Positions 1 to 64,000 of a stretch of DNA of 64,000 nucleotides are shown in pieces. Origin of the DNA: Gracilinema caldarium (lineage in GTDB: Bacteria; Spirochaetota; Spirochaetia; Treponematales; Breznakiellaceae); the NCBI RefSeq assembly GCF_029265695.1, contig NZ_JAJUHW010000011.1:1-64000 (forward strand), read 5' to 3'. Both the position numbers and the translations under genes were made by a program. Each line of letters opens with the position of its first letter. The first letter of the stretch is position 1. The notes below the pieces were generated by a model. That model did not search any database, was not told where the DNA came from, and saw nothing but the letters and a program-made list of their open reading frames with translations.

Positions 1-76
1 ACTATACGCTATAGAAGTTTTTCTTGACAATCCGTCAAGACGGCCCCATCATGTAAAAATCGAAGGAGACGCCACC

Positions 77-2161
77 ATGAGCTACACCACGGATCTTATC
101 AAGAACCTATCGTTAGCCGGTCACGGCGGTACCGGCAAAACGACGTTATTCGAACGCCTGCTTTTTGCCGGCGGAGTAATAGCAAAACCTGAAACAGTCG
201 AATCAGGGAAAACCGTCAGCGATTCGTCGCCAGAGGAAATCGAACGGAAAATTTCAATCTATGCGGCTTTGGCCCATGTGGATTGGAAGGGCAAGAAAAT
301 CAACCTGCTCGATACTCCCGGATCCTCGGACTTTATTGGGGATGTTATTCTGGCAATCAGGGCCTCGGAATTTACCCTGGTTACCGTGGATGCCCGCTCT
401 GGGGTACAGATTGAAACCTTAAAAATTTGGCGGACCTTGAATGCCCGGGGCAAACCCCGTGGTATTTATATTACAAAACTTGATGATGAACGGTCAAATT
501 TTGAGACCACCCTGAAGGATATTAAGGAGAAACTCAAGATTGATCCGGTCCCGTTCTTCCTTCCCATGGGAGCCAACGGCAATTACAAGGGCGTTATCGA
601 TGTGCTCAACGAAAAGGCTTATTTTGTTCAGAGCGAAGGCCTTGAAAAAGAAGGACCGATTCCGGAGGAATACAAAGATGCGGTAAACGATGCACGGCAG
701 CGCCTTATCGAAGCCGCAGCAGAAGGTGATGATACCCTGATGGAACATTACATCAATAAGGGCTCCCTGGAAGCCGAAGAAATGCATACGGGTCTCATCG
801 AAGCCCTGGCGGATCACAAATATGTGCCCGTCTTCTGCGGTGTGCCCCTTAAAAACTCAGGACTCATACCTTTCCTTGATTTTATTTCTGATATCGGACC
901 CGATCCCCGAACCGCCAGCGATACAGTGGCCCTCCCCGACGGGACAGAAAAGGCGGTCGCCATCGATCCTGAAAAACCCTTTGCAGCCTTCGTGGTAAAA
1001 ACTACGTTTGACCAATTCTCCGGTAAAATTTCCTGGATTAAGCTGTTCAAGGGAAAGCTTCATTCTGATTCGGAAATCTTTAATGTTACGGAAAATAAAA
1101 AAGAAAAGGTCGGCAAGCTCTACATTTGCCAGGGGAAAAAGCTGGAAGAAGTACAGGAATTGTATGCCGGTGACATCGGGGTGATCACCAAATCGGCAAG
1201 CCTCAGGACCAACGACACTATTACCGATCCTGCCACCCCCATGTCATTTGTACCGTTAAAGCTGCCAGAGCCGGTACATTCTGTGGCGGTAAACGCCGTT
1301 CAAAAGCGGGATGAGGATAAACTTGGCGAATATCTACTTCGGGCCACCGAAGAAGATAAAACGCTCCGATACGAATACAATACGGAGACAAAAGAAGCGG
1401 TCCTCTCTGGTATGGGCGAACTCCATGTCAATATAATTCTGGATAAAATAAAACAGAATCAAAAAATTGAAGTCCAGACCCATATTCCCCGGGTTGCTTA
1501 CCGTGAGACTATTACTAAAAAAGCCGGTGCTGAATATACCCATAAAAAACAGACCGGCGGTCATGGCCAGTACGGTAAGGTAGTTCTGGAAATCGCACCC
1601 CTTCCGCGGGGTGAAAAATACCGGTTCATCAATGCCATATTTGGCGGTGCCATTTCCAAGGGCTATATCCCCGGTGTTGAAAAGGGAATACTGGAAGCGA
1701 TGAATAACGGTGTCCTCGCAGGCTATCCGGTAGTTGATGTGGAAGTAAAGGTGGTGGATGGCAAGGAACATCCGGTTGACTCTTCCGAACTTGCCTTTAA
1801 ATTGGCTGCACGAAACGCCTTTAAGGAAGCCATGAAACAGGCTAATCCTACGCTCCTTGAGCCTATCATGAATCTCACCGTATTTGTAGAAGACAAGTAC
1901 ATGGGGGATGTCATGTCCGATCTATCAGGGAAGCGGGGTAAAATTCTTGGCCAGCAGTCAATTGGTGGCGGTATCGAAGAAATCCGCGCCCAGGTTCCTC
2001 AGGCAGAATTGCTTCGCTATTCCATAGACCTTCGGTCTATGACAAGCGGTACCGGTTCTTTCAACGTAGAATTTGATCACTATGCGCCAATCAGCGGAAA
2101 GATAGCTGAAGAGGTGATTAAAGCCGCCCAGGCATTCCGTGTCCAGGAGGCAGAAGAATAA
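77..2161 (+). CDS. Elongation factor G-like GTPase (EF-G paralogue)
   Basis: P-loop AGHGGTGKTT, DTPGSSDF, ITKLDDE; EF-G domain organisation; SD ggag upstream. Confidence 0.9.
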   Translation: MSYTTDLIKNLSLAGHGGTGKTTLFERLLFAGGVIAKPETVESGKTVSDSSPEEIERKISIYAALAHVDWKGKKINLLDTPGSSDFIGDVILAIRASEFTLVTVDARSGVQIETLKIWRTLNARGKPRGIYITKLDDERSNFETTLKDIKEKLKIDPVPFFLPMGANGNYKGVIDVLNEKAYFVQSEGLEKEGPIPEEYKDAVNDARQRLIEAAAEGDDTLMEHYINKGSLEAEEMHTGLIEALADHKYVPVFCGVPLKNSGLIPFLDFISDIGPDPRTASDTVALPDGTEKAVAIDPEKPFAAFVVKTTFDQFSGKISWIKLFKGKLHSDSEIFNVTENKKEKVGKLYICQGKKLEEVQELYAGDIGVITKSASLRTNDTITDPATPMSFVPLKLPEPVHSVAVNAVQKRDEDKLGEYLLRATEEDKTLRYEYNTETKEAVLSGMGELHVNIILDKIKQNQKIEVQTHIPRVAYRETITKKAGAEYTHKKQTGGHGQYGKVVLEIAPLPRGEKYRFINAIFGGAISKGYIPGVEKGILEAMNNGVLAGYPVVDVEVKVVDGKEHPVDSSELAFKLAARNAFKEAMKQANPTLLEPIMNLTVFVEDKYMGDVMSDLSGKRGKILGQQSIGGGIEEIRAQVPQAELLRYSIDLRSMTSGTGSFNVEFDHYAPISGKIAEEVIKAAQAFRVQEAEE

Positions 2162-2215
2162 TCCATTTGTTCAGAAAACAATAGTGCGGATTAGGGGCCG
2201 CAAAAAAAGGAGGCG

Positions 2216-2250
2216 GGAGCTGTTCCTTGTGAACAGCTCCTTTTTTTATT
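2216..2250 (+). terminator. Rho-independent terminator after EF-G-like gene
   Basis: GGAGCTGTTC-cttgt-GAACAGCTCC followed by T7. Confidence 0.85.
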
Positions 2251-3586
2251 ATGTTCTTTCAGCAAGCGGGATAAAGGGGAGCCTCGGCTGAACGCACTTG
2301 TATGCGGGTCGGATAATTCTTCCCCCTGAAATAATTTCTTCCATTCGGTGGGCACACCAGCCTGCAACGCGGCTTATTGCAAAAATCGGCGTATAAAGCT
2401 CTGACGGGATACCCAACATGTGGTATACAAAGCCAGAATAGAAATCCACGTTGGTACAAATAGACTTATCAGAACCTTTTACCTTCTTAAACACCGAGGG
2501 AACCAGGGATTCAATGGTTCTATAAAGGTTAAACTCTTCGTAGAACCCCTTTTCCTTGGCAAGTTCTTCCGCTTTGTTACGGAGCAATGTGGCCCGCGGG
2601 TCTGATACGGTATAGACAGCATGCCCCTGTCCATAAATAAGACCGGTTTTATCGAAGACTTCGCCTTTAAGGATTTTTATTAAATAGTCAGCAACCTCTC
2701 CTTCATTGTCCCAATGTTTCACACCCTTTTTAATATCATCCATCATGCCCATTACTTTTATATTTGCACCGCCATGCTTATAGCCTTTAAGAGAACCGAT
2801 ACCAGCGGCAATGGCAGAATAGGTATCTGTGTCGGCGGATGAAATAAGATGCACCGCAAAAGTTGAGTTGTTTCCTCCACCATGTTCAGCGTGTAAAACT
2901 AAAGCTAGATCCAAAATATCCGCTTCCAATTTGGTGAATTTCTGGTCTTGCCGGATAAGGGATAAGAGGGTTTCTGCCGTAGAATCGGTCTTTCCGGGAG
3001 AATGGATAAAAAGGCTTTCATGATCGTAATAGTGTTTTTTTGCCATATAAGCATAGGCAACCATGGTCGGGAACCGGGCAATCAGCTCTATACACTGACG
3101 CAGCACATTTTCTGGGGAAAGGTCTTCTGCACGGTCATCATAGGCGTAACAGGTAAGCACCGATCGGGCCAGCTTGTTCATGATATCCGGAGAGGGAACC
3201 TTCATAATAGTATCTTCTGCAAAGTTTTTTGGCAGAGCCCTTTTCTCTCCCAGGAGAGCTGAAAACTCTTCTAATTCAGATTTTGTGGGTAAATCACCAA
3301 AAAGCAGCAGGTATATAGTTTCTTCAAACCCATAGCGCTGTTCTTGGGCTGCATGAAATACCAGATCTTCCACATCATAACCGCGGTAATACAGTTTACC
3401 ATCTACAGGAACCCGCTCTCCCTCATCCATGATGTAACCATGAACATCACCTACCCGGGTAAGTCCAACAAGAACACCGGTACCATCTGCATTTCGCAGT
3501 CCCCGTTTCACATTGAATTTTGTGTATAATTCAGGATCAATCTTGTTATTGTTCATGATCTTAGAAAGATAGGTATCCGTATTCAT
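2249..3586 (-). CDS. gltA: Citrate synthase
   Basis: Citrate synthase motifs (LHAEHGGGNNSTFAVH, GYKHGGAN, GQGHAVYTVSDPRA, NVDFYSGFVYHMLGIP). Confidence 0.9.
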   Translation of the reverse strand: MNTDTYLSKIMNNNKIDPELYTKFNVKRGLRNADGTGVLVGLTRVGDVHGYIMDEGERVPVDGKLYYRGYDVEDLVFHAAQEQRYGFEETIYLLLFGDLPTKSELEEFSALLGEKRALPKNFAEDTIMKVPSPDIMNKLARSVLTCYAYDDRAEDLSPENVLRQCIELIARFPTMVAYAYMAKKHYYDHESLFIHSPGKTDSTAETLLSLIRQDQKFTKLEADILDLALVLHAEHGGGNNSTFAVHLISSADTDTYSAIAAGIGSLKGYKHGGANIKVMGMMDDIKKGVKHWDNEGEVADYLIKILKGEVFDKTGLIYGQGHAVYTVSDPRATLLRNKAEELAKEKGFYEEFNLYRTIESLVPSVFKKVKGSDKSICTNVDFYSGFVYHMLGIPSELYTPIFAISRVAGWCAHRMEEIISGGRIIRPAYKCVQPRLPFIPLAERT

Positions 3587-3627
3587 AGGCCCTCCATGTA
3601 TAATTATTCACTTTATAGGACCATATT

Positions 3628-3643
3628 TTGCATACTTATGCAA
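3628..3643. promoter_or_regulatory. Palindrome in citrate synthase/asnS divergent promoter region
   Basis: TTGCATA-CT-TATGCAA perfect 7-bp arms. Confidence 0.5.
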
Positions 3644-3648
3644 TAGGT

Positions 3649-3677
3649 TTGACGAAAATTGTAATTTCATTTATAGT
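3649..3677 (+). promoter_or_regulatory. Sigma-70 type promoter of asnS
   Basis: TTGACG-N17-TATAGT ending 8 nt before the ATG at 3686. Confidence 0.75.
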
Positions 3678-3685
3678 AACTATCT

Positions 3686-5083
3686 ATGAATACACCACTC
3701 ATCAAAGAAATCATGACCCTTTCTCCGGAAGGGCAAACAGTCATTATACGCGGCTGGGTACGTACCAAACGGGATCTTAAAAATTTGGTATTTATTGAAG
3801 TTAACGATGGATCCTGTTTTAAAAACATCCAGTGTACCTTTGATCTTTCCCAACTATCCGAACAGGAGGTTATTAAAGGCCTTGGTGAAGTGTCTACCGG
3901 CGTTTCGGTAGAAATTACAGGGAAACTTATCCCCTCCCCCGCCTCGGGTCAGCCAGTAGAAGTTGCAGCGACTACCCTCCAGGTAGTCGGTAAAGCCCCC
4001 GCCGATACATACCCACTGCAAAAAAAACGACATTCTCTTGAATTCCTCCGTGAAATTGGACACTTACGGGCAAGAACAAATACCTTTGGAGCCGTAGCCC
4101 GGGTTCGAAGCCGTCTTGCCTTTGCTATTCACGAATTCTTCCAGCACCGTGGTTTTCAGTATGTGCATACGCCCATTATAACCGCCAGCGACTGTGAAGG
4201 AGCCGGTGCCATGTTCCAGGTAACTACACTGGATCTTGACAGCCTTGGCAAATCCGGAAAACCCGCAGATTACTCAAAGGATTTTTTTGGAAAACGGAGC
4301 TATCTTACCGTTTCTGGACAGCTTGAAGCTGAAACCTACGCAACAGCCCTTTCCCGTGTTTATACCTTTGGGCCCACATTCAGGGCCGAAAATTCAAACA
4401 CAACCCGTCATTTGGCCGAATTCTGGATGGTTGAACCCGAAGTTGCATTTGCCCATCTGGAAGACAATATGGAACTGGCGGAAGCCTTTCTTAAACACCT
4501 CTTTACGGTTGCACTCACGGATTGCCGAGAAGATCTTGAATTCTTTAATGAACGAATTCAGCAGGGTATTATTGAAACCCTGGAGGGTGTGGTAAAATCT
4601 CAATTTACCCACATGACCTATACAGACGCGGTTAAAGAGCTCGAAAAGAATGCCGACGTCTTTGAATTTAAGCCCTATTGGGGATGTGACTTGCAAAGCG
4701 AACACGAGAAATATTTAACCGAAAAGGTAGCCGGCGGCCCCGTGATCGTCACCGATTATCCTAAAGAAATTAAAGCCTTTTATATGAAATTGAACCCCGA
4801 TGGAAAGACAGTCCGTGCTATGGACGTTTTGGTACCCCGTTTGGGAGAAATTATTGGTGGCTCTGAACGGGAAGCGCGTCTTGAGGTCTTGGAAAATAGA
4901 ATCAAAGATTTAGGGATGAATCCCGACGACTACTGGTGGTACTTGGATTTACGGCGTTTTGGTACCGTACCCCATTCTGGTTTTGGGCTCGGTTTTGAAC
5001 GACTTATCCTTTATGTCACGGGGATGACAAATATAAGGGATGTTATTCCCTATCCCCGGGCAGTAGGACAGGCAGATTTCTAA
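3686..5083 (+). CDS. asnS: Asparaginyl-tRNA synthetase
   Basis: OB-fold N-terminus and class II motifs (FRAENSNTTRHLAEFWMVEPE, GFGLGFERL). Confidence 0.95.
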   Translation: MNTPLIKEIMTLSPEGQTVIIRGWVRTKRDLKNLVFIEVNDGSCFKNIQCTFDLSQLSEQEVIKGLGEVSTGVSVEITGKLIPSPASGQPVEVAATTLQVVGKAPADTYPLQKKRHSLEFLREIGHLRARTNTFGAVARVRSRLAFAIHEFFQHRGFQYVHTPIITASDCEGAGAMFQVTTLDLDSLGKSGKPADYSKDFFGKRSYLTVSGQLEAETYATALSRVYTFGPTFRAENSNTTRHLAEFWMVEPEVAFAHLEDNMELAEAFLKHLFTVALTDCREDLEFFNERIQQGIIETLEGVVKSQFTHMTYTDAVKELEKNADVFEFKPYWGCDLQSEHEKYLTEKVAGGPVIVTDYPKEIKAFYMKLNPDGKTVRAMDVLVPRLGEIIGGSEREARLEVLENRIKDLGMNPDDYWWYLDLRRFGTVPHSGFGLGFERLILYVTGMTNIRDVIPYPRAVGQADF

Positions 5084-5087
5084 GAGG

Positions 5088-6341
5088 TTGCTTGCAGAAT
5101 TGAAAAGAACTATCACATTAACTTTTCTTTTACTATTTTTTCTAAGGCCTTCCTTATATTCGGAAGGCCTCGAGGTTCGTTCCCGCTCCGCAATTCTTTT
5201 AGACGCGACCACTGGTACGGTTCTGTATGAAAAAAATGCAGATGAACCGATACCCCCAGCATCATTAACTAAATTAATGACCATGCATCTTGCATTACAA
5301 GATGTTACCATGGGAAAGGTCGCACTTAATGCAGAAGTACCTATTCCTCGTGCAGCCTGGGCCATTAACCAGAGCTGGGGATCGAGCCTCATGTTTCTTG
5401 GGCCTGGGCAGCGGGTAACCTTAAAAGAATTACTCTTAGGACTTGCAGTATGTTCCGGTAATGATGCAGCAGTGGCTGTAGCCCTCTATTTATCCCCCTC
5501 TATTCAAGATTTTGCAAACCGAATGAATGAGGAAGTTCGCCGGCTCGGTCTTATACATACTCATTTTATAGAACCCTCTGGCATTTCTGAACATAACAGT
5601 ACTACAGCCCGAGAATTTGCCCAATTTTGCCAGTATTATATCAATCAGCATCCAGAAGCCCTGCAAGATTATCATTCGGTTCGTGAGTTTGCCTATCCAA
5701 AGGCAGAAAATGTGGCAGAAGCATATCGTGACAATCCGCGGACTATTGTGCAGACAAACCGGAACCTGCTTCTTGATACGCTTCCCGGTGTAGATGGGCT
5801 TAAAACCGGATATATTATTGAATCGGGTTATAATATTGCTCTGACTGCTCAACGGGACGGAACCCGTTTCCTTGCTGTCTTATTAGGTGGACCAGGAAGA
5901 TCTTCCCTTCATGGCGGACAAATCAGGGCAGAAGACGGAGCTAAGTTGATTGAATGGGGATTTGAAAACTACAAAACCTTGAAAGTTTCGCTTCCTCAGC
6001 TTCCTGAACCCAGAATATGGAAGGGCAAAGAAAACAAGGCTCATCTTGTTTTATCTAATCAGCCACTTGCAACGCAAACAGGCATAGTTATTGATTCTTT
6101 GAACCTATCCTTTACTGTTGAAAAACAGCGGGGACTTGATGTTCAGCAACGTATAGAATTGTTTGAGCCCCTCATTGCGCCATTGGACGCAGGCACCGTG
6201 GTTGGTCAACTTGTTCTAAGCGACACAGCGGGAATATTAAAACAAATCCCTATACGGCTTGAGCGGCCTGTTCCACAGGGAAACATTTTTAAACGTATTT
6301 GGGATTCCATTCTTTTAACTCTTGCTACTCTGTTTAAATAA
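5088..6341 (+). CDS. dacA: D-alanyl-D-alanine carboxypeptidase (PBP5/6 family), TTG start
   Basis: PPASLTKLMT (SxxK), CSGNDAA (SxN), DGLKTGYI (KTG); N-terminal signal. Confidence 0.9.
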   Translation: MLAELKRTITLTFLLLFFLRPSLYSEGLEVRSRSAILLDATTGTVLYEKNADEPIPPASLTKLMTMHLALQDVTMGKVALNAEVPIPRAAWAINQSWGSSLMFLGPGQRVTLKELLLGLAVCSGNDAAVAVALYLSPSIQDFANRMNEEVRRLGLIHTHFIEPSGISEHNSTTAREFAQFCQYYINQHPEALQDYHSVREFAYPKAENVAEAYRDNPRTIVQTNRNLLLDTLPGVDGLKTGYIIESGYNIALTAQRDGTRFLAVLLGGPGRSSLHGGQIRAEDGAKLIEWGFENYKTLKVSLPQLPEPRIWKGKENKAHLVLSNQPLATQTGIVIDSLNLSFTVEKQRGLDVQQRIELFEPLIAPLDAGTVVGQLVLSDTAGILKQIPIRLERPVPQGNIFKRIWDSILLTLATLFK

Positions 6342-6349
6342 AGTAACTA

Positions 6350-6401
6350 AAAGCCAATTTCAAAAGTCGGTCACTATTCTTCGAGTTTTGAAATTGGCTT
6401 T
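6350..6401. repeat. Intergenic 16-bp perfect inverted repeat
   Basis: AAAGCCAATTTCAAAA ... TTTTGAAATTGGCTTT with 20-nt loop. Confidence 0.7.
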
Positions 6402-6464
6402 GCGATTGCTTACGCTTGCATTGCAACCACTGCGCTAAATCTCGTATTTTTAAGATTAAAACAA

Positions 6465-6500
6465 AAAGGGCTGTGCTGGAATGTTCCAGCACAGCCCTTT
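6465..6500. terminator. Bidirectional terminator between dacA and flaA
   Basis: AAAGGGCTGTGCTGGAA-tg-TTCCAGCACAGCCCTTT, A-rich one side and gtttt on the other. Confidence 0.85.
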
Positions 6501-6563
6501 GTTTTACCTCTGCAAGGCACTGAAATACTATTGGATGTATTTCAGTGCATTTGTATTAAGGCC

Positions 6564-7580
6564 TTACTTCGTTGTAGTAGTGGGAGTAAAGCCCGATTCG
6601 GTAGCTTTCTTCTGGGATTCCAGATACCTCAGCACCTGCTGCTGGCCAAAACGGGACATTTCTGCATTTTTACGGGCAGTCTCACGATCCTGGATAATGT
6701 TCCAGAGACCTTCATCGTCAATATCCCGATCGGTCTCGATAACAGCCTTATCGTAGATGACCTTAACATCCTTAAAGTAGGCAATAAAATCGCCGCCTTC
6801 AGTGGAAGCATCCCGCTGGATAAGGAATCCACCAAACTTAACGAAGGGAGTTGATTTAGGATATAGAGGATAGAGCCGAATTTCACGATTGCGTACGTTT
6901 TCGACATACTGAGGATTGTCCCAGCGGAGCTCTCCCCAACCATCAAATTTCAGGTAACCCATGAATACGATATTTTCGTTTCCGTCTGCATCAATCAGGA
7001 TTGCAGAAAGACCATGGGGGAAATTCAATCCATATACATTTACGGCGACAGATTTAATAACTCCAACATTCTTTACCACACCGTAGCCGTTTTCAAAGCG
7101 GGTGAATTTGTTTGCTTTGTCCTCTGCAGTGGGGGCCTGAATGGTTCCGTCATCCGCAACCTGAGTCATGGATTCGAAGGCGGGGATTTCAAAGGGAGGC
7201 TGAATCCGGGCCCATGAATTGAAGGGTTCTACGGGGAAGTGAACCCGCACACCAAGGACCTTGCCGAACTGCTTGGAAGGTGCTTCCTGGGTGTAACTCT
7301 TGGCTTGATTGGTAACAGTCCGGGAAGAAGATGCCAGGACCACATCCCAGTTTGCCAAGGCGAGGGAGGTCTTCATCACCTTTTTCTGTTCGGTGGTAAA
7401 GCTGCCGCCGGCCACGTTGGAGAAATCCATCATGGTCGCACGGTTCTGAGTGGGGACGTTGTCCTGGTTGGGAATTATGTCGGCCGCAAGTTTGGTGAAG
7501 TCGATTAATACGGCTTCTTCTGCAAACAACGATCCCGCCGCGAACAACGCGATGGCGACAAGAATGAACATCCGTTTCAT
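6564..7580 (-). CDS. flaA: Flagellar filament outer layer (sheath) protein FlaA
   Basis: Signal peptide MKRMFILVAIALFAAGSLFA; FlaA-like VNVYGLNFPHGLSAILIDADGNENIVFMGYLKFDGWGELRWDNP. Confidence 0.9.
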   Translation of the reverse strand: MKRMFILVAIALFAAGSLFAEEAVLIDFTKLAADIIPNQDNVPTQNRATMMDFSNVAGGSFTTEQKKVMKTSLALANWDVVLASSSRTVTNQAKSYTQEAPSKQFGKVLGVRVHFPVEPFNSWARIQPPFEIPAFESMTQVADDGTIQAPTAEDKANKFTRFENGYGVVKNVGVIKSVAVNVYGLNFPHGLSAILIDADGNENIVFMGYLKFDGWGELRWDNPQYVENVRNREIRLYPLYPKSTPFVKFGGFLIQRDASTEGGDFIAYFKDVKVIYDKAVIETDRDIDDEGLWNIIQDRETARKNAEMSRFGQQQVLRYLESQKKATESGFTPTTTTK

Positions 7581-7624
7581 TCAAAGCTCCTTTGTATAAC
7601 GCTATTTAGCATAGGACAAATAAA

Positions 7625-7652
7625 AGTATACGAGATGAGTTTTATTTGTCAA
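7625..7652 (-). promoter_or_regulatory. flaA promoter (sigma-70 type)
   Basis: Minus strand TTGACA-N16-TATACT upstream of flaA. Confidence 0.75.
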
Positions 7653-8169
7653 CGCTTTTTATTATTTTTTGATATGTATTTGTACTATAAAGCTCATTTC
7701 CTGCTATAAAGAGGGTCACTTCTTTAATTGAGACAAAGTTCTTTTTAATCATCTCTGCTAATACCCTGGCCCGCTCTTGAAATGAAGCAGAGCCTCCGAC
7801 AGGGAGGGCTGCAGTGTCCGATAAGTTTATATAAGCCCGGTCTTTCCTAATCATGATCGTTTCGAGACGGGAATCCTGGGGAAATAATGGCAGTTTATCA
7901 ACCAACATAGGACCAAGGAGGTATTCTTCTACATAGTGTTGTAACTGTTCCTCTTTTGTCTTGCCGGAGGGGAAAAACCTGGTTTCTACCCGTAAACTTC
8001 CGCTTTTTTGTTCGTAGAAACTAAAAACAAAGCGTTTTTGAGGGGTGACCAATATATCCACAAAGGCGATTACAATCAGTACAATTAAAACGGCAAGCCG
8101 ACGGTTTGCTGATGTACGAAAAAATGCCCTATTCCACTGCACTATGGATGAAAAAAGGTTTGATTTCAT
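7642..8169 (-). CDS. GerMN domain protein
   Basis: One N-terminal TM; GerMN-like LQHYVEEYLLGP ... AYINLSDTAAL. Confidence 0.65.
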   Translation of the reverse strand: MKSNLFSSIVQWNRAFFRTSANRRLAVLIVLIVIAFVDILVTPQKRFVFSFYEQKSGSLRVETRFFPSGKTKEEQLQHYVEEYLLGPMLVDKLPLFPQDSRLETIMIRKDRAYINLSDTAALPVGGSASFQERARVLAEMIKKNFVSIKEVTLFIAGNELYSTNTYQKIIKSVDK

Positions 8170-9233
8170 CGTGAAGTTGTAAAGCCTCCGGTTTTTTCGA
8201 AATTGGTAACAAATTCTGCAATACCCTTATATAACGCTTCGGAAAACTTCTGCAAGTAGGTCCCATCGCTCATCAATAGGGCATCCTGGAGATTGGTGAT
8301 AAAGCCTAGTTCCACTAACACAGAGGGCATTTTTGCATTGCGCACCACAAACCATTCTTCGGCCTTTATTCCCCGGGAAGGAATTCGGTCTCCCAGAGAG
8401 GTATCGAGCTGACCCAGGATGTGCTTTGCTAACAGGATGCTTTCAGTGGTGAATTCTTCTTCGAGCATGGCATTTAAGATAGGCAGGACCTCGGTTGATT
8501 CCTGGTATTTTTTAGGATCCACCACGGTCCGACGGTATTCAGGGCTGAGATACCAGACCTCATAGCCTCGGGCATTTTTGTTAAATGAAGCATTAGCATG
8601 GATAGAAATATACAAAATAGCTTCGTGTTCGCCGAGCTGTATAGAATTTGCGATAGAAACCCGGTCATCCAGCGTAGGATAGGTATCGCTCGATCGGGTC
8701 ATGAGGATGCGTTTTTCGGGGTATTGCGCCACAAGCGCATCATACACCTGTTTTCCCACCGTAAGGGTTATGTTTTTTTCCTGGAGGGTCACCTTTTTTT
8801 TATGTATCGTATGTTCCGCAATGGCTCCGCTGTCCCTTCCTCCATGACCGGGATCTATCACGATGGCCGCAATGCGGTACAGGCTTTGATTCGTCGTCTT
8901 TATAGAAGCAAGAGCCTTTTCAAGGCCCTGCAGGGTCTCTGAAGGAAAGAAAAGTGTTCCGCCTGAGTAACGGGGCGGAGGAAGATGAACCACATAGCGG
9001 CCGTCGATGATAAAAGGTAAGGCGTTTTCACCCGACTCGGCGCTAAAACTGATCCGGTGTTCCGGTGTAAGAAGCAGTCCCGCTTGCAGAAGCGGATCCC
9101 ACTGAAGCTTTGCAGACAAACCGGTGAGCACCTTGGATAGCTCCACATCCTCTGCAAAGCCTGGCATGAGGGCAACAAAAAAGAGTACGAATAAAAGATG
9201 CCGCCGACCTTGCGTTCCGCCCTTTTTCATCAC
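8166..9233 (-). CDS. N-acetylmuramoyl-L-alanine amidase (Amidase_3)
   Basis: IVIDPGHGGRDSGAI, SIHANASFN, VLVELGFITN. Confidence 0.9.
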   Translation of the reverse strand: MMKKGGTQGRRHLLFVLFFVALMPGFAEDVELSKVLTGLSAKLQWDPLLQAGLLLTPEHRISFSAESGENALPFIIDGRYVVHLPPPRYSGGTLFFPSETLQGLEKALASIKTTNQSLYRIAAIVIDPGHGGRDSGAIAEHTIHKKKVTLQEKNITLTVGKQVYDALVAQYPEKRILMTRSSDTYPTLDDRVSIANSIQLGEHEAILYISIHANASFNKNARGYEVWYLSPEYRRTVVDPKKYQESTEVLPILNAMLEEEFTTESILLAKHILGQLDTSLGDRIPSRGIKAEEWFVVRNAKMPSVLVELGFITNLQDALLMSDGTYLQKFSEALYKGIAEFVTNFEKTGGFTTSR

Positions 9234-10837
9234 CTATTCCGCTCTGCCGCCTGAGATATAAGCTCATCAATATAGTAAAGGGCACCCTGATAGGAACCAC
9301 GAACAAAGGCCTGCCAAAAACGACGGCCTAAAATGGTCATGCCGGTCTGAGGCTGTGTTACTACAGGTAATTCAAGTCCGGTAATAGTTCTCAGCACCTG
9401 GAGACTTTCTTCGGGGCTCCGACCATGGTAATCTTTTAAAGAAGCCTGGAAAAGCTCCGGAAAAGCAAAGATGGAGATGGCCCCCTTCGCTACAGCATCT
9501 AGATCCGCATTGTTTGCGGGCATAGCAAAAAGTCTTTGGGCCAGGTCCGGGGAGAGCGGGTAAGCCGGAGGTGGAAATGACAGGACCGATGCTGGGCTTT
9601 CGGTAAATAAAAAGGCTTCGGTTTCCGCATGGGGACTTGCGAGGCGTATCCAGATCCGGCGGGCCGCATCTTCTGCGGCTTGTATGGCCGCATCACGGTC
9701 AGGCAGGGCGCTGATGACGTTGCCGCATTTAGTAACGTTATTTTCCGGGAACTGCACCCGGGACCCTTTGGAGATCCTCGAAAAGACATCTTTAATGCCC
9801 GGAATAGTTTTCGCTTCATCAATTCCATACAGTTCAGCCACCTGGCCGGGGATAGAAATAAATGCTCGTTCAGCGCTGGTCCAGGTGCGAATTGGTTCGA
9901 GGGGTCCCGGCGCTTCGCCGATGGCAACAGCGATAGCTGCTTTTGTGGGTTCCACCCCGGAAGCGTAAGGATAGGTCCAGCCTGACATATAGCCCCCGGA
10001 AAGGCGGGCCGCAATTTCGCCGATCATAGGACCCTGGGGAGTAAGCTTGACATCCCCCTTGGCAGCCCCGTTGGTAATGCCGAGGGCCCGGACTCCCGCC
10101 TTAAAGGTCTCAACCAGCACTGCGGCCTCTTGCTCCGGAAGCGCAGTCGGCATGGTGTGACCCATTTCTATAAAATAGGGTGGAAAGAAAATATGCCGGT
10201 CAGCCAGGCCGCAGATGCTTATATTCCCTTGATACACAATCGCATCGACAGAAAATTCCGGGCCCTCCATGTATTCTTCCACAATTGCCCGGCCGGACCG
10301 GGAAAAGTTAAGCGCGTCCTGCAGGGCTGCCCGCAGGTCTTCTGCCGAATCGGCCCGCCTGCAGCCCCGGGCGCCCATGTTGTCTACCGGTTTTACGACC
10401 ACGGGAAAAGAAAAGGGCAGCGCCGGAAGGCTCCCTGCGGTAAATTGGGATTGATGAACGATAACAAATTCGGGGGATGGAACCCCCGCTTCTTTGAAGC
10501 GCCGCCGCATCCGTTCTTTATCTGAGGCGTCTAAAGCAGCTTCGTAGGGAATGCCCGGAAGCCCGAGCCGTTCTGCAACCCAGGCGACGGAGGCAGAAAA
10601 ATCGGTTCCAGCCGTTATAATCCCTGAGAGACCGCCATCCATTTTAAGGGACCGGGCAAAGGTTTCCAGTGCTTCCTTGTCTTTGAGGTCGATTTTTTCG
10701 AACCGGTCCGCCAAACCGACACAAGCAGCATTGGGATCCGCATCGACCACTATGGCCTCAAGGCCTCGTTCTTTTGCAAAGTTAATGGCCGGTTTCTGCA
10801 TGATACCGGCGCCTAAGATCAATATCCTTTGTTTCAT
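9230..10837 (-). CDS. ATP-grasp domain protein (carbamoyl-phosphate synthase/PurK-like ligase)
   Basis: ILILGAGIMQKPAINFAKERGLEAIVVDADP; FPVVVKPVDNMGARG; GEIAARLSGGYMSGW. Confidence 0.8.
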   Translation of the reverse strand: MKQRILILGAGIMQKPAINFAKERGLEAIVVDADPNAACVGLADRFEKIDLKDKEALETFARSLKMDGGLSGIITAGTDFSASVAWVAERLGLPGIPYEAALDASDKERMRRRFKEAGVPSPEFVIVHQSQFTAGSLPALPFSFPVVVKPVDNMGARGCRRADSAEDLRAALQDALNFSRSGRAIVEEYMEGPEFSVDAIVYQGNISICGLADRHIFFPPYFIEMGHTMPTALPEQEAAVLVETFKAGVRALGITNGAAKGDVKLTPQGPMIGEIAARLSGGYMSGWTYPYASGVEPTKAAIAVAIGEAPGPLEPIRTWTSAERAFISIPGQVAELYGIDEAKTIPGIKDVFSRISKGSRVQFPENNVTKCGNVISALPDRDAAIQAAEDAARRIWIRLASPHAETEAFLFTESPASVLSFPPPAYPLSPDLAQRLFAMPANNADLDAVAKGAISIFAFPELFQASLKDYHGRSPEESLQVLRTITGLELPVVTQPQTGMTILGRRFWQAFVRGSYQGALYYIDELISQAAERNR

Positions 10838-10848
10838 TATCTTATTCC

Positions 10849-12819
10849 CTATTCTTTTATGGCGTAGGCTTCAAAGGTATCACCCAAAGAAAATATTTGA
10901 CTGATCCTATACAGCATCCTATATATGACTGTTTTTTTCGACTTTGCAAAGGGTCCTAAAAGGGGAAACCGTTCCGGATGGTGCCCCGTATTGACCGTTT
11001 TTACCAGTCGAAAGCCAAAACGCTTCAAGATCGGGCCGCTTTTCGCGGGGCTCCAGATGGTCCAATGATCAGGAGGACTGTGTTCCAAAAAGGAGTGGGG
11101 TCGGGCCCGACCCGAAATGCCAGAACCAGAAGGGGTAGAAAAGGCAAGGATTCCCCCTTTTTTAAGGAGGGCGGCGGCCCCTTTCAGGGCGGTACCTAGG
11201 TCCTGAAAGTGTTCAATCACATACCAAAGCGTAACCACATCCATAGCTTGGCCGCCGGTCAGGGGGCTCAGGTCCGTTTCGGGGAAAAGGCCCTGGAGTA
11301 CCGGTACTCCCACATGGTCCTGAACATAGCGAACCGCATCGGATGAGGGGTCGAGGCCCCGGACAGACCACCCCAGGTCGCGGCCGGCGGCCAGAAAGGG
11401 GCCATAGGCACAGCCGATATCAAGGAGTCTGACCGGATCCTCTAGGGTCTTGGTATGAGGCAAGAGGCTTTGAATCCTTTCGAGCCGGGCCTGGGCCATA
11501 CGAACCAGGTTGGGAAAGTCTTCGATATAAGTTTTGCCATACTGTTTCTTGTAGTCTTCCAGAAAATAGGCTCCGTCATAGGTAATGGGAGGTTCGTTGG
11601 GGCGGCTCATATAGGTGATGCCGCAGGTCCTGCAGCGGAAATAGGTTCGTTCAGGTAAGCGGGCAAGGACTTTTCTGTGCCGGGGCTGCCTGTCGTAGCA
11701 GAGGGGACAACGGCTGTGGCCGGGAAAGGTCCAGCGGCTCAAGGTGGCAGCCAGGGCCATGGGTTCCTTCTGGGGAGGAATATGGCGCTGGGCTGCTTTG
11801 CAGCTCATTTCTAGGATGCTTTGATATTGAGATTTTTTGACCAGGAGCCGCCCTGCCCTTGCGGCGGCCCGGCGGCCATACCCAAAGGAATAAAGCCCTG
11901 CCGAAAGACTTAATACTTCGTGGTACCCCGTCGGAGAAACTAGGGCGACCGGGAGCCGGGCCGCCAGGGCTTCGAAGGCGGTAAGGCCGAAATGGGTAAT
12001 AAGAAGGTCATAGCGGCAGAGGGTTTCGGCAAGCCCTGAGGGGCTCTCCAGGATCTGTACACCCTGACGAGCTAGGGCGGTTCGCTCTTCCTGGGAAATA
12101 AGGCGGTTTTTTGGGCCAATCACTAGGGTAATCCAGTTTGCAGGGACAAAGTCCATTAGCCCCTGAACTACAGGGATGCTTAAGCATCGTTCGTCTTCAG
12201 CACCGAAACTGACCAAAATGCGAATTGTCCTGGGGGCCCCTGGGCCTTCGCCCTTTCTGTTTTGGCACCATAAGAAGGCTTTCTGAAAGTCTGCTTCTGC
12301 GGGGAAATCCTCCCGCAGCTTTTCTGGAAGGGTAAGAAACGCTGTCTGAGCAAGATTAGCCCTGTCCTGTGAACCCGCGGCGCGGCAGAGGCTCCGAAAG
12401 GGGAACAGGCGGGAACACAGGGGGGCGCAAAGACTTAAAAGCCGCACCACAAGAGAAAATCGCTTTGGCCCCGGCAGTATGTCAATGAGGTAGTCAAAGC
12501 GGTTGCGGCAGGAACCGCCTTCATCGATACCGACTAAGGGGGCCCGGCTCGCCCATTGGCGAAAAAGCTTGCCATCGGTTCTGAATCCGTCTATGACAAT
12601 AAAGCGCCAGGAGGGTACTGCAAGGGCTTCCGTGTCGTTCATATGCGGAATGGTCTCATCCACAGATTCCGGCTTGTGGTTGTAAAGGTAGACTTCTACC
12701 CCGCGGGCTGCAAAATCCTGAACGAGTCTGCGGCACCGAGCTATATGGCCGCCGCCAGATCCAGGGCGGCTGTTTGGAATAACGAGTATCGGTGCGGGTT
12801 TTTCGCTTCCGTTCATCAA
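10849..12819 (-). CDS. Fusion: PseG/SpsG-like glycosyltransferase-fold domain plus SAM-dependent methyltransferase with a CxxC...CxxC zinc-ribbon-like linker
   Basis: N-term RPGSGGGHIARCRRLVQDFAARG; CPLCYD...FRCRTCGITY; VRLLDIGCAYGPFLAAGRDLGW. Confidence 0.7.
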   Translation of the reverse strand: MMNGSEKPAPILVIPNSRPGSGGGHIARCRRLVQDFAARGVEVYLYNHKPESVDETIPHMNDTEALAVPSWRFIVIDGFRTDGKLFRQWASRAPLVGIDEGGSCRNRFDYLIDILPGPKRFSLVVRLLSLCAPLCSRLFPFRSLCRAAGSQDRANLAQTAFLTLPEKLREDFPAEADFQKAFLWCQNRKGEGPGAPRTIRILVSFGAEDERCLSIPVVQGLMDFVPANWITLVIGPKNRLISQEERTALARQGVQILESPSGLAETLCRYDLLITHFGLTAFEALAARLPVALVSPTGYHEVLSLSAGLYSFGYGRRAAARAGRLLVKKSQYQSILEMSCKAAQRHIPPQKEPMALAATLSRWTFPGHSRCPLCYDRQPRHRKVLARLPERTYFRCRTCGITYMSRPNEPPITYDGAYFLEDYKKQYGKTYIEDFPNLVRMAQARLERIQSLLPHTKTLEDPVRLLDIGCAYGPFLAAGRDLGWSVRGLDPSSDAVRYVQDHVGVPVLQGLFPETDLSPLTGGQAMDVVTLWYVIEHFQDLGTALKGAAALLKKGGILAFSTPSGSGISGRARPHSFLEHSPPDHWTIWSPAKSGPILKRFGFRLVKTVNTGHHPERFPLLGPFAKSKKTVIYRMLYRISQIFSLGDTFEAYAIKE

Positions 12820-13520
12820 CCCACCTCTTTATTATGATAGGCTTTTAAAATGGTCTCCCCTCGGTACCGCAGCGGAATATCATTTTTATTTTCTGCTGCA
12901 AGAGCGGTGATTGCGGGGTACAGCCTTTGTGCTCGCTCATAATCCTCATAGGTATCCACGGTGAGACGCACCTGGGGCTCCCGCCACTTGAGAGGACAGA
13001 GGGGGCGGTGCAAATAAAAAATGTTCGGATTATTATACAAGTAGGGACAGACATGTTCCCGGTCATAGGAGGAAGAGCTTTCCCGGTCCGCACGAAACAG
13101 AGCTTCGGCTTTGATGATTTCCACGCCGCTTCCATAGGGCATGCTGGTCAGGGTGCCGTAATCGGCTTCCAAGGCTATGCTTTCCTGGGCGCTCATCCAG
13201 GCAGCGTCGGTAAATACAAAGGGGTTGTCCGCGGTGGCCCGTATACAGTAGTCGAGTGCAAAGGCTTTGCATGCCAGCACAAAACGGCGAAGCACATCAT
13301 CTTTAGGACCTGCTATGATATCAAAGCCTGCGACTTCTGCGATGGGCTTAAAAGCCTCATATGAATCCTCCGGGCAGGCGAGTATATGATGCTGTACCGG
13401 GATGAATGACAGGGCTTCCAAAACCCGAAACAACAGGGGCTCCCCATGCAGAGGCAGGAGCGCCTTGCGGGGAAGCCTGCTTGAATCAAGCCGGGCCTGA
13501 ACGATGACGCCGAAGTTCAT
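12816..13520 (-). CDS. Cytidylyltransferase family protein (SpsF/NeuA-like)
   Basis: VIVQARLDSSRLPRKALLPLHGEPLLFRVLEAL; RATADNPF; YDREHVCPYLY. Confidence 0.8.
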   Translation of the reverse strand: MNFGVIVQARLDSSRLPRKALLPLHGEPLLFRVLEALSFIPVQHHILACPEDSYEAFKPIAEVAGFDIIAGPKDDVLRRFVLACKAFALDYCIRATADNPFVFTDAAWMSAQESIALEADYGTLTSMPYGSGVEIIKAEALFRADRESSSSYDREHVCPYLYNNPNIFYLHRPLCPLKWREPQVRLTVDTYEDYERAQRLYPAITALAAENKNDIPLRYRGETILKAYHNKEVG

Positions 13521-14470
13521 TCAGCATCCTCCCATAGTTCGGTAAGCTGCCGGGCATCCAGGCGGAACCGATATTTGTAAAGCGCTACCCATGCGCGGAC
13601 ATCGCGGAAGTTTTTCCAGGCCGTTTTCCAGCCCTCGCCTGATTTTAAAAAATAATGGAAAAAGCGCCGCCAGGGCAAATGAGCCGTATCGCCCCGGAAT
13701 ACGGGGGCAATGTTTTTAAGGTAAAAACGGCGGTAATCGGGATGTATGGAGGTATCTTGAGGAGCCAGATTGCCATCGTAGAGCACCTTGACAAGCTGGG
13801 AAGATGCAATTTTTTCCCCCCACAGGTGGGCCCGGAATCCAAAATCCATAAGCTGCCAGTAGGGGCTTTTAAGGGTAGCATCATAACCGGTGAGCTTGAT
13901 GAATTTTTCTGTGCGGTAAATACCCACTCCATCAAAGGGATATAACGAAAGGGAACCTTCTTTAACGGGTACGAAGGGGATTGTTTTTATGCTGCCCCGA
14001 TACAGGGCGGGGACTATGAGGGTCGGCAGGGCCTCAAAATGGCTGTTCTGCACTACCGGCACGGTGCACAAAATATCGTTTTGCAGAAGCCGGTCCGCAA
14101 TCCTCCCTGCCCCGCCGCTTTGAACAAAACGGACATCGTTCCAAAGCACAAAAAAAAGGGGAGTTCTTACCTCCATGGCGGCAATGTTGATCTGTTCTCC
14201 CGGCGAAGAACTTTCCCGGAGCAGCAAAAACTGCGCAAAGGGATAACGCTGGGAAAGTTCCTCCATATCGTATGATTCTTTTCCTGTTTCTACGGAGATG
14301 ACAAAATCAAAACCTGCCTTCTCCAGGTCCTGAAACAGGCTCCTGCGCAGATAACGGCCGCCGCGGCTCAGGAGCACCGCCGTAATACCCGTAGTTCCTG
14401 CCCGTTCCCCTCTGCCGATAACCGTATAAGAAGGCACGTCCTGGTTAAAAGTTGAAGGTATAGTACTCAT
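13517..14470 (-). CDS. Hypothetical protein, possible family 2 glycosyltransferase fold (start at MSTIPSTF proposed)
   Basis: 4-nt overlap with downstream gene; VLLSRGGRYLRRSLFQDLEKAGFDFVISV, FFVLWNDVRF. Confidence 0.45.
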   Translation of the reverse strand: MSTIPSTFNQDVPSYTVIGRGERAGTTGITAVLLSRGGRYLRRSLFQDLEKAGFDFVISVETGKESYDMEELSQRYPFAQFLLLRESSSPGEQINIAAMEVRTPLFFVLWNDVRFVQSGGAGRIADRLLQNDILCTVPVVQNSHFEALPTLIVPALYRGSIKTIPFVPVKEGSLSLYPFDGVGIYRTEKFIKLTGYDATLKSPYWQLMDFGFRAHLWGEKIASSQLVKVLYDGNLAPQDTSIHPDYRRFYLKNIAPVFRGDTAHLPWRRFFHYFLKSGEGWKTAWKNFRDVRAWVALYKYRFRLDARQLTELWEDAE

Positions 14471-16028
14471 CACAGTCCTTGCAAATACCAGTGTAATTTT
14501 TTTGAGCATGTTCCATATAGCTTATATGGGCTTTTTGCCACAGAGCATCCATTGTTTCGGTAAATATGTTCCCCAGCACATCAGTCCGGTGGATATCTTC
14601 CTTGCAGCGTGTTACCGTCCCGTCAAGGAGTATGACCATGTCCCGCAAAAGGTGCCAGCAGGGATGCCGTATGAGGGGTGAAATGTCGCCCGCCCGCTTC
14701 TGGGGGAGAAAACCAGAAAAATAATCATATTTCTGGATAATGACCTCCGCACCCCGGGCCTTCCAGTGGTGGTAAAACTGCTCTATATCATCCTCCGCAC
14801 CTTTTACACGGATAGCCTGGACATAGGTCGCCCACGGGAAATGCTGGAGCAGCAGATCGGCAAAACGGTTTGCCTCATCATATCCGGTGCCGCGGATTTC
14901 CCGGTACCGCTCAGGGCTTTTAGCGTCCAAGGACACTATCCAGCTTAAGGGTGGCAGGTTATTAGTCCCCCGCCGAAGAGGAGCCGAATTTCTTGCCGCC
15001 GCTGCAAAGCGCTCAATCTGGGATGCGGTCCAACCTATACCACTTGTTTCAACAATGAGTGCCAGTTCGGGCCTTTCCAGCACCGCCACGATTAGCTCGA
15101 CAGCCTGGGGATGCAGGGAGATTTCACCCCAAAGACTGAGATCGATGACCCCTTCGCCGGAAAATGCCACAATTTTGTCCAGTATGGATTTAAAGGCATC
15201 GAGGGACATGAAAGCATTAAGCGAAGGATCGCCGAACTGGGGATAGGGACAAAGGGTGCAGCGCTGAGGACAGGGCTGGGATACTTGAATTTGGAAAAAA
15301 GCAGGGAGGGTTCTTAAAAGTTCTGGATGGGCCTTAAGGAGCTCCGGCGCTTTATCTGCCCGATCAAGGCCTGCATCGATAAGCCGCTTAAGGAGAATGT
15401 GGTTACGTTTTGAATCTGCGGCTAAAGTAAGACGGTAGGACCTGAGGTCCACAGGGGAAATTTCCGTTTCAATATCAAAGGAATTGATATCCTTTTGGAG
15501 AACCTGGAACAGGGCATCCCGGCTCACCAGCCCAGTTTGAACGGGTTCACCCCTTTGAGATGTCTCCGTTGAGGCTTGAGCACCTATACTATTTTTATAT
15601 ATTGATAAAAGGATGGCTGCTGTGGAGGGGGCTAAAAGTTCCGGTGCAAAACCATAGGGCCAGCCGTCTGCAAAGGTATATTCGGAAGCCCAGCGCAGAT
15701 GCCGTTCCGCCATGGCTTGGGTCAAATCCGGATCCAGCAAGGGACAGTCCGCCCAGGCATAGTACAGGAGGTCCTGCCCCTGGGAAAGCTCTGCCAGGCT
15801 CTCTAAAAGGTTCAGCACCGTCCATTGCGGCTTTTTAATTATAATACAGCCACCGGGCAAGAGAGATTCATCAATTGTATCCAGAAGAAAGAGATAAACA
15901 TCCGAAACATGGGGGAATGAGCGGGCCCGTTCCACCGCCAGTGCGAGGGCTGATTTACCTTGAGTGAGGTTTTCGAGTGCGTAGGGGGACAAAGATTGTC
16001 CGCCGAATAAAACAACTGGGGCTTTCAT
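14445..16028 (-). CDS. Spiro-SPASM-type radical SAM protein (start at MKAPVVLFGG proposed)
   Basis: Radical SAM CPQRCTLCPYPQFG; C-terminal SPASM cysteines CWHLLRDMVILLDGTVTRCKED...CKDCDEYY; N-term nucleotidyltransferase-like region. Confidence 0.8.
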   Translation of the reverse strand: MKAPVVLFGGQSLSPYALENLTQGKSALALAVERARSFPHVSDVYLFLLDTIDESLLPGGCIIIKKPQWTVLNLLESLAELSQGQDLLYYAWADCPLLDPDLTQAMAERHLRWASEYTFADGWPYGFAPELLAPSTAAILLSIYKNSIGAQASTETSQRGEPVQTGLVSRDALFQVLQKDINSFDIETEISPVDLRSYRLTLAADSKRNHILLKRLIDAGLDRADKAPELLKAHPELLRTLPAFFQIQVSQPCPQRCTLCPYPQFGDPSLNAFMSLDAFKSILDKIVAFSGEGVIDLSLWGEISLHPQAVELIVAVLERPELALIVETSGIGWTASQIERFAAAARNSAPLRRGTNNLPPLSWIVSLDAKSPERYREIRGTGYDEANRFADLLLQHFPWATYVQAIRVKGAEDDIEQFYHHWKARGAEVIIQKYDYFSGFLPQKRAGDISPLIRHPCWHLLRDMVILLDGTVTRCKEDIHRTDVLGNIFTETMDALWQKAHISYMEHAQKNYTGICKDCDEYYTFNF

Positions 16029-16056
16029 ATCCCTTACTGTATCGGCATTCCGCCGA

Positions 16057-16085
16057 TTGTCCAATAGGCTTCCCTCGCGTATACT
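16057..16085 (+). promoter_or_regulatory. Sigma-70 type promoter of xseA
   Basis: TTGTCC-N17-TATACT ending 7 nt before the ATG at 16093. Confidence 0.65.
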
Positions 16086-16092
16086 GAAAAAC

Positions 16093-17316
16093 ATGCAGCA
16101 AGAAGGCTCCTTGAGCGTTTCACAAATCACGGAATTGATAAAAACCTGCCTGGAGACTAGCTTTTCAGAGGTCACGGTGGAAGGAGAAATTTCCAATTAC
16201 CGGCCCTCCAGCACGGGGCACCTGTATTTTACCCTTAAGGATGCAAATGCGGCCCTGCAGGCGGTCATGTTTAAAAACAGGCTGAAATATCTCGGCTTTA
16301 CGCCCCGGGACGGACAGCGGGTGAAAGCCCGGGGGAGCATTTCTGTGTACCCCCAGCGGGGAACCTATCAGCTTGTCTGCGAATTTCTTGAGGAAGCGGG
16401 AACGGGCGATATACTAGCCATGCTGGAAGAGCGGAAACGGCGGCTTGCCGCGGAGGGCCTTTTTGATACGGAGCGCAAGCGGCCCATTCCCCGTTTTCCC
16501 GAAACGGTTGGCATCGTTAGTTCCCCCACCGGAGCGGCAGTCCAGGATATTTTAAACATACTAAGGAGGCGGGCAGCGGGCATCCGTGTTATTGTGCTGC
16601 CCTGTCCCGTTCAAGGGGCTGAAGCAGCGCCCCTTATTGCCCGCAGGATTGAACAGGCCAATCAGTGGCAGCTTGCGGATGTGCTTATCGTAGGGAGGGG
16701 CGGCGGATCCCTTGAGGACCTGCTCCCCTTTTCCGAGGAGATGGTAGTCCGTGCCATCGCCAATTCTGCGATTCCGGTCATTAGTGCCGTAGGACACGAG
16801 ATAGACTGGGCCCTTTCTGACTTCGCGGCGGACCTCCGGGCCCCAACCCCCTCGGCGGCGGCGGAACTGGTCAGCGCAAATTGGCAGGAAACCCTGGAGA
16901 CGGTGCGGAGTTACCAGAAACTCCTCTCCGAATCCATACGGAGTCGCCTCGACCGGGCCCATCTCCTCCTAAAACCCTTTGCACCCGAGCACCTGGAGCT
17001 TCGTTTTAGAGCTATTTTACAGCCCCGGCTTGTCCGTTTCGATGATGCCAAGGAAACGCTGCTCCTTGCTATGAAGGACCGTCTCGCAGAGACAAAACGG
17101 CGGCTCGAACTGGCGACTAACACACTAGAGGGAGCAAGTCCCCTGGCCATCCTTGAACGGGGCTATGCGGTTGTGTTGGATGAACAAAGCGGCAAGATAA
17201 TCCGCCGGGCGAGCGATTTAGAGCCGGGCCAGCTTTTACAGATACGGCCTATGGAAGGCCGCTTTACTGCCAGAACAGAAACTATACTTGAACAAGGGGA
17301 AAGTCATGGCAACTAA
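16093..17316 (+). CDS. xseA: Exodeoxyribonuclease VII large subunit
   Basis: VEGEISNYRPSSTGHLYFTLKD; VGRGGGSLEDLLPFSEE; SAVGHEIDW. Confidence 0.95.
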   Translation: MQQEGSLSVSQITELIKTCLETSFSEVTVEGEISNYRPSSTGHLYFTLKDANAALQAVMFKNRLKYLGFTPRDGQRVKARGSISVYPQRGTYQLVCEFLEEAGTGDILAMLEERKRRLAAEGLFDTERKRPIPRFPETVGIVSSPTGAAVQDILNILRRRAAGIRVIVLPCPVQGAEAAPLIARRIEQANQWQLADVLIVGRGGGSLEDLLPFSEEMVVRAIANSAIPVISAVGHEIDWALSDFAADLRAPTPSAAAELVSANWQETLETVRSYQKLLSESIRSRLDRAHLLLKPFAPEHLELRFRAILQPRLVRFDDAKETLLLAMKDRLAETKRRLELATNTLEGASPLAILERGYAVVLDEQSGKIIRRASDLEPGQLLQIRPMEGRFTARTETILEQGESHGN

Positions 17317-17545
17317 AAATTTTGAAGAACGGCTTGAACGGCTTGAAGCCCTGGGCGAAAAGATCCGCCGCACCGACATTCCGCTGGATGACGCCCTGGC
17401 AGCCTTTGAAGAGGGAATTAAACTGGCGCGGACTTTGGAAAAGGATCTATCAAAAATCGAAAGTCGTATTGAGCTTCTCATGAACTCAAGCGAAGCCAAA
17501 GAGGACGAAAAACCCGAACTGGACCTTTTTAACACTCAGGAGTAA
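17288..17545 (+). CDS. xseB: Exodeoxyribonuclease VII small subunit
   Basis: FEERLERLEALGEKIRRTDIPLDDALAAFEEGIKLAR; overlaps xseA. Confidence 0.9.
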   Translation: MNKGKVMATKNFEERLERLEALGEKIRRTDIPLDDALAAFEEGIKLARTLEKDLSKIESRIELLMNSSEAKEDEKPELDLFNTQE

Positions 17546-17547
17546 CT

Positions 17548-19479
17548 GTGACAGAACAGGAAACACAGCGCAGGGCTGTACATATTCTGAGTGCCGACGT
17601 GGCCCGCAAAATTGCAGCCGGTGAGGTTGTGGACCGGCCCGCCGCCCTCGTACGGGAACTGGTGGACAACGCTATAGACGCAGGGGCCCGTACCATCGAG
17701 GTACAGCTCGAGGGCGGCGGGGCGCGGCGCACCGAGGTGATCGACGACGGCATAGGCATGACCAGGGAGGACCTGGCTCTCTGCTGGTTACCCCACGCGA
17801 CGAGCAAGGTCGAAAGCCTGGAGGATCTGCTTGCAGCCGAAACCCTTGGCTTTCGTGGCGAGGCACTGGCAGCGATTACTGCCGTAGCCCGGGTAGAAAT
17901 CCTTACCAGCACCGATGGCCGGGAAGCCTTGCAGCTTTCGGTAGGTCCCGGGGGCTTTGACCGGGCTACCGAAACAGTTGAACGGTACATCCAACAGGCC
18001 CGCAGGGTCCGGGGAACCACGGTACGGGTCCTGGGACTCTTTGATGCGGTGCCGGCCCGGAAAAAATTCCTGAAGCGGGACGGGGCCGAAGCGCTCTTAT
18101 GCAGACAGGTTTTTATCGATAAAGCCATGGCCTTTCCGAACCGGACTTTCCGCCTTGTCCAGGAAGGGAATCTGAAACTGTTTCTTCCCCCGGTGGCAAG
18201 TTACCGGGAGCGCTTTATCCAGACCCAGTGTACGGAGGAGGAAAAGCCCTTCGTATATGAAGTATTTGCGAAGGGGGAAGGGTTTTCAGTATCTATGGTT
18301 ATCGGAGGGCCCGAACTATACCGGCGGGACCGACGGCAGCAGTTTGTTTTTGCCAATGGCCGGCGCATCCAAGATTTTGGTCTCCTACAGGCCCTGGAAT
18401 ACGGTCTCCAGGGAGCCTTCCCGAACGGGACCCATCCGCTGGGGGCCCTCTTTATCACCATAGATCCTGCATTGGCAGATTTTAATATACATCCTGCAAA
18501 ACGGGAGGTCCGCTTTAAGGACCCCGGGGCAATTCACGGAACTATTTCAAAAAATCTCCGTCAGTTCATGCATAACCTGCTGGTCCGTACTTCCAGCCTG
18601 GCTTACAGCGACCAGGATTTAGAAAAAGCCGAGAGCGACAACAGCTTTGGCAGCGCTGCTGCGGACGATTTTGCCACTGGGCTTGGCGGTAGCACTCATA
18701 TCCAGCCAGAACTGGGCGGTTCTGGTTTTTCTGGTGCGGCTGCAAGCGGATCGCAGAACAGTAGCAGTTCTTTGAACTTCCTGGCTAAACCGCTTGAAAG
18801 TTCCCGGCTCGCCATGGAAGCCCTGCTTGAATCCCCACCGGCATATCGTGAACTGCCAAGACAAGCAGATGCCCAACCGGGAGAGCTGGTACGAGGGGCA
18901 GATATGGTGCATGCCGCAGCGTCGGCATCCAAACAAGGGGCTCTTTTCGTCGGCCGCCTCTTTGGTCTTTTTCTCATCGCCGAGAGTAAAGGGCGCCTTT
19001 ATATTATAGACCAGCACGCAGCCCACGAACGAATCCTCTATAATCGCCTATCAACCCATCCGGTACCCCAACAGGAGCTCCTTATTCCGATTGTCTTTGA
19101 AACCGATGCTGAAAGTACCGATCGATTCCTGACAGCCCATCAAAAACAGTTGGCCCAGCTCGGCATAGTCCTGGAAACCGAAACGGCAGGACAGTGGAGT
19201 ATTACCGCCCTGCCTGCGGGCTGGAAAAAGGGAGACCAGGAAACAGTACAGGATATCCTGGCGCTCGAACAGGCCGGAGAAACTTTTTCAGACCGATGGC
19301 TTGCAACAATGGCTTGCCACATGGCCATTAAGGACGGCGACTATGTGGATGATATAACAGCCCAGGCGCTTATCGATGCAGCCCTGGAGCTGCCCGTTCC
19401 CCGCTGTCCCCACGGACGACCCATTTGGACTGTCATTGACCGGGAAGAACTGCTTAAAGCGGTGCGAAGAATCGAATAA
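17548..19479 (+). CDS. mutL: DNA mismatch repair protein MutL
   Basis: DVARKIAAGEVVDRPAALVRELVDNAIDAGA; GFRGEAL; C-term CHMAIKDGDYV, CPHGRPIW. Confidence 0.95.
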   Translation: MTEQETQRRAVHILSADVARKIAAGEVVDRPAALVRELVDNAIDAGARTIEVQLEGGGARRTEVIDDGIGMTREDLALCWLPHATSKVESLEDLLAAETLGFRGEALAAITAVARVEILTSTDGREALQLSVGPGGFDRATETVERYIQQARRVRGTTVRVLGLFDAVPARKKFLKRDGAEALLCRQVFIDKAMAFPNRTFRLVQEGNLKLFLPPVASYRERFIQTQCTEEEKPFVYEVFAKGEGFSVSMVIGGPELYRRDRRQQFVFANGRRIQDFGLLQALEYGLQGAFPNGTHPLGALFITIDPALADFNIHPAKREVRFKDPGAIHGTISKNLRQFMHNLLVRTSSLAYSDQDLEKAESDNSFGSAAADDFATGLGGSTHIQPELGGSGFSGAAASGSQNSSSSLNFLAKPLESSRLAMEALLESPPAYRELPRQADAQPGELVRGADMVHAAASASKQGALFVGRLFGLFLIAESKGRLYIIDQHAAHERILYNRLSTHPVPQQELLIPIVFETDAESTDRFLTAHQKQLAQLGIVLETETAGQWSITALPAGWKKGDQETVQDILALEQAGETFSDRWLATMACHMAIKDGDYVDDITAQALIDAALELPVPRCPHGRPIWTVIDREELLKAVRRIE

Positions 19480-19485
19480 AATAAC

Positions 19486-20472
19486 CTATAAAAAGCGCCT
19501 GGACTCAAGGATTTTTTTGCCCTCAAAGGGTTCTGCGCACTTAAATAAATCCCGCAATGGCGGAGGTATAGCCTGTTCCGCCGCATCTGAGAGGGTAAGC
19601 CGGCCGCCGCTTGCGCGTTGATAAGCAAGATGAAAAATAAAGTTAATTCCCTCAGCCACGATGGTCCCCGTTTTTCCAGGAGGCTGAAAGGGGATTTCAG
19701 CGTAATGGAGCGCCGCAACTAAAGGCAAAGTAAAATCAAGAAGCAGCCGTTCGTAGCTTACAAGGGCTTGGTTAAGCCCTATCCTTAAACATTGTTCTAC
19801 GGCATAACTAGCCTTTTCCCGCTCAGGGGGAATAAGGAACAAAAAAGCAGCGTCGTTCTGCATCCAAAGCAGCGCATCCGCAGCCGATAAGGTCTGGGTA
19901 AGGTATTGCTGCAGCCGGTTTTGCAGATCCGCAAAACGTTTTTCGCCCAGTGAGGACTTAAGGGAACCCTGATTTTCAGGCCCCAAATACAAAAGGTAAA
20001 AGGGATATACCATTCCGGATTTGACAGCATGCCAACCGGGAAAGGCGGGAGGCTCTTCGCACAGTGCAGCTGCCGTACTGCGGAGATTCCCCTCTCCACC
20101 CGCAGATACGGATCTTAAGCGGGACCAGAATTCTTGAATACGTTTCCACCGCTGGTTTGTGAAGCCTTCGGCAACAGAGGCAGGCCCAATATAATCCGCA
20201 GCTCCCTCATGAAAAAACCAGGCAGGATCATGGGCTTGTCCCTTCGTATCAAGCACCCCCCAGGGAAGCTGTTCATAGGAGCTGCGCATTTTTTTTAAAA
20301 GCCTTTTACAGTGGGCGTCTTCAAGGCCATCAATATCCAGATAACACAAATCAAATGGATTAAGTCCTTTTTGGCCGATCGAGTCGAGGGAAGCACATTC
20401 AAGCTCCCATCGGGGTATAATGGGAAAAGCGCCGGACTTATATTCCCGGGATGTAAAAAGAACGACCTTCAT
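19486..20472 (-). CDS. Hypothetical protein, receiver-like N-terminus plus degenerate cyclase/GGDEF-like C-terminus (tentative)
   Basis: FDLCYLDIDGLED; 4-nt overlap with the upstream gene. Confidence 0.45.
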   Translation of the reverse strand: MKVVLFTSREYKSGAFPIIPRWELECASLDSIGQKGLNPFDLCYLDIDGLEDAHCKRLLKKMRSSYEQLPWGVLDTKGQAHDPAWFFHEGAADYIGPASVAEGFTNQRWKRIQEFWSRLRSVSAGGEGNLRSTAAALCEEPPAFPGWHAVKSGMVYPFYLLYLGPENQGSLKSSLGEKRFADLQNRLQQYLTQTLSAADALLWMQNDAAFLFLIPPEREKASYAVEQCLRIGLNQALVSYERLLLDFTLPLVAALHYAEIPFQPPGKTGTIVAEGINFIFHLAYQRASGGRLTLSDAAEQAIPPPLRDLFKCAEPFEGKKILESRRFL

Positions 20473-21395
20473 GGCTGCTCCAGCTGTATTGAATAGTTCC
20501 GCAGTTTGTATGAGTCCTTAATTTGTTCAGGTGAAAAACGCTCTTGGATCACCCGATCTATGGACAGAAACACGTTACTGGTGACTACCAGTGTATCGGG
20601 CCGGCCAAAACGGGATTCTACATGGTTGATTTCCCGCAGGGTTTCGTTCTTTTTAAGTTCCACCGGATCTTCAATATATTTTACCGGTCCGCCGTGCACC
20701 GCAAGACGAACCTGGAGGGGCTTTGAAAGCGGATTGGAAAGCCGGTTATAAAAAAACAAGTTATGGAGTATTTCCATACCCGCAAGCACCGCGGACCGCT
20801 CTTTTTTGCCGAATACAAAGGCCGCGAGGCAACCGTCTCCCTCCCAAAACCAAATCCTGCCCATCCGGGAGAGAACAGAACGGGAAACAATATTTCGAAG
20901 TTCCCCATAGGCTGCATCAATCTGAGAACTTTGGTGGGCCCTTACCAATTCTGAATTCTGAACAATATCGAGCCTCAGCAGGGCAAGCTGAAATTCGTCT
21001 CCTTGTACCAGCCGTCCCCAATGGGGACTAATCTGGTTCTGGGCATTTTCCATAAAGAGGCCCGTGACCGAATCATAGGAATACCCTTCTGCAAGTATCG
21101 TTTTTATCAAGTCCCGCATATACAGAAGATGATATTCCCGGCCCATGTAGCCAGAACAATCAATTTTGATAAGCAGCTCAATAAGCTGCAGATACCTGCC
21201 CTCAGCGATGATATCTTTAACAACCTGTTCAGCGGCGGTCTGGGCGGTAATGGGAATATTCTCCGGTATCCCAGACCGCTCGTGGATATTGTAACCGGGC
21301 ACAACAATCCGAGCCAGCCTGACAATCATATCCATACTGAGAGATTCGTAGAGAATTTTACAGGTTAGTCGGTACAGTCCGGTTTTAACTTTCAT
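20469..21395 (-). CDS. Hypothetical protein with class III nucleotidyl cyclase-like C-terminal domain
   Basis: [14 protein letters not shown] ... [14 protein letters not shown] ... [15 protein letters not shown]. Confidence 0.5.
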
Positions 21396-21438
21396 AGTGT
21401 GTTAACAATGGCAGGGCTTATAAAATTTGGAGGGATAT

Positions 21439-21521
21439 TGCCGGGAACGGGAGTTGAACCCGTACCCCCTTGCGGGGAGGGGATTTTAAGTCCCCGGTGT
21501 CTACCATTCCACCATCCCGGC
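21439..21521 (-). tRNA. tRNA-Leu (TAA)
   Basis: GCCGGGA/TCCCGGC acceptor stem, anticodon loop CTTAAAA, GGTTCAACTCC T-loop, long variable arm. Confidence 0.95.
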
Positions 21522-21565
21522 GCCTCTTGTATAGTAACAATAAAGCCTGCTAAGGTCAATATGAA

Positions 21566-22390
21566 ATGATACAGTACATTGATTCTCACGCCCATCTTAC
21601 CATGCTTGATTTCCAAACCGACACATTCATAAGGTTGATGAACGACTGGGCCAATCAGGGACTTGTGAGCATCCTTGATGTAGGCATCACCGCAAAAGAT
21701 GTGCAGCATCGGATTGCCCTTTTGGAGCATTGCCGCGCAAAAAGCGGATCCCAGACAAACCTGCCCCGCATCTATTTCAGCGCCGGAATCTGGCCTTCAG
21801 AGGAGGCAATAGGGGATTGGAAAAAGCATATTGATGAACTGGAAATCCAGATTAAAAACGTTCCGCGGGATACCCTCGTAGCCATTGGGGAGTGCGGCCT
21901 GGATCGGCACTGGAATCACCCAGAAAGAGGATCTGACCTGCGCTGTGAGCGTGAGCTTTTTGCCGCCCAACTGGACTTAGCATGCCGTTATGGGCTGCCG
22001 GTTATCGTCCATTCCCGGGATGCAGCCCAGGAAACCATGGAAGTTTTACAAGACTTCCCTGAAGTCCGGGGGGTCATTCACTGCTTTTCCTATGGCCCTC
22101 AAGAAATAACATCTTTTCTGGAACAGGGCTGGTACATTTCCTTTGCAGGAAATGTCACCTATAAGAACGCCCAGGAATTGCGGGAAGCCCTGCAAGCAGC
22201 TGACATTACACAGATCCTTCTGGAAACTGACAGCCCCTACCTGGCTCCCGTCCCGCATCGAGGGAAGAAAGCGAATCCGTCCATGGTACAGTACCAATAT
22301 GAACTGGCTTCTCGCATCAAAAATATTCCACTGGAGGATCTAGCCAGGCAGGTAGCCCGCAATTTTTCAACGCTTTTTATTCAGCCTTAA
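21566..22390 (+). CDS. tatD: TatD family metal-dependent hydrolase
   Basis: [45 protein letters not shown]. Confidence 0.9.
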
Positions 22391-22580
22391 TGACATTCGT
22401 AGGACAGGAATCAATAGCTTCTTTGATGCTGTCTTCGTACTTGGAAAAATCCACACCAGACTTTACCACCATTTTGTCCGGGACTTCGAATACCTCAGGA
22501 CAAATTGATTCGCAGTTCCCGCAGGAAATGCACTCATCCTCGCTCTCATCGAGCCATACCTTCTTAATCGCCATACACAC
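22377..22580 (-). CDS. 4Fe-4S ferredoxin
   Basis: CISCGNCESICPEVF ... CPTNVIKAE. Confidence 0.85.
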   Translation of the reverse strand: MCMAIKKVWLDESEDECISCGNCESICPEVFEVPDKMVVKSGVDFSKYEDSIKEAIDSCPTNVIKAE

Positions 22581-22588
22581 CTCCCTTT

Positions 22589-22876
22589 TTAGCCATAAAT
22601 CAGACGGCGGATTTGTCGAATGCTCAGGGGTTCTGAAACAAAGCGCCGCGAATTAAGCTCTACTGCGATTATATTATAGATATCCTCATTTTTATAGCCC
22701 TGACGCTGAAGGTGATAATGCCGTGAGCGGACCCATTCTTCCACGGTTTGATTGTAGTAAATTAAAAATTCTTCTAATATCCGTTCAGCTTGGGACTCCT
22801 CTATTCCATATCTATGAATAAGGCGCTCAATAAAAGGTTGGTCCGGGCTAGAATGGACCTCTGGGAGTGATTCCAT
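22589..22876 (-). CDS. Conserved hypothetical protein (start at MESLPEVH proposed)
   Basis: Intact ORF; upstream extension overlaps the glnN terminator. Confidence 0.55.
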   Translation of the reverse strand: MESLPEVHSSPDQPFIERLIHRYGIEESQAERILEEFLIYYNQTVEEWVRSRHYHLQRQGYKNEDIYNIIAVELNSRRFVSEPLSIRQIRRLIYG

Positions 22877-22950
22877 ACAGGAAAGTATGTGCCTTTTTGT
22901 AGTCCCTTGTAAAGCATACGAGTGTGTTTGCATACCCATTTTCGGGCAAG

Positions 22951-22981
22951 AAAAACCTGCCGATTCGTGAGAACCGGCAGG
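22951..22981 (-). terminator. Terminator of glnN
   Basis: Minus strand CCTGCCG-gttctcacgaat-CGGCAGG-TTTTT. Confidence 0.8.
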
Positions 22982-22991
22982 CACATATTAA

Positions 22992-25115
22992 TTACAGCTT
23001 AAAGAGCAATTCTTCGTAACCAGGTAAAGGCCATGCTTTTTTGTCTACCAGTTTTTCCAGGCTGTCTACCTTGGACCGGAGTACTGCCATCTGGGCCACA
23101 ACCTTTTCCCGGTATGCCTTGGCCTGTATAAAGGCATCTTCGGTTTCCTGGGCTTCCGCAAGCACCTTTTCGAGCTTGTCGGTCTCTTCGCTGACTTCGT
23201 TAAGCAGTTCTGCAATCCGCTTTGCCCGCTTTTCCTGGGGGGCGCTGATCGCACCAATAGCTGCTAAGGATGCCGCATCCCGTGCGAGTCCTCCCGCATA
23301 GGCGCTCACTGCCGGGAATATGGAACGGCGGGCCATAGAAATCATAACACCCGCTTCGATATTGATCTGTTTGGAGTACCGTTCGAGGTAAATGTGGTAG
23401 CGGCTTTCGAGTTCTTCCTTGGTAAAGACCTGATGAGTCTCAAAAAGACTAATGATTTCAGGCTGCACCAACACAGGAAGCACATCGACCGTAGCCCGCA
23501 CATTGGGCAGGCCTCGCCGTTCCGCTTCTTTTACCCATTCCTCGGAGTAACCGTTTCCGTTAAATACAACCCGCCGGTGCTTGGCGTAGGATTCCTTGAC
23601 CAAGGCTTCGATAGCCGCATTTTTGTCGGAAGCCTTCTCAAGTTTATCGGCAAACTCGGACAGGACTTGGGCAACCGCTGTATTCAAATAGGTATTGGGC
23701 GTCGCGATGGATTGGGAAGAACCAACCATACGGAACTCAAACTTGTTCCCCGTAAACGCAAAAGGACTGGTTCTATTCCGGTCCGAAACATCCTTAGGCA
23801 GGGTCGGAAGGGATGTAACGCCGAGCTTGATCCGCTCCATACCGGTGTTTTTGTTTATCGGTTTGCCATCGGCAATACTTTCGAATATTTCGGTAAGGAG
23901 ACTTCCAAAGAAGACGGAAATAATAGCAGGCGGAGCCTCGTTCGCGCCGAGCCGGTGGTCGTTACCTGCGGTGGCAGCAGAAGATCGAAGCAGGAGAGCA
24001 TAACGATCTACCGCTTCCACCACTGCGGCGGTAAAGAGGAGGAACCGGGCATTGGACTCCGGATTTTCGCCGGGATCAAGGAGGTTCACCCCATCATCGG
24101 TCGACATGGACCAGTTATTGTGCTTACCCGAACCGTTTACCCCCGCAAAGGGCTTTTCGTGAAGCAGGGCTTCCATGCCATGCCGGCGGGCAACCTTTTT
24201 AATGGTTTCCATGACGAGCTGGTTTGCATCCACAGCTACGTTGGTGGTGCTGAAAATCGGCGCAATTTCGAACTGATTCGGCGCAACCTCGTTGTGCTGA
24301 GTCTTGGCCGCCACACCTACTTTCCACAGTTCCGTATTGAGTTCCCGCATGAATTTTGCTACCCGCTCTTTGATAGCCCCGAAATAGTGGTCTTCCAGTT
24401 CCTGACCCTTGGCAGGCATGGAACCAAATACGGTGCGGCCGGTTAACATAAGGTCTGGACGCTCATCAAAATATGCTTTATCGACTAAGAAGTACTCTTG
24501 TTCGGGACCGACAGTAGTGGTGACCCGTTTTGCGGTGTTGTTTCCCAGGGCACGCAGAACCCGCAGTGCCTGCTTGTTAAGAGCGTCCATAGAACGGAGC
24601 AAAGGCACCTTTTTATCCAGCGCATGGCCGTAGTAGCTAAAGAACGCAGTGGGAATGCACAGGGTGGTACCTGTGGGATCCTGTTTAAGGAAGGCGGGGC
24701 TTGTTACATCCCAGGCAGTATAGCCCCGGGCTTCAAAGGTAGCCCGAAGTCCCCCTGAAGGAAAGCTCGAAGCATCAGGCTCACCCTTTATAAGTTCCTT
24801 GCCGGAGAATTCCATCAGCACCTTGCCATCGGTGGTGGGGGCGATGAAGGAGTCATGTTTTTCCGCAGTAAGCCCAGTCAGGGGATGGAACCAGTGGGTA
24901 TAATGGGTAGCGCCCTTTTCCAAAGCCCAGTCCCGCATGGATGCAGCCACGACCTCAGCAACCTCGAGGCTCAGTTCCTTCTCGCCGGCCTGGACTGCAA
25001 GAATTTCCTTGTAAATATTCTTCGGCAGCCGCTCCCGCATGACCGAGTTAGAAAAACAATTGGTTCCGTACAGGCTGGGTACGGAAGTTTCTGCAAAGTT
25101 AATCGTTTCGCTCAT
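22992..25115 (-). CDS. glnN: Type III glutamine synthetase
   Basis: Length about 707 aa; [47 protein letters not shown] before ATG at 25115. Confidence 0.95.
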
Positions 25116-25153
25116 AATCACTCCTTAGGTAACGAAATCAACACTTATGTATT

Positions 25154-25170
25154 AGCAATTTTCATGCCAA
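25154..25170 (-). promoter_or_regulatory. Sigma-54 promoter upstream of glnN
   Basis: Minus strand TTGGCATGAAAATTGCT; GG and GC separated by 10 nt. Confidence 0.85.
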
Positions 25171-25202
25171 GATATTATTTCTATATTTGACATAACTTTA
25201 AT

Positions 25203-25228
25203 AAAAACCCGCAGCCATAGACTGCGGG
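25203..25228 (-). terminator. Terminator of the PII gene
   Basis: Minus strand CCCGCAG-tctatgg-CTGCGGG-TTTTT. Confidence 0.8.
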
Positions 25229-25235
25229 TTTAACG

Positions 25236-25279
25236 CTACAATCATGTAGTTTTTTTACCTATTTCCTACGTTTTTGTAG
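25236..25279. promoter_or_regulatory. Tandem CTACA-N4-TGTAG palindromes upstream of glnN (putative UAS pair)
   Basis: CTACAATCATGTAG (25236-25249) and CTACGTTTTTGTAG (25266-25279), centres 30 bp apart. Confidence 0.65.
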
Positions 25280-25303
25280 GCCCCCTGCAACAGGGACTTG
25301 CTT

Positions 25304-25645
25304 TTACCCGATCGCCTCTGAGCCGGTTTCGCCGGTTCTGATACGGATACATTCCTCCAAAGGCAGAATAAAGATTTTGCCGTCTCCAATTTCGCCGGTC
25401 CGGGCGCCACGAATGATGGCATCTATCGTTGGTTTTACGAAACTGTCATTAACCGCAATCTCTATTCTCACCTTTTTAAGCAGGTTCACCTCAATATCAA
25501 CACCTCGATAGGACTCGTGAAACCCCTTCTGCTGCCCGCAACCCATGGCATTGGTTACCGAAATCTTAAAGATTTCTGACCGGTACAATTCCTGCTTAAC
25601 CTCATTTAATTTATGGGGCTGTATGTATGCTATTATCAGTTTCAT
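25304..25645 (-). CDS. glnK: PII family nitrogen regulator
   Basis: [59 protein letters not shown]; downstream of amtB. Confidence 0.9.
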
Positions 25646-25658
25646 AATGTCCCTCCGC

Positions 25659-26978
25659 CTACATGTTGCTGAAGATCTGGAAGCCCGAGTAGGCCTCCGC
25701 CTTGTGTTCGGTAATATCAAGACCCATCAGCTCTTCCTTCTCTGATACCCGGAGCCCTACTACAGCCTTGATAACCACAAAGAGTATGAGGCTTGCCAGA
25801 CCAGCCCACAGGCCGACTGTCAGGGCCCCCAAGGCCTGTACGGCCAGCTGGTACCAGCCGCCGCCATGCAGTACGCCCACTGCTACGCCTTCGACATTGC
25901 CCCAAATCCCGACCGCCAGGGTACCAAAAACACCATTCACCATATGCACCGATACTGCGCCCACTGGATCGTCGATTTTTAATACCTTATCGATGAATTC
26001 AACTGACAGAACAACAATAAGCCCCGCAATTAAACCGATCACAACCGCAGCACCCGGGGAAACAACCGCGCAGGGAGCGGTGATAGCTACAAGACCAGCC
26101 AAGACACCGTTCATGGTCATGGAAGCATCAGGTTTTTTAAACCAGATCCATGATACAATCATGGCACTCACCGCGCCGGCAGCCCCCGCAAGGGTGGTAG
26201 TTACCGCAACCCGGGCTATATCGGTACTGACACCGGAAAGAGTAGATCCGGGGTTAAAGCCATACCAGCCAAACCACAGAATAAAGACCCCCAAAGCGGC
26301 AAGCGGAATGTTGTGGCCGGGAAACGCTTTTACGACAACCTTTCCTTCAGCCCTGACATACTTTCCTGTCCTTGGACCGATAACGATGGCTCCCATAAGG
26401 GCTGCCCAACCGCCAACTGAGTGGACAACAGTAGAGCCCGCAAAATCGTGGAACCCGAGCTTACTGAGCCATCCGCCGCCCCATATCCAGTGGCCTGAAA
26501 TGGGATATATGAGGGCTGAAATAAACACCGTATAAATAAGGTATGACTTAAACTGGGTTCGTTCAGCCATGGCACCGGATACTATGGTCGCCGATGTGGC
26601 TGCAAAAACAACCTGGAAAAACCAATCCCGGTAAAACTTGGGATCCCCCATGGGCCCCTTGAAAAAGTCTGAAAAACCGATAAGACCTCCGAACTGGTCA
26701 GCTCCGTACATGAGCCCCCAGCCAATCATCCAGAAAACCAGGGATCCAAAACAAAAATCCATGAGGTTTTTCATGATGATGTTCGTCGCATTTTTAGCCC
26801 TGGTAAGCCCGGTTTCTACCAGTGCGAATCCAGCCTGCATAAAGAACACCAGCGAGCCGGTCAATACGAGCCACATCATGTCCATGGCAGCAGTGAGAGA
26901 ATCGATGCTTTCCTCTGCGAAACCTGCAACAGTAACCAAGAAGAAAAGCATCGCCAGAAACAGCATCTGCTTTTTCAC
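25659..26978 (-). CDS. amtB: Ammonium transporter (GTG start)
   Basis: AmtB motifs: [48 protein letters not shown]. Confidence 0.95.
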
Positions 26979-27017
26979 CTATTGTTCCTCCTAAAAACGT
27001 GGTATGACAATGAAAAA

Positions 27018-27033
27018 GCAGATTTCGTGCCAA
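27018..27033 (-). promoter_or_regulatory. Sigma-54 promoter upstream of amtB
   Basis: Minus strand TTGGCACGAAATCTGC; GG/GC spaced by 10 nt, one mismatch to TTGC. Confidence 0.75.
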
Positions 27034-27208
27034 GCCCTATATATTTTATTACATTTTTGTATCCAAATTAATTATAAAATTTCTGAAATAAAATATTTCT
27101 TTTATACAAATTGATTTAATAAAATATTCCAAAAATGATGAGTTCTATGATGGTCATGAAAAGAACCTTATATTATGAATACATGCGGTCATGTCATATA
27201 AAATATTC

Positions 27209-27252
27209 CTACATTTTTGTAGTTATTACAATTGATACCTACAAATTTGTAG
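27209..27252. promoter_or_regulatory. Tandem CTACA-N4-TGTAG palindromes upstream of amtB (putative UAS pair)
   Basis: CTACATTTTTGTAG (27209-27222) and CTACAAATTTGTAG (27239-27252), centres 30 bp apart. Confidence 0.7.
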
Positions 27253-28819
27253 TTCTATAAAGTTTCCAGGGGATAGCATAATGATGAACCCGTAATCCCA
27301 TTTGACGTTCTGTAATACCGAGCCGGCGCGCAGCGGCAGCCATGTTGCCACCGGTTATTTTAAGAGCCTCAATTATGAGTTCCTTTTCCAGCCGGGAGAG
27401 GGCTGCTTCCAACGTGGTAGTGGGTTCAGTTTGGGTAGACTGGGCAGACTGAAGACTCGGCGGCAAATGGTAAGAATGTATAACGCTATCGGTGGAGAGT
27501 ATTACCGCCCGTTCAATACAGTTTTCCAGTTCCCGAACATTTCCCGGCCAATGATAACTCGATAAAAGGTCTAACGCAGGACTGGAAATCCGCTTGATAA
27601 GCTTTCCGTTCTTTTTACCGTACTTTTCAGCAAAAAAATCTGCCAGCAGGATGATATCGCTTTTTCGTTCCCGTAAGGGCGGAATGTGTATAGGGAACAC
27701 ATTAAGGCGATAGTATAAATCTTCTCGGAAACGTCCGCTTTTAATATCATCTTCCAGATTTCTATTAGTCGCAGCAATAAGCCGGACATCTATTTTAATA
27801 GGTTGATTGCCTCCAACCCGTTCAATTTCCCGCTCCTGGAGTACCCGAAGTAATTTCACTTGCACCTGGGGGCTCAAATCACCGATTTCATCGAGAAAAA
27901 TGGTTCCTCCATGGGCAAGCTCAAAGCGGCCCTTTCGTTGTGTCAGAGCCCCTGTAAAAGCGCCCTTTTCGTGCCCAAAGAGCTCGCTTTCGATAACCGA
28001 TTCCGGCAAGGCTGCACAGTTCACCTTTATGAAAGCCTGCCGAGCCCGTTTCGATTGCCGGTGAATCTCTGAAGCAACGAGCTCTTTTCCGGTACCGCTT
28101 TCTCCGGTTATAAGAACCGTTGCATCGCTGGGAGCAACTTGGGCAACTAGTTCCAGCACCGAACGAATACCCTTGCTCGTCCCGATTATCCCGGACTGAT
28201 CCAGCTGTACAGAAAGGTTTGCCGCCTCAATACTTGATTCTTCTGCCCCTCTCAATGCAAGGATCCGATATTGTTCCTCCTGAATACGCTCCCGCAGCTT
28301 CGCCGAATCTGCAATAATGGAAGCCACTGCTTCCAATATCCTTTGATCCGAATGCAGAATTGCATCCTTCTGCTGTTCGGGCAAACGTCTTTCAGCGCTC
28401 AAGGTACCTAATACTTGATTTCCTGTTTTTATGGGCACGCAATAATACGCAAGCCCAATAAGATCCTCCTTTTTTCTGCTTCCAGCCCGGTTAAGAAAGC
28501 GGTTTTCCTTTGAAAGATCAGGAACCACAATCGGAATACCGCTTTCAAAGACTTTACCTACAAGACCTTCTCCCATCCGGTACTTGCCCCGTTCCTTTTC
28601 TTCAGCAGTAAGGGCCGGGGCTTCTTCTATTTTAAGCAGCCCGGAAGCCCGATCCAGCAGAGTAACCATACCCCTGACAAGGGAGGTCCTCATTTCCAGG
28701 AGGGATAAAAGTGGTCCCAGGGAACTCCGCAGTTCTACATGCTTATCCAAGGTTCTTGTGATATCCAACAATAAAAGCAATTCATCCCGTTCAGAAAGCA
28801 GACCATCTATGATATCCAT
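27239..28819 (-). CDS. nifA: NifA-like sigma-54-dependent activator (GAF, AAA+, Fis-type HTH)
   Basis: [27 protein letters not shown]-term [24 protein letters not shown]. Confidence 0.85.
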
Positions 28820-28831
28820 GAAACTAATTTA

Positions 28832-28845
28832 TTACAAAAATGTAG
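28832..28845. promoter_or_regulatory. Single CTACA-N4-TGTAG-like site at the nifA-like 5' end
   Basis: TTACAAAAATGTAG, 12 nt upstream of the nifA-like start. Confidence 0.5.
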
Positions 28846-28979
28846 GAACCTACAAGAGATGCTCGCCAATTTATTTACTAATAGTAAAGCAGCTGTAATA
28901 AAAAACGACAAAACTGTTTAATTTGACAGATTCGTAAAGTAGTGCCAAAATTAAAGCAATCTTTTTTATAGGAGGAACT

Positions 28980-30668
28980 ATGAGCGCGTTAATAGCTATC
29001 ATAGCCCTGGCAATTTACTTTGTGTTCTACTTTGTATATGGTAGAACCATCCAGTCCAAGCTCCTGAAAAGCCATGAAGCTCCGGACGCTCCTTCAAAAC
29101 GGCTCCAAGATGGTGTCGACTATGTACCAACCAACAAATTTGTTTTGTTCGGCCACCATTTTGCATCCATTGCTGGTGCTGGCCCGATTACCGGCCCTGC
29201 AATGGCTGTCGCCTGGGGATGGTTACCGGGACTGCTCTGGATTTGGTTTGGCAATATTTTTATCGGTGCAATTCATGACTACCTGGCCCTTGCCGCTTCT
29301 GTCCGCTATGACGGCCGCTCAGTACAGTTTGTAGCCCAGGACATGGTTGGTAAAAAAGCCGGATCATCCTTCGGATGGTTCGTCCTGTTCCTTTGTATCT
29401 TGGTAGTAGCAGCTTTCGGTGACATTGTAGCTGGTCAGTTTGCCGCTGACGGCCGGGTCTTCTCCGCCTTCTTCTTCTTCTGTGTAGCCGCAATCATCGC
29501 TGGCTTTATTATGTATAAGTCTCCCCTCGGCATGGGTTGGGGATCCCTTATTGGGGTTATTCTTATCATTGTAGCCTTCTGGGCAGGAGATTTACTTCCT
29601 GTAAAGGCAAGCAAGGATGTCTGGTTCATTGTTATCTTTGTATATATTGTTATTGCTTCAGCATTGCCAGTTAACTTCCTCTTACAGCCCCGTGACTACT
29701 TAAACAGCTTCCTACTTTACTTTGGATTACTGATAGGTGGAATTGCTGCTCTCGTTTCTTTCGGAGCCTTTGATTCAATTCCTCTATTTACCAGTTTCTC
29801 TGCCAAGGTGATCGGAGGACAGCCTTCACCGTTCTGGCCCACAGTACCCCTCGTCATCGCCTGCGGTGCCCTATCGGGCTTCCATGCCTTGGTTGCCTCT
29901 GGAACTAGCTCAAAACAATTAGCTACCGAAAAGGACGCCCTTTTTGTTGGCTACGGCGCTATGCTCACCGAAGGTTTCCTATCCACCATCGTTGTTATTT
30001 CAATCGCAAGCTTTGGAGATATCGCGATGGGTGATACTGCAGCAATTATGAAGACTCCCGCACTCAATCGTTTTGTACTCTCCTATGGATCCATGGTAAG
30101 TACTACGATCCCCTTCTTTACGAAGGAGTTTATGAACCTCTTTGCGGCTGTTTGGGTTAGCTCATTTGCCCTTACCACCTTGGATACTACAAACCGGCTT
30201 GGCCGTTATCTTGTTCAGGAAATGGCCTTGCCCCTCAAAGACAAAGCTTCCGGATTATACAACATTCTGGAAAACAAATGGGTTGCATCCATTATAATTG
30301 CATTTTTAGGTATTTTCCTTGCTCGATCCGGTGGTTACACCACGTTGTGGCCCGCATTCTCAGGTGCAAACCAGCTTATTGCATCTATCGTCATGCTGAC
30401 CGCAGCAATCTGGGTAAAGAACAAGCTTAATCCGAAATATACCAATGTGGTTCTTATCCCGGCCATATTCCTCTGGGTCACCGTAACGGTAGCCCTGATC
30501 TGGTATGAAGTCATTATTGTGCCCACCTTCTTTGTAAAGATGGAAGATACGATGAAAGTCATTACGGGCAGTGTCGTTGGTGTTATTAACATCATCATGC
30601 TGATCCTCAATTTCGTGATGATTGTAAGTTTCACAAAGAACTTCTCAGGGAAAAAGGCAAACGCCTAA
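28980..30668 (+). CDS. cstA: Carbon starvation protein CstA family transporter
   Basis: VPTNKFVLFGHHFASIAGAGPITGPAMA; polytopic membrane protein; SD aggagg. Confidence 0.9.
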   Translation: MSALIAIIALAIYFVFYFVYGRTIQSKLLKSHEAPDAPSKRLQDGVDYVPTNKFVLFGHHFASIAGAGPITGPAMAVAWGWLPGLLWIWFGNIFIGAIHDYLALAASVRYDGRSVQFVAQDMVGKKAGSSFGWFVLFLCILVVAAFGDIVAGQFAADGRVFSAFFFFCVAAIIAGFIMYKSPLGMGWGSLIGVILIIVAFWAGDLLPVKASKDVWFIVIFVYIVIASALPVNFLLQPRDYLNSFLLYFGLLIGGIAALVSFGAFDSIPLFTSFSAKVIGGQPSPFWPTVPLVIACGALSGFHALVASGTSSKQLATEKDALFVGYGAMLTEGFLSTIVVISIASFGDIAMGDTAAIMKTPALNRFVLSYGSMVSTTIPFFTKEFMNLFAAVWVSSFALTTLDTTNRLGRYLVQEMALPLKDKASGLYNILENKWVASIIIAFLGIFLARSGGYTTLWPAFSGANQLIASIVMLTAAIWVKNKLNPKYTNVVLIPAIFLWVTVTVALIWYEVIIVPTFFVKMEDTMKVITGSVVGVINIIMLILNFVMIVSFTKNFSGKKANA

Positions 30669-30682
30669 TGTAACCCTTTTTT

Positions 30683-30714
30683 GTTCTGTCCTATGGGATC
30701 CCATAGGACAGAAC
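30683..30714. repeat. 32-bp perfect palindrome between cstA and ArsA cassette
   Basis: GTTCTGTCCTATGGGATCCCATAGGACAGAAC. Confidence 0.85.
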
Positions 30715-30769
30715 TATTGAAATGACTAAAAGGCTCCGCACAAGAGCGGAGTCATGTTTAAAGGATAGT

Positions 30770-31054
30770 ATGACTAAGGAAGAAATATTACAAAAACTTA
30801 AAAATGTATGGTATATCGTCCGGCAGGTTCACCGGGAAAAAGCAACAGAGATGCTTGAATTCGAAGTTAAAGAGTTACAAAACCTCTTTTCCCTTATGGT
30901 ATTGGGAAGCCTTGTAGGACTGCCTTCTCCCCCTCCCGCAATTGCCTTTGAGCTCATTCCCCTTATGGAAGATGAAATCCGTACCATGACAAGTAGAGCT
31001 GACTTTGCACAGGACCCCTTGGGTGCCCTGGTTGGAATGCTCAATATTGATTAA
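30770..31054 (+). CDS. Hypothetical protein of ArsA cassette (start MTKEEILQ proposed)
   Basis: Intact ORF; SD aaagga before ATG at 30770. Confidence 0.6.
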   Translation: MTKEEILQKLKNVWYIVRQVHREKATEMLEFEVKELQNLFSLMVLGSLVGLPSPPPAIAFELIPLMEDEIRTMTSRADFAQDPLGALVGMLNID

Positions 31055-31069
31055 CACAATGGAAACTAT

Positions 31070-31987
31070 ATGAAGAAACTCGCGTTTTTCTTGGGAAAAG
31101 GCGGTGTCGGCAAGACAACCCTTTCTTCAGCCACGGCCTACCGGCTCTCTGCAAGCGGTTTTAAGGTCCTTATATGCTCATTAGATCCTGCCCATAATTT
31201 AGGGGACGTCTTTCACACCAAGCTGGCTAATAACCTCAGACCTATACGGGAAAATTTAGACGGGATAGAAATAGACCTTGCCGAATGGGTACAGAAATAT
31301 TTGGAAGAAAGTCGAGGTGAGATTCAAAATGCTTACCGGTACAATGTAGTCATCGACCTCAATAAGTATCTGGACATTATGAAATATTCACCAGGGACCG
31401 AAGAATATGCAGTCTTGTGGGCAATTGAACACATCTTTAAAACCTATAAAGACAGCTACGACATCATTATATTTGATACTCCTCCCACAGCTCTTACACT
31501 TCGATTTCTTGCCATGCCTGCCATATCTGGCCTTTGGATTCAAGAACTCTCCAATTTGCGGAAAACAATCCTGGAAAAACGGCGGGTACTATTAAAATTA
31601 AATCCTGAAGCTAACGTGTTGGGCGGACAGGTAAAAAAGGAAGAGGATCCAATCTACCAAAAACTTGGGGCCATACACAAACGGCTTGAAGCGTTGCAAG
31701 AGCTTTTTGCCAAGGAAAGCTACATTTCGGTAGTACTAAATCCCGATGAATTAAGTTTTTCTGAATCTCTGCGCATCCGAGATGAGCTTGGTAAGCTGGA
31801 TGTTCCCATATCGAGCCTATGCTATAACAAATTTCTTATTGATGACAGCCGCGGTGAACGGCTGCGGACAACCTTTAAAAGCATTCCCATTTTTACCTTT
31901 AACCGGCTTGAAGAGGGCATTTTAGTGCTGGACGACCTGGCAAAACTTGAAGTCTCACCGCTGGTACACCATATGAGGAGTAATTGA
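31070..31987 (+). CDS. ArsA/GET3-family ATPase
   Basis: GKGGVGKTTLSS, SLDPAHNLGDVF, IFDTPPTALTLRFLAMP. Confidence 0.85.
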   Translation: MKKLAFFLGKGGVGKTTLSSATAYRLSASGFKVLICSLDPAHNLGDVFHTKLANNLRPIRENLDGIEIDLAEWVQKYLEESRGEIQNAYRYNVVIDLNKYLDIMKYSPGTEEYAVLWAIEHIFKTYKDSYDIIIFDTPPTALTLRFLAMPAISGLWIQELSNLRKTILEKRRVLLKLNPEANVLGGQVKKEEDPIYQKLGAIHKRLEALQELFAKESYISVVLNPDELSFSESLRIRDELGKLDVPISSLCYNKFLIDDSRGERLRTTFKSIPIFTFNRLEEGILVLDDLAKLEVSPLVHHMRSN

Positions 31988-32619
31988 TGAATTGGTATAT
32001 CCTTCCCCTGACTCTGCTTGCCCTGTTTGCAGTCTTCAGTTATTTCCGGGGCATGAAAAAAAACAAATGGATCGCGGGCTTTATCGCCAGTGAAACAGAA
32101 GCCATTTTAAATCCAAAGGATAAAGAATATGTAAACATAGGCGGAGCTATCGGCTATAACTTTACTTATACGCTTAAGGATCCCTTTACCAATGCAAAGG
32201 GAACCTTTGCACTTATTCCCCGGCAGTCCGCCTTTTATATGCCAGTAGTTCTCCTTTTAGGAGGCAAGGACCGCTATTATCTCACCATATTTACAGATCG
32301 CAAACTTGCCGGCGAGGGGCATATTATCGAAGAGCGGTATTTTAAAAAGATTTCCCAAACCATCACCGGCATTGAAAAACTAAAGCAGGATCGAATTACC
32401 AAGGGGAAACGAACTTATGTACTCCTGTGGGACGCACCAAAGCTGGAAGAACGGCTGCATAAAGTGCTTGAAGAAAGCGAACAGACAGAATTATTAAAGC
32501 ATTTTTGCGTTTATCGGGACAATTCTAACTTTTATATCTTTATGGAACCAAAACGGCATGGTATCGAAGCGCTCTTGGGATCCTTATACAAGCACCTTTC
32601 CCTATTCTGGGAAAAGTAG
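31984..32619 (+). CDS. Hypothetical membrane-anchored protein
   Basis: 4-nt overlap with ArsA-like gene; N-terminal TM WYILPLTLLALFAVFSYF. Confidence 0.6.
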   Translation: MMNWYILPLTLLALFAVFSYFRGMKKNKWIAGFIASETEAILNPKDKEYVNIGGAIGYNFTYTLKDPFTNAKGTFALIPRQSAFYMPVVLLLGGKDRYYLTIFTDRKLAGEGHIIEERYFKKISQTITGIEKLKQDRITKGKRTYVLLWDAPKLEERLHKVLEESEQTELLKHFCVYRDNSNFYIFMEPKRHGIEALLGSLYKHLSLFWEK

Positions 32620-32628
32620 GAGGCATAT

Positions 32629-32910
32629 ATGGCCCAAATCAACCAAGAAATGGCGGATAAATTCGAAGCCATCATGCGTCGGGTTAAGGAACCGGAAACA
32701 GAGCTTTCTGTTGCCGAGCTTAACCTGGTAAAACGGATAAGCTACAGCGAAAGCGAAAAGAAGTTCCTTATTGTCATGGATATTGCCACACCGCGCTTTC
32801 CCTGTCTGACCTGCGGAGTTGTGACCGAACAGATTCGCAGCACCATAGAACGGCGGCTCAGGGAAGAATTCTTAAAGGAATTTCCCGGATATGTGGTAGA
32901 AACTGTATAA
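32629..32910 (+). CDS. Small protein, possibly divergent MIP18/DUF59-like
   Basis: ELNLVKRISYSESEKKFLIVMDIATPRFPCLTCGVVTEQIRSTIERRLREEF. Confidence 0.45.
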   Translation: MAQINQEMADKFEAIMRRVKEPETELSVAELNLVKRISYSESEKKFLIVMDIATPRFPCLTCGVVTEQIRSTIERRLREEFLKEFPGYVVETV

Positions 32911-32912
32911 AA

Positions 32913-32986
32913 CGCGACACGAGGGACTCGAACCCCCTACCTGCTGCTTAGAAGGCAGCTGCTCTATCCAGGTGAGCTAGTGTCGC
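32913..32986 (-). tRNA. tRNA-Arg (TCT)
   Basis: GCGACAC/GTGTCGC acceptor, anticodon loop CTTCTAA, GGTTCGAGTCC. Confidence 0.95.
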
Positions 32987-33094
32987 AGGATACGCCATAT
33001 TTCACCGAATAATGCGGCGCTTGTCAAGGCCAGCGCACTCATCTGCTCCTTGTAAATAAGTCTTGACGAAAGTTAAATCTCATAGGACACTATT

Positions 33095-33123
33095 GGTATA
33101 GTCCATTAAATATGGATTATACC
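33095..33123. promoter_or_regulatory. Inverted repeat upstream of the GntR-family gene (candidate operator)
   Basis: GGTATAGTCCAT-taaat-ATGGATTATACC, 11/12 bp arms, adjacent to SD aggag. Confidence 0.65.
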
Positions 33124-33134
33124 AGGAGTAGCCC

Positions 33135-34121
33135 ATGGCCTTAGAAATCAACATAGACAAATCAAGCGATAGCCCTGTATACCGGCAGATTATCGAACAG
33201 ATTACCAGAAAATTGCGGGCCGGTGTATTAAAACCAGGGGATAAGCTCCCCACAGAACGCGAGCTGGCGGAAAGCCTTGGCATTGCCCGGGGCACCGTAA
33301 ACCGGGCCTACGAAGAATTGACCCGGTCCCAGATTCTGGAATCTATTCCCGGCAGGGGAAGTTTCATTTCCGCCCAGCAGGACGTGGCCGAGACAAGCCG
33401 CAAGGAAAAAGCGGTGAGCCTCATAGCAGAACTTATCGACACATTGCGTAATCTTCGTTTTTCCTACCGCGAAATTCGCACCCTCATAGAGCTCGGCATT
33501 TTGGAAAAGGAGCGAATGTTCGAGGAACTTTCCATCGCGGTGGTAGATTGTAATCCGGAAGCATTGGCGGTATTTCGAAAACAGCTTAACTTTTTAACCA
33601 CCATGCCGCTTACCCTTTTTTTACTCGATGACCTTGCATCAACTGCTGAGGTGGAAAAGAAGCTCTCTCCCTTTGATCTGGTATTAACCTCCGCCCGTCA
33701 TTATACGGAAGTACTCGGCATGGCGCCGGGAATAAAAGAAAAGCTTATCCAGGTAGCCCTTTCTCCGTCCCAGGATACAATCATAGCCCTGGCAACGATA
33801 AAGCCGGGCCGTAAATTAGGCATCATCTGCGAAAGCCGGCAGTTCCGTGACATCATCCTTAATAAATTGCGGGATCTTATGATCGACGACGGCGTGGAAG
33901 TTCTCCGCTATGCCGAACTGGATCGGCTGCCCCTCTTTCTCGCCGATAAGGAGGTCATTATTGTGCCCCCTTCATGGAAGCAGCCCGAGGGAAAAGTAGC
34001 CCAGGCGTCTTTGCAGGATTTTACCTCCCGTGGCGGAAAGCTCATCGTCTTCGACTACCAGGTTGAACGGGGTTCTGTCATTTATGTAGAAGAGCGAGTC
34101 CGGGATCTCTTGGCCCAGTAG
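33135..34121 (+). CDS. GntR family transcriptional regulator
   Basis: PVYRQIIEQITRKLRAGVLKPGDKLPTERELAESLGIARGTVNRAYEEL. Confidence 0.9.
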   Translation: MALEINIDKSSDSPVYRQIIEQITRKLRAGVLKPGDKLPTERELAESLGIARGTVNRAYEELTRSQILESIPGRGSFISAQQDVAETSRKEKAVSLIAELIDTLRNLRFSYREIRTLIELGILEKERMFEELSIAVVDCNPEALAVFRKQLNFLTTMPLTLFLLDDLASTAEVEKKLSPFDLVLTSARHYTEVLGMAPGIKEKLIQVALSPSQDTIIALATIKPGRKLGIICESRQFRDIILNKLRDLMIDDGVEVLRYAELDRLPLFLADKEVIIVPPSWKQPEGKVAQASLQDFTSRGGKLIVFDYQVERGSVIYVEERVRDLLAQ

Positions 34122-34130
34122 GAGTAAATT

Positions 34131-34586
34131 ATGGTAGAACGGGAAAAACGGCCCTATACGATAGTACTCGGAGTGATTGGTTTTGATTGCCATTCGGTGG
34201 GCAATAAAATACTTGATGCATTTTTTACCGAACGGGGTTTTAAGGTCATAAACCTCGGAGTCATGGTAAGCCAAGATGAGTTCATTTCAGCGGCTATCGA
34301 AAGCGCCGCCGACGCCATCCTGGTTTCCAGTCTGTATGGCCACGGGGAGATTGACTGTGACGGCCTGCGGGGCCGCTGTATTGAACGGGGTATTGGCGAC
34401 ATAATCCTTTGGGTCGGCGGTAACCTGGTGGTCGGGAAAAAGGACTTTTCTGAAGTGGAAGAAAAATTTCGCTCTATGGGATACGACCGGGTTTTTCCGC
34501 CTGATACCGATCTAGATAAGGCGGTTCAAGAACTCATCCAGGATATAGAAGCACGGCGGCAAAAAAAGGCAGCGGAGGGCCGCTAA
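34131..34586 (+). CDS. glmS: Methylaspartate (glutamate) mutase, S subunit, B12-binding
   Basis: [19 protein letters not shown] (DxHxxG), [12 protein letters not shown]. Confidence 0.9.
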
Positions 34587-34587
34587 G

Positions 34588-36015
34588 GTGGCAAAGCTGG
34601 CCCTTTCTATCGATATAGGTTCCACCTGGACCAAGGGCATGCTGGTTGATCTCTCAGACCATACCTGTGTGTTGCGGGAAGCAAGCCCGACGACGGTAGA
34701 CAACCTCGTTATGGGATTTAACAAAGTATACCATACACTCTTACATGGAGTTCCAATTGGCTACACTAGGGGAGATCGTCCCGAGGTCTTTGTATCTTCC
34801 AGCGCGAAGGGGGGCCTTACCATCGCTGCCATTGGTCTTGTGCCGGACCTCACGCTTAAGGCCGCAAAAATGGCCGCCGCATCCGCAGGCGGCAAGGTTA
34901 TCGCCAGCTTTTCATATAAATTAACCAGGTCGGATATAGAAAAGCTCGAAACATTGCGGAGCGACATTATACTCCTGAGCGGCGGGACCGACGGAGGAGA
35001 TGAATCCTATGTGCTCCACAATGCGAAAATGCTTGCATCATCTGGACTGAGCTCTGCCATACTGTATGCGGGGAACCAGACCGTACGGGAAGAAGTCCTC
35101 GCCATCTTACAAGACGCTGGTAAAGATGCCCAGGGATCGGCCAATATTTTGCCCGATTTAGAATCGGTACAAGTCGATGAGGCACGAAAAGCGATAGGGG
35201 ATATCTTTCTAAGGCGGATTATCGAAGGCCGGGGTCTCGCTTCGGTGCGGGAAATAGCCAGCGCGGAGCCCCGGCCTACACCAGCGGCAGTATACGACCT
35301 GGTGGCACTGTTGGACGAAACAGATGAAGGACTCCTTGTGCTTGATATGGGCGGAGCTACCACCGATGTGTATAGCCTCAGTGATCCCTACAGTAAAGAA
35401 TCGGACCGGGTCTACCGGGGTATTCCAGAAACGAGGCTGAAACGGACCGTAGAAGGCGACTTAGGGCTCAGGGTGAGCGCCCGTTTTGTCGCTGATGCGG
35501 GCTCCACATATATCAAGCGGATCCTGAATGAACAAGAACAGCGCAGCCTTGCAAAGTGGCTCGAAAGGATAGGCGCCAATACGGGGATTTTGCCCCTTAC
35601 AGAAGAAGAACTAAAACTCGACAATCTGCTTGCGGTTATTTGCGTCGCCGAGTCTATCGGGAGACACGGCGGAACCCTTTCGCCGACCTTTACCCCCGAG
35701 GGGCTCCTCTGGGTCCAGCAGGGTAAGGACCTTTCCAGGATACGACGCATCATTGGCAGCGGCGGCCGTCTTGCCCGTGAACTGTCCATCAATATAATCC
35801 ATTCCGCCCTGGAATCCTATTTCACTTCAGAAAATGAAACTAAAGGAAAAAGCTGGCCCCAAACAAAGCGGCTTTTACCCCGCTTCGATTCGATCGAGTA
35901 CTTCCGGGATAGTGAATATATTATTCCCCTGGCGGCAAATCTTGCCCTGACATACCCTCAAGCCGCCAGGGACCTGGTTATACAGAGTTTACAAAGGGAG
36001 AATATCCATGATTGA
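34588..36015 (+). CDS. glmL: Glutamate mutase accessory ATPase GlmL/MutL
   Basis: SIDIGSTWTKGMLV, LLSGGTDGGDE, LDMGGATTDVYS. Confidence 0.9.
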   Translation: MAKLALSIDIGSTWTKGMLVDLSDHTCVLREASPTTVDNLVMGFNKVYHTLLHGVPIGYTRGDRPEVFVSSSAKGGLTIAAIGLVPDLTLKAAKMAAASAGGKVIASFSYKLTRSDIEKLETLRSDIILLSGGTDGGDESYVLHNAKMLASSGLSSAILYAGNQTVREEVLAILQDAGKDAQGSANILPDLESVQVDEARKAIGDIFLRRIIEGRGLASVREIASAEPRPTPAAVYDLVALLDETDEGLLVLDMGGATTDVYSLSDPYSKESDRVYRGIPETRLKRTVEGDLGLRVSARFVADAGSTYIKRILNEQEQRSLAKWLERIGANTGILPLTEEELKLDNLLAVICVAESIGRHGGTLSPTFTPEGLLWVQQGKDLSRIRRIIGSGGRLARELSINIIHSALESYFTSENETKGKSWPQTKRLLPRFDSIEYFRDSEYIIPLAANLALTYPQAARDLVIQSLQRENIHD

Positions 36016-37456
36016 TCGTAAGATGAGCAAGGAATCGTTCGAAACCCAACGGACTGAGGTGCTCAAGTCCTGGCCGACAGGAGCGGACGTCGATTTTGAC
36101 GCTGCGGTCGCCTTGCAGCGGGCTATACCGGAGGAAAAAAACTTTGCCGCGGCTATGAAAAAGGCCGATGCGGAGGGGCGAACCCTTTTACAGCCCCGGG
36201 CAGGGGTTGCCCTGGTGGATGAACATATACGGCTCCTTAAATACCTGGAGACCGAGGGGGAAGCGGATCTGCTCCCCACTACGATAGACGCCTATACCCG
36301 GCAGAACCGGTATACCGAGGCTGCCAAGGGTATCGAAAAATCCCAGGCGGCAGGCACAAGCCTCCTGAACGGCTTTCCTGCGGTAAATCACGGGGTAGCC
36401 GAGTGCCGCAGGGTAACCGAGGCGGTTTCCAAACCGGTCCAGGTCAGGCACGGAACCCCCGATGCACGGCTTTTGGCGGAGATAACCCTCGCGGCAGGCT
36501 TTACCGCCTTTGAAGGGGGCGGCATCAGCTACAATATTCCCTATGCTAAAAATGTCCCCCTGCGTTCATCAATCCAATATTGGAAATATGTGGACCGCCT
36601 TGTGGGCCTTTACGAAGAAGCAGGGGTGCGTATAAACCGGGAACCCTTTGGACCTCTGACAGGCACTCTGGTCCCCCCCTGCGTTTCCCACGCGGTAGCA
36701 ATCCTGGAGGGGCTTCTGGCCCTGGAACAGGGGGTGGTTTCCCTCACTTTAGGCTACGGACAGTGCGGAAACCTGATACAGGATGTGGCGGCAATCATCA
36801 GCCTTAGAAACCTGGCCCGCACCTACTTTAGCGAAGCCGGCTTTGAACATGTGGAGCTTACCACGGTGTTCCACCAGTGGATGGGCGGCTTCCCGGAAGA
36901 CGAAGCAAAGGCCTTTGGCGTCATTTCCTGGGGTTCCGTGGCGGGCCGGCTTGCGGGGGCCACCAAAATCATTGTGAAGTCCCCCCATGAGGCCATGGGT
37001 ATCCCCACCAAGGAGGCTAATGCCCAGGGACTCAGGACGAGCAGGCAGATCGTAAACATGCTAAGCGACCAGGGCATGCTGGATTCCCAGGCGGTCCAGA
37101 GGGAGGTGGCCCTTATCGAGCGGGAAACCCGGGCAATTTTGGAGGGAGCCTTTGCCCTCAGTTCGGGCCGGGACCCCGAAGAAGCGGCGGTCCGGGCCTT
37201 TGAGGCGGGCATTATCGACGTACCCTTTGCGCCATCGAACCAAAACCAGGGGAAGATTCTTCCCATGCGGGATAACGAAGGCTATGTGCGGATTTTCAAA
37301 GCCGGATCCCTACCCCTGCCCCAGGACGTGCTGGACTTCCACCGGGAACGACTGGAAGACCGGGCTAAGGCAGAGGGGCGGCTAGTAAGCCTCAGGATGG
37401 TAACAGACGATATTTATGCGATCGGCAAGGGCCGGTTAGTAGGGAGGCCATTATGA
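36008..37456 (+). CDS. glmE: Methylaspartate (glutamate) mutase, E subunit
   Basis: RHGTPDARLLAEITLAAGFTAFEGGGISYNIPYAKNVPL; follows glmS/glmL. Confidence 0.93.
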   Translation: MIDRKMSKESFETQRTEVLKSWPTGADVDFDAAVALQRAIPEEKNFAAAMKKADAEGRTLLQPRAGVALVDEHIRLLKYLETEGEADLLPTTIDAYTRQNRYTEAAKGIEKSQAAGTSLLNGFPAVNHGVAECRRVTEAVSKPVQVRHGTPDARLLAEITLAAGFTAFEGGGISYNIPYAKNVPLRSSIQYWKYVDRLVGLYEEAGVRINREPFGPLTGTLVPPCVSHAVAILEGLLALEQGVVSLTLGYGQCGNLIQDVAAIISLRNLARTYFSEAGFEHVELTTVFHQWMGGFPEDEAKAFGVISWGSVAGRLAGATKIIVKSPHEAMGIPTKEANAQGLRTSRQIVNMLSDQGMLDSQAVQREVALIERETRAILEGAFALSSGRDPEEAAVRAFEAGIIDVPFAPSNQNQGKILPMRDNEGYVRIFKAGSLPLPQDVLDFHRERLEDRAKAEGRLVSLRMVTDDIYAIGKGRLVGRPL

Positions 37457-38730
37457 AAATTAAGAGAGTATCCTTTCGGGAGGGGGCCAGCGCCTTCTTT
37501 TTTGACGACCAGCGGGCTATAAAGGCCGGGGCGGGCCACGACGGTTTTGTCTACACCGGAAAGCCCATAACTCCGGGCTTTGTCCGTATCCGGCAGCCAG
37601 GCAAAGTCATCTGCGTGACCTTGGAACTGGAAAACGGCCGCTTTGCCTATGGAGACTGTGCAGCGGTCCAGTATTCGGGGGCCGGTGGCCGGGACCCGTT
37701 ATTAGATCCGGCGCGGTATATTCCTTTTCTGGAAAAGCATGTAAAGCCCGTTTTGGAAGGTATGGAATTGGATTCGTTCCGACGCTGCGCTGGAGTAATT
37801 GACAATCTAAAGGTTCCCGATCCCCTGTCAGAACACCCGGAAGAGCCTAAAATACTCCATACAGCCCTCCGCTATGGCCTTACTCAGGCCCTGCTCTATG
37901 CTCGAGCAGAAGCGGCAGGTATGATCCCCGCAGAAATTGTGGCTGAGGAATGGAACCTGCCTATTATCGCAATACCGGTACCTGTATTCGGCCAGACCGG
38001 CGACGACCGCTATACTAATGCGGACAAAATGATCCTCAAGGGTGTAGATGCCCTGCCCCACGGGCTCATCAACAATGTGGATGAAAAACTGGGCCGCCAG
38101 GGCGAAAAGCTTAAGGATTATCTGCGCTGGCTCAGCCGCCGTATCACAGAACTCAGGATGAACCCATCCTATAAGCCATCCCTCCATGTGGATGTGTACG
38201 GAACGATCGGGCAAATCTTTAACAATGATCCAGTCCGGGTAGCTTCCTACCTCGCATCCCTCGAAAAAGATGCAAGCCCCTTTGATCTCTATATTGAAGG
38301 CCCCATAGACTTAGAACACCGGGAACGGCAGATGGAAGGTCTGGGGGCAATAAAGCGGGAGCTTTCAAAGCTAGGTTCCCCGGTTAAAATAGTGGCCGAT
38401 GAATGGTGCAACACCCTGCAGGATATCAAAGACTTTGCCGATGCGGATAGCTGCCATATGATCCAAATTAAAACCCCCGATCTGGGAGGGCTTCAGGATA
38501 TTGTAGATGCGGTTCTGTACTGCAAAAAGGCTGGCGTAGAAGCCTACCAGGGCGGTACCTGCAACGAAACGGATCTTTCTGCCCGGGCCTGCGTACATCT
38601 AGCCATGGCAAGCCGGCCAGAACGGATGCTGGCCAAACCCGGCATGGGTTTTGATGAAGGATACTGTATCGTGACCAATGAAATGGCCCGTATTTGTTCA
38701 ACCTTTGAGTTAAGGAGCCATCATGCCTAA
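37453..38730 (+). CDS. mal: Methylaspartate ammonia-lyase
   Basis: VDVYGTIG, IEGPID, VADEWCNTLQDIKDFADADSCHMIQIKTPDLGG; enolase-superfamily layout. Confidence 0.93.
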   Translation: MKIKRVSFREGASAFFFDDQRAIKAGAGHDGFVYTGKPITPGFVRIRQPGKVICVTLELENGRFAYGDCAAVQYSGAGGRDPLLDPARYIPFLEKHVKPVLEGMELDSFRRCAGVIDNLKVPDPLSEHPEEPKILHTALRYGLTQALLYARAEAAGMIPAEIVAEEWNLPIIAIPVPVFGQTGDDRYTNADKMILKGVDALPHGLINNVDEKLGRQGEKLKDYLRWLSRRITELRMNPSYKPSLHVDVYGTIGQIFNNDPVRVASYLASLEKDASPFDLYIEGPIDLEHRERQMEGLGAIKRELSKLGSPVKIVADEWCNTLQDIKDFADADSCHMIQIKTPDLGGLQDIVDAVLYCKKAGVEAYQGGTCNETDLSARACVHLAMASRPERMLAKPGMGFDEGYCIVTNEMARICSTFELRSHHA

Positions 38731-40120
38731 TCAGGAATTGCGTATACTTTCTCCCACAGCCATCCTGGGCTATGGGTTTCCCGAAGAATCTTTTCAGCGT
38801 GCCGTGGATCGAAAACCCCATGTGATCGCTGTTGACGCGGGTTCAAGCGATCCCGGTCCCTATTATCTCGGAAGTGGTAAGGCCTTTACCAATCGGGCCT
38901 TTGTAAAGCGGGACCTACGGTACATGCTGACTGCAGGCAGAAAACTCAATGTACCCGTTATTGTCGGGACCGCTGGCGGCAGCGGGGCGGCACCGCATTT
39001 ACAGTGGTGCTATGACATCATACTGGAGATTGCCCGGGAAGAAGAGCTTTCCTTTAAAATGGCGGTTATTCCAGCGGATGTCACCAAAGAAACGGTCAGA
39101 CAGGCCCTCCACAAAGGCACCGTCGAAAGCCTTCCCTTCGTGCCGCCCCTGACAGAAGAAGCCCTGGACTCCACCACACACCTGGTTGCCCAGCTTGGCC
39201 CGGAACCGCTGGTCCAAGCCCTCAGGGACGGGGCCGATGTTGTTTTAGCGGGCCGCTGCTACGACCCGGCAAACTTTGCAGCCCTGCCCCTGCTCCTGGG
39301 CTACGACGAAGGACTCGCTATCCATATGGGAAAGATCCTGGAATGCGGAGCTATTGCCGCCACGCCGGGATCAGGGGCAGACTGCGCCTTTGCAACCCTG
39401 ACTGACCATTCCTTTATTCTCGAAGCGCCTAATCCAAAGCGGCAGTTTACCGTGGCCTCCGCAGCGGCCCATACGCTCTACGAAAAGAGCAACCCCTATG
39501 AATTACCCGGACCGGGGGGCATTTTGGACCTGCGGGACTGCAGCTTTAGCGATCTTGGAGAGGGAAAGGTAGAAGTCCGGGGAAGCAGGAATATCCCGAC
39601 TGAGCCCTACAAGGTAAAACTCGAGGGAGCTCGGCCCGTAGGCTACCGGAGCATTAGCATTGCCGGCGTCCGGGACCCCATAATGATTGCTTCCATCGAT
39701 ACGATCTTAAAGCAGGTCAGCGCCCAGGTACAAAGCATGGGAACCAGCAGCCGGGGACAGGTATACTTCCATGTCTACGGCCGGGACGGCGTTATGGGCC
39801 AAGGAGAAATAGGACTAAAAAAACAGTGGCAAAACAACAAACCCTATGAACTTGGTATTGTGATTGAATCGGTAGCCCCCACCCAGGAAGAAGCCGAAAC
39901 TCTGACCAGCGTTACCCGGTCTACCCTGCTCCATTACGGCTATGAAGGCCGCATTGCTACCGCAGGAAATCTGGCATTTCCCTTTTCGCCCTCGGACATC
40001 AGCATGGGGACGGTCTATGAGTTTTCAGTGTACCACCTGATGCCTATCTCTGATCCTGTTAACTTTCCTGGGCCAGAGGGCCGCAAAATGCTCACCATTC
40101 ACAAAGGAAGGATCCAATGA
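38723..40120 (+). CDS. AtuA-like (DUF1446-type) protein
   Basis: VDAGSSDPGPYYLGSGK, GTAGGSGAAPHL, DVVLAGRCYDPANFAA. Confidence 0.8.
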   Translation: MPNQELRILSPTAILGYGFPEESFQRAVDRKPHVIAVDAGSSDPGPYYLGSGKAFTNRAFVKRDLRYMLTAGRKLNVPVIVGTAGGSGAAPHLQWCYDIILEIAREEELSFKMAVIPADVTKETVRQALHKGTVESLPFVPPLTEEALDSTTHLVAQLGPEPLVQALRDGADVVLAGRCYDPANFAALPLLLGYDEGLAIHMGKILECGAIAATPGSGADCAFATLTDHSFILEAPNPKRQFTVASAAAHTLYEKSNPYELPGPGGILDLRDCSFSDLGEGKVEVRGSRNIPTEPYKVKLEGARPVGYRSISIAGVRDPIMIASIDTILKQVSAQVQSMGTSSRGQVYFHVYGRDGVMGQGEIGLKKQWQNNKPYELGIVIESVAPTQEEAETLTSVTRSTLLHYGYEGRIATAGNLAFPFSPSDISMGTVYEFSVYHLMPISDPVNFPGPEGRKMLTIHKGRIQ

Positions 40121-40437
40121 AAATCCGACTCATCGACGAAGCCCGGGTCATCCGTTCAAAAAACTCTGGACCCTTTGAACTTACCTTGGACATTATGTTC
40201 AAAGAGCGGGAAATATATGAATTTTTCAAATCCCGGAACTTGATAAACAAGGCTCTAATTGCTACCCTCTACGGAGTCAAAGAAGAAGAGGTTCTGTCGG
40301 TGGTGTATTTTGAGCCCGCCCATGCAATCAAGGCAACCTTAAAACGGCTCATACCCTCCGGTGCTCCGGGAGACCGGGATATTTACGGCGCCCAGCAGCA
40401 CGGTCCCCTTCTAGACTTGGAGTGGGAGCTTACATGA
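40117..40437 (+). CDS. DUF4387-like protein
   Basis: AtuA-adjacent about 106 aa protein; EARVIRSKNSGPFELTLDIMF; 4-nt overlap. Confidence 0.75.
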   Translation: MKIRLIDEARVIRSKNSGPFELTLDIMFKEREIYEFFKSRNLINKALIATLYGVKEEEVLSVVYFEPAHAIKATLKRLIPSGAPGDRDIYGAQQHGPLLDLEWELT

Positions 40438-41309
40438 AGCAAAAGGAACACATTGCGGATCGTTCAGTGCTTTTCAGCGTGTTCAGCCTGTTGCGTTATA
40501 AAAAGATACGGAAAGCGGGGCTATTCTGCCTCGGAACAGCCCTGCGAGATTTTTTCGGCCTCCAGTACAAACAGAAATTGCTTCCTATGACTCCGGTTTA
40601 TCAGGTAGACCATCCTTTGGACAATGAGATTCCCTTTAAGCCGGAACAAGTAGACATTTACTTAGACTTTGTCTATTTCTGGATCCGATCAGCAGCCTTT
40701 CTCATGGAAAGATTTGGCAAAGATGCGGAGGAAGAGGTCGCCTCATTTATATATTGCATGGGAAGGCTCTACAGCTTTGCCGCCGAAGTATACCGGAAAG
40801 GATTTTCCACCACCAAACGCCCCCGCTATTATAAACGCCTGCGTTTTATCATCATTCACCTCTTTGACCCCCATTTAATGTGCATTCCCAGCCTCCATGT
40901 CATGGTGGTCTGCAGAACCTATACGGCCTTCCGGGCCATGGTGGAAAGATTGAATGCAAAAGAAGAACTCGCCCCTTATATTGATGAACTCATAGCCGGC
41001 GCGGTTTCCATTACTGAGTCTATTTTGTATGTAAAACAACATAGCATTAACTGTATCCCGGCGGCGTTTTATGCCCTCTCTGCCTTCGACAGTGCCTTGT
41101 TTCCTCCTGAAGAAATGCAGCGATTCAGTGAACGGCTTTTTTTAGGTGCCGCCGATATCGAAACGGAGCAAAAAAAGGCTATTCTTGACCATATCTATAC
41201 CTTATATAACCAATTCATAGACGAAGGGCGAAAGACAGACCACTGGGAAGAGGTACTCCTTTCGTTTCTTAAAACGAAACCCCTCGCAGCTCACAAAAAT
41301 CTTGCTTAA
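40434..41309 (+). CDS. Hypothetical protein with degenerate PAP2-like motifs
   Basis: IPSLHVMVV ... SILYVKQHSINCIPA; ATGA overlap with the upstream gene. Confidence 0.4.
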   Translation: MKQKEHIADRSVLFSVFSLLRYKKIRKAGLFCLGTALRDFFGLQYKQKLLPMTPVYQVDHPLDNEIPFKPEQVDIYLDFVYFWIRSAAFLMERFGKDAEEEVASFIYCMGRLYSFAAEVYRKGFSTTKRPRYYKRLRFIIIHLFDPHLMCIPSLHVMVVCRTYTAFRAMVERLNAKEELAPYIDELIAGAVSITESILYVKQHSINCIPAAFYALSAFDSALFPPEEMQRFSERLFLGAADIETEQKKAILDHIYTLYNQFIDEGRKTDHWEEVLLSFLKTKPLAAHKNLA

Positions 41310-41338
41310 AAGGCCAGATAAGGGTATGCTTTCCTAAA

Positions 41339-42172
41339 ATGAAACCCATTGTTGATCCCTACACCCTGCTGGAACAACCGAATCCCCTGCCAGAACACTG
41401 GGCCTTGGTCGATGCCTTTGATGCAGTAACCAACGGAATGGATAATCCTGAGGCCCTGAAACGCCTTGAACATATAACAGATTCTGAACTGCTCAATTGG
41501 AAATGGCTTGTCATAGCAATCAAAGCCTTATACGACGGCAATAAAGGGACTGTACAAGAAGCAATTCAACACATCGCAGATGACAGCCCCCCTGGGGTTC
41601 TCAAACCGCTCTTTGAAACCTGGCTTTCAGAAAGTACTGGCAAGTCATACAAAGCGCTCCCCAATGCAGCGCTGGACAATGTATACTCCCAGCTTCGCCG
41701 TGCCCAGCATCCCCTGGCAATCCGGGCGGATCAGGCCGCAGAAGCAATCAGGCAAGGAGTGGTATATTTATTTGAACAGCATTTTGAAAAAATATTATAT
41801 GAAATGCATCATCACTTAGGAGCCGATGGTCCGGCTCTTGCTATGCGATATGGGATTGATAGCCTCTGTGCTTTATATGATGAGGGATATCCTATGGAAG
41901 ACTTTTTATCCCTCCTCATTTCCACCCTTGGACAGGCCGATGGCTGCTGCTGCCTTGCTCTGGCTTTGTTAAAAAAAGAAGAAAAAGAGCCCCATTTCAG
42001 GGCTCGCATTATACAAGCCATCGATGCGAGCCTGGCAGCAACGGATGGTAAATTTGTAACACCATCTATGAAAAATGCTTTAAGATCCATTAAAACGAGA
42101 CTTAATGCCGAACCTGCAAGCAATCGGCAGACAAAAAAGACAGCGCAGCTTGTTCAACTTGAACTCTTTTAA
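41339..42172 (+). CDS. Hypothetical helical protein
   Basis: Intact ORF in an operon-like context. Confidence 0.55.
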   Translation: MKPIVDPYTLLEQPNPLPEHWALVDAFDAVTNGMDNPEALKRLEHITDSELLNWKWLVIAIKALYDGNKGTVQEAIQHIADDSPPGVLKPLFETWLSESTGKSYKALPNAALDNVYSQLRRAQHPLAIRADQAAEAIRQGVVYLFEQHFEKILYEMHHHLGADGPALAMRYGIDSLCALYDEGYPMEDFLSLLISTLGQADGCCCLALALLKKEEKEPHFRARIIQAIDASLAATDGKFVTPSMKNALRSIKTRLNAEPASNRQTKKTAQLVQLELF

Positions 42173-42183
42173 GGTTAGCAATC

Positions 42184-42396
42184 ATGAATATAAATGAAAT
42201 TTTAGATCTAGCATCAGAAAGTTCTCTTTCCTCTGAAACTCATGTTCAGCTTGCTTTTGTACTGGAAGGTTTTAATAATGCCGACGAGCTATCCCGTTCC
42301 CTGCCTCCTGCCCTGCAATTTGTGGGACCCCGGCCATGGATAAATACCATAAAGGTATTATACTCTAAGGGAACAGAACAGGGAGGAAACAACTGA
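42184..42396 (+). CDS. Small hypothetical protein (70 aa)
   Basis: Stop/start overlap with the nucleoside kinase gene. Confidence 0.5.
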   Translation: MNINEILDLASESSLSSETHVQLAFVLEGFNNADELSRSLPPALQFVGPRPWINTIKVLYSKGTEQGGNN

Positions 42397-44054
42397 TGAA
42401 CGAAATTGAAGTACGCTTTCCCGATGGTCATAGTATTAAAACCGCCTATGGGACCAGAGCTGAAACCATGCTTGAACATTTTGGGAAACAAGATTGCCCT
42501 ATTGTGGCGGTAAAGGCAAACAATGAGCTTTTTGCCCTCTCAAGCAGACTGGAGGTGAACAGCACCCTGGAACCGGTCACCTTAAATTCTTCTGAAGGTA
42601 CTTCGATATATCGTAGATCTCTTTCATTCCTGCTTGCGGTGGCTGCAAAGGAACTATTCCCGGAACGGACTTTACAGGTAGGCCATTCCTTAGGACATGG
42701 TTATTACTATAGTTTTTCTGATGAAAAAAAGCCTACTGCAGAAGAACTTAATGGCCTTTCTCAAAAAATGAAAGAACTAGTTCAAAAAAATATACCCATC
42801 CGGTTCTTTTATCTTTCCTATAGGGAAGCCCTGGAACATTTTACAAAAAACAACCAGACTGATACGGCGCTGCTTCTTGAACAGCAAAGTAAAGGAATGG
42901 TGCCGGTAAATGAATGCAATGGTTTTATCGATGTTTCCATTGCGCCATTGGTACCGAGGACCGGGCTATTAACAACCTTTGAACTTTTGGCCTATGAAAA
43001 TGGTTTTCTTCTTCGCTTTCCTCCTTCGGGTTGTTATACCAAACTGGATCCATTCGAGGATAGCCCCAAAATTTTTGCGGTGTACAAGGAATATAAAAAA
43101 TGGGGCCGGATTGTTGGAGTCCATTCGGTGGGAAACTTGAACGCCCTCATAGCAGGCAGAAAAATCAGGGAATTCATTCAAATTGCCGAAGCATTCCAGC
43201 AAAAAAAACTTGCAGAAATTGCGAATTCAATCTATGACAAACGGGAAACAGTCAAAGTCGTACTCATTGCAGGGCCATCCAGTTCAGGCAAAACAACAAC
43301 AGCCAAACGTCTTGTTATACAGCTGAGGGTTCTGGGACTCGACCCCATTCCGGTGAGCCTCGACGATTACTATGTGAACCACGACAAGACGCCCCTGGAT
43401 GAAGAAGGCAAGCCCGACTATGAATGCCTGGAAGCATTGGACGTGGAATATTTGAACGAACAATTAGTAGACCTTCTTAAGGGCAAAGAAGTAGAGATTC
43501 CCAGTTATGACTTTAAAACCGGTATGCGCAGGGAAAGCGGGGGTAAAAAAATCCAGCTGGGCCGCCGGAGCGTCCTGATTTTGGAAGGTATACACGGTCT
43601 TAATGACAAGCTTACAAGCCATATAGAACGGGACAGAAAATTCAAGCTCTATGTATCCGCCCTTACCCAGCTTAATCTGGATGACCACAACCGCATCCCC
43701 ACAAGCGACAACCGTCTTATCCGCCGCATGGTGCGGGATTATCAATTTAGGGGAAATTCTGCCGCAGGGACAATTCGTATGTGGCCCAGCGTTCAACGGG
43801 GCGAAAAAAAACATATTTTCCCCTACCAGGATACGGCGGACATCGCTTTTAATTCGGCATTGGACTATGAGCTTGCAGTCCTCAAAGTTTACGCCGAACC
43901 GCTCTTAAAATCGGTTAAGCCTACCATGAGCGAATATTCCGAAGCGGTTCGGCTCTTGGCTTTCCTAGAAAACTTTGCGCCCATTCCATCCCAATATGTG
44001 CCGAGCCAAAGTATTTTACGGGAATTTATCGGAGACAGTGAATTTAAGTACTAG
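42396..44054 (+). CDS. Nucleoside (uridine) kinase with TGS and ThrRS-like N-terminal domains
   Basis: VRFPDGHSIKTAYGT; HSLGHGYYYSF; IAGPSSSGKTTTAKRL; VSLDDYYV. Confidence 0.85.
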   Translation: MNEIEVRFPDGHSIKTAYGTRAETMLEHFGKQDCPIVAVKANNELFALSSRLEVNSTLEPVTLNSSEGTSIYRRSLSFLLAVAAKELFPERTLQVGHSLGHGYYYSFSDEKKPTAEELNGLSQKMKELVQKNIPIRFFYLSYREALEHFTKNNQTDTALLLEQQSKGMVPVNECNGFIDVSIAPLVPRTGLLTTFELLAYENGFLLRFPPSGCYTKLDPFEDSPKIFAVYKEYKKWGRIVGVHSVGNLNALIAGRKIREFIQIAEAFQQKKLAEIANSIYDKRETVKVVLIAGPSSSGKTTTAKRLVIQLRVLGLDPIPVSLDDYYVNHDKTPLDEEGKPDYECLEALDVEYLNEQLVDLLKGKEVEIPSYDFKTGMRRESGGKKIQLGRRSVLILEGIHGLNDKLTSHIERDRKFKLYVSALTQLNLDDHNRIPTSDNRLIRRMVRDYQFRGNSAAGTIRMWPSVQRGEKKHIFPYQDTADIAFNSALDYELAVLKVYAEPLLKSVKPTMSEYSEAVRLLAFLENFAPIPSQYVPSQSILREFIGDSEFKY

Positions 44055-44505
44055 CATCCCCGTCGACGGTATGCTTGCGGGCCCTGGATCCGCTTGAAAT
44101 ATCGTCGACTGTTTTGATTTCTTCCAAAGAAAGCTGGTATTTGTATTCCTTATGCCGTTTTTTCTTAAGTTTATCCAAGACTTTTCGGTCCCTCGAAGCC
44201 TCTATAAAGGCTTGCCTTTTTTCTGCCACAAGAAGCTCCGCCCGGGCAGCCGCTTCGAGCAGGGCTTCCTTGGTCTTATCGAGCCGCAAAATATACATGT
44301 CCGTGGCTTGTATTTGTGCGACCGTACGGCCGGGCTTGAACCGTTCTTGGGCAGCAGCGGCCCGATCTTCCGCAAGCTTCTGCAAACGGTTTTGAATCTC
44401 CTGTAACTCTCCCATGGCTTTGGCTAAGGCAAGCTCGGCTTCCCGCTCATAATACTGCCTCAGTTCTAGGAGTTTATCCAGACTAAAACGAAAGCGTTTC
44501 ATCAA
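44044..44505 (-). CDS. fliJ: Flagellar FliJ
   Basis: FRFSLDKLLELRQYYEREAELALAKA; position after fliI. Confidence 0.85.
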   Translation of the reverse strand: MMKRFRFSLDKLLELRQYYEREAELALAKAMGELQEIQNRLQKLAEDRAAAAQERFKPGRTVAQIQATDMYILRLDKTKEALLEAAARAELLVAEKRQAFIEASRDRKVLDKLKKKRHKEYKYQLSLEEIKTVDDISSGSRARKHTVDGDAST

Positions 44506-45854
44506 TATACACCCAGCTCATCATCTGGAATCTGCATATTAGCCAGGTTTCCCATGGCTTGGAGTGTTTCCTTTATGTTGTTTTTTTCTTCTACCGCTTG
44601 AATCAAGAATGCGTCGATGGCGCTTTTTTTTGCAATTGCTTCGTCTATGGCCGGATTGCTGCCCGCTTTATAAGCGCCAACATCGATCAGGTCCTCTGCT
44701 TCCGCATAGGTTGCAAGGAGGCGTCTGATATAACCTCCTGCTTTTCTACTTACTGGCCCTGCCACGACCGGCGCAAGCCGCGACACACTGGCAAGCACAT
44801 CTATCGCTGGATAATGGTACCGTTCAGCAAGCCTGCGGGACAGAACCATGTGGCCGTCCAGAATTCCTCGGACCGTATCCGCAATAGGCTCATCCATATC
44901 GTCCCCATCTACCAGAATGGTATAGAAACCGGTAATGGTACCCCGGTCGCTGGTACCGCAACGTTCAAGGAGTTTTGGCATGGAATCGAACACACTGGGA
45001 GGATAGCCCCGGGTAGCGGGAGGTTCACCGATGGCGAGGCCAATTTCACGCTGGGCCCGGGCAAAGCGGGTAACAGAGTCGAAAAGGAGCATCACATCCA
45101 GGCCCTGGTCCCGAAAATATTCGGCCACCGCGGTAGCCACATAGGCACCCCGCAGGCGAGCCAGGGGCGGAGCACTGGAAGGAGAAACCACAATAACCGA
45201 CCGGGCAAGACCTTCTGGGCCCAAGTCATTGGCAATAAAATCGTTTACTTCCCTGCCCCGCTCGCCAATAAGGGCGACCACATTAACATCCGCATTGGTG
45301 TTCCGGGCAATCATGCCGAGCAGGGTGGACTTACCCACGCCTGACCCGGCAAAGATACCCATCCGCTGTCCCTTGCCAACCGGCAATAGTCCGTCGATTG
45401 CCCGCACACCGGTCACTATACGCTCCGTAATGCGCTTCCGTTTGAGCGGATTGGGCGGATCTGCCTGGGCCGGATAGTAGAGAGGAGCTTCGATATCGCC
45501 CTTGTCATCGGTAGGCTTACCAAGAGCATCAAGAACCCTTCCGAGTAGCTTATTGCTTACCGGTACAGAAAGGAGCTCCCCGGTCGAAACGACACGGTTT
45601 CCCACTTCTATACCCGCTGTTTCATCATATGCCATAAGCTGAACCGTTTCGCCGCGGAGCCCCACTACTTCCGCCCGTATAACACCGCGGCCCTTAGGGG
45701 CATAAATCCTGCACACTTCGCCGATAATTGCCTGGGGCCCCCTGCTTTCTATAAGCAGTCCCTGGACACGGGTAACATGACCTACGCACTTTATGGGATC
45801 GATCTGATCGGTAGCTTCGATATATTTGGTAAGAATTGAATCCAGCGCTGCCAT
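44502..45854 (-). CDS. fliI: Flagellum-specific ATP synthase FliI (start MAALDS proposed)
   Basis: GIFAGSGVGKSTLLGMIARNT, ALIGERGREVNDF. Confidence 0.95.
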   Translation of the reverse strand: MAALDSILTKYIEATDQIDPIKCVGHVTRVQGLLIESRGPQAIIGEVCRIYAPKGRGVIRAEVVGLRGETVQLMAYDETAGIEVGNRVVSTGELLSVPVSNKLLGRVLDALGKPTDDKGDIEAPLYYPAQADPPNPLKRKRITERIVTGVRAIDGLLPVGKGQRMGIFAGSGVGKSTLLGMIARNTNADVNVVALIGERGREVNDFIANDLGPEGLARSVIVVSPSSAPPLARLRGAYVATAVAEYFRDQGLDVMLLFDSVTRFARAQREIGLAIGEPPATRGYPPSVFDSMPKLLERCGTSDRGTITGFYTILVDGDDMDEPIADTVRGILDGHMVLSRRLAERYHYPAIDVLASVSRLAPVVAGPVSRKAGGYIRRLLATYAEAEDLIDVGAYKAGSNPAIDEAIAKKSAIDAFLIQAVEEKNNIKETLQAMGNLANMQIPDDELGVY

Positions 45855-45864
45855 ATGAAGCCTC

Positions 45865-46815
45865 TTACCGTTCGTCGATCGGAGCGGTCCGGGCTTTTGC
45901 TCGGATAGGAGAAATTTCCAGTATTTTTTGCTCCAGTTCGGCCAGCTGACTCGAAATTCGTGCATCTATTTCGCCAAAATCGGTCTCGATTATGCAGCCG
46001 CCCCGGTCCACCGAAGAATCTTCCACAACCTGGATATTCTTTACCCCTTCTATGAGCTGTATAAAATCTTTTATGTGTTCAGTGGTAAGTTTGAGGTCAT
46101 CCACATTGACACGGATAATGATATCGCCCCGGCCTTTTACCTTTCTGAGGGCCTGGACTACATTGGATACCACCACATTGCGCTGGTTTTCGGAAATAAC
46201 CTTTATAACCTTGCGGGCAATCAGGAGCACCAGATCTACGATTTGCTGCTCTGTTTCGGCTAGAATTTCTGCCCGTTTATCCTGGGCTCGCTCCAGAATT
46301 TGATGGGCCCGTTCGACCAGGCGCTGAACCTCTGCTCGGCCTTCTGCATAACCAGCTTCGCGGCCGGCGGCAAAGCCAGCTGCCTCAGCTTCTTTTCGTT
46401 CCTTTTCAAAGGCCTGCTGGGCCGCCAGTTCTATCTCCTGGGCCTTTCGTTTTGCTTCGGCTATGATTCGTTCAGCTTCGTCCTCGGCCTGGCGGCGAAG
46501 CTGTTGGGCCTGATCGGTCTTTCGTTTTACTTCCTGAAAAGCCGCAGCCTCCGCTTCTTTAATGATAGCCTCGGCCTCAGCCTTGGCTGCATTAATCATA
46601 GCAGCCTTTTCCTGTTCCCACTGAACCTTAAAAGCCTCAGCTTCCCGCCTGAGATCATCGGCGGTCGGTCCCTGGTAATCTTCAAATTCCTCTAAATTTT
46701 GAACCTCTTCTTCCTTTTGTGACTGGAATGACTGATTCATCTTCTGAGGAACATCAAGTACAACAGGTTTGTTGCTGACCAGCACCTCTCCGGGCCTAAA
46801 AACCGCCTTGGCCAT
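45865..46815 (-). CDS. fliH: Flagellar assembly protein FliH
   Basis: Coiled-coil rich with FliH C-terminus; between fliG and fliI. Confidence 0.9.
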   Translation of the reverse strand: MAKAVFRPGEVLVSNKPVVLDVPQKMNQSFQSQKEEEVQNLEEFEDYQGPTADDLRREAEAFKVQWEQEKAAMINAAKAEAEAIIKEAEAAAFQEVKRKTDQAQQLRRQAEDEAERIIAEAKRKAQEIELAAQQAFEKERKEAEAAGFAAGREAGYAEGRAEVQRLVERAHQILERAQDKRAEILAETEQQIVDLVLLIARKVIKVISENQRNVVVSNVVQALRKVKGRGDIIIRVNVDDLKLTTEHIKDFIQLIEGVKNIQVVEDSSVDRGGCIIETDFGEIDARISSQLAELEQKILEISPIRAKARTAPIDER

Positions 46816-46818
46816 ATA

Positions 46819-47892
46819 TTACACCACCAGTTCGTCTTCGCCAGAGCGGGCGACCACAATTTCACCAGTATCCTCAAGATGCCGGATGATAGATACAATT
46901 TTCTGCTGTGCCTCTTCCACGTCCTTAAGCCGGATGGGGCCCATATACTCCATGTCTTCCTTAAGCATGCCAGCAGCCCGTTTGGACATGTTCCTGAATA
47001 TCTTGTCCTGAACTTCTGTATCCACCGACTTGAGAGCCTTGGCAAGTTCCTGTGAATCCACTTCCCGGAGTACCTTCTGAATAGCCCGGTCGTCCAGCAT
47101 AACAATATCTTCGAATACGAACATGCGCTTTTTAATCTCTTCCGCAAGTTCTGGGTCTTCGTCTTCCAGAGCTTCGATTATTTGTTTTTCGCTGGAACGG
47201 TCTACCAGGTTCAGGATCTCTACAATACTTTCTACACCGCCTGCCGCGGTATAGTCTTCGCTGGACAGGGTAGAAAGTTTCTTTTCAAGAACCCGTTCTA
47301 CTTCCCGCAAAACTTCCGGACTTGTCCGGTCCATGGTTGCAATTCGGCGGGCCACATCGCTCTGAACCTCATGGGGGAGACTTTGTAAAATAATAGAGGC
47401 CTTATTCGGTTCTAGGTATGCTAAAATCAACGCAATAGTTTGGGGATGTTCCTGCTGAATAAAGTTAAGCAAGTGGGCTGGGTCTGTTCTCCGGATAAAA
47501 TCGAAGGGCCGGACCTGCAGGCTGCTTGTCAGTCGGTTTATAATATCGATAGCCTTCTGGCTGCCCAGAGATTTTTCCAGAAGCTCCCGGGCATAGTCTA
47601 TACCACCGGTGGTAATGAACTCGCTGGCCATCATGAGTTCCTGGAACTCCATGAGGATTGCGTCCTTCTGTTCCGGTTCAATCGTTTCAAGCCGAGCGAT
47701 TTCAAAGGTAAGGGTTTCTATTTCATCTTCCCGCAGATGTTTAAAGATTTCCGCAGAAATTTCAGACCCAATGGTAACCAAAAAAATGGCTGCCTTTTGC
47801 CGGCCCGTGAGTTCCTTGTTGGTTTTACTTTTTTTGCCGCTCCCGGCTGCCGCTGGAGATGTGGCAGCGGCCGGCGACGTTGTCTTTGCCAT
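46819..47892 (-). CDS. fliG: Flagellar motor switch protein FliG
   Basis: EHPQTIALILAYLEPNKASIILQSLP; MFVFEDIVMLDDRAIQKVLREVD. Confidence 0.95.
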   Translation of the reverse strand: MAKTTSPAAATSPAAAGSGKKSKTNKELTGRQKAAIFLVTIGSEISAEIFKHLREDEIETLTFEIARLETIEPEQKDAILMEFQELMMASEFITTGGIDYARELLEKSLGSQKAIDIINRLTSSLQVRPFDFIRRTDPAHLLNFIQQEHPQTIALILAYLEPNKASIILQSLPHEVQSDVARRIATMDRTSPEVLREVERVLEKKLSTLSSEDYTAAGGVESIVEILNLVDRSSEKQIIEALEDEDPELAEEIKKRMFVFEDIVMLDDRAIQKVLREVDSQELAKALKSVDTEVQDKIFRNMSKRAAGMLKEDMEYMGPIRLKDVEEAQQKIVSIIRHLEDTGEIVVARSGEDELVV

Positions 47893-47895
47893 TCC

Positions 47896-49602
47896 CTATT
47901 CCTCCAGTAGCCAGGTACGGATAAGCTGTGCCACGTCTTCAGGATGTTCCTTGGCCATATTGATTGCATTTTCCTGCAATTCAAGCCGCTTCCGCTCTTC
48001 CACAGACATAGACACTTCCACGCCTTCCTCTTCGGCCTGCCGCAAAGCGCTTTCCCGCATCATCTGGTGCTGGCGTGAAAGCTCTTCTTCCCTCAGGCGC
48101 CGCCGTCGTTCCAATTCTCTGGAAACAAGACGGAAAATCAGGAAGGATACGAGCAGAACCGTAATCCCAACCAGCAACAGTAACATGGTAACCTGGAATT
48201 GCCGTTGCCGCAAGAAGGCCGCATCCTCTTCCGCAAACTGCTTAGTCCGATCAAACTGTATGTTTTGAACGGTTACCGAATCTCCGCGGCTCCGGTTAAA
48301 CCCGATAGCATCCTGCACGAGAGCTTGTGCCTTTTTTAGCTCTTCATCGGGAATAGGGATATATTCCCGTTCAATGCTATTTTCCTTATTAATAATCGGT
48401 TCGCCTTTTTCGTTATATTTCACTTTCCAACGACCGTCGATGTTGACCGAAACAGTAACCCGGTTAATCGTGGGACTCCGATCTTCTTGGATTTGTCGCT
48501 TGTTAATTTCTTCGTTCTGGGTAAGGGTTTGCTGTTCTACTTTGCCATACAGATTCGACATATCCTTAAAAGCCGGCGGTGTCTGGCCTTCCACACCGGC
48601 AGGACCTTCAGGATTAAAGCCCGTGCCTTCCCACTTGGTAGAACTGGTGCTCTGGGACCGGGTGATGGACTTAACAACCTCTGAGTCATCGTAGGGAGTA
48701 TCAGGATTATCTGGCTTTATGGTGATGGGGAAAAACTCTTCGGTCTGGATTGCCTTTTTAGACATATCCATTTCAATTTTAATATTCAGATCCCGTACGC
48801 GGTCAGGAGTATAGATCTGCTGGAGCGCTTTTAGAACACTCGCTCGGTATTGGGCTTCCAATGATTGGATAAGCCGCTGTTCCCGTTTAGAAAGTTCAAG
48901 CCGATCCAAATCCTGCATGCCTGCAAAATCATTCAGGACGAGACCATTCTGGTCAGTAATAACGATATTTTCATCCGTGAGCCCTTCCACGGCGAATTTC
49001 AGGATTTTCTGAATACCCTCAATCTTTTTACGATTTGTAGCAATATCACTGCCCGGCCGGGGGGTAATAATAACGCTGGCGGTAACTGGATTCTGATCTG
49101 CTTGAAACAGCTGCCGCTCCGGCATAACAATAGTTACGTTCGCATCATCTACATCATCCAGAGCTTTAACATGTTCGGTGACCATTTGAGTGATGGCCCG
49201 CCTCAGGTTAACGTTCCGTTCAAAATCGGTAATCGTCCACCGGTCCCGGTCAAAAATGGCCCACGGGTCGGTTCCGCTTGGGATGAGGTCTTCACGAATT
49301 AAAATGGATCTTAGCCGGCGGGCGGTTTTTTCATCACTTACCATGATTACGCCCGTGGACGAAACAGAGGTTTTTACACCCTCTTCGTTTATGCGGGTAA
49401 TAATCCGGTCCCGGGCTGTTTCGTCTTTAATGGGGGCGTCTATAATCGGTACCATAGTAGGAGTAGCCGAAACTCGTACCATCACCACGATCGCCACGAG
49501 GGCGGCCACGACAATACCGATGAGGATAAGCCGTTGGACCAGGGTCCACTTACCCCACAGGGTCTTAATCTGTTCAATAAACTTTTGCAGCCATTCGTTC
49601 AT
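47896..49602 (-). CDS. fliF: Flagellar MS-ring protein FliF
   Basis: FliF organisation: N-term TM, VTEHVKALDDVDDANVTIVMPE, C-term TM. Confidence 0.95.
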   Translation of the reverse strand: MNEWLQKFIEQIKTLWGKWTLVQRLILIGIVVAALVAIVVMVRVSATPTMVPIIDAPIKDETARDRIITRINEEGVKTSVSSTGVIMVSDEKTARRLRSILIREDLIPSGTDPWAIFDRDRWTITDFERNVNLRRAITQMVTEHVKALDDVDDANVTIVMPERQLFQADQNPVTASVIITPRPGSDIATNRKKIEGIQKILKFAVEGLTDENIVITDQNGLVLNDFAGMQDLDRLELSKREQRLIQSLEAQYRASVLKALQQIYTPDRVRDLNIKIEMDMSKKAIQTEEFFPITIKPDNPDTPYDDSEVVKSITRSQSTSSTKWEGTGFNPEGPAGVEGQTPPAFKDMSNLYGKVEQQTLTQNEEINKRQIQEDRSPTINRVTVSVNIDGRWKVKYNEKGEPIINKENSIEREYIPIPDEELKKAQALVQDAIGFNRSRGDSVTVQNIQFDRTKQFAEEDAAFLRQRQFQVTMLLLLVGITVLLVSFLIFRLVSRELERRRRLREEELSRQHQMMRESALRQAEEEGVEVSMSVEERKRLELQENAINMAKEHPEDVAQLIRTWLLEE

Positions 49603-49631
49603 GTTCCCCTCCCCAGAAGAACCTTACGCTC

Positions 49632-50009
49632 TTACCGTGTATTTATTATCTCTTTCCATCCTTTTACGATCCTGTCCAGCACTGTGCGGGTAATATTGAG
49701 GGAAAGATTAGCCTTTGCCATTGCTATCGTAACATCATGGGGATCCACCGAATCGGGGTCGGTCACCATGGTTTCCATAAGGTCAGTAGACAAATTCTGA
49801 TCCGCATTTACCGAATCCAGTGCTTTAAGCATCGCATCCTCAAAGGATCCGCTCCTGAGTACCGCTTCTGCTCCGACCTTATTCCCAAGTTCGGAAAGGG
49901 CAGTACCGCTTGCCTGATACTGACCGGTCATGGGGACCAGGTGCCGGGGATTAGTAACCGCCATAGGAATTTTGTCGCCGCTTACCAGTTCTGGCTTATA
50001 TATGGTCAT
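49632..50009 (-). CDS. fliE: Flagellar hook-basal body protein FliE
   Basis: MVTDPDSVDPHDVTIAMAKANLSLNITRTVLDRIVKGWKEI. Confidence 0.9.
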   Translation of the reverse strand: MTIYKPELVSGDKIPMAVTNPRHLVPMTGQYQASGTALSELGNKVGAEAVLRSGSFEDAMLKALDSVNADQNLSTDLMETMVTDPDSVDPHDVTIAMAKANLSLNITRTVLDRIVKGWKEIINTR

Positions 50010-50012
50010 CTA

Positions 50013-50471
50013 TTACCTCCCCCCGATTTCCAGGGCTTTCATAAACATCGCTTTTGAACCGTTCACAATTGCCGCGTTCGCTTCATAGGCCCGGGATGCG
50101 GCGATGAGATCTACCATTTCGGTAACTATATTTACGTTCGGCATTTCCACATACCCAGCTCGCGGACCGGTCTTTATTGCGTCCGGATGGGTAGGATCAT
50201 ACACAAGCCGGGGCTTAGAATCGTCTTTTTCTACGGTGACAACCCGGACACCCTTTCCAACACCGCCGTCCATCATGTCCGGCAAAAAGGGTGACCGCCA
50301 ATAGGGCTGCTCGGTACGGGGCCTTAAAATAACCCGACTTCTCCGAAATGGTCCCCCTTCTGCAGTCCTCGTGGTGGAAGCATTGGCGATATTGTCCGCT
50401 ATTACATCAGAGCGGAGCCGTTCGGCGGTCATACCGCTGGCGGCAATATTAATTGAACTAAACAATCCCAT
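50013..50471 (-). CDS. flgC: Flagellar basal-body rod protein FlgC
   Basis: INIAASGMTAERLRSDVIADNIANA; VNIVTEMVDLIAASRAYEANAA. Confidence 0.95.
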   Translation of the reverse strand: MGLFSSINIAASGMTAERLRSDVIADNIANASTTRTAEGGPFRRSRVILRPRTEQPYWRSPFLPDMMDGGVGKGVRVVTVEKDDSKPRLVYDPTHPDAIKTGPRAGYVEMPNVNIVTEMVDLIAASRAYEANAAIVNGSKAMFMKALEIGGR

Positions 50472-50480
50472 AGCTTACTC

Positions 50481-50900
50481 CTACCTCAGGACCAGGTTGA
50501 TCTGGCCGAACTCAAAGGTTTGAGCCTGGGCCATGAGGGTATACATGAGCTGGTTCTGCACCGAAAGCATCATTTCCTCTTCCGGATCCACATTGTTGCC
50601 ATTGTTTTTCGAAGTTGTCACATAATCCAGAACACGGCGGGGCTGTACTTCCCGGTAATCCCGTTCACGCCAGTTGGGAATGTGTTTAGGATCGGTCAGG
50701 GTGAGTTCAAGGGCCGGCTTGTTTTTTGCCGAATCTAAAGCCCTTTTCAGTTCGCTCTCGAAGTTTACGACAGAACGCTTAAAGTTGGGGACATCCGCAT
50801 TTGCAATATTGTTGGCAATCACATCCCTGCGGACAAGACTCGCATCCATAGCTCGATGCAGGATATCCACAGTCTTGGTAAAATCATTGGAAATGTTCAT
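50481..50900 (-). CDS. flgB: Flagellar basal-body rod protein FlgB
   Basis: RRDVIANNIANADVPNFKRS; N-terminal rod motif. Confidence 0.95.
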   Translation of the reverse strand: MNISNDFTKTVDILHRAMDASLVRRDVIANNIANADVPNFKRSVVNFESELKRALDSAKNKPALELTLTDPKHIPNWRERDYREVQPRRVLDYVTTSKNNGNNVDPEEEMMLSVQNQLMYTLMAQAQTFEFGQINLVLR

Positions 50901-50945
50901 CCACTACCCCCTACTCACATTCATCGGCAAAAAAGATGACCCTCT

Positions 50946-52439
50946 TTACAGGATATACCTGCCCAGATCCTGATCCACCACCAAACCTTTCAGTTTTTCA
51001 TCCACATATGCTTCCGTAATCGGGATAGAAGCCGGCGCAATATCCGGAGCCTCAAAGGACACTTCTTCCAAAAGGGCCTCCATAATCGTATGGAGCCGGC
51101 GAGCCCCGATGTTTTCGAGCCGTGAGTTCACCTCTTCTGCCAGAGCCGCAAGCCGTTCAATGGCCCCGGGGGTAAACTCGATGCTAATCCCTTCCACCGC
51201 AAGCAAATCCGTATATTGCTTAATAAGGGCATTTTTAGGTTCCGTAAGGATCCTGAGGAATTCATCTTTACCCAGGGATTCAAGCTCAACCCTCAGGGGA
51301 AACCGTCCCTGCAGTTCAGGAATGAGATCCGAAGGCTTGCTTACGTTAAATGCTCCGGCGCCAATAAAGAGAATATGGCTTGTGTCCACCGGGCCCCACT
51401 TGGTATTCACCACTGAGCCTTCCACAATGGGCAGTATATCCCGCTGCACACCTTCCCGGGACACATCAGGGCCGCTTGATTGGCCTCCCTTGGCGGCGAT
51501 TTTGTCGATTTCGTCAATAAACACAATGCCGGTTTCTTCAACCCGCCGGCGGGCTTCTTCGGTCATCCGGTCCCGATCTATCAATTTTTCTGCTTCTTCC
51601 GCTACAAGGATTTCCCGGGCCCGCTTTACGGTCACAACCTTTTTCTTTTTTCCGCCGCCAAACATACCAACGATACCGGACAGGCTGTTTTCCAGGTCTT
51701 CCATGCCAGGCCCCCCCAGTATTTCCATTGCGGGGATCTGGGGCGCCTGCTGTACCATGATTTCCACGGTGCGGTCTTCTAGTTTTCCTTCCCGGAGCAT
51801 GGTTCTCAGTTTTTCTCGACTTTGGTTTTCCGTCGCCCCTGCATTTCCACTTTCCAGACCGCGGGGAAGCTCCTGTTGTATTTCTGCTGAGATAGCACCC
51901 TCTCCGCCCGGTCCGCCTTGCACAGAAGACTTTTGGGGCATGGGGTTAAATAAATTGGCAAACAAATTGGTCGATCCGCCCGGAGCCTTATTGGAACCGG
52001 GAAGCAAAAGATCCAGAAGGAGTTCTTCAGCCCGCCGTTCGGCTTCAGCCTTAACCTGGTCCTGCATCTCTTGCTTTACCATTTGTACGCCCGCAGCCAT
52101 GAGGTCCCGGATCATCGATTCCACATCCCGACCGACATAACCCACTTCGGTGTATTTGGTGGCCTCTACTTTAATAAAGGGAGCCCCAGCGAGCTTTGCC
52201 AGCCTCCGAGCAATTTCAGTCTTACCGACACCGGTGGGCCCGATCATCAATATATTTTTTGGTGCAATATCTTCCCGTAATTCGGCGGGCAGCTTAAGGC
52301 GGCGAACCCGATTCCTCAGGGCTACCGCTACCGCCCGTTTTGCCTTTTTTTGCCCAATGATATACTTATCCAGTTCTGCAACAATCTGCCGGGGAGTAAG
52401 CACATCCTTTCCAATTTTATCAAACGTAATATCTTTCAT
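50946..52439 (-). CDS. hslU: HslU ATPase subunit
   Basis: LTPRQIVAELDKYIIGQ, GPTGVGKTEIARRLA, C-term LGRYIL. Confidence 0.97.
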   Translation of the reverse strand: MKDITFDKIGKDVLTPRQIVAELDKYIIGQKKAKRAVAVALRNRVRRLKLPAELREDIAPKNILMIGPTGVGKTEIARRLAKLAGAPFIKVEATKYTEVGYVGRDVESMIRDLMAAGVQMVKQEMQDQVKAEAERRAEELLLDLLLPGSNKAPGGSTNLFANLFNPMPQKSSVQGGPGGEGAISAEIQQELPRGLESGNAGATENQSREKLRTMLREGKLEDRTVEIMVQQAPQIPAMEILGGPGMEDLENSLSGIVGMFGGGKKKKVVTVKRAREILVAEEAEKLIDRDRMTEEARRRVEETGIVFIDEIDKIAAKGGQSSGPDVSREGVQRDILPIVEGSVVNTKWGPVDTSHILFIGAGAFNVSKPSDLIPELQGRFPLRVELESLGKDEFLRILTEPKNALIKQYTDLLAVEGISIEFTPGAIERLAALAEEVNSRLENIGARRLHTIMEALLEEVSFEAPDIAPASIPITEAYVDEKLKGLVVDQDLGRYIL

Positions 52440-52441
52440 GC

Positions 52442-52975
52442 TTAATTCAGTTCCTCTACAGTGATTTGATCATTGGTATATATGCAGATAGAGCCCGCGA
52501 TTTTAAGGCTCTTTTCTGCAATTTCACGGGCACCCATGGTGCTGCCGTCCAGATAGGCTAAAGCCGCTGCGTAGGCATAGGGACCGCCTGAACCGATAGC
52601 AAGGGCGGCATCCGACGGTTCAATCACATCGCCGGTGCCTGATATGAGCAGTGTTCTTGTCTTGTCCGCCACAATAAGCATGGCCTCAAGACGCCGCAAA
52701 GCCCGATCCATCCGCCAGTCCTTGGCCAACTCTACCGCAGAACGCTGAAGGTCGCCGTTGTATTCCTTAAGTTTTGCCTCAAAGCGTTCAAAGAGAGTAA
52801 ACGCGTCGGCCGTCGCGCCAGCAAAACCGCAGAGGACCTTGCCGTCATACATGCGGCGTACCTTGCGGGCATTGTTTTTCATCACCGTATTTCCTGCGGT
52901 TACCTGGCCGTCGCCCGCCATGGCAACCTTGCCGTCCCGGCGGACCGCGATAACTGTAGTGCTTCTAATTTTCAT
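52442..52975 (-). CDS. hslV: HslV protease subunit
   Basis: [22 protein letters not shown]; hslU neighbour. Confidence 0.97.
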
Positions 52976-53880
52976 CGTGCCGATCCTTTCCGCATCCCAT
53001 GGGGATGGGCTTTTTTGTATATTCGTTTAAGGCCTTCCATATCTACATGGGTGTACCGTTGGGTAGTAGAAAGACTTGCGTGTCCAAGAAGTTCCTGAAC
53101 CATCCGGACATCGCAGCCAGCGTTTACCAGGTGGGTCGCAAAACTGTGCCGCAAAGAGTGGGGATGGATAGGTTTGTCCAAGCCCGACCGTTCAGCATAT
53201 TTCCCGATAATCCAACGAATACCGGGGACAGAGAGGGGACCTCCATTTCTGTTGATAAAAAGCCGATCCGTACTGATCGCCCTGTTCACCCTGTGTTCCC
53301 TGCTCTGCAGGTATTGGGCAAGGGCTTCCCGGCCTTCATCGGAGAAAAACACCTGCCGTTCCTTATCGCCCTTACCGAGTACCCAGGCACCAGAAAGATC
53401 CCGGTCCAGATCCTGAACCCTCAGGTTAGCGACTTCAGAAATCCGGAGTCCCGCCGAATACATGACCATAATAAGCGCCTTGTCACGTTCGGGCCATAAA
53501 ATCCCCGCTGTATCGGGAAGCTCCGCAAATCGAGCCATTTCCCCTTCCCATAAAAAGGTAGGGAGCTGTTTTGGGGACTTAAGGTTCCGCAGTTCTGACG
53601 TAGGATCGTCGGACCGGAATTTAAACCGATAGAGATACCGGTAAAAGCCCCGTACAGAAGAGAGGGCCCTATTAATAGAAACAGCGGCAGCTCCTTCAGC
53701 CGAAAGGTCCGCAATAAAACTCTGCACTTCATAGGGACTGGCGACTTCCACTGTGATATTGTGATTGGCACAGTATTGAGCAAATCGCTCTAGATCCCGG
53801 CTGTAAGCATCAAGAGTTCTGGGAGATACGGCCCGTACGGTACGAAGATATTCAAGATACTCTTCAATCTTCTCCGTCAT
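52972..53880 (-). CDS. xerC: Tyrosine recombinase, XerC/XerD family (start MTEKIEEY proposed)
   Basis: [41 protein letters not shown]. Confidence 0.9.
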
Positions 53881-56005
53881 GTTCACTCCCTGTCTCATCG
53901 TCAACACTGTGGAGATAATCACAGTCTGGATTGATACATGCCTTGTGGAATCCGTTTTTCTTGTCATATTTTTCTACCAAGAATTGACCGCATTTCGGAC
54001 AATTAATGGGCAGGGGCTTAAAATGGGTAATAAAATCGCAGTCCGGATACCGGGTACAGCCGTAAAATTCCTTGCCCCGGCCCTTATTTTTCCGCGCCAC
54101 AATATCTCCGGTGCAGCCCGGCCGAGGACACTTGGCCAGTGGAATGCTCTTGGTGTTTTTGCACTCCGGGAACCCCGAACAGGCAAGAAAATATCCAAAA
54201 CGGCCGAGTTTTTTTACCATTGGTTTTCCGCAGAGTTCGCAGGTAAAATCCGTTGGCTCATCCAGAGAACCCTTGTATGACTCAAAGCTTTGCTGTACAT
54301 CCTGAACCCGTTTAATAAAAGGATCATAAAATTCCCGGATCATCTGGGGCCAGCTCACCTGATTCTCTTCCACCAGGTCCAGTTTGTTTTCCATTGTAGC
54401 GGTAAAGCCCACATCCACCACATCGGGGAAGTACTCCACCAACATGTCGCAGATCATACGGCCCAGCATCGTCGGTACCAGCTGCTTGTTCGAACGGCTC
54501 ACATAGTACCGTTCCAGGAGCACTGAAATAATAGGCGCATAGGTTGATGGACGGCCAATGCCTTTTTCTTCCAGGGTCTTCACGATGGTGGCATCGGTGT
54601 AGCGGCTTGGGCCTTGGGTAAAATGCTGCTCAGGATAAAATTTTACAATCTCGAGCTGTTCTCCCACCGCAATTTCTGGCAAAGGATTTTCCTTTTCTTC
54701 CTTGCTGGTTAGCAGCTTAAGAACCCGATAAAATCCCTTATCCACCAGCTTTGAACCGGAAATCCGGAAGATCCCATCGCCGCACGCAATATCCAGGCTT
54801 ATGGTTTTAGACCGGGCTGGTTTCATTTGACTTGAAACAAAACGTTCCCAAATAATCGTATAAAGCCTCAGCTGATCCCTGGTGAGATAATCCTTAACCG
54901 AATCGGGGGTATAGGTCACATAGGTCGGCCGGATCGCTTCATGGGCATCCTGAGCTTTTTTCTCAATAGTATAGGATACAGCTTCTTCGGGCAGTTCCTT
55001 AGGATAGTGTTCGGTAATCCAGGAACGGACATCGTTTAAGGCAGCTTGGGAAATACGGACCGAATCGGTACGCATATAGGTGATAAGACCCACTCGGCTG
55101 TTTCCGATATTTACACCCTCGTAGAGCTGCTGGGCTATCTGCATAGTTTTCTTGCTCGTAAAGCCTAGACGGTTTGCCGCCGCTTGTTGCAGCTTAGAGG
55201 TAGTAAAGGGCGGTTTCGGCCTAATTGATTTTTCGCTTTCCTTGCGGTCCACAACTTCTGCTTTGGCCTGTTGCAGCTGTCCGATAAGTTCCTTTACCGC
55301 ACCTTCGTTCGGCAATACCGGTTTTTCGCCCTTCCAGGATACAAGCTGGGCGGTAAAAGCCGCTTTCCCCTTCTTAAAATCCGCGTCCAGCGTCCAGTAT
55401 TCTTCGGGAATAAAGGATTCTACTTCTTTTTCTCGGTCGCAAATAAGCCTTAAGGCTACCGACTGGACACGGCCTGCGGAAAGGCCATTCTTTACCTTTT
55501 TCCAGAGCAGGGGAGAAAGATTATAACCCACCAGACGGTCTAAAACCCGCCGGGCCTTCTGAGCATTCACCAGAGCTTCGTTTATATCTGCAGGCTCGAC
55601 CACCGCTTCTTTTATAGCGACCGGAGTAATTTCATTAAAAACAATCCGTTTTATCGGAGTGGCACCGCTTTTTGCCTGTATGGCGTTTCGCAGATGGTAG
55701 GCAATAGCCTCCCCTTCCCGGTCATTATCGCTTGCCAGCAGCACCAAAGACGCCTTCTTTGCATCTGTCTGCAGTTCTTTGAGCAGCTTTGCCCTGCCGC
55801 GCACGGTAATGTATTCCGGTTCAAAGTTATGGTCCACATCGATAGCCAACCGAGATTTAGGAAGGTCAATGAGATGCCCCATGGAAGCCTTAACAGTATA
55901 ATCGGCGCCTAAGTATTTCTCTATGGTTTTTGCTTTTGCCGGAGATTCAACAATAACCAGGGTCTTGCCCTTAGATTCCTTCTTTTTGGTTCCTGTTGCC
56001 ATCAT
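53864..56005 (-). CDS. topA: DNA topoisomerase I
   Basis: TLVIVESPAKAKTIEKYLG; RVGLITYMRTDSVRIS; C-terminal zinc ribbons. Confidence 0.97.
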   Translation of the reverse strand: MMATGTKKKESKGKTLVIVESPAKAKTIEKYLGADYTVKASMGHLIDLPKSRLAIDVDHNFEPEYITVRGRAKLLKELQTDAKKASLVLLASDNDREGEAIAYHLRNAIQAKSGATPIKRIVFNEITPVAIKEAVVEPADINEALVNAQKARRVLDRLVGYNLSPLLWKKVKNGLSAGRVQSVALRLICDREKEVESFIPEEYWTLDADFKKGKAAFTAQLVSWKGEKPVLPNEGAVKELIGQLQQAKAEVVDRKESEKSIRPKPPFTTSKLQQAAANRLGFTSKKTMQIAQQLYEGVNIGNSRVGLITYMRTDSVRISQAALNDVRSWITEHYPKELPEEAVSYTIEKKAQDAHEAIRPTYVTYTPDSVKDYLTRDQLRLYTIIWERFVSSQMKPARSKTISLDIACGDGIFRISGSKLVDKGFYRVLKLLTSKEEKENPLPEIAVGEQLEIVKFYPEQHFTQGPSRYTDATIVKTLEEKGIGRPSTYAPIISVLLERYYVSRSNKQLVPTMLGRMICDMLVEYFPDVVDVGFTATMENKLDLVEENQVSWPQMIREFYDPFIKRVQDVQQSFESYKGSLDEPTDFTCELCGKPMVKKLGRFGYFLACSGFPECKNTKSIPLAKCPRPGCTGDIVARKNKGRGKEFYGCTRYPDCDFITHFKPLPINCPKCGQFLVEKYDKKNGFHKACINPDCDYLHSVDDETGSEHDGED

Positions 56006-56962
56006 TTACTCCTCTTGCGCTGTTTCATTCATAACCTGATTCCATTCGTTAAAAAGAGCCTGCACTGAATCAATATATATAGCTCCGTCTTCTGCCAGAG
56101 TTCTTCCACCCTGGCCTTGAGGGCTGGTACGGCACACCGAACCTATCCACACTTCACGTCCCTGATCAAGGGCAAATTGGGCTGTTATGAGAGAACCTGA
56201 ATGCTCAGGAGCTTCTACCACAATAGTATCCCTTGCAAAGCCAGCGATAATACGGTTTCGCTCAGGGAAATGCCACTTGTAAGGGGGAACACCCGGTGGA
56301 TATTCGCTTATGAGGCAGCCACCATTTTGGAAGATTCTTAAAGCCAAGGCTCTATTTGAAACAGGATATACAGAGTCAAGGCCGTTGCCCAATACCGCCA
56401 CTGTTTTTCCCCCGCCTTCCAGATTTCCCCGATGGGCCATGCTATCAATACCTCGAGCAAGACCGGACACAACAGCAATACCCTTACTACCAAGGTCAAA
56501 ACCAAACGTATATGCCTGGGTGCGGCCAGCTCCGGTAGGGTTTCTCGTGCCAACCACAGCAACCATGGGCTGCTCCGGATCCGGGAGTACTCCCCGATAA
56601 TACAGAATTAGTGGAGGATCTGCCAATTCAGTTAGAAGCGGCGGATATGCGACATCTCCATAAGGCACCGCATTAACCGAACGCTTCATATAATGTTCCA
56701 ACTGTTTATGAGCCCTATCTACAAGCTGCTCTGCATTCCACTGGGAACTCTGTAAAGGTCTTTCCAGCAATGCTTCGATATCAGAACCTTTCAGAGAACA
56801 GAATTGAGCAGTCGATCCAATATGAATAAATAGCCGAAGCTGTTCTTGTTTTTTTAGACCGGTGAGAAGTGTTAAACTCTGGGCCAAAACAAGAGCTTCA
56901 TTCATAGAGACGATCCAATATGGTTTTCTTGTTGTTTTCCGCTTCGGCTTTTTTCGAAGCAT
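56006..56962 (-). CDS. dprA: DNA processing protein DprA/Smf
   Basis: VGTRNPTGAGR; VSGLARGIDSMAHRGNLEGGGKTVAVLGNGLD. Confidence 0.92.
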   Translation of the reverse strand: MLRKKPKRKTTRKPYWIVSMNEALVLAQSLTLLTGLKKQEQLRLFIHIGSTAQFCSLKGSDIEALLERPLQSSQWNAEQLVDRAHKQLEHYMKRSVNAVPYGDVAYPPLLTELADPPLILYYRGVLPDPEQPMVAVVGTRNPTGAGRTQAYTFGFDLGSKGIAVVSGLARGIDSMAHRGNLEGGGKTVAVLGNGLDSVYPVSNRALALRIFQNGGCLISEYPPGVPPYKWHFPERNRIIAGFARDTIVVEAPEHSGSLITAQFALDQGREVWIGSVCRTSPQGQGGRTLAEDGAIYIDSVQALFNEWNQVMNETAQEE

Positions 56963-57620
56963 CCTTGGTAATGGATATAATCTTGTCGTACAGGGCCGCC
57001 GCTTCTTTTAGGTTCCCGGTCACAAAATAGGCTCTGGCAAGAATAAACATGGCATCCACGTCCCTGGTCTGCAATTCGAGATACCTTGTAAGATAGGGGA
57101 TTGCAGCTTCAGGCTTATCCAATTCAAAAACATAGAGTACCCCAATGGCATAGAGCGGACGGGCATACTTTTTATCCAGTTCTATGGCACGAAGATGGGC
57201 TGCCTCGGCCTGGGCAAAGAGGCTCGACTTTTCTTTTCCGTAGGTAGACTTAGCCAGTATCGAAGAGGATAAACCATAAAGATAATGGAGTGTCGCATCC
57301 TCTGGCATAAGCCGAATTGCCTTCTGGAGCGTTTCTATGGCTTCTCCATATAATTTTCTGTCCATAAGACGGACTGATAAAATTTTCCAGTAAATGCCAA
57401 CCTGGGCTACATCCCGGCTATACATCTCTATCCGGTCACCATAGGTAGCAATCGCTTTTTTTAGCCCCTCGATTGTTTCAGGCGGAGCACCGCCGCTGCC
57501 CATTTCGGAGATGCGAACCGCGAGGGCACCCCAGCTGGCGTTTCTCCGGATCAAATAGCCCCCCAGGGCAAAGATCACAATACAAACCAATACCACTATC
57601 AGGATCCAAACTTTTTTCAT
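56898..57620 (-). CDS. TPR-containing membrane-anchored protein
   Basis: N-terminal TM; TPR-like repeats (GEAIETLQKAIRLMPEDATLHYLYG). Confidence 0.8.
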   Translation of the reverse strand: MKKVWILIVVLVCIVIFALGGYLIRRNASWGALAVRISEMGSGGAPPETIEGLKKAIATYGDRIEMYSRDVAQVGIYWKILSVRLMDRKLYGEAIETLQKAIRLMPEDATLHYLYGLSSSILAKSTYGKEKSSLFAQAEAAHLRAIELDKKYARPLYAIGVLYVFELDKPEAAIPYLTRYLELQTRDVDAMFILARAYFVTGNLKEAAALYDKIISITKDASKKAEAENNKKTILDRLYE

Positions 57621-58519
57621 TCCATGTACCCCCGAAGTTTGGGAACAAAACGACGATGCTGCTCCCGGAGCACCGCATTATCCACATGGGTATATATCTG
57701 AGTGGTTGTTAAATCCGCATGGCCCAGCAGTTCCTGAACAGACCGGAGATCCGCTCCTCCTGCAAGCAGTTCTGTGGCAAAACTATGACGAAGTGTATGC
57801 AGTTTAGAACTAATGCCTAAAGCAGCAGCAAGTTGGGCGTAATTTTTCCATATTCCCTTACGGGAAAGTCGTTTGCCCCGTCGGCTTATAAAAAGAGCCC
57901 TATTCTTAATATGACGGGCAAGCTGGGGCCGGCTTTCATTAAGATAGCGTTTGAGCCATGCTTCAGCTTCGCTTCCAAATGGAACAAGCCGCTCTTTGTT
58001 ACCCTTTCCTGAAACCCTCAAGACACCCTCGGAAAAATAAACATCCTGGATATTAAGATGAACCGCTTCTGAAATTCGCAACCCGCAGGAATAGACCAAT
58101 TCAAAAAGGGCCCTGTCCCTGACACCTCGGGGATTATCGAGGGGTATACTGGAGAGCAGGGCATCCACCGTCTCCCGGGCAAGTACCTTAGGTATTCGCT
58201 GCCTCTTTCGAGGAGCCTCCAAAAGGGCTGCGGGGTTATCCTGCCTGAGCCCTTGATCGAAAAGAAAACGGAAGAAAGACCTTAGGGCCGAAATAGCCTT
58301 TGCGACAGACCTGGAATCCAAAGCTTGAACATCCCTGCGAAATTCCAGATAGCGCTGCAAAACCTGAGCATCCAACTCTATTACATTTTGTTGTTCCCGC
58401 TCCGCCCAATCCAGCAAACGAGCTATTTCTGCTTCGTAGGTCTCAGCGGTGAGCGGAGATCTATGTTCAATCGCAAGAAGCCGGGAATGATAGGCTGAAA
58501 GCAAGGGGGCCCCATTCAT
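57617..58519 (-). CDS. xerD: Tyrosine recombinase, XerC/XerD family
   Basis: SCGLRISEAVHL, HTLRHSFATELLAGG, LGHADLTTTQIYTHVD. Confidence 0.9.
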   Translation of the reverse strand: MNGAPLLSAYHSRLLAIEHRSPLTAETYEAEIARLLDWAEREQQNVIELDAQVLQRYLEFRRDVQALDSRSVAKAISALRSFFRFLFDQGLRQDNPAALLEAPRKRQRIPKVLARETVDALLSSIPLDNPRGVRDRALFELVYSCGLRISEAVHLNIQDVYFSEGVLRVSGKGNKERLVPFGSEAEAWLKRYLNESRPQLARHIKNRALFISRRGKRLSRKGIWKNYAQLAAALGISSKLHTLRHSFATELLAGGADLRSVQELLGHADLTTTQIYTHVDNAVLREQHRRFVPKLRGYME

Positions 58520-58522
58520 GAA

Positions 58523-59725
58523 TCAGTATTCCTTTTTTTCGGCCCTGGCTTTATCCGAACCAAGCAGTTCCTGGGCAAATTTCCGATCCCGGATTACCGT
58601 AGGAATATCAAGATCATCGTCTCCTAAGTTCCGGTGGCTTAGAAAATCGGAACTTTTCTTTCCCGTCATGGTCTGCCATTCATCGAAACGGATAAAATCA
58701 CTGTCGATGTTTCTTCCCTTTTCGGCCAATACGGTAGCCTTTGGTCCCGGCTTTGCCGCACCATTAAAACCGGTGGCAATGACTGTAACCTGCACTTTGT
58801 CCTGGAAGGTAGGATCCATAGCAGTACCGGAAATGATAATCGCATCCTCATCCGCATTGGCGGTAATAATCTGCACAATTTCCTGGTATTCGGTCAGCGT
58901 TAGGTCATCCCCACCGGTTACATTGACCAGGATACGACGGGAGCCTTCGATCCGGCAGTCTTCCAGCAGCGGATTATTGATTGCATTGGTTGCCGCATCG
59001 ACCGCTTTGTTTTCTCCAGTGCCGATTCCGATCCCCATCAAGGCATCACCCTGGCCTTCCATGGTACTGCGAACATCCGCAAAATCGATATTGATAATAC
59101 CCGGAATGGTAATGAGATCCGAAATACCCTGTACACCCTGACGGAGTACATCATCAGCAATGAGGAATGCATTTTTTATTGAAGTCTTTTTATCGACAAT
59201 CTTAAGTAGATGCTGATTAGGAATAACAATCAGTGTATCCACAGCCTGCCGCATTTTGGCAATACCTTCTTCGGCAAGACGCATTTTATACTTTCCTTCA
59301 AACTCAAAGGGCTTGGTGACCACGCCGACAGTTAAAGCTCCAAGTTCCTTAGCCACCGAAGCAATAACCGGTGCAGCTCCCGTACCGGTACCACCACCCA
59401 TGCCGGCGGTGATAAATACCATATCGGCCCCTTTAAGAGCATTGGCAATCATATCACGGTCTTCAAGCGCGGCCTTTTCACCAATTTCGGGCTTTCCGCC
59501 GGCTCCGAGACCAGAGGTTAGTTTAGATCCTATGGGCAGCTTGACTGGAGCATTAGAAAGTTCCAGGACCTGCTGATCCGTATTTGCAGCGATAAACTGG
59601 ACATTTTTAAGTCCGCATTCGATCATCCGGTTCACCGCATTAGATCCGCCGCCGCCTGCACCGATGACTTTAATTACTGTGGGACTCGGCCCATTGGTGC
59701 GTTCTTCCAGTACCTCAATATTCAT
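58523..59725 (-). CDS. ftsZ: Cell division protein FtsZ
   Basis: [32 protein letters not shown]. Confidence 0.98.
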
Positions 59726-59728
59726 ATT

Positions 59729-59737
59729 CCCCCCCCC
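59729..59737 (-). repeat. G9 homopolymer immediately upstream of ftsZ
   Basis: C9 on + strand; G9-AAT-ATG on the coding strand. Confidence 0.9.
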
Positions 59738-59779
59738 AAAACCACTATTTTATCCGGTCCCCACCGGATGATACTATGA

Positions 59780-61036
59780 TTAGAAAAACTCTTTTTTAAG
59801 CCACTCCGCAAGTTTCGACACAAAGGACCCCTGGGTTCGCTCATGGTTCCGCGAGTCGCCCCGTTCCGATGGATGAAAAACCTCCCGGTCAGCGCCTTCT
59901 AACACAAGTCCCACCGCCGTCGCGTAGGTAGGATTACGATATTCCTCCACAAGACCTCCCACGGAAAGGGGAACGCCAACACGGACCGGCAGATTGAAGA
60001 TATGGGCGGCCAACTCAGCCACACCGACCAATTGAGAGCCCCCTCCGGTCAGCACAATGCCGCCCCCAAGGGGCCTTGCGAGGCTTAATTTGTCAATTTT
60101 TTCTTTAGCAAGATGAAATAATTCTTCTATCCGCGGCTGAATAATGCGCAGAATCTGCAGCCGGGGAATAGATACCGGCGGCCTACCACCCACACCGGGG
60201 ACTAGGACATCCTCTTCTCCATCTAAAAGACTTTCCCAGCAGCAACCGGCCTGAATTTTTATCTTTTCAGCCGATTCGTAGGAAATATTTTTAAGTATCG
60301 AAAGGTCGCTCGTAACCTGGGAACCTCCGACTGGAATGGTTGCAGTATAATAGGGGGCCCCTTCCGCGTAGACAAGAATATCCGTGGTGCCTCCTCCCAT
60401 ATCGATTAAGGCAACGCCAAGCTCCTTTTCTTCAGGGGTAAGGACTGCCCGGCCCGCGGCAAGAGATTGCAGGATCAGGTCCTGTACACGGAAACCAGCG
60501 CGGTTCACACATTTTACAAGATTTTGGGCCGATGTAACCGAACCGGTTATGATATGAACCTCCGCTTCGAGCCTGACACCGATCATATCTAATGGATTCC
60601 GAATGCCCTTTTGGTCATCCACAATATAGGTTTGGGGAATAACATGGAGCACCTGCCGATCCATGGGGATGACCACCGCCCGGGCCGCCTCGATGACCCG
60701 GTCAATATCGGCCTGCGCGATTTCCCTGGTTTCTCTATTTTTGCCGGTTACGGCTACGACACCGCGGGAATTTATGCCTTCTATGTGGGATCCGCCAATA
60801 CCGGTATAACATGCGTGGACTTCACGGCCGCTCATCATTTCAGCCGCTTCTATAGCCGCAGCTACGGAACGAAGGGTTGCTTCAATATTGACAACCACAC
60901 CTTTACGCAGACCCGTAGAAGGACTCGTTCCAATACCGGTTATCTCAAGAGTACCATATTCATTTCGTTCGCCAATAATGGCACATACCTTGGTCGTACC
61001 AATATCGAGTCCGACCACCAAATCTTCGCTAGCCAG
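59780..61036 (-). CDS. ftsA: Cell division protein FtsA (CTG start proposed)
   Basis: VVGLDIGTTKVCAIIGE; LIDMGGGTTDILVY; AAGGAGG 6 nt before CTG. Confidence 0.92.
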   Translation of the reverse strand: MASEDLVVGLDIGTTKVCAIIGERNEYGTLEITGIGTSPSTGLRKGVVVNIEATLRSVAAAIEAAEMMSGREVHACYTGIGGSHIEGINSRGVVAVTGKNRETREIAQADIDRVIEAARAVVIPMDRQVLHVIPQTYIVDDQKGIRNPLDMIGVRLEAEVHIITGSVTSAQNLVKCVNRAGFRVQDLILQSLAAGRAVLTPEEKELGVALIDMGGGTTDILVYAEGAPYYTATIPVGGSQVTSDLSILKNISYESAEKIKIQAGCCWESLLDGEEDVLVPGVGGRPPVSIPRLQILRIIQPRIEELFHLAKEKIDKLSLARPLGGGIVLTGGGSQLVGVAELAAHIFNLPVRVGVPLSVGGLVEEYRNPTYATAVGLVLEGADREVFHPSERGDSRNHERTQGSFVSKLAEWLKKEFF

Positions 61037-61871
61037 AGGAGGCCTCCTTAGTCCGATACGAAATTGTACCCGTCCGGAAATCAATTTCATCAGCTTGAAT
61101 GCCCTTGGATGCAAGCACATCCAGAACCAGCATCATATACCGAAGCACTTCTTCATTCAACTCAGAGCCGAGCCTGACCCTCCCCACATTCTGGGCAGGA
61201 TATACAATAATTTCATAGCCGCCATAGGCCTTTTGCTGTATCCGTAATTCCGACAAAGCCTGAAGCAGGACAGGATTGCTCCTTTCCAAAGTCTCAAGGG
61301 AAGTAAAAAAACTCTTCAGTTGTTCAGGCAGACGCATACCCGGCACAACCTGATCAAACACCAAACCTGATACAAGAGGCAAGCTAGGAATCGCTTCTCC
61401 TCCAATCTTATATATGACGCCATGTTTATCAATATAAACCGGTACCAGCTTGCCTGACACTTTTGCAAGAGAGACCGCAACCGCGGTTCGCTCTGTTATG
61501 ACGATATCAACAGCATTAGGGAAATGTCTGGTTATAGTTACAGATTCTACCAATGGAAGAGAAAGCAATGCCTCTGTCACCCTTTTTACATCCATACTTA
61601 TAAAGCTGGTAGATTCGGAAATTCCCGCGTATTGCAGCAATTCGTGCCGCTGCATTCCGTTGATTGGGCTTACTCTGACAGCTTTTAAGGGCATACATGG
61701 AACAATGCAAAGGAAATACAGCAATTCAATTCCTAAAATAATTGCAAGAATAATGGTAATTCTTTTTAGGATCGATTCCTTTCGAGAATAACGAGGTGCT
61801 TCGGCTTCGGTACTTACTATTTGATCAATAAATAAAAAGCCATCAGACATTTGCATCCTCCATCTTTGCAC
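61029..61871 (-). CDS. ftsQ: Cell division protein FtsQ/DivIB
   Basis: N-term TM plus POTRA-like KAVRVSPINGMQRHELLQYAGI; between ftsW and ftsA. Confidence 0.85.
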   Translation of the reverse strand: MQRWRMQMSDGFLFIDQIVSTEAEAPRYSRKESILKRITIILAIILGIELLYFLCIVPCMPLKAVRVSPINGMQRHELLQYAGISESTSFISMDVKRVTEALLSLPLVESVTITRHFPNAVDIVITERTAVAVSLAKVSGKLVPVYIDKHGVIYKIGGEAIPSLPLVSGLVFDQVVPGMRLPEQLKSFFTSLETLERSNPVLLQALSELRIQQKAYGGYEIIVYPAQNVGRVRLGSELNEEVLRYMMLVLDVLASKGIQADEIDFRTGTISYRTKEASSG

Positions 61872-63072
61872 TTTGTCTCGAACCGTTCACGAGTAGACCT
61901 GCTGCCGACAGCATCATGGCAAGGGATGAACCGCCGGCTGAAAAAAACGGCAGGGGAACCCCAGTGGCAGGAACAACCGCAGCAACGACTGCCATATTCA
62001 AGACTATTTGAGAAATCAGCATGGTCGCGATACCAAGAAGCAGCAGCCTTAGGAACACTGAATCGCTCCGTAGGGCAGCACGATAGCTCCGGAACATTAA
62101 AAACAGAACCATCACAAAGAATAGGGTAACACCTAGAAATCCGGTTTCTTCTGCGAAGGAAGAAAAAATAAAATCCGACTGAATTTCTGGCACACTGGCA
62201 ATTTTTCGCTGTCCCTGGCCTATTCCCTTACCCCAAAAACCGCCGGACATTATTGTGAGTATGGAAGCCCGTACTTGGAAGCCCGTGCCGAGGGGATCCC
62301 AATTAGGCTGCAAAAAATTGAGTAAGCGATGCAAACGATGTTCCCTTGATAAAATCATAATAGTTGCAAAAGGAAGGGAAACCACTGCAAAACTGATAAA
62401 AAAACGGAATCTCACGCCAGCCAGGAAAAAGATAACCATGGCATTAAAAAAGAGAAAAGAGGCGGTAGAAAAATTATTCTGCAGGTATACTACAAAAAAG
62501 AACGCCAAAACCATAATGGTGAGCGGAATGGTTGTCCCTTTAATTTCATGTAGACGGTCCTGCTTTTTGTCAAACATATGGGCTAAATAGAGGGGAAGCA
62601 CAATTTTTGCCAGTTCAGAAGGCTGAAAAGAAAAACCAAATATATTTATCCAGCGGCTCGCACCGTTTTTCACAATACCAAGACCGGGGAATATAGGCAG
62701 AATACAAAGAACAAGGGTCCCAATCACTATAAATTTTATTACCCTTCGAATAAGATCTAAGTTAATCCTTGAGGCTATAAAAAAGAGCAAAAGCCCTAGA
62801 AGGGCAAATTTTATCTGGCGGCTGATAAAGTAATTACTATCATTAAAGGCTCTTTGGGCATATGCGTAGCTTGCCGAATACAGGGTCACAAGACCGATGC
62901 CTAAAATGAGAAGTATAATACTCACTAGCAGTGGATCCGCTTGCTTTTTTGCGCCGGCCCACTCCATCCCCAGATTATAATTACTCATTGGATTTTCAGT
63001 GTTGAAATAGCGATAAGGGCAAAGAGCCCTCCCAAAATCCAGAACCGAATAACAACCTTTGTTTCGGCCCAC
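61843..63072 (-). CDS. ftsW: Cell division protein FtsW (start probably near MSNYNLGMEW)
   Basis: SEDS motifs: GASRWINIFGFSFQPSELAKI, PATGVPLPFFSAGGSSL. Confidence 0.95.
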   Translation of the reverse strand: MGRNKGCYSVLDFGRALCPYRYFNTENPMSNYNLGMEWAGAKKQADPLLVSIILLILGIGLVTLYSASYAYAQRAFNDSNYFISRQIKFALLGLLLFFIASRINLDLIRRVIKFIVIGTLVLCILPIFPGLGIVKNGASRWINIFGFSFQPSELAKIVLPLYLAHMFDKKQDRLHEIKGTTIPLTIMVLAFFFVVYLQNNFSTASFLFFNAMVIFFLAGVRFRFFISFAVVSLPFATIMILSREHRLHRLLNFLQPNWDPLGTGFQVRASILTIMSGGFWGKGIGQGQRKIASVPEIQSDFIFSSFAEETGFLGVTLFFVMVLFLMFRSYRAALRSDSVFLRLLLLGIATMLISQIVLNMAVVAAVVPATGVPLPFFSAGGSSLAMMLSAAGLLVNGSRQSAKMEDANV

Positions 63073-64000
63073 CCGGACAGTTCAAAATGATGGTGCAGGG
63101 GCGCCATCTTAAAGATGCGTTTTTTCCTTAACTTATAAGAGAGAACCTGCAAAACAACCGAAAGACCTTCCAGCAGGAAAACTCCCCCGATAATTAAAAT
63201 CAATATCTCTTTCTTGATAATTAAGGAAAGAACTGCCATGAGGCCGCCAAGGGAAAGGCTGCCCACATCGCCCATAAACACTTCAGCAGGATGCGCATTG
63301 AACCAAAGGAAACCAACGCTCGCCCCGACCACCGCAAGGCAAAAAATAGTCAGTTCTCCTGCTCCCGGAAGGTAGGGGATACCAAGATAGGCAGCATAGT
63401 CAGCCCGTCCGCTTAAATAGGTAAGTAGAGAAAGGGCAATAAAGACGAGGATAACCAAGCCAATAGCAAGGCCATCAAGACCATCGGTCAAATTAACCGC
63501 ATTGGATTCCCAGACCAAAAGCAGCACCGCAAACGGAATCCATGTCCATCCCATATCGATCACGGGATTTTTGAAAAATGGAATATACAGCTTGGTGATG
63601 TGATCATCCTGTGAATAATACAGAGTCACCGTTATCGCTATGGCTACTCCGAACTGCCCTACCAGTTTTGCCCAGGCGGGAAGGCCCTTAGAGTTTTTTT
63701 GGGTTACCTTAAGGTAATCGTCTATAAATCCGACCGCACCAAAACCAAGAAAACCTGCCAAAGTGAGCCATACATAAAAATTATGCAGATCCTGCCACAG
63801 GATAACAGAAACAACAACAGCCAAAATGATCAGGGTACCGCCCATAGTTGGGGTACCGCCCTTCTTAAGGTGCGATTGGGGGCCGTCATCCCGTATAGAC
63901 TGGCCGACTTTCAGGGTGCGAAGCGCTTCGATAATCCTTGGCCCGAATAGGAATGAGATAAACAGAGCGGTCAGGGCTCCATAGGCAGCTCTGAATGTAA
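62985..64000 (-). CDS. mraY: MraY, 5' end truncated by the window
   Basis: Frame stays open to the window edge (FRAAYGALTALFISFLFGPRIIEALRTLKVGQSIRDDGPQSHLKKGGTPTMGG); NAVNLTDGLDGLA, MAPLHHHFE. Confidence 0.95.
   Translation of the reverse strand, partial: TFRAAYGALTALFISFLFGPRIIEALRTLKVGQSIRDDGPQSHLKKGGTPTMGGTLIILAVVVSVILWQDLHNFYVWLTLAGFLGFGAVGFIDDYLKVTQKNSKGLPAWAKLVGQFGVAIAITVTLYYSQDDHITKLYIPFFKNPVIDMGWTWIPFAVLLLVWESNAVNLTDGLDGLAIGLVILVFIALSLLTYLSGRADYAAYLGIPYLPGAGELTIFCLAVVGASVGFLWFNAHPAEVFMGDVGSLSLGGLMAVLSLIIKKEILILIIGGVFLLEGLSVVLQVLSYKLRKKRIFKMAPLHHHFELSGWAETKVVIRFWILGGLFALIAISTLKIQ

Follow-up and report, generated by a model that had tools for sequence, protein, structure and literature searches.

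The 64-kb stretch of DNA analysed here, referred to as the window, contains an island on the reverse strand in which a regulator gene is followed by amtB, glnB and glnN (Table 1). The palindrome CTACA-N4-TGTAG, with at most one mismatch, is found seven times in the window, against a mean of 0.49 and a maximum of 3 in shuffled sequences. A preliminary description of the island quoted six copies of the motif, and their letters and coordinates are all correct. It also reported two pairs of sites with a spacing of 30 bp, one upstream of glnN and one upstream of amtB. Both spacings hold, and so do the distances to the promoters: the glnN pair lies 66-109 bp upstream of the -24/-12 box at 25154-25170, and the amtB pair 176-219 bp upstream of the box at 27017-27033. 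A further copy lies singly between the amtB pair and the amtB promoter; identical or similar copies in that position were seen only in two other members of the genus and at one additional locus.

Table 1. Genes and predicted regulatory elements of the island, in window coordinates.
Feature	Position	Strand	Basis
glnN, type III glutamine synthetase, predicted target	22992..25121	(-)	Pfam GSIII_N
-24/-12 promoter of glnN, TTGGCATGAAAATTGCT	25154..25170	(-)	predicted
Promoter-proximal operator, glnN pair, CTACAATCATGTAG	25236..25249		predicted, sequence
Promoter-distal operator, glnN pair, CTACGTTTTTGTAG	25266..25279		predicted, sequence
glnB, PII protein, predicted target together with amtB	25304..25645	(-)	Pfam P-II
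amtB, ammonium transporter, predicted target	25659..26978	(-)	TIGR00836, over cut-off
-24/-12 promoter of amtB-glnB, TTGGCACGAAATCTGCT	27017..27033	(-)	predicted
Third, single motif copy between amtB pair and amtB promoter	27049..27062		sequence
Promoter-proximal operator, amtB pair, CTACATTTTTGTAG	27209..27222		predicted, sequence
Promoter-distal operator, amtB pair, CTACAAATTTGTAG; overlaps regulator stop codon	27239..27252		predicted, sequence
Regulator gene, AnfA-type enhancer-binding protein, 526 aa	27239..28819	(-)	domains, profile scores, tree
Sigma-70-like regulator promoter: TTGTAG, 18-bp spacer holding the operator, TAAATT	28855-28826	(-)	59 aligned loci
Single operator at the regulator promoter, CTACATTTTTGTAA on the (-) strand	28832..28845		predicted, sequence

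The regulator comprises a GAF domain, a sigma-54 AAA+ domain with the GAFTGA loop present in the translation, and a Fis-type HTH domain; a domain search found no receiver domain in it. Together with the -24/-12 boxes of its predicted targets and the presence of rpoN in the genome, this architecture identifies it as a sigma-54 enhancer-binding protein. The protein narrowly misses the cut-off of the NifA model of NCBIfam (TIGR01817; 524.4 bits, cut-off 528.85) and scores 348.6 bits with the NtrC model TIGR01818 (cut-off 558.6). In a maximum-likelihood tree that includes AnfA proteins taken from beside anfHDG, a 100/99 branch parts classical NifA from a group containing the regulator, a nifH-linked spirochete paralogue and AnfA, and on the AnfA side of this branch the regulator's nearest sister is not resolved. 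The fetched AnfA proteins are 47-49% identical to the regulator, whose recognition helix agrees with that of AnfA (GLTRRMLGVRMERYGI) and differs from that of a classical NifA (GMTPRQIAYRIQIMDI). Judged by these sequence comparisons, the regulator is a member of the NifA superfamily that groups with AnfA and not with classical NifA. We term it AnfA-like, not AnfA, because no nifH-family nitrogenase gene in the window genome gives a match over the cut-off.

We searched the 3.04-Mb genome of the window by pattern. Pairs of CTACR-N4-YGTAG at 30 bp are found only at the two places reported. Single CTAC-N6-GTAG sites are not commoner than matches to the reversed control (33 against 40), and the single matches outside the island on the six contigs inspected all lie inside open reading frames. 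The signal is the pairing, not the single motif. The pairs stand upstream of sigma-54 promoters; nif genes play no part in the window genome, in which nifH was not found. A weaker third pair, with one core mismatch, is located at C19:39634-39677 upstream of a -24/-12 box and precedes a gene for a methyl-accepting chemotaxis protein (MCP) with a Cache domain, which is followed by a gene for an EAL-domain protein. Two other members of the genus share this pair, which stands before the orthologous gene in the one examined. By its sequence context the MCP-EAL operon (C19:39634-39677 and L346:3403-5901) is probably also part of the regulon, a hint of a link from nitrogen status to chemotaxis and c-di-GMP signalling. 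Pattern scans of this kind have a trap: a recurrent GC-rich look-alike (C8:49944 in the window genome, and in many relatives) fits a loose form of the pair pattern (CTACCGGCC.GT.GAAGAGCG...GACTACAGCGAAGT). It looks like conserved protein-coding sequence and was disregarded.

The pairs are conserved across the spirochete family. A strict pair, defined as TACA-N4-TGTA twice, 30 bp apart and with at most one mismatch, is present in 51 of 200 family genomes, and the reversed control in one. We then assembled 81 islands, 80 of them fetched orthologous islands and the last that of the window, and searched the interval from the regulator stop codon to the start of amtB for all candidate pairs spaced by 13-70 bp. 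The 61 candidate pairs have a sharply defined spacing (47 at 30 bp, 5 at 31, 2 at 29 and 1 at 28), with 55 in the range 28-31 bp; the reversed control pattern gave a single match. The phasing that had been described as strict is therefore near-strict. Counted from the list of candidate pairs, 30-bp pairs precede amtB in at least 37 genomes of 22 genera. In aligned loci both sites are strongly conserved and most of the linker is variable, with the consensus CTACAAAAATGTAG - N16 - CTACATTTTTGTAG. The usual gene order is regulator-amtB-glnB-(glnN). In orthologous upstream regions the conserved pairs precede strong -24/-12 boxes (e.g. TTGGCACGN4TTGCT), most often 110-235 bp downstream of the amtB pair and, where glnN has a pair, mostly 68-175 bp downstream.

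The pairs also accompany the target genes when these are separated from the regulator. Copies of amtB (L342, L344, L356, L358 and L360) and of glnN (L343, L345, L354 and L357) that lie away from the regulator have 30-bp pairs of their own. Conversely, 24 regulator loci hold no amtB in the fetched stretch; 17 of them have no pair, and in six of the remaining seven the contig ends within about 0.6 kb. Relatives contain additional sigma-54 targets whose sites are phased: at 21 bp before a second amt gene (L350), at 41 bp before glnN of another genus (L349) and at 31 bp at a hydrolase/peptide-permease-like locus (L351). The spacings of 21, 30-31 and 41 bp correspond to about two, three and four helical turns. 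Among more distant homologues (L063 and L066), a Spirochaetaceae genome with a regulator only 57% identical has a 30-bp pair before amtB, and a deltaproteobacterial contig has one upstream of a 48%-identical regulator homologue; several other distant loci examined showed no 30-bp pair. Two other arrangements were observed. At L348:981-1052 (G006), three predicted operators follow each other in 30-bp steps upstream of the gene for an amino-acid-type ABC transporter ATPase, with a family 3 solute-binding protein encoded downstream and no -24/-12 box found. At L292 (G001:C53:37-364), near a contig end, a 44-bp pair is present in two copies of opposite orientation, 284 bp apart; this is perhaps an artefact of assembly, or else a genuine inverted repeat.

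The distribution of the pairs bears on the question of which protein binds them. The strict pair is present in 45 of 112 genomes with the regulator and in 6 of 88 genomes without it (Fisher p = 2.9e-8), counts that are inflated because the genomes share ancestry. Within one genus, all four genomes with the regulator carry the pair, and none of the 36 without it does. The remaining 67 regulator-bearing genomes have no strict pair at exactly 30 bp, and some of these absences result from incomplete assembly, weaker sites or another spacing. The true ligand could be a different DNA-binding protein, for example an NtrC-like response regulator, with the AnfA-like gene merely linked to the sites. The window genome does encode several other NtrC-like sigma-54 activators (six matches below the cut-off, one of which is the regulator itself), and six genomes contain a strict pair with no regulator detected, all of them with an estimated completeness of 64-81%. 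We nevertheless consider a different ligand unlikely: pair and regulator occur together even within the single genus, the core of the motif equals the AnfA consensus, an operator is found at the regulator's own promoter in most loci, and no protein passes the NtrC cut-off of TIGR01818 in the 30 genomes searched, the window genome and 29 relatives. It is very improbable that the palindromes act at the RNA level, as hairpins or terminators, or that they are a by-product of conserved coding at the 3' end of the regulator gene. In the window, as in most loci, one member of the amtB pair does overlap the stop codon of that gene. However, in several loci the pairs lie well past the stop codon, and others precede unlinked copies of amtB or glnN; on these grounds coding constraint at the stop codon was rejected. 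In addition, the stems are only 5 bp long, the palindromes are absent from the list of a terminator scan and have no Rfam match, and neither hairpins nor coding would explain why sites ahead of -24/-12 boxes keep a constant distance of 30 bp. The motif pairs are very probably the seat from which the regulator would switch on amtB and glnN, even in species that do not fix nitrogen.

The motif copy at the start of the regulator gene was correctly recognized as real, but it is single and has no adjoining sigma-54 box. Upstream regions of the regulator in orthologous loci likewise have a single site and almost never a -24/-12 box. We aligned 59 loci on this operator. A -10-like hexamer begins directly after it (T in 92%, A in 93% and the final T in 90% of loci), a T-G-G near position -35 is less strongly conserved, and in 49 of the 59 loci an in-frame ATG lies 6-8 nt past the hexamer. 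In the window the ATG at 28819 is located 6 nt past TAAATT, so that the transcript is apparently leaderless. Because the operator abuts the -10 box and takes up the whole -35/-10 spacer, the layout points to autorepression, not co-activation, and the single operator probably serves to repress the regulator gene. The same motif stands at all three genes, which would also fit an arrangement in which every site activates and the regulator-gene site reflects positive autoregulation or merely marks shared activation. This arrangement is improbable in view of the near-absence of -24/-12 boxes upstream of the regulator and of the placement of the operator where a bound protein normally blocks polymerase.

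We are fairly confident that the adjacent AnfA-type protein has its operator in the palindrome; the protein would act as a general activator of nitrogen assimilation through paired sites and repress its own gene through the single one. An AnfA-type activator of amtB-glnB, glnN and the MCP-EAL operon is the most economical reading of the sequence data. The preliminary description had taken the motif to be the upstream activating sequence of a NifA-like activator that coordinates glnN, amtB-PII and the activator gene itself. Conservation in orthologues, the link to sigma-54 promoters and co-occurrence with the regulator agree with a predicted upstream activating sequence, with the protein now grouped with AnfA. 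Coordination of glnN, amtB-PII and the activator gene is likewise supported, with the single site at the activator gene pointing to repression and not to co-activation.

In the enteric NtrC system, paired enhancers serve the sigma-54 promoters of amtB-PII (glnK-amtB) and glutamine synthetase (glnA), and NtrC represses its own gene from a sigma-70 promoter. The layout here is similar, with paired sites at sigma-54 promoters of amtB-PII and glutamine synthetase and presumptive repression of the regulator's own gene. In contrast to NtrC, the regulator lacks a receiver domain, has a GAF domain instead and is associated with a different operator. Classical NifA binds TGT-N10-ACA. It has the same domain order as the regulator and belongs to the same superfamily, but lies across the 100/99 branch and has a different recognition helix and a different operator; moreover, the window genome has no nif genes.

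The published operator of AnfA from Rhodobacter capsulatus is TAC-N6-GTA with dyad symmetry, present in two copies at anfH (PMC7294313). The regulator described here resembles AnfA in the TAC-N6-GTA core, in two copies per promoter upstream of a sigma-54 promoter, and in its GAF-AAA+-HTH architecture. Control of anfHDGK is not seen: AnfA serves the iron-only nitrogenase, whereas the regulon predicted here covers ammonium uptake and glutamine synthesis, and the genome has no nifH. The anfH sites are 57-58 bp apart in three fetched alphaproteobacterial loci, compared with 30 bp here, and for the majority of the remaining anfH genes fetched, no TAC-N6-GTA was found in the upstream region. For VnfA from Azotobacter vinelandii, operators of the form GT(T/A)C-N6-GTAC have been described, usually two with similar spacing, and co-operative binding has been suggested (PMC9542535). 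By this description the operators are alike, with an outer G there and a C here, but VnfA controls the vanadium nitrogenase and metal transport. CTAC-N6-GTAG fits the AnfA/VnfA operator class. The half-site does differ from that of classical NifA, as had been proposed, but the AnfA (TAC-N6-GTA) and VnfA (GTAC-N6-GTAC) operators are precedents for it. The nearest functional precedent, likened by description only, is DVU1949 from Desulfovibrio vulgaris, a one-component sigma-54 activator with a predicted large regulon of nitrogen metabolism and transport that includes its own operon (PMC4641369).

We hypothesize that two regulator dimers would occupy two operators about three helical turns apart, on the same face of the DNA, with the -24/-12 promoter roughly 65-220 bp downstream, perhaps binding co-operatively. 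Nitrogen shortage would be sensed through the GAF domain, possibly with PII, and the bound dimers would spend ATP to open the RNA polymerase-sigma-54 complex at amtB-glnB and glnN, and probably at the MCP-EAL operon elsewhere in the genome. At the regulator gene, binding to the single operator in the spacer of the leaderless sigma-70-like promoter would stop further synthesis. A broader proposal, towards which we lean with some reservation, is that of a nitrogenase-independent AnfA-type master switch in which number and position of the operators set the sign of regulation, a pair activating and a single site repressing, and whose regulon reaches chemotaxis and c-di-GMP genes. Operators and proteins of these classes are already known. 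In the literature searched we found no description of nitrogen regulation in this spirochete family; general nitrogen control by an AnfA-type protein in the absence of nitrogenase, the near-fixed 30-bp pairing and the layout of activating pairs and repressing single sites appear undescribed there. The findings suggest that AnfA-type regulators can operate independently of nitrogenase and may serve more broadly in general nitrogen control. A defined operator, a matching regulator and few targets per genome make this a testable regulon for termite-gut and related treponemes.

A nifH-family match is present in about half of the family genomes. Diazotrophic relatives have a separate AnfA-clade paralogue that is divergent from nifH (L293, L297-L300), and no TGT-N10-ACA was found near the promoter in their regulator-nifH intergenic regions. 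In several genomes these regions contain a CTAC-N6-GTAG-like element followed by TTATTTTTGTAA about 31 bp on, a spacing that was read by eye, as a regular expression for the second element gave no match. Together, the two elements may form the nif enhancer of these spirochetes.

Divergent from the regulator, a row on the forward strand of the window (28980-31987) encodes a CstA-type carbon starvation transporter, a small protein weakly like cory-CC-star and an ArsA/Get3-type ATPase. Consecutive genes for a GlmL family protein, methylaspartate mutase subunit E and methylaspartate ammonia-lyase (34588-38730) constitute an operon of the glutamate mutase pathway, next to which a GntR-type regulator is encoded (33135-34121).
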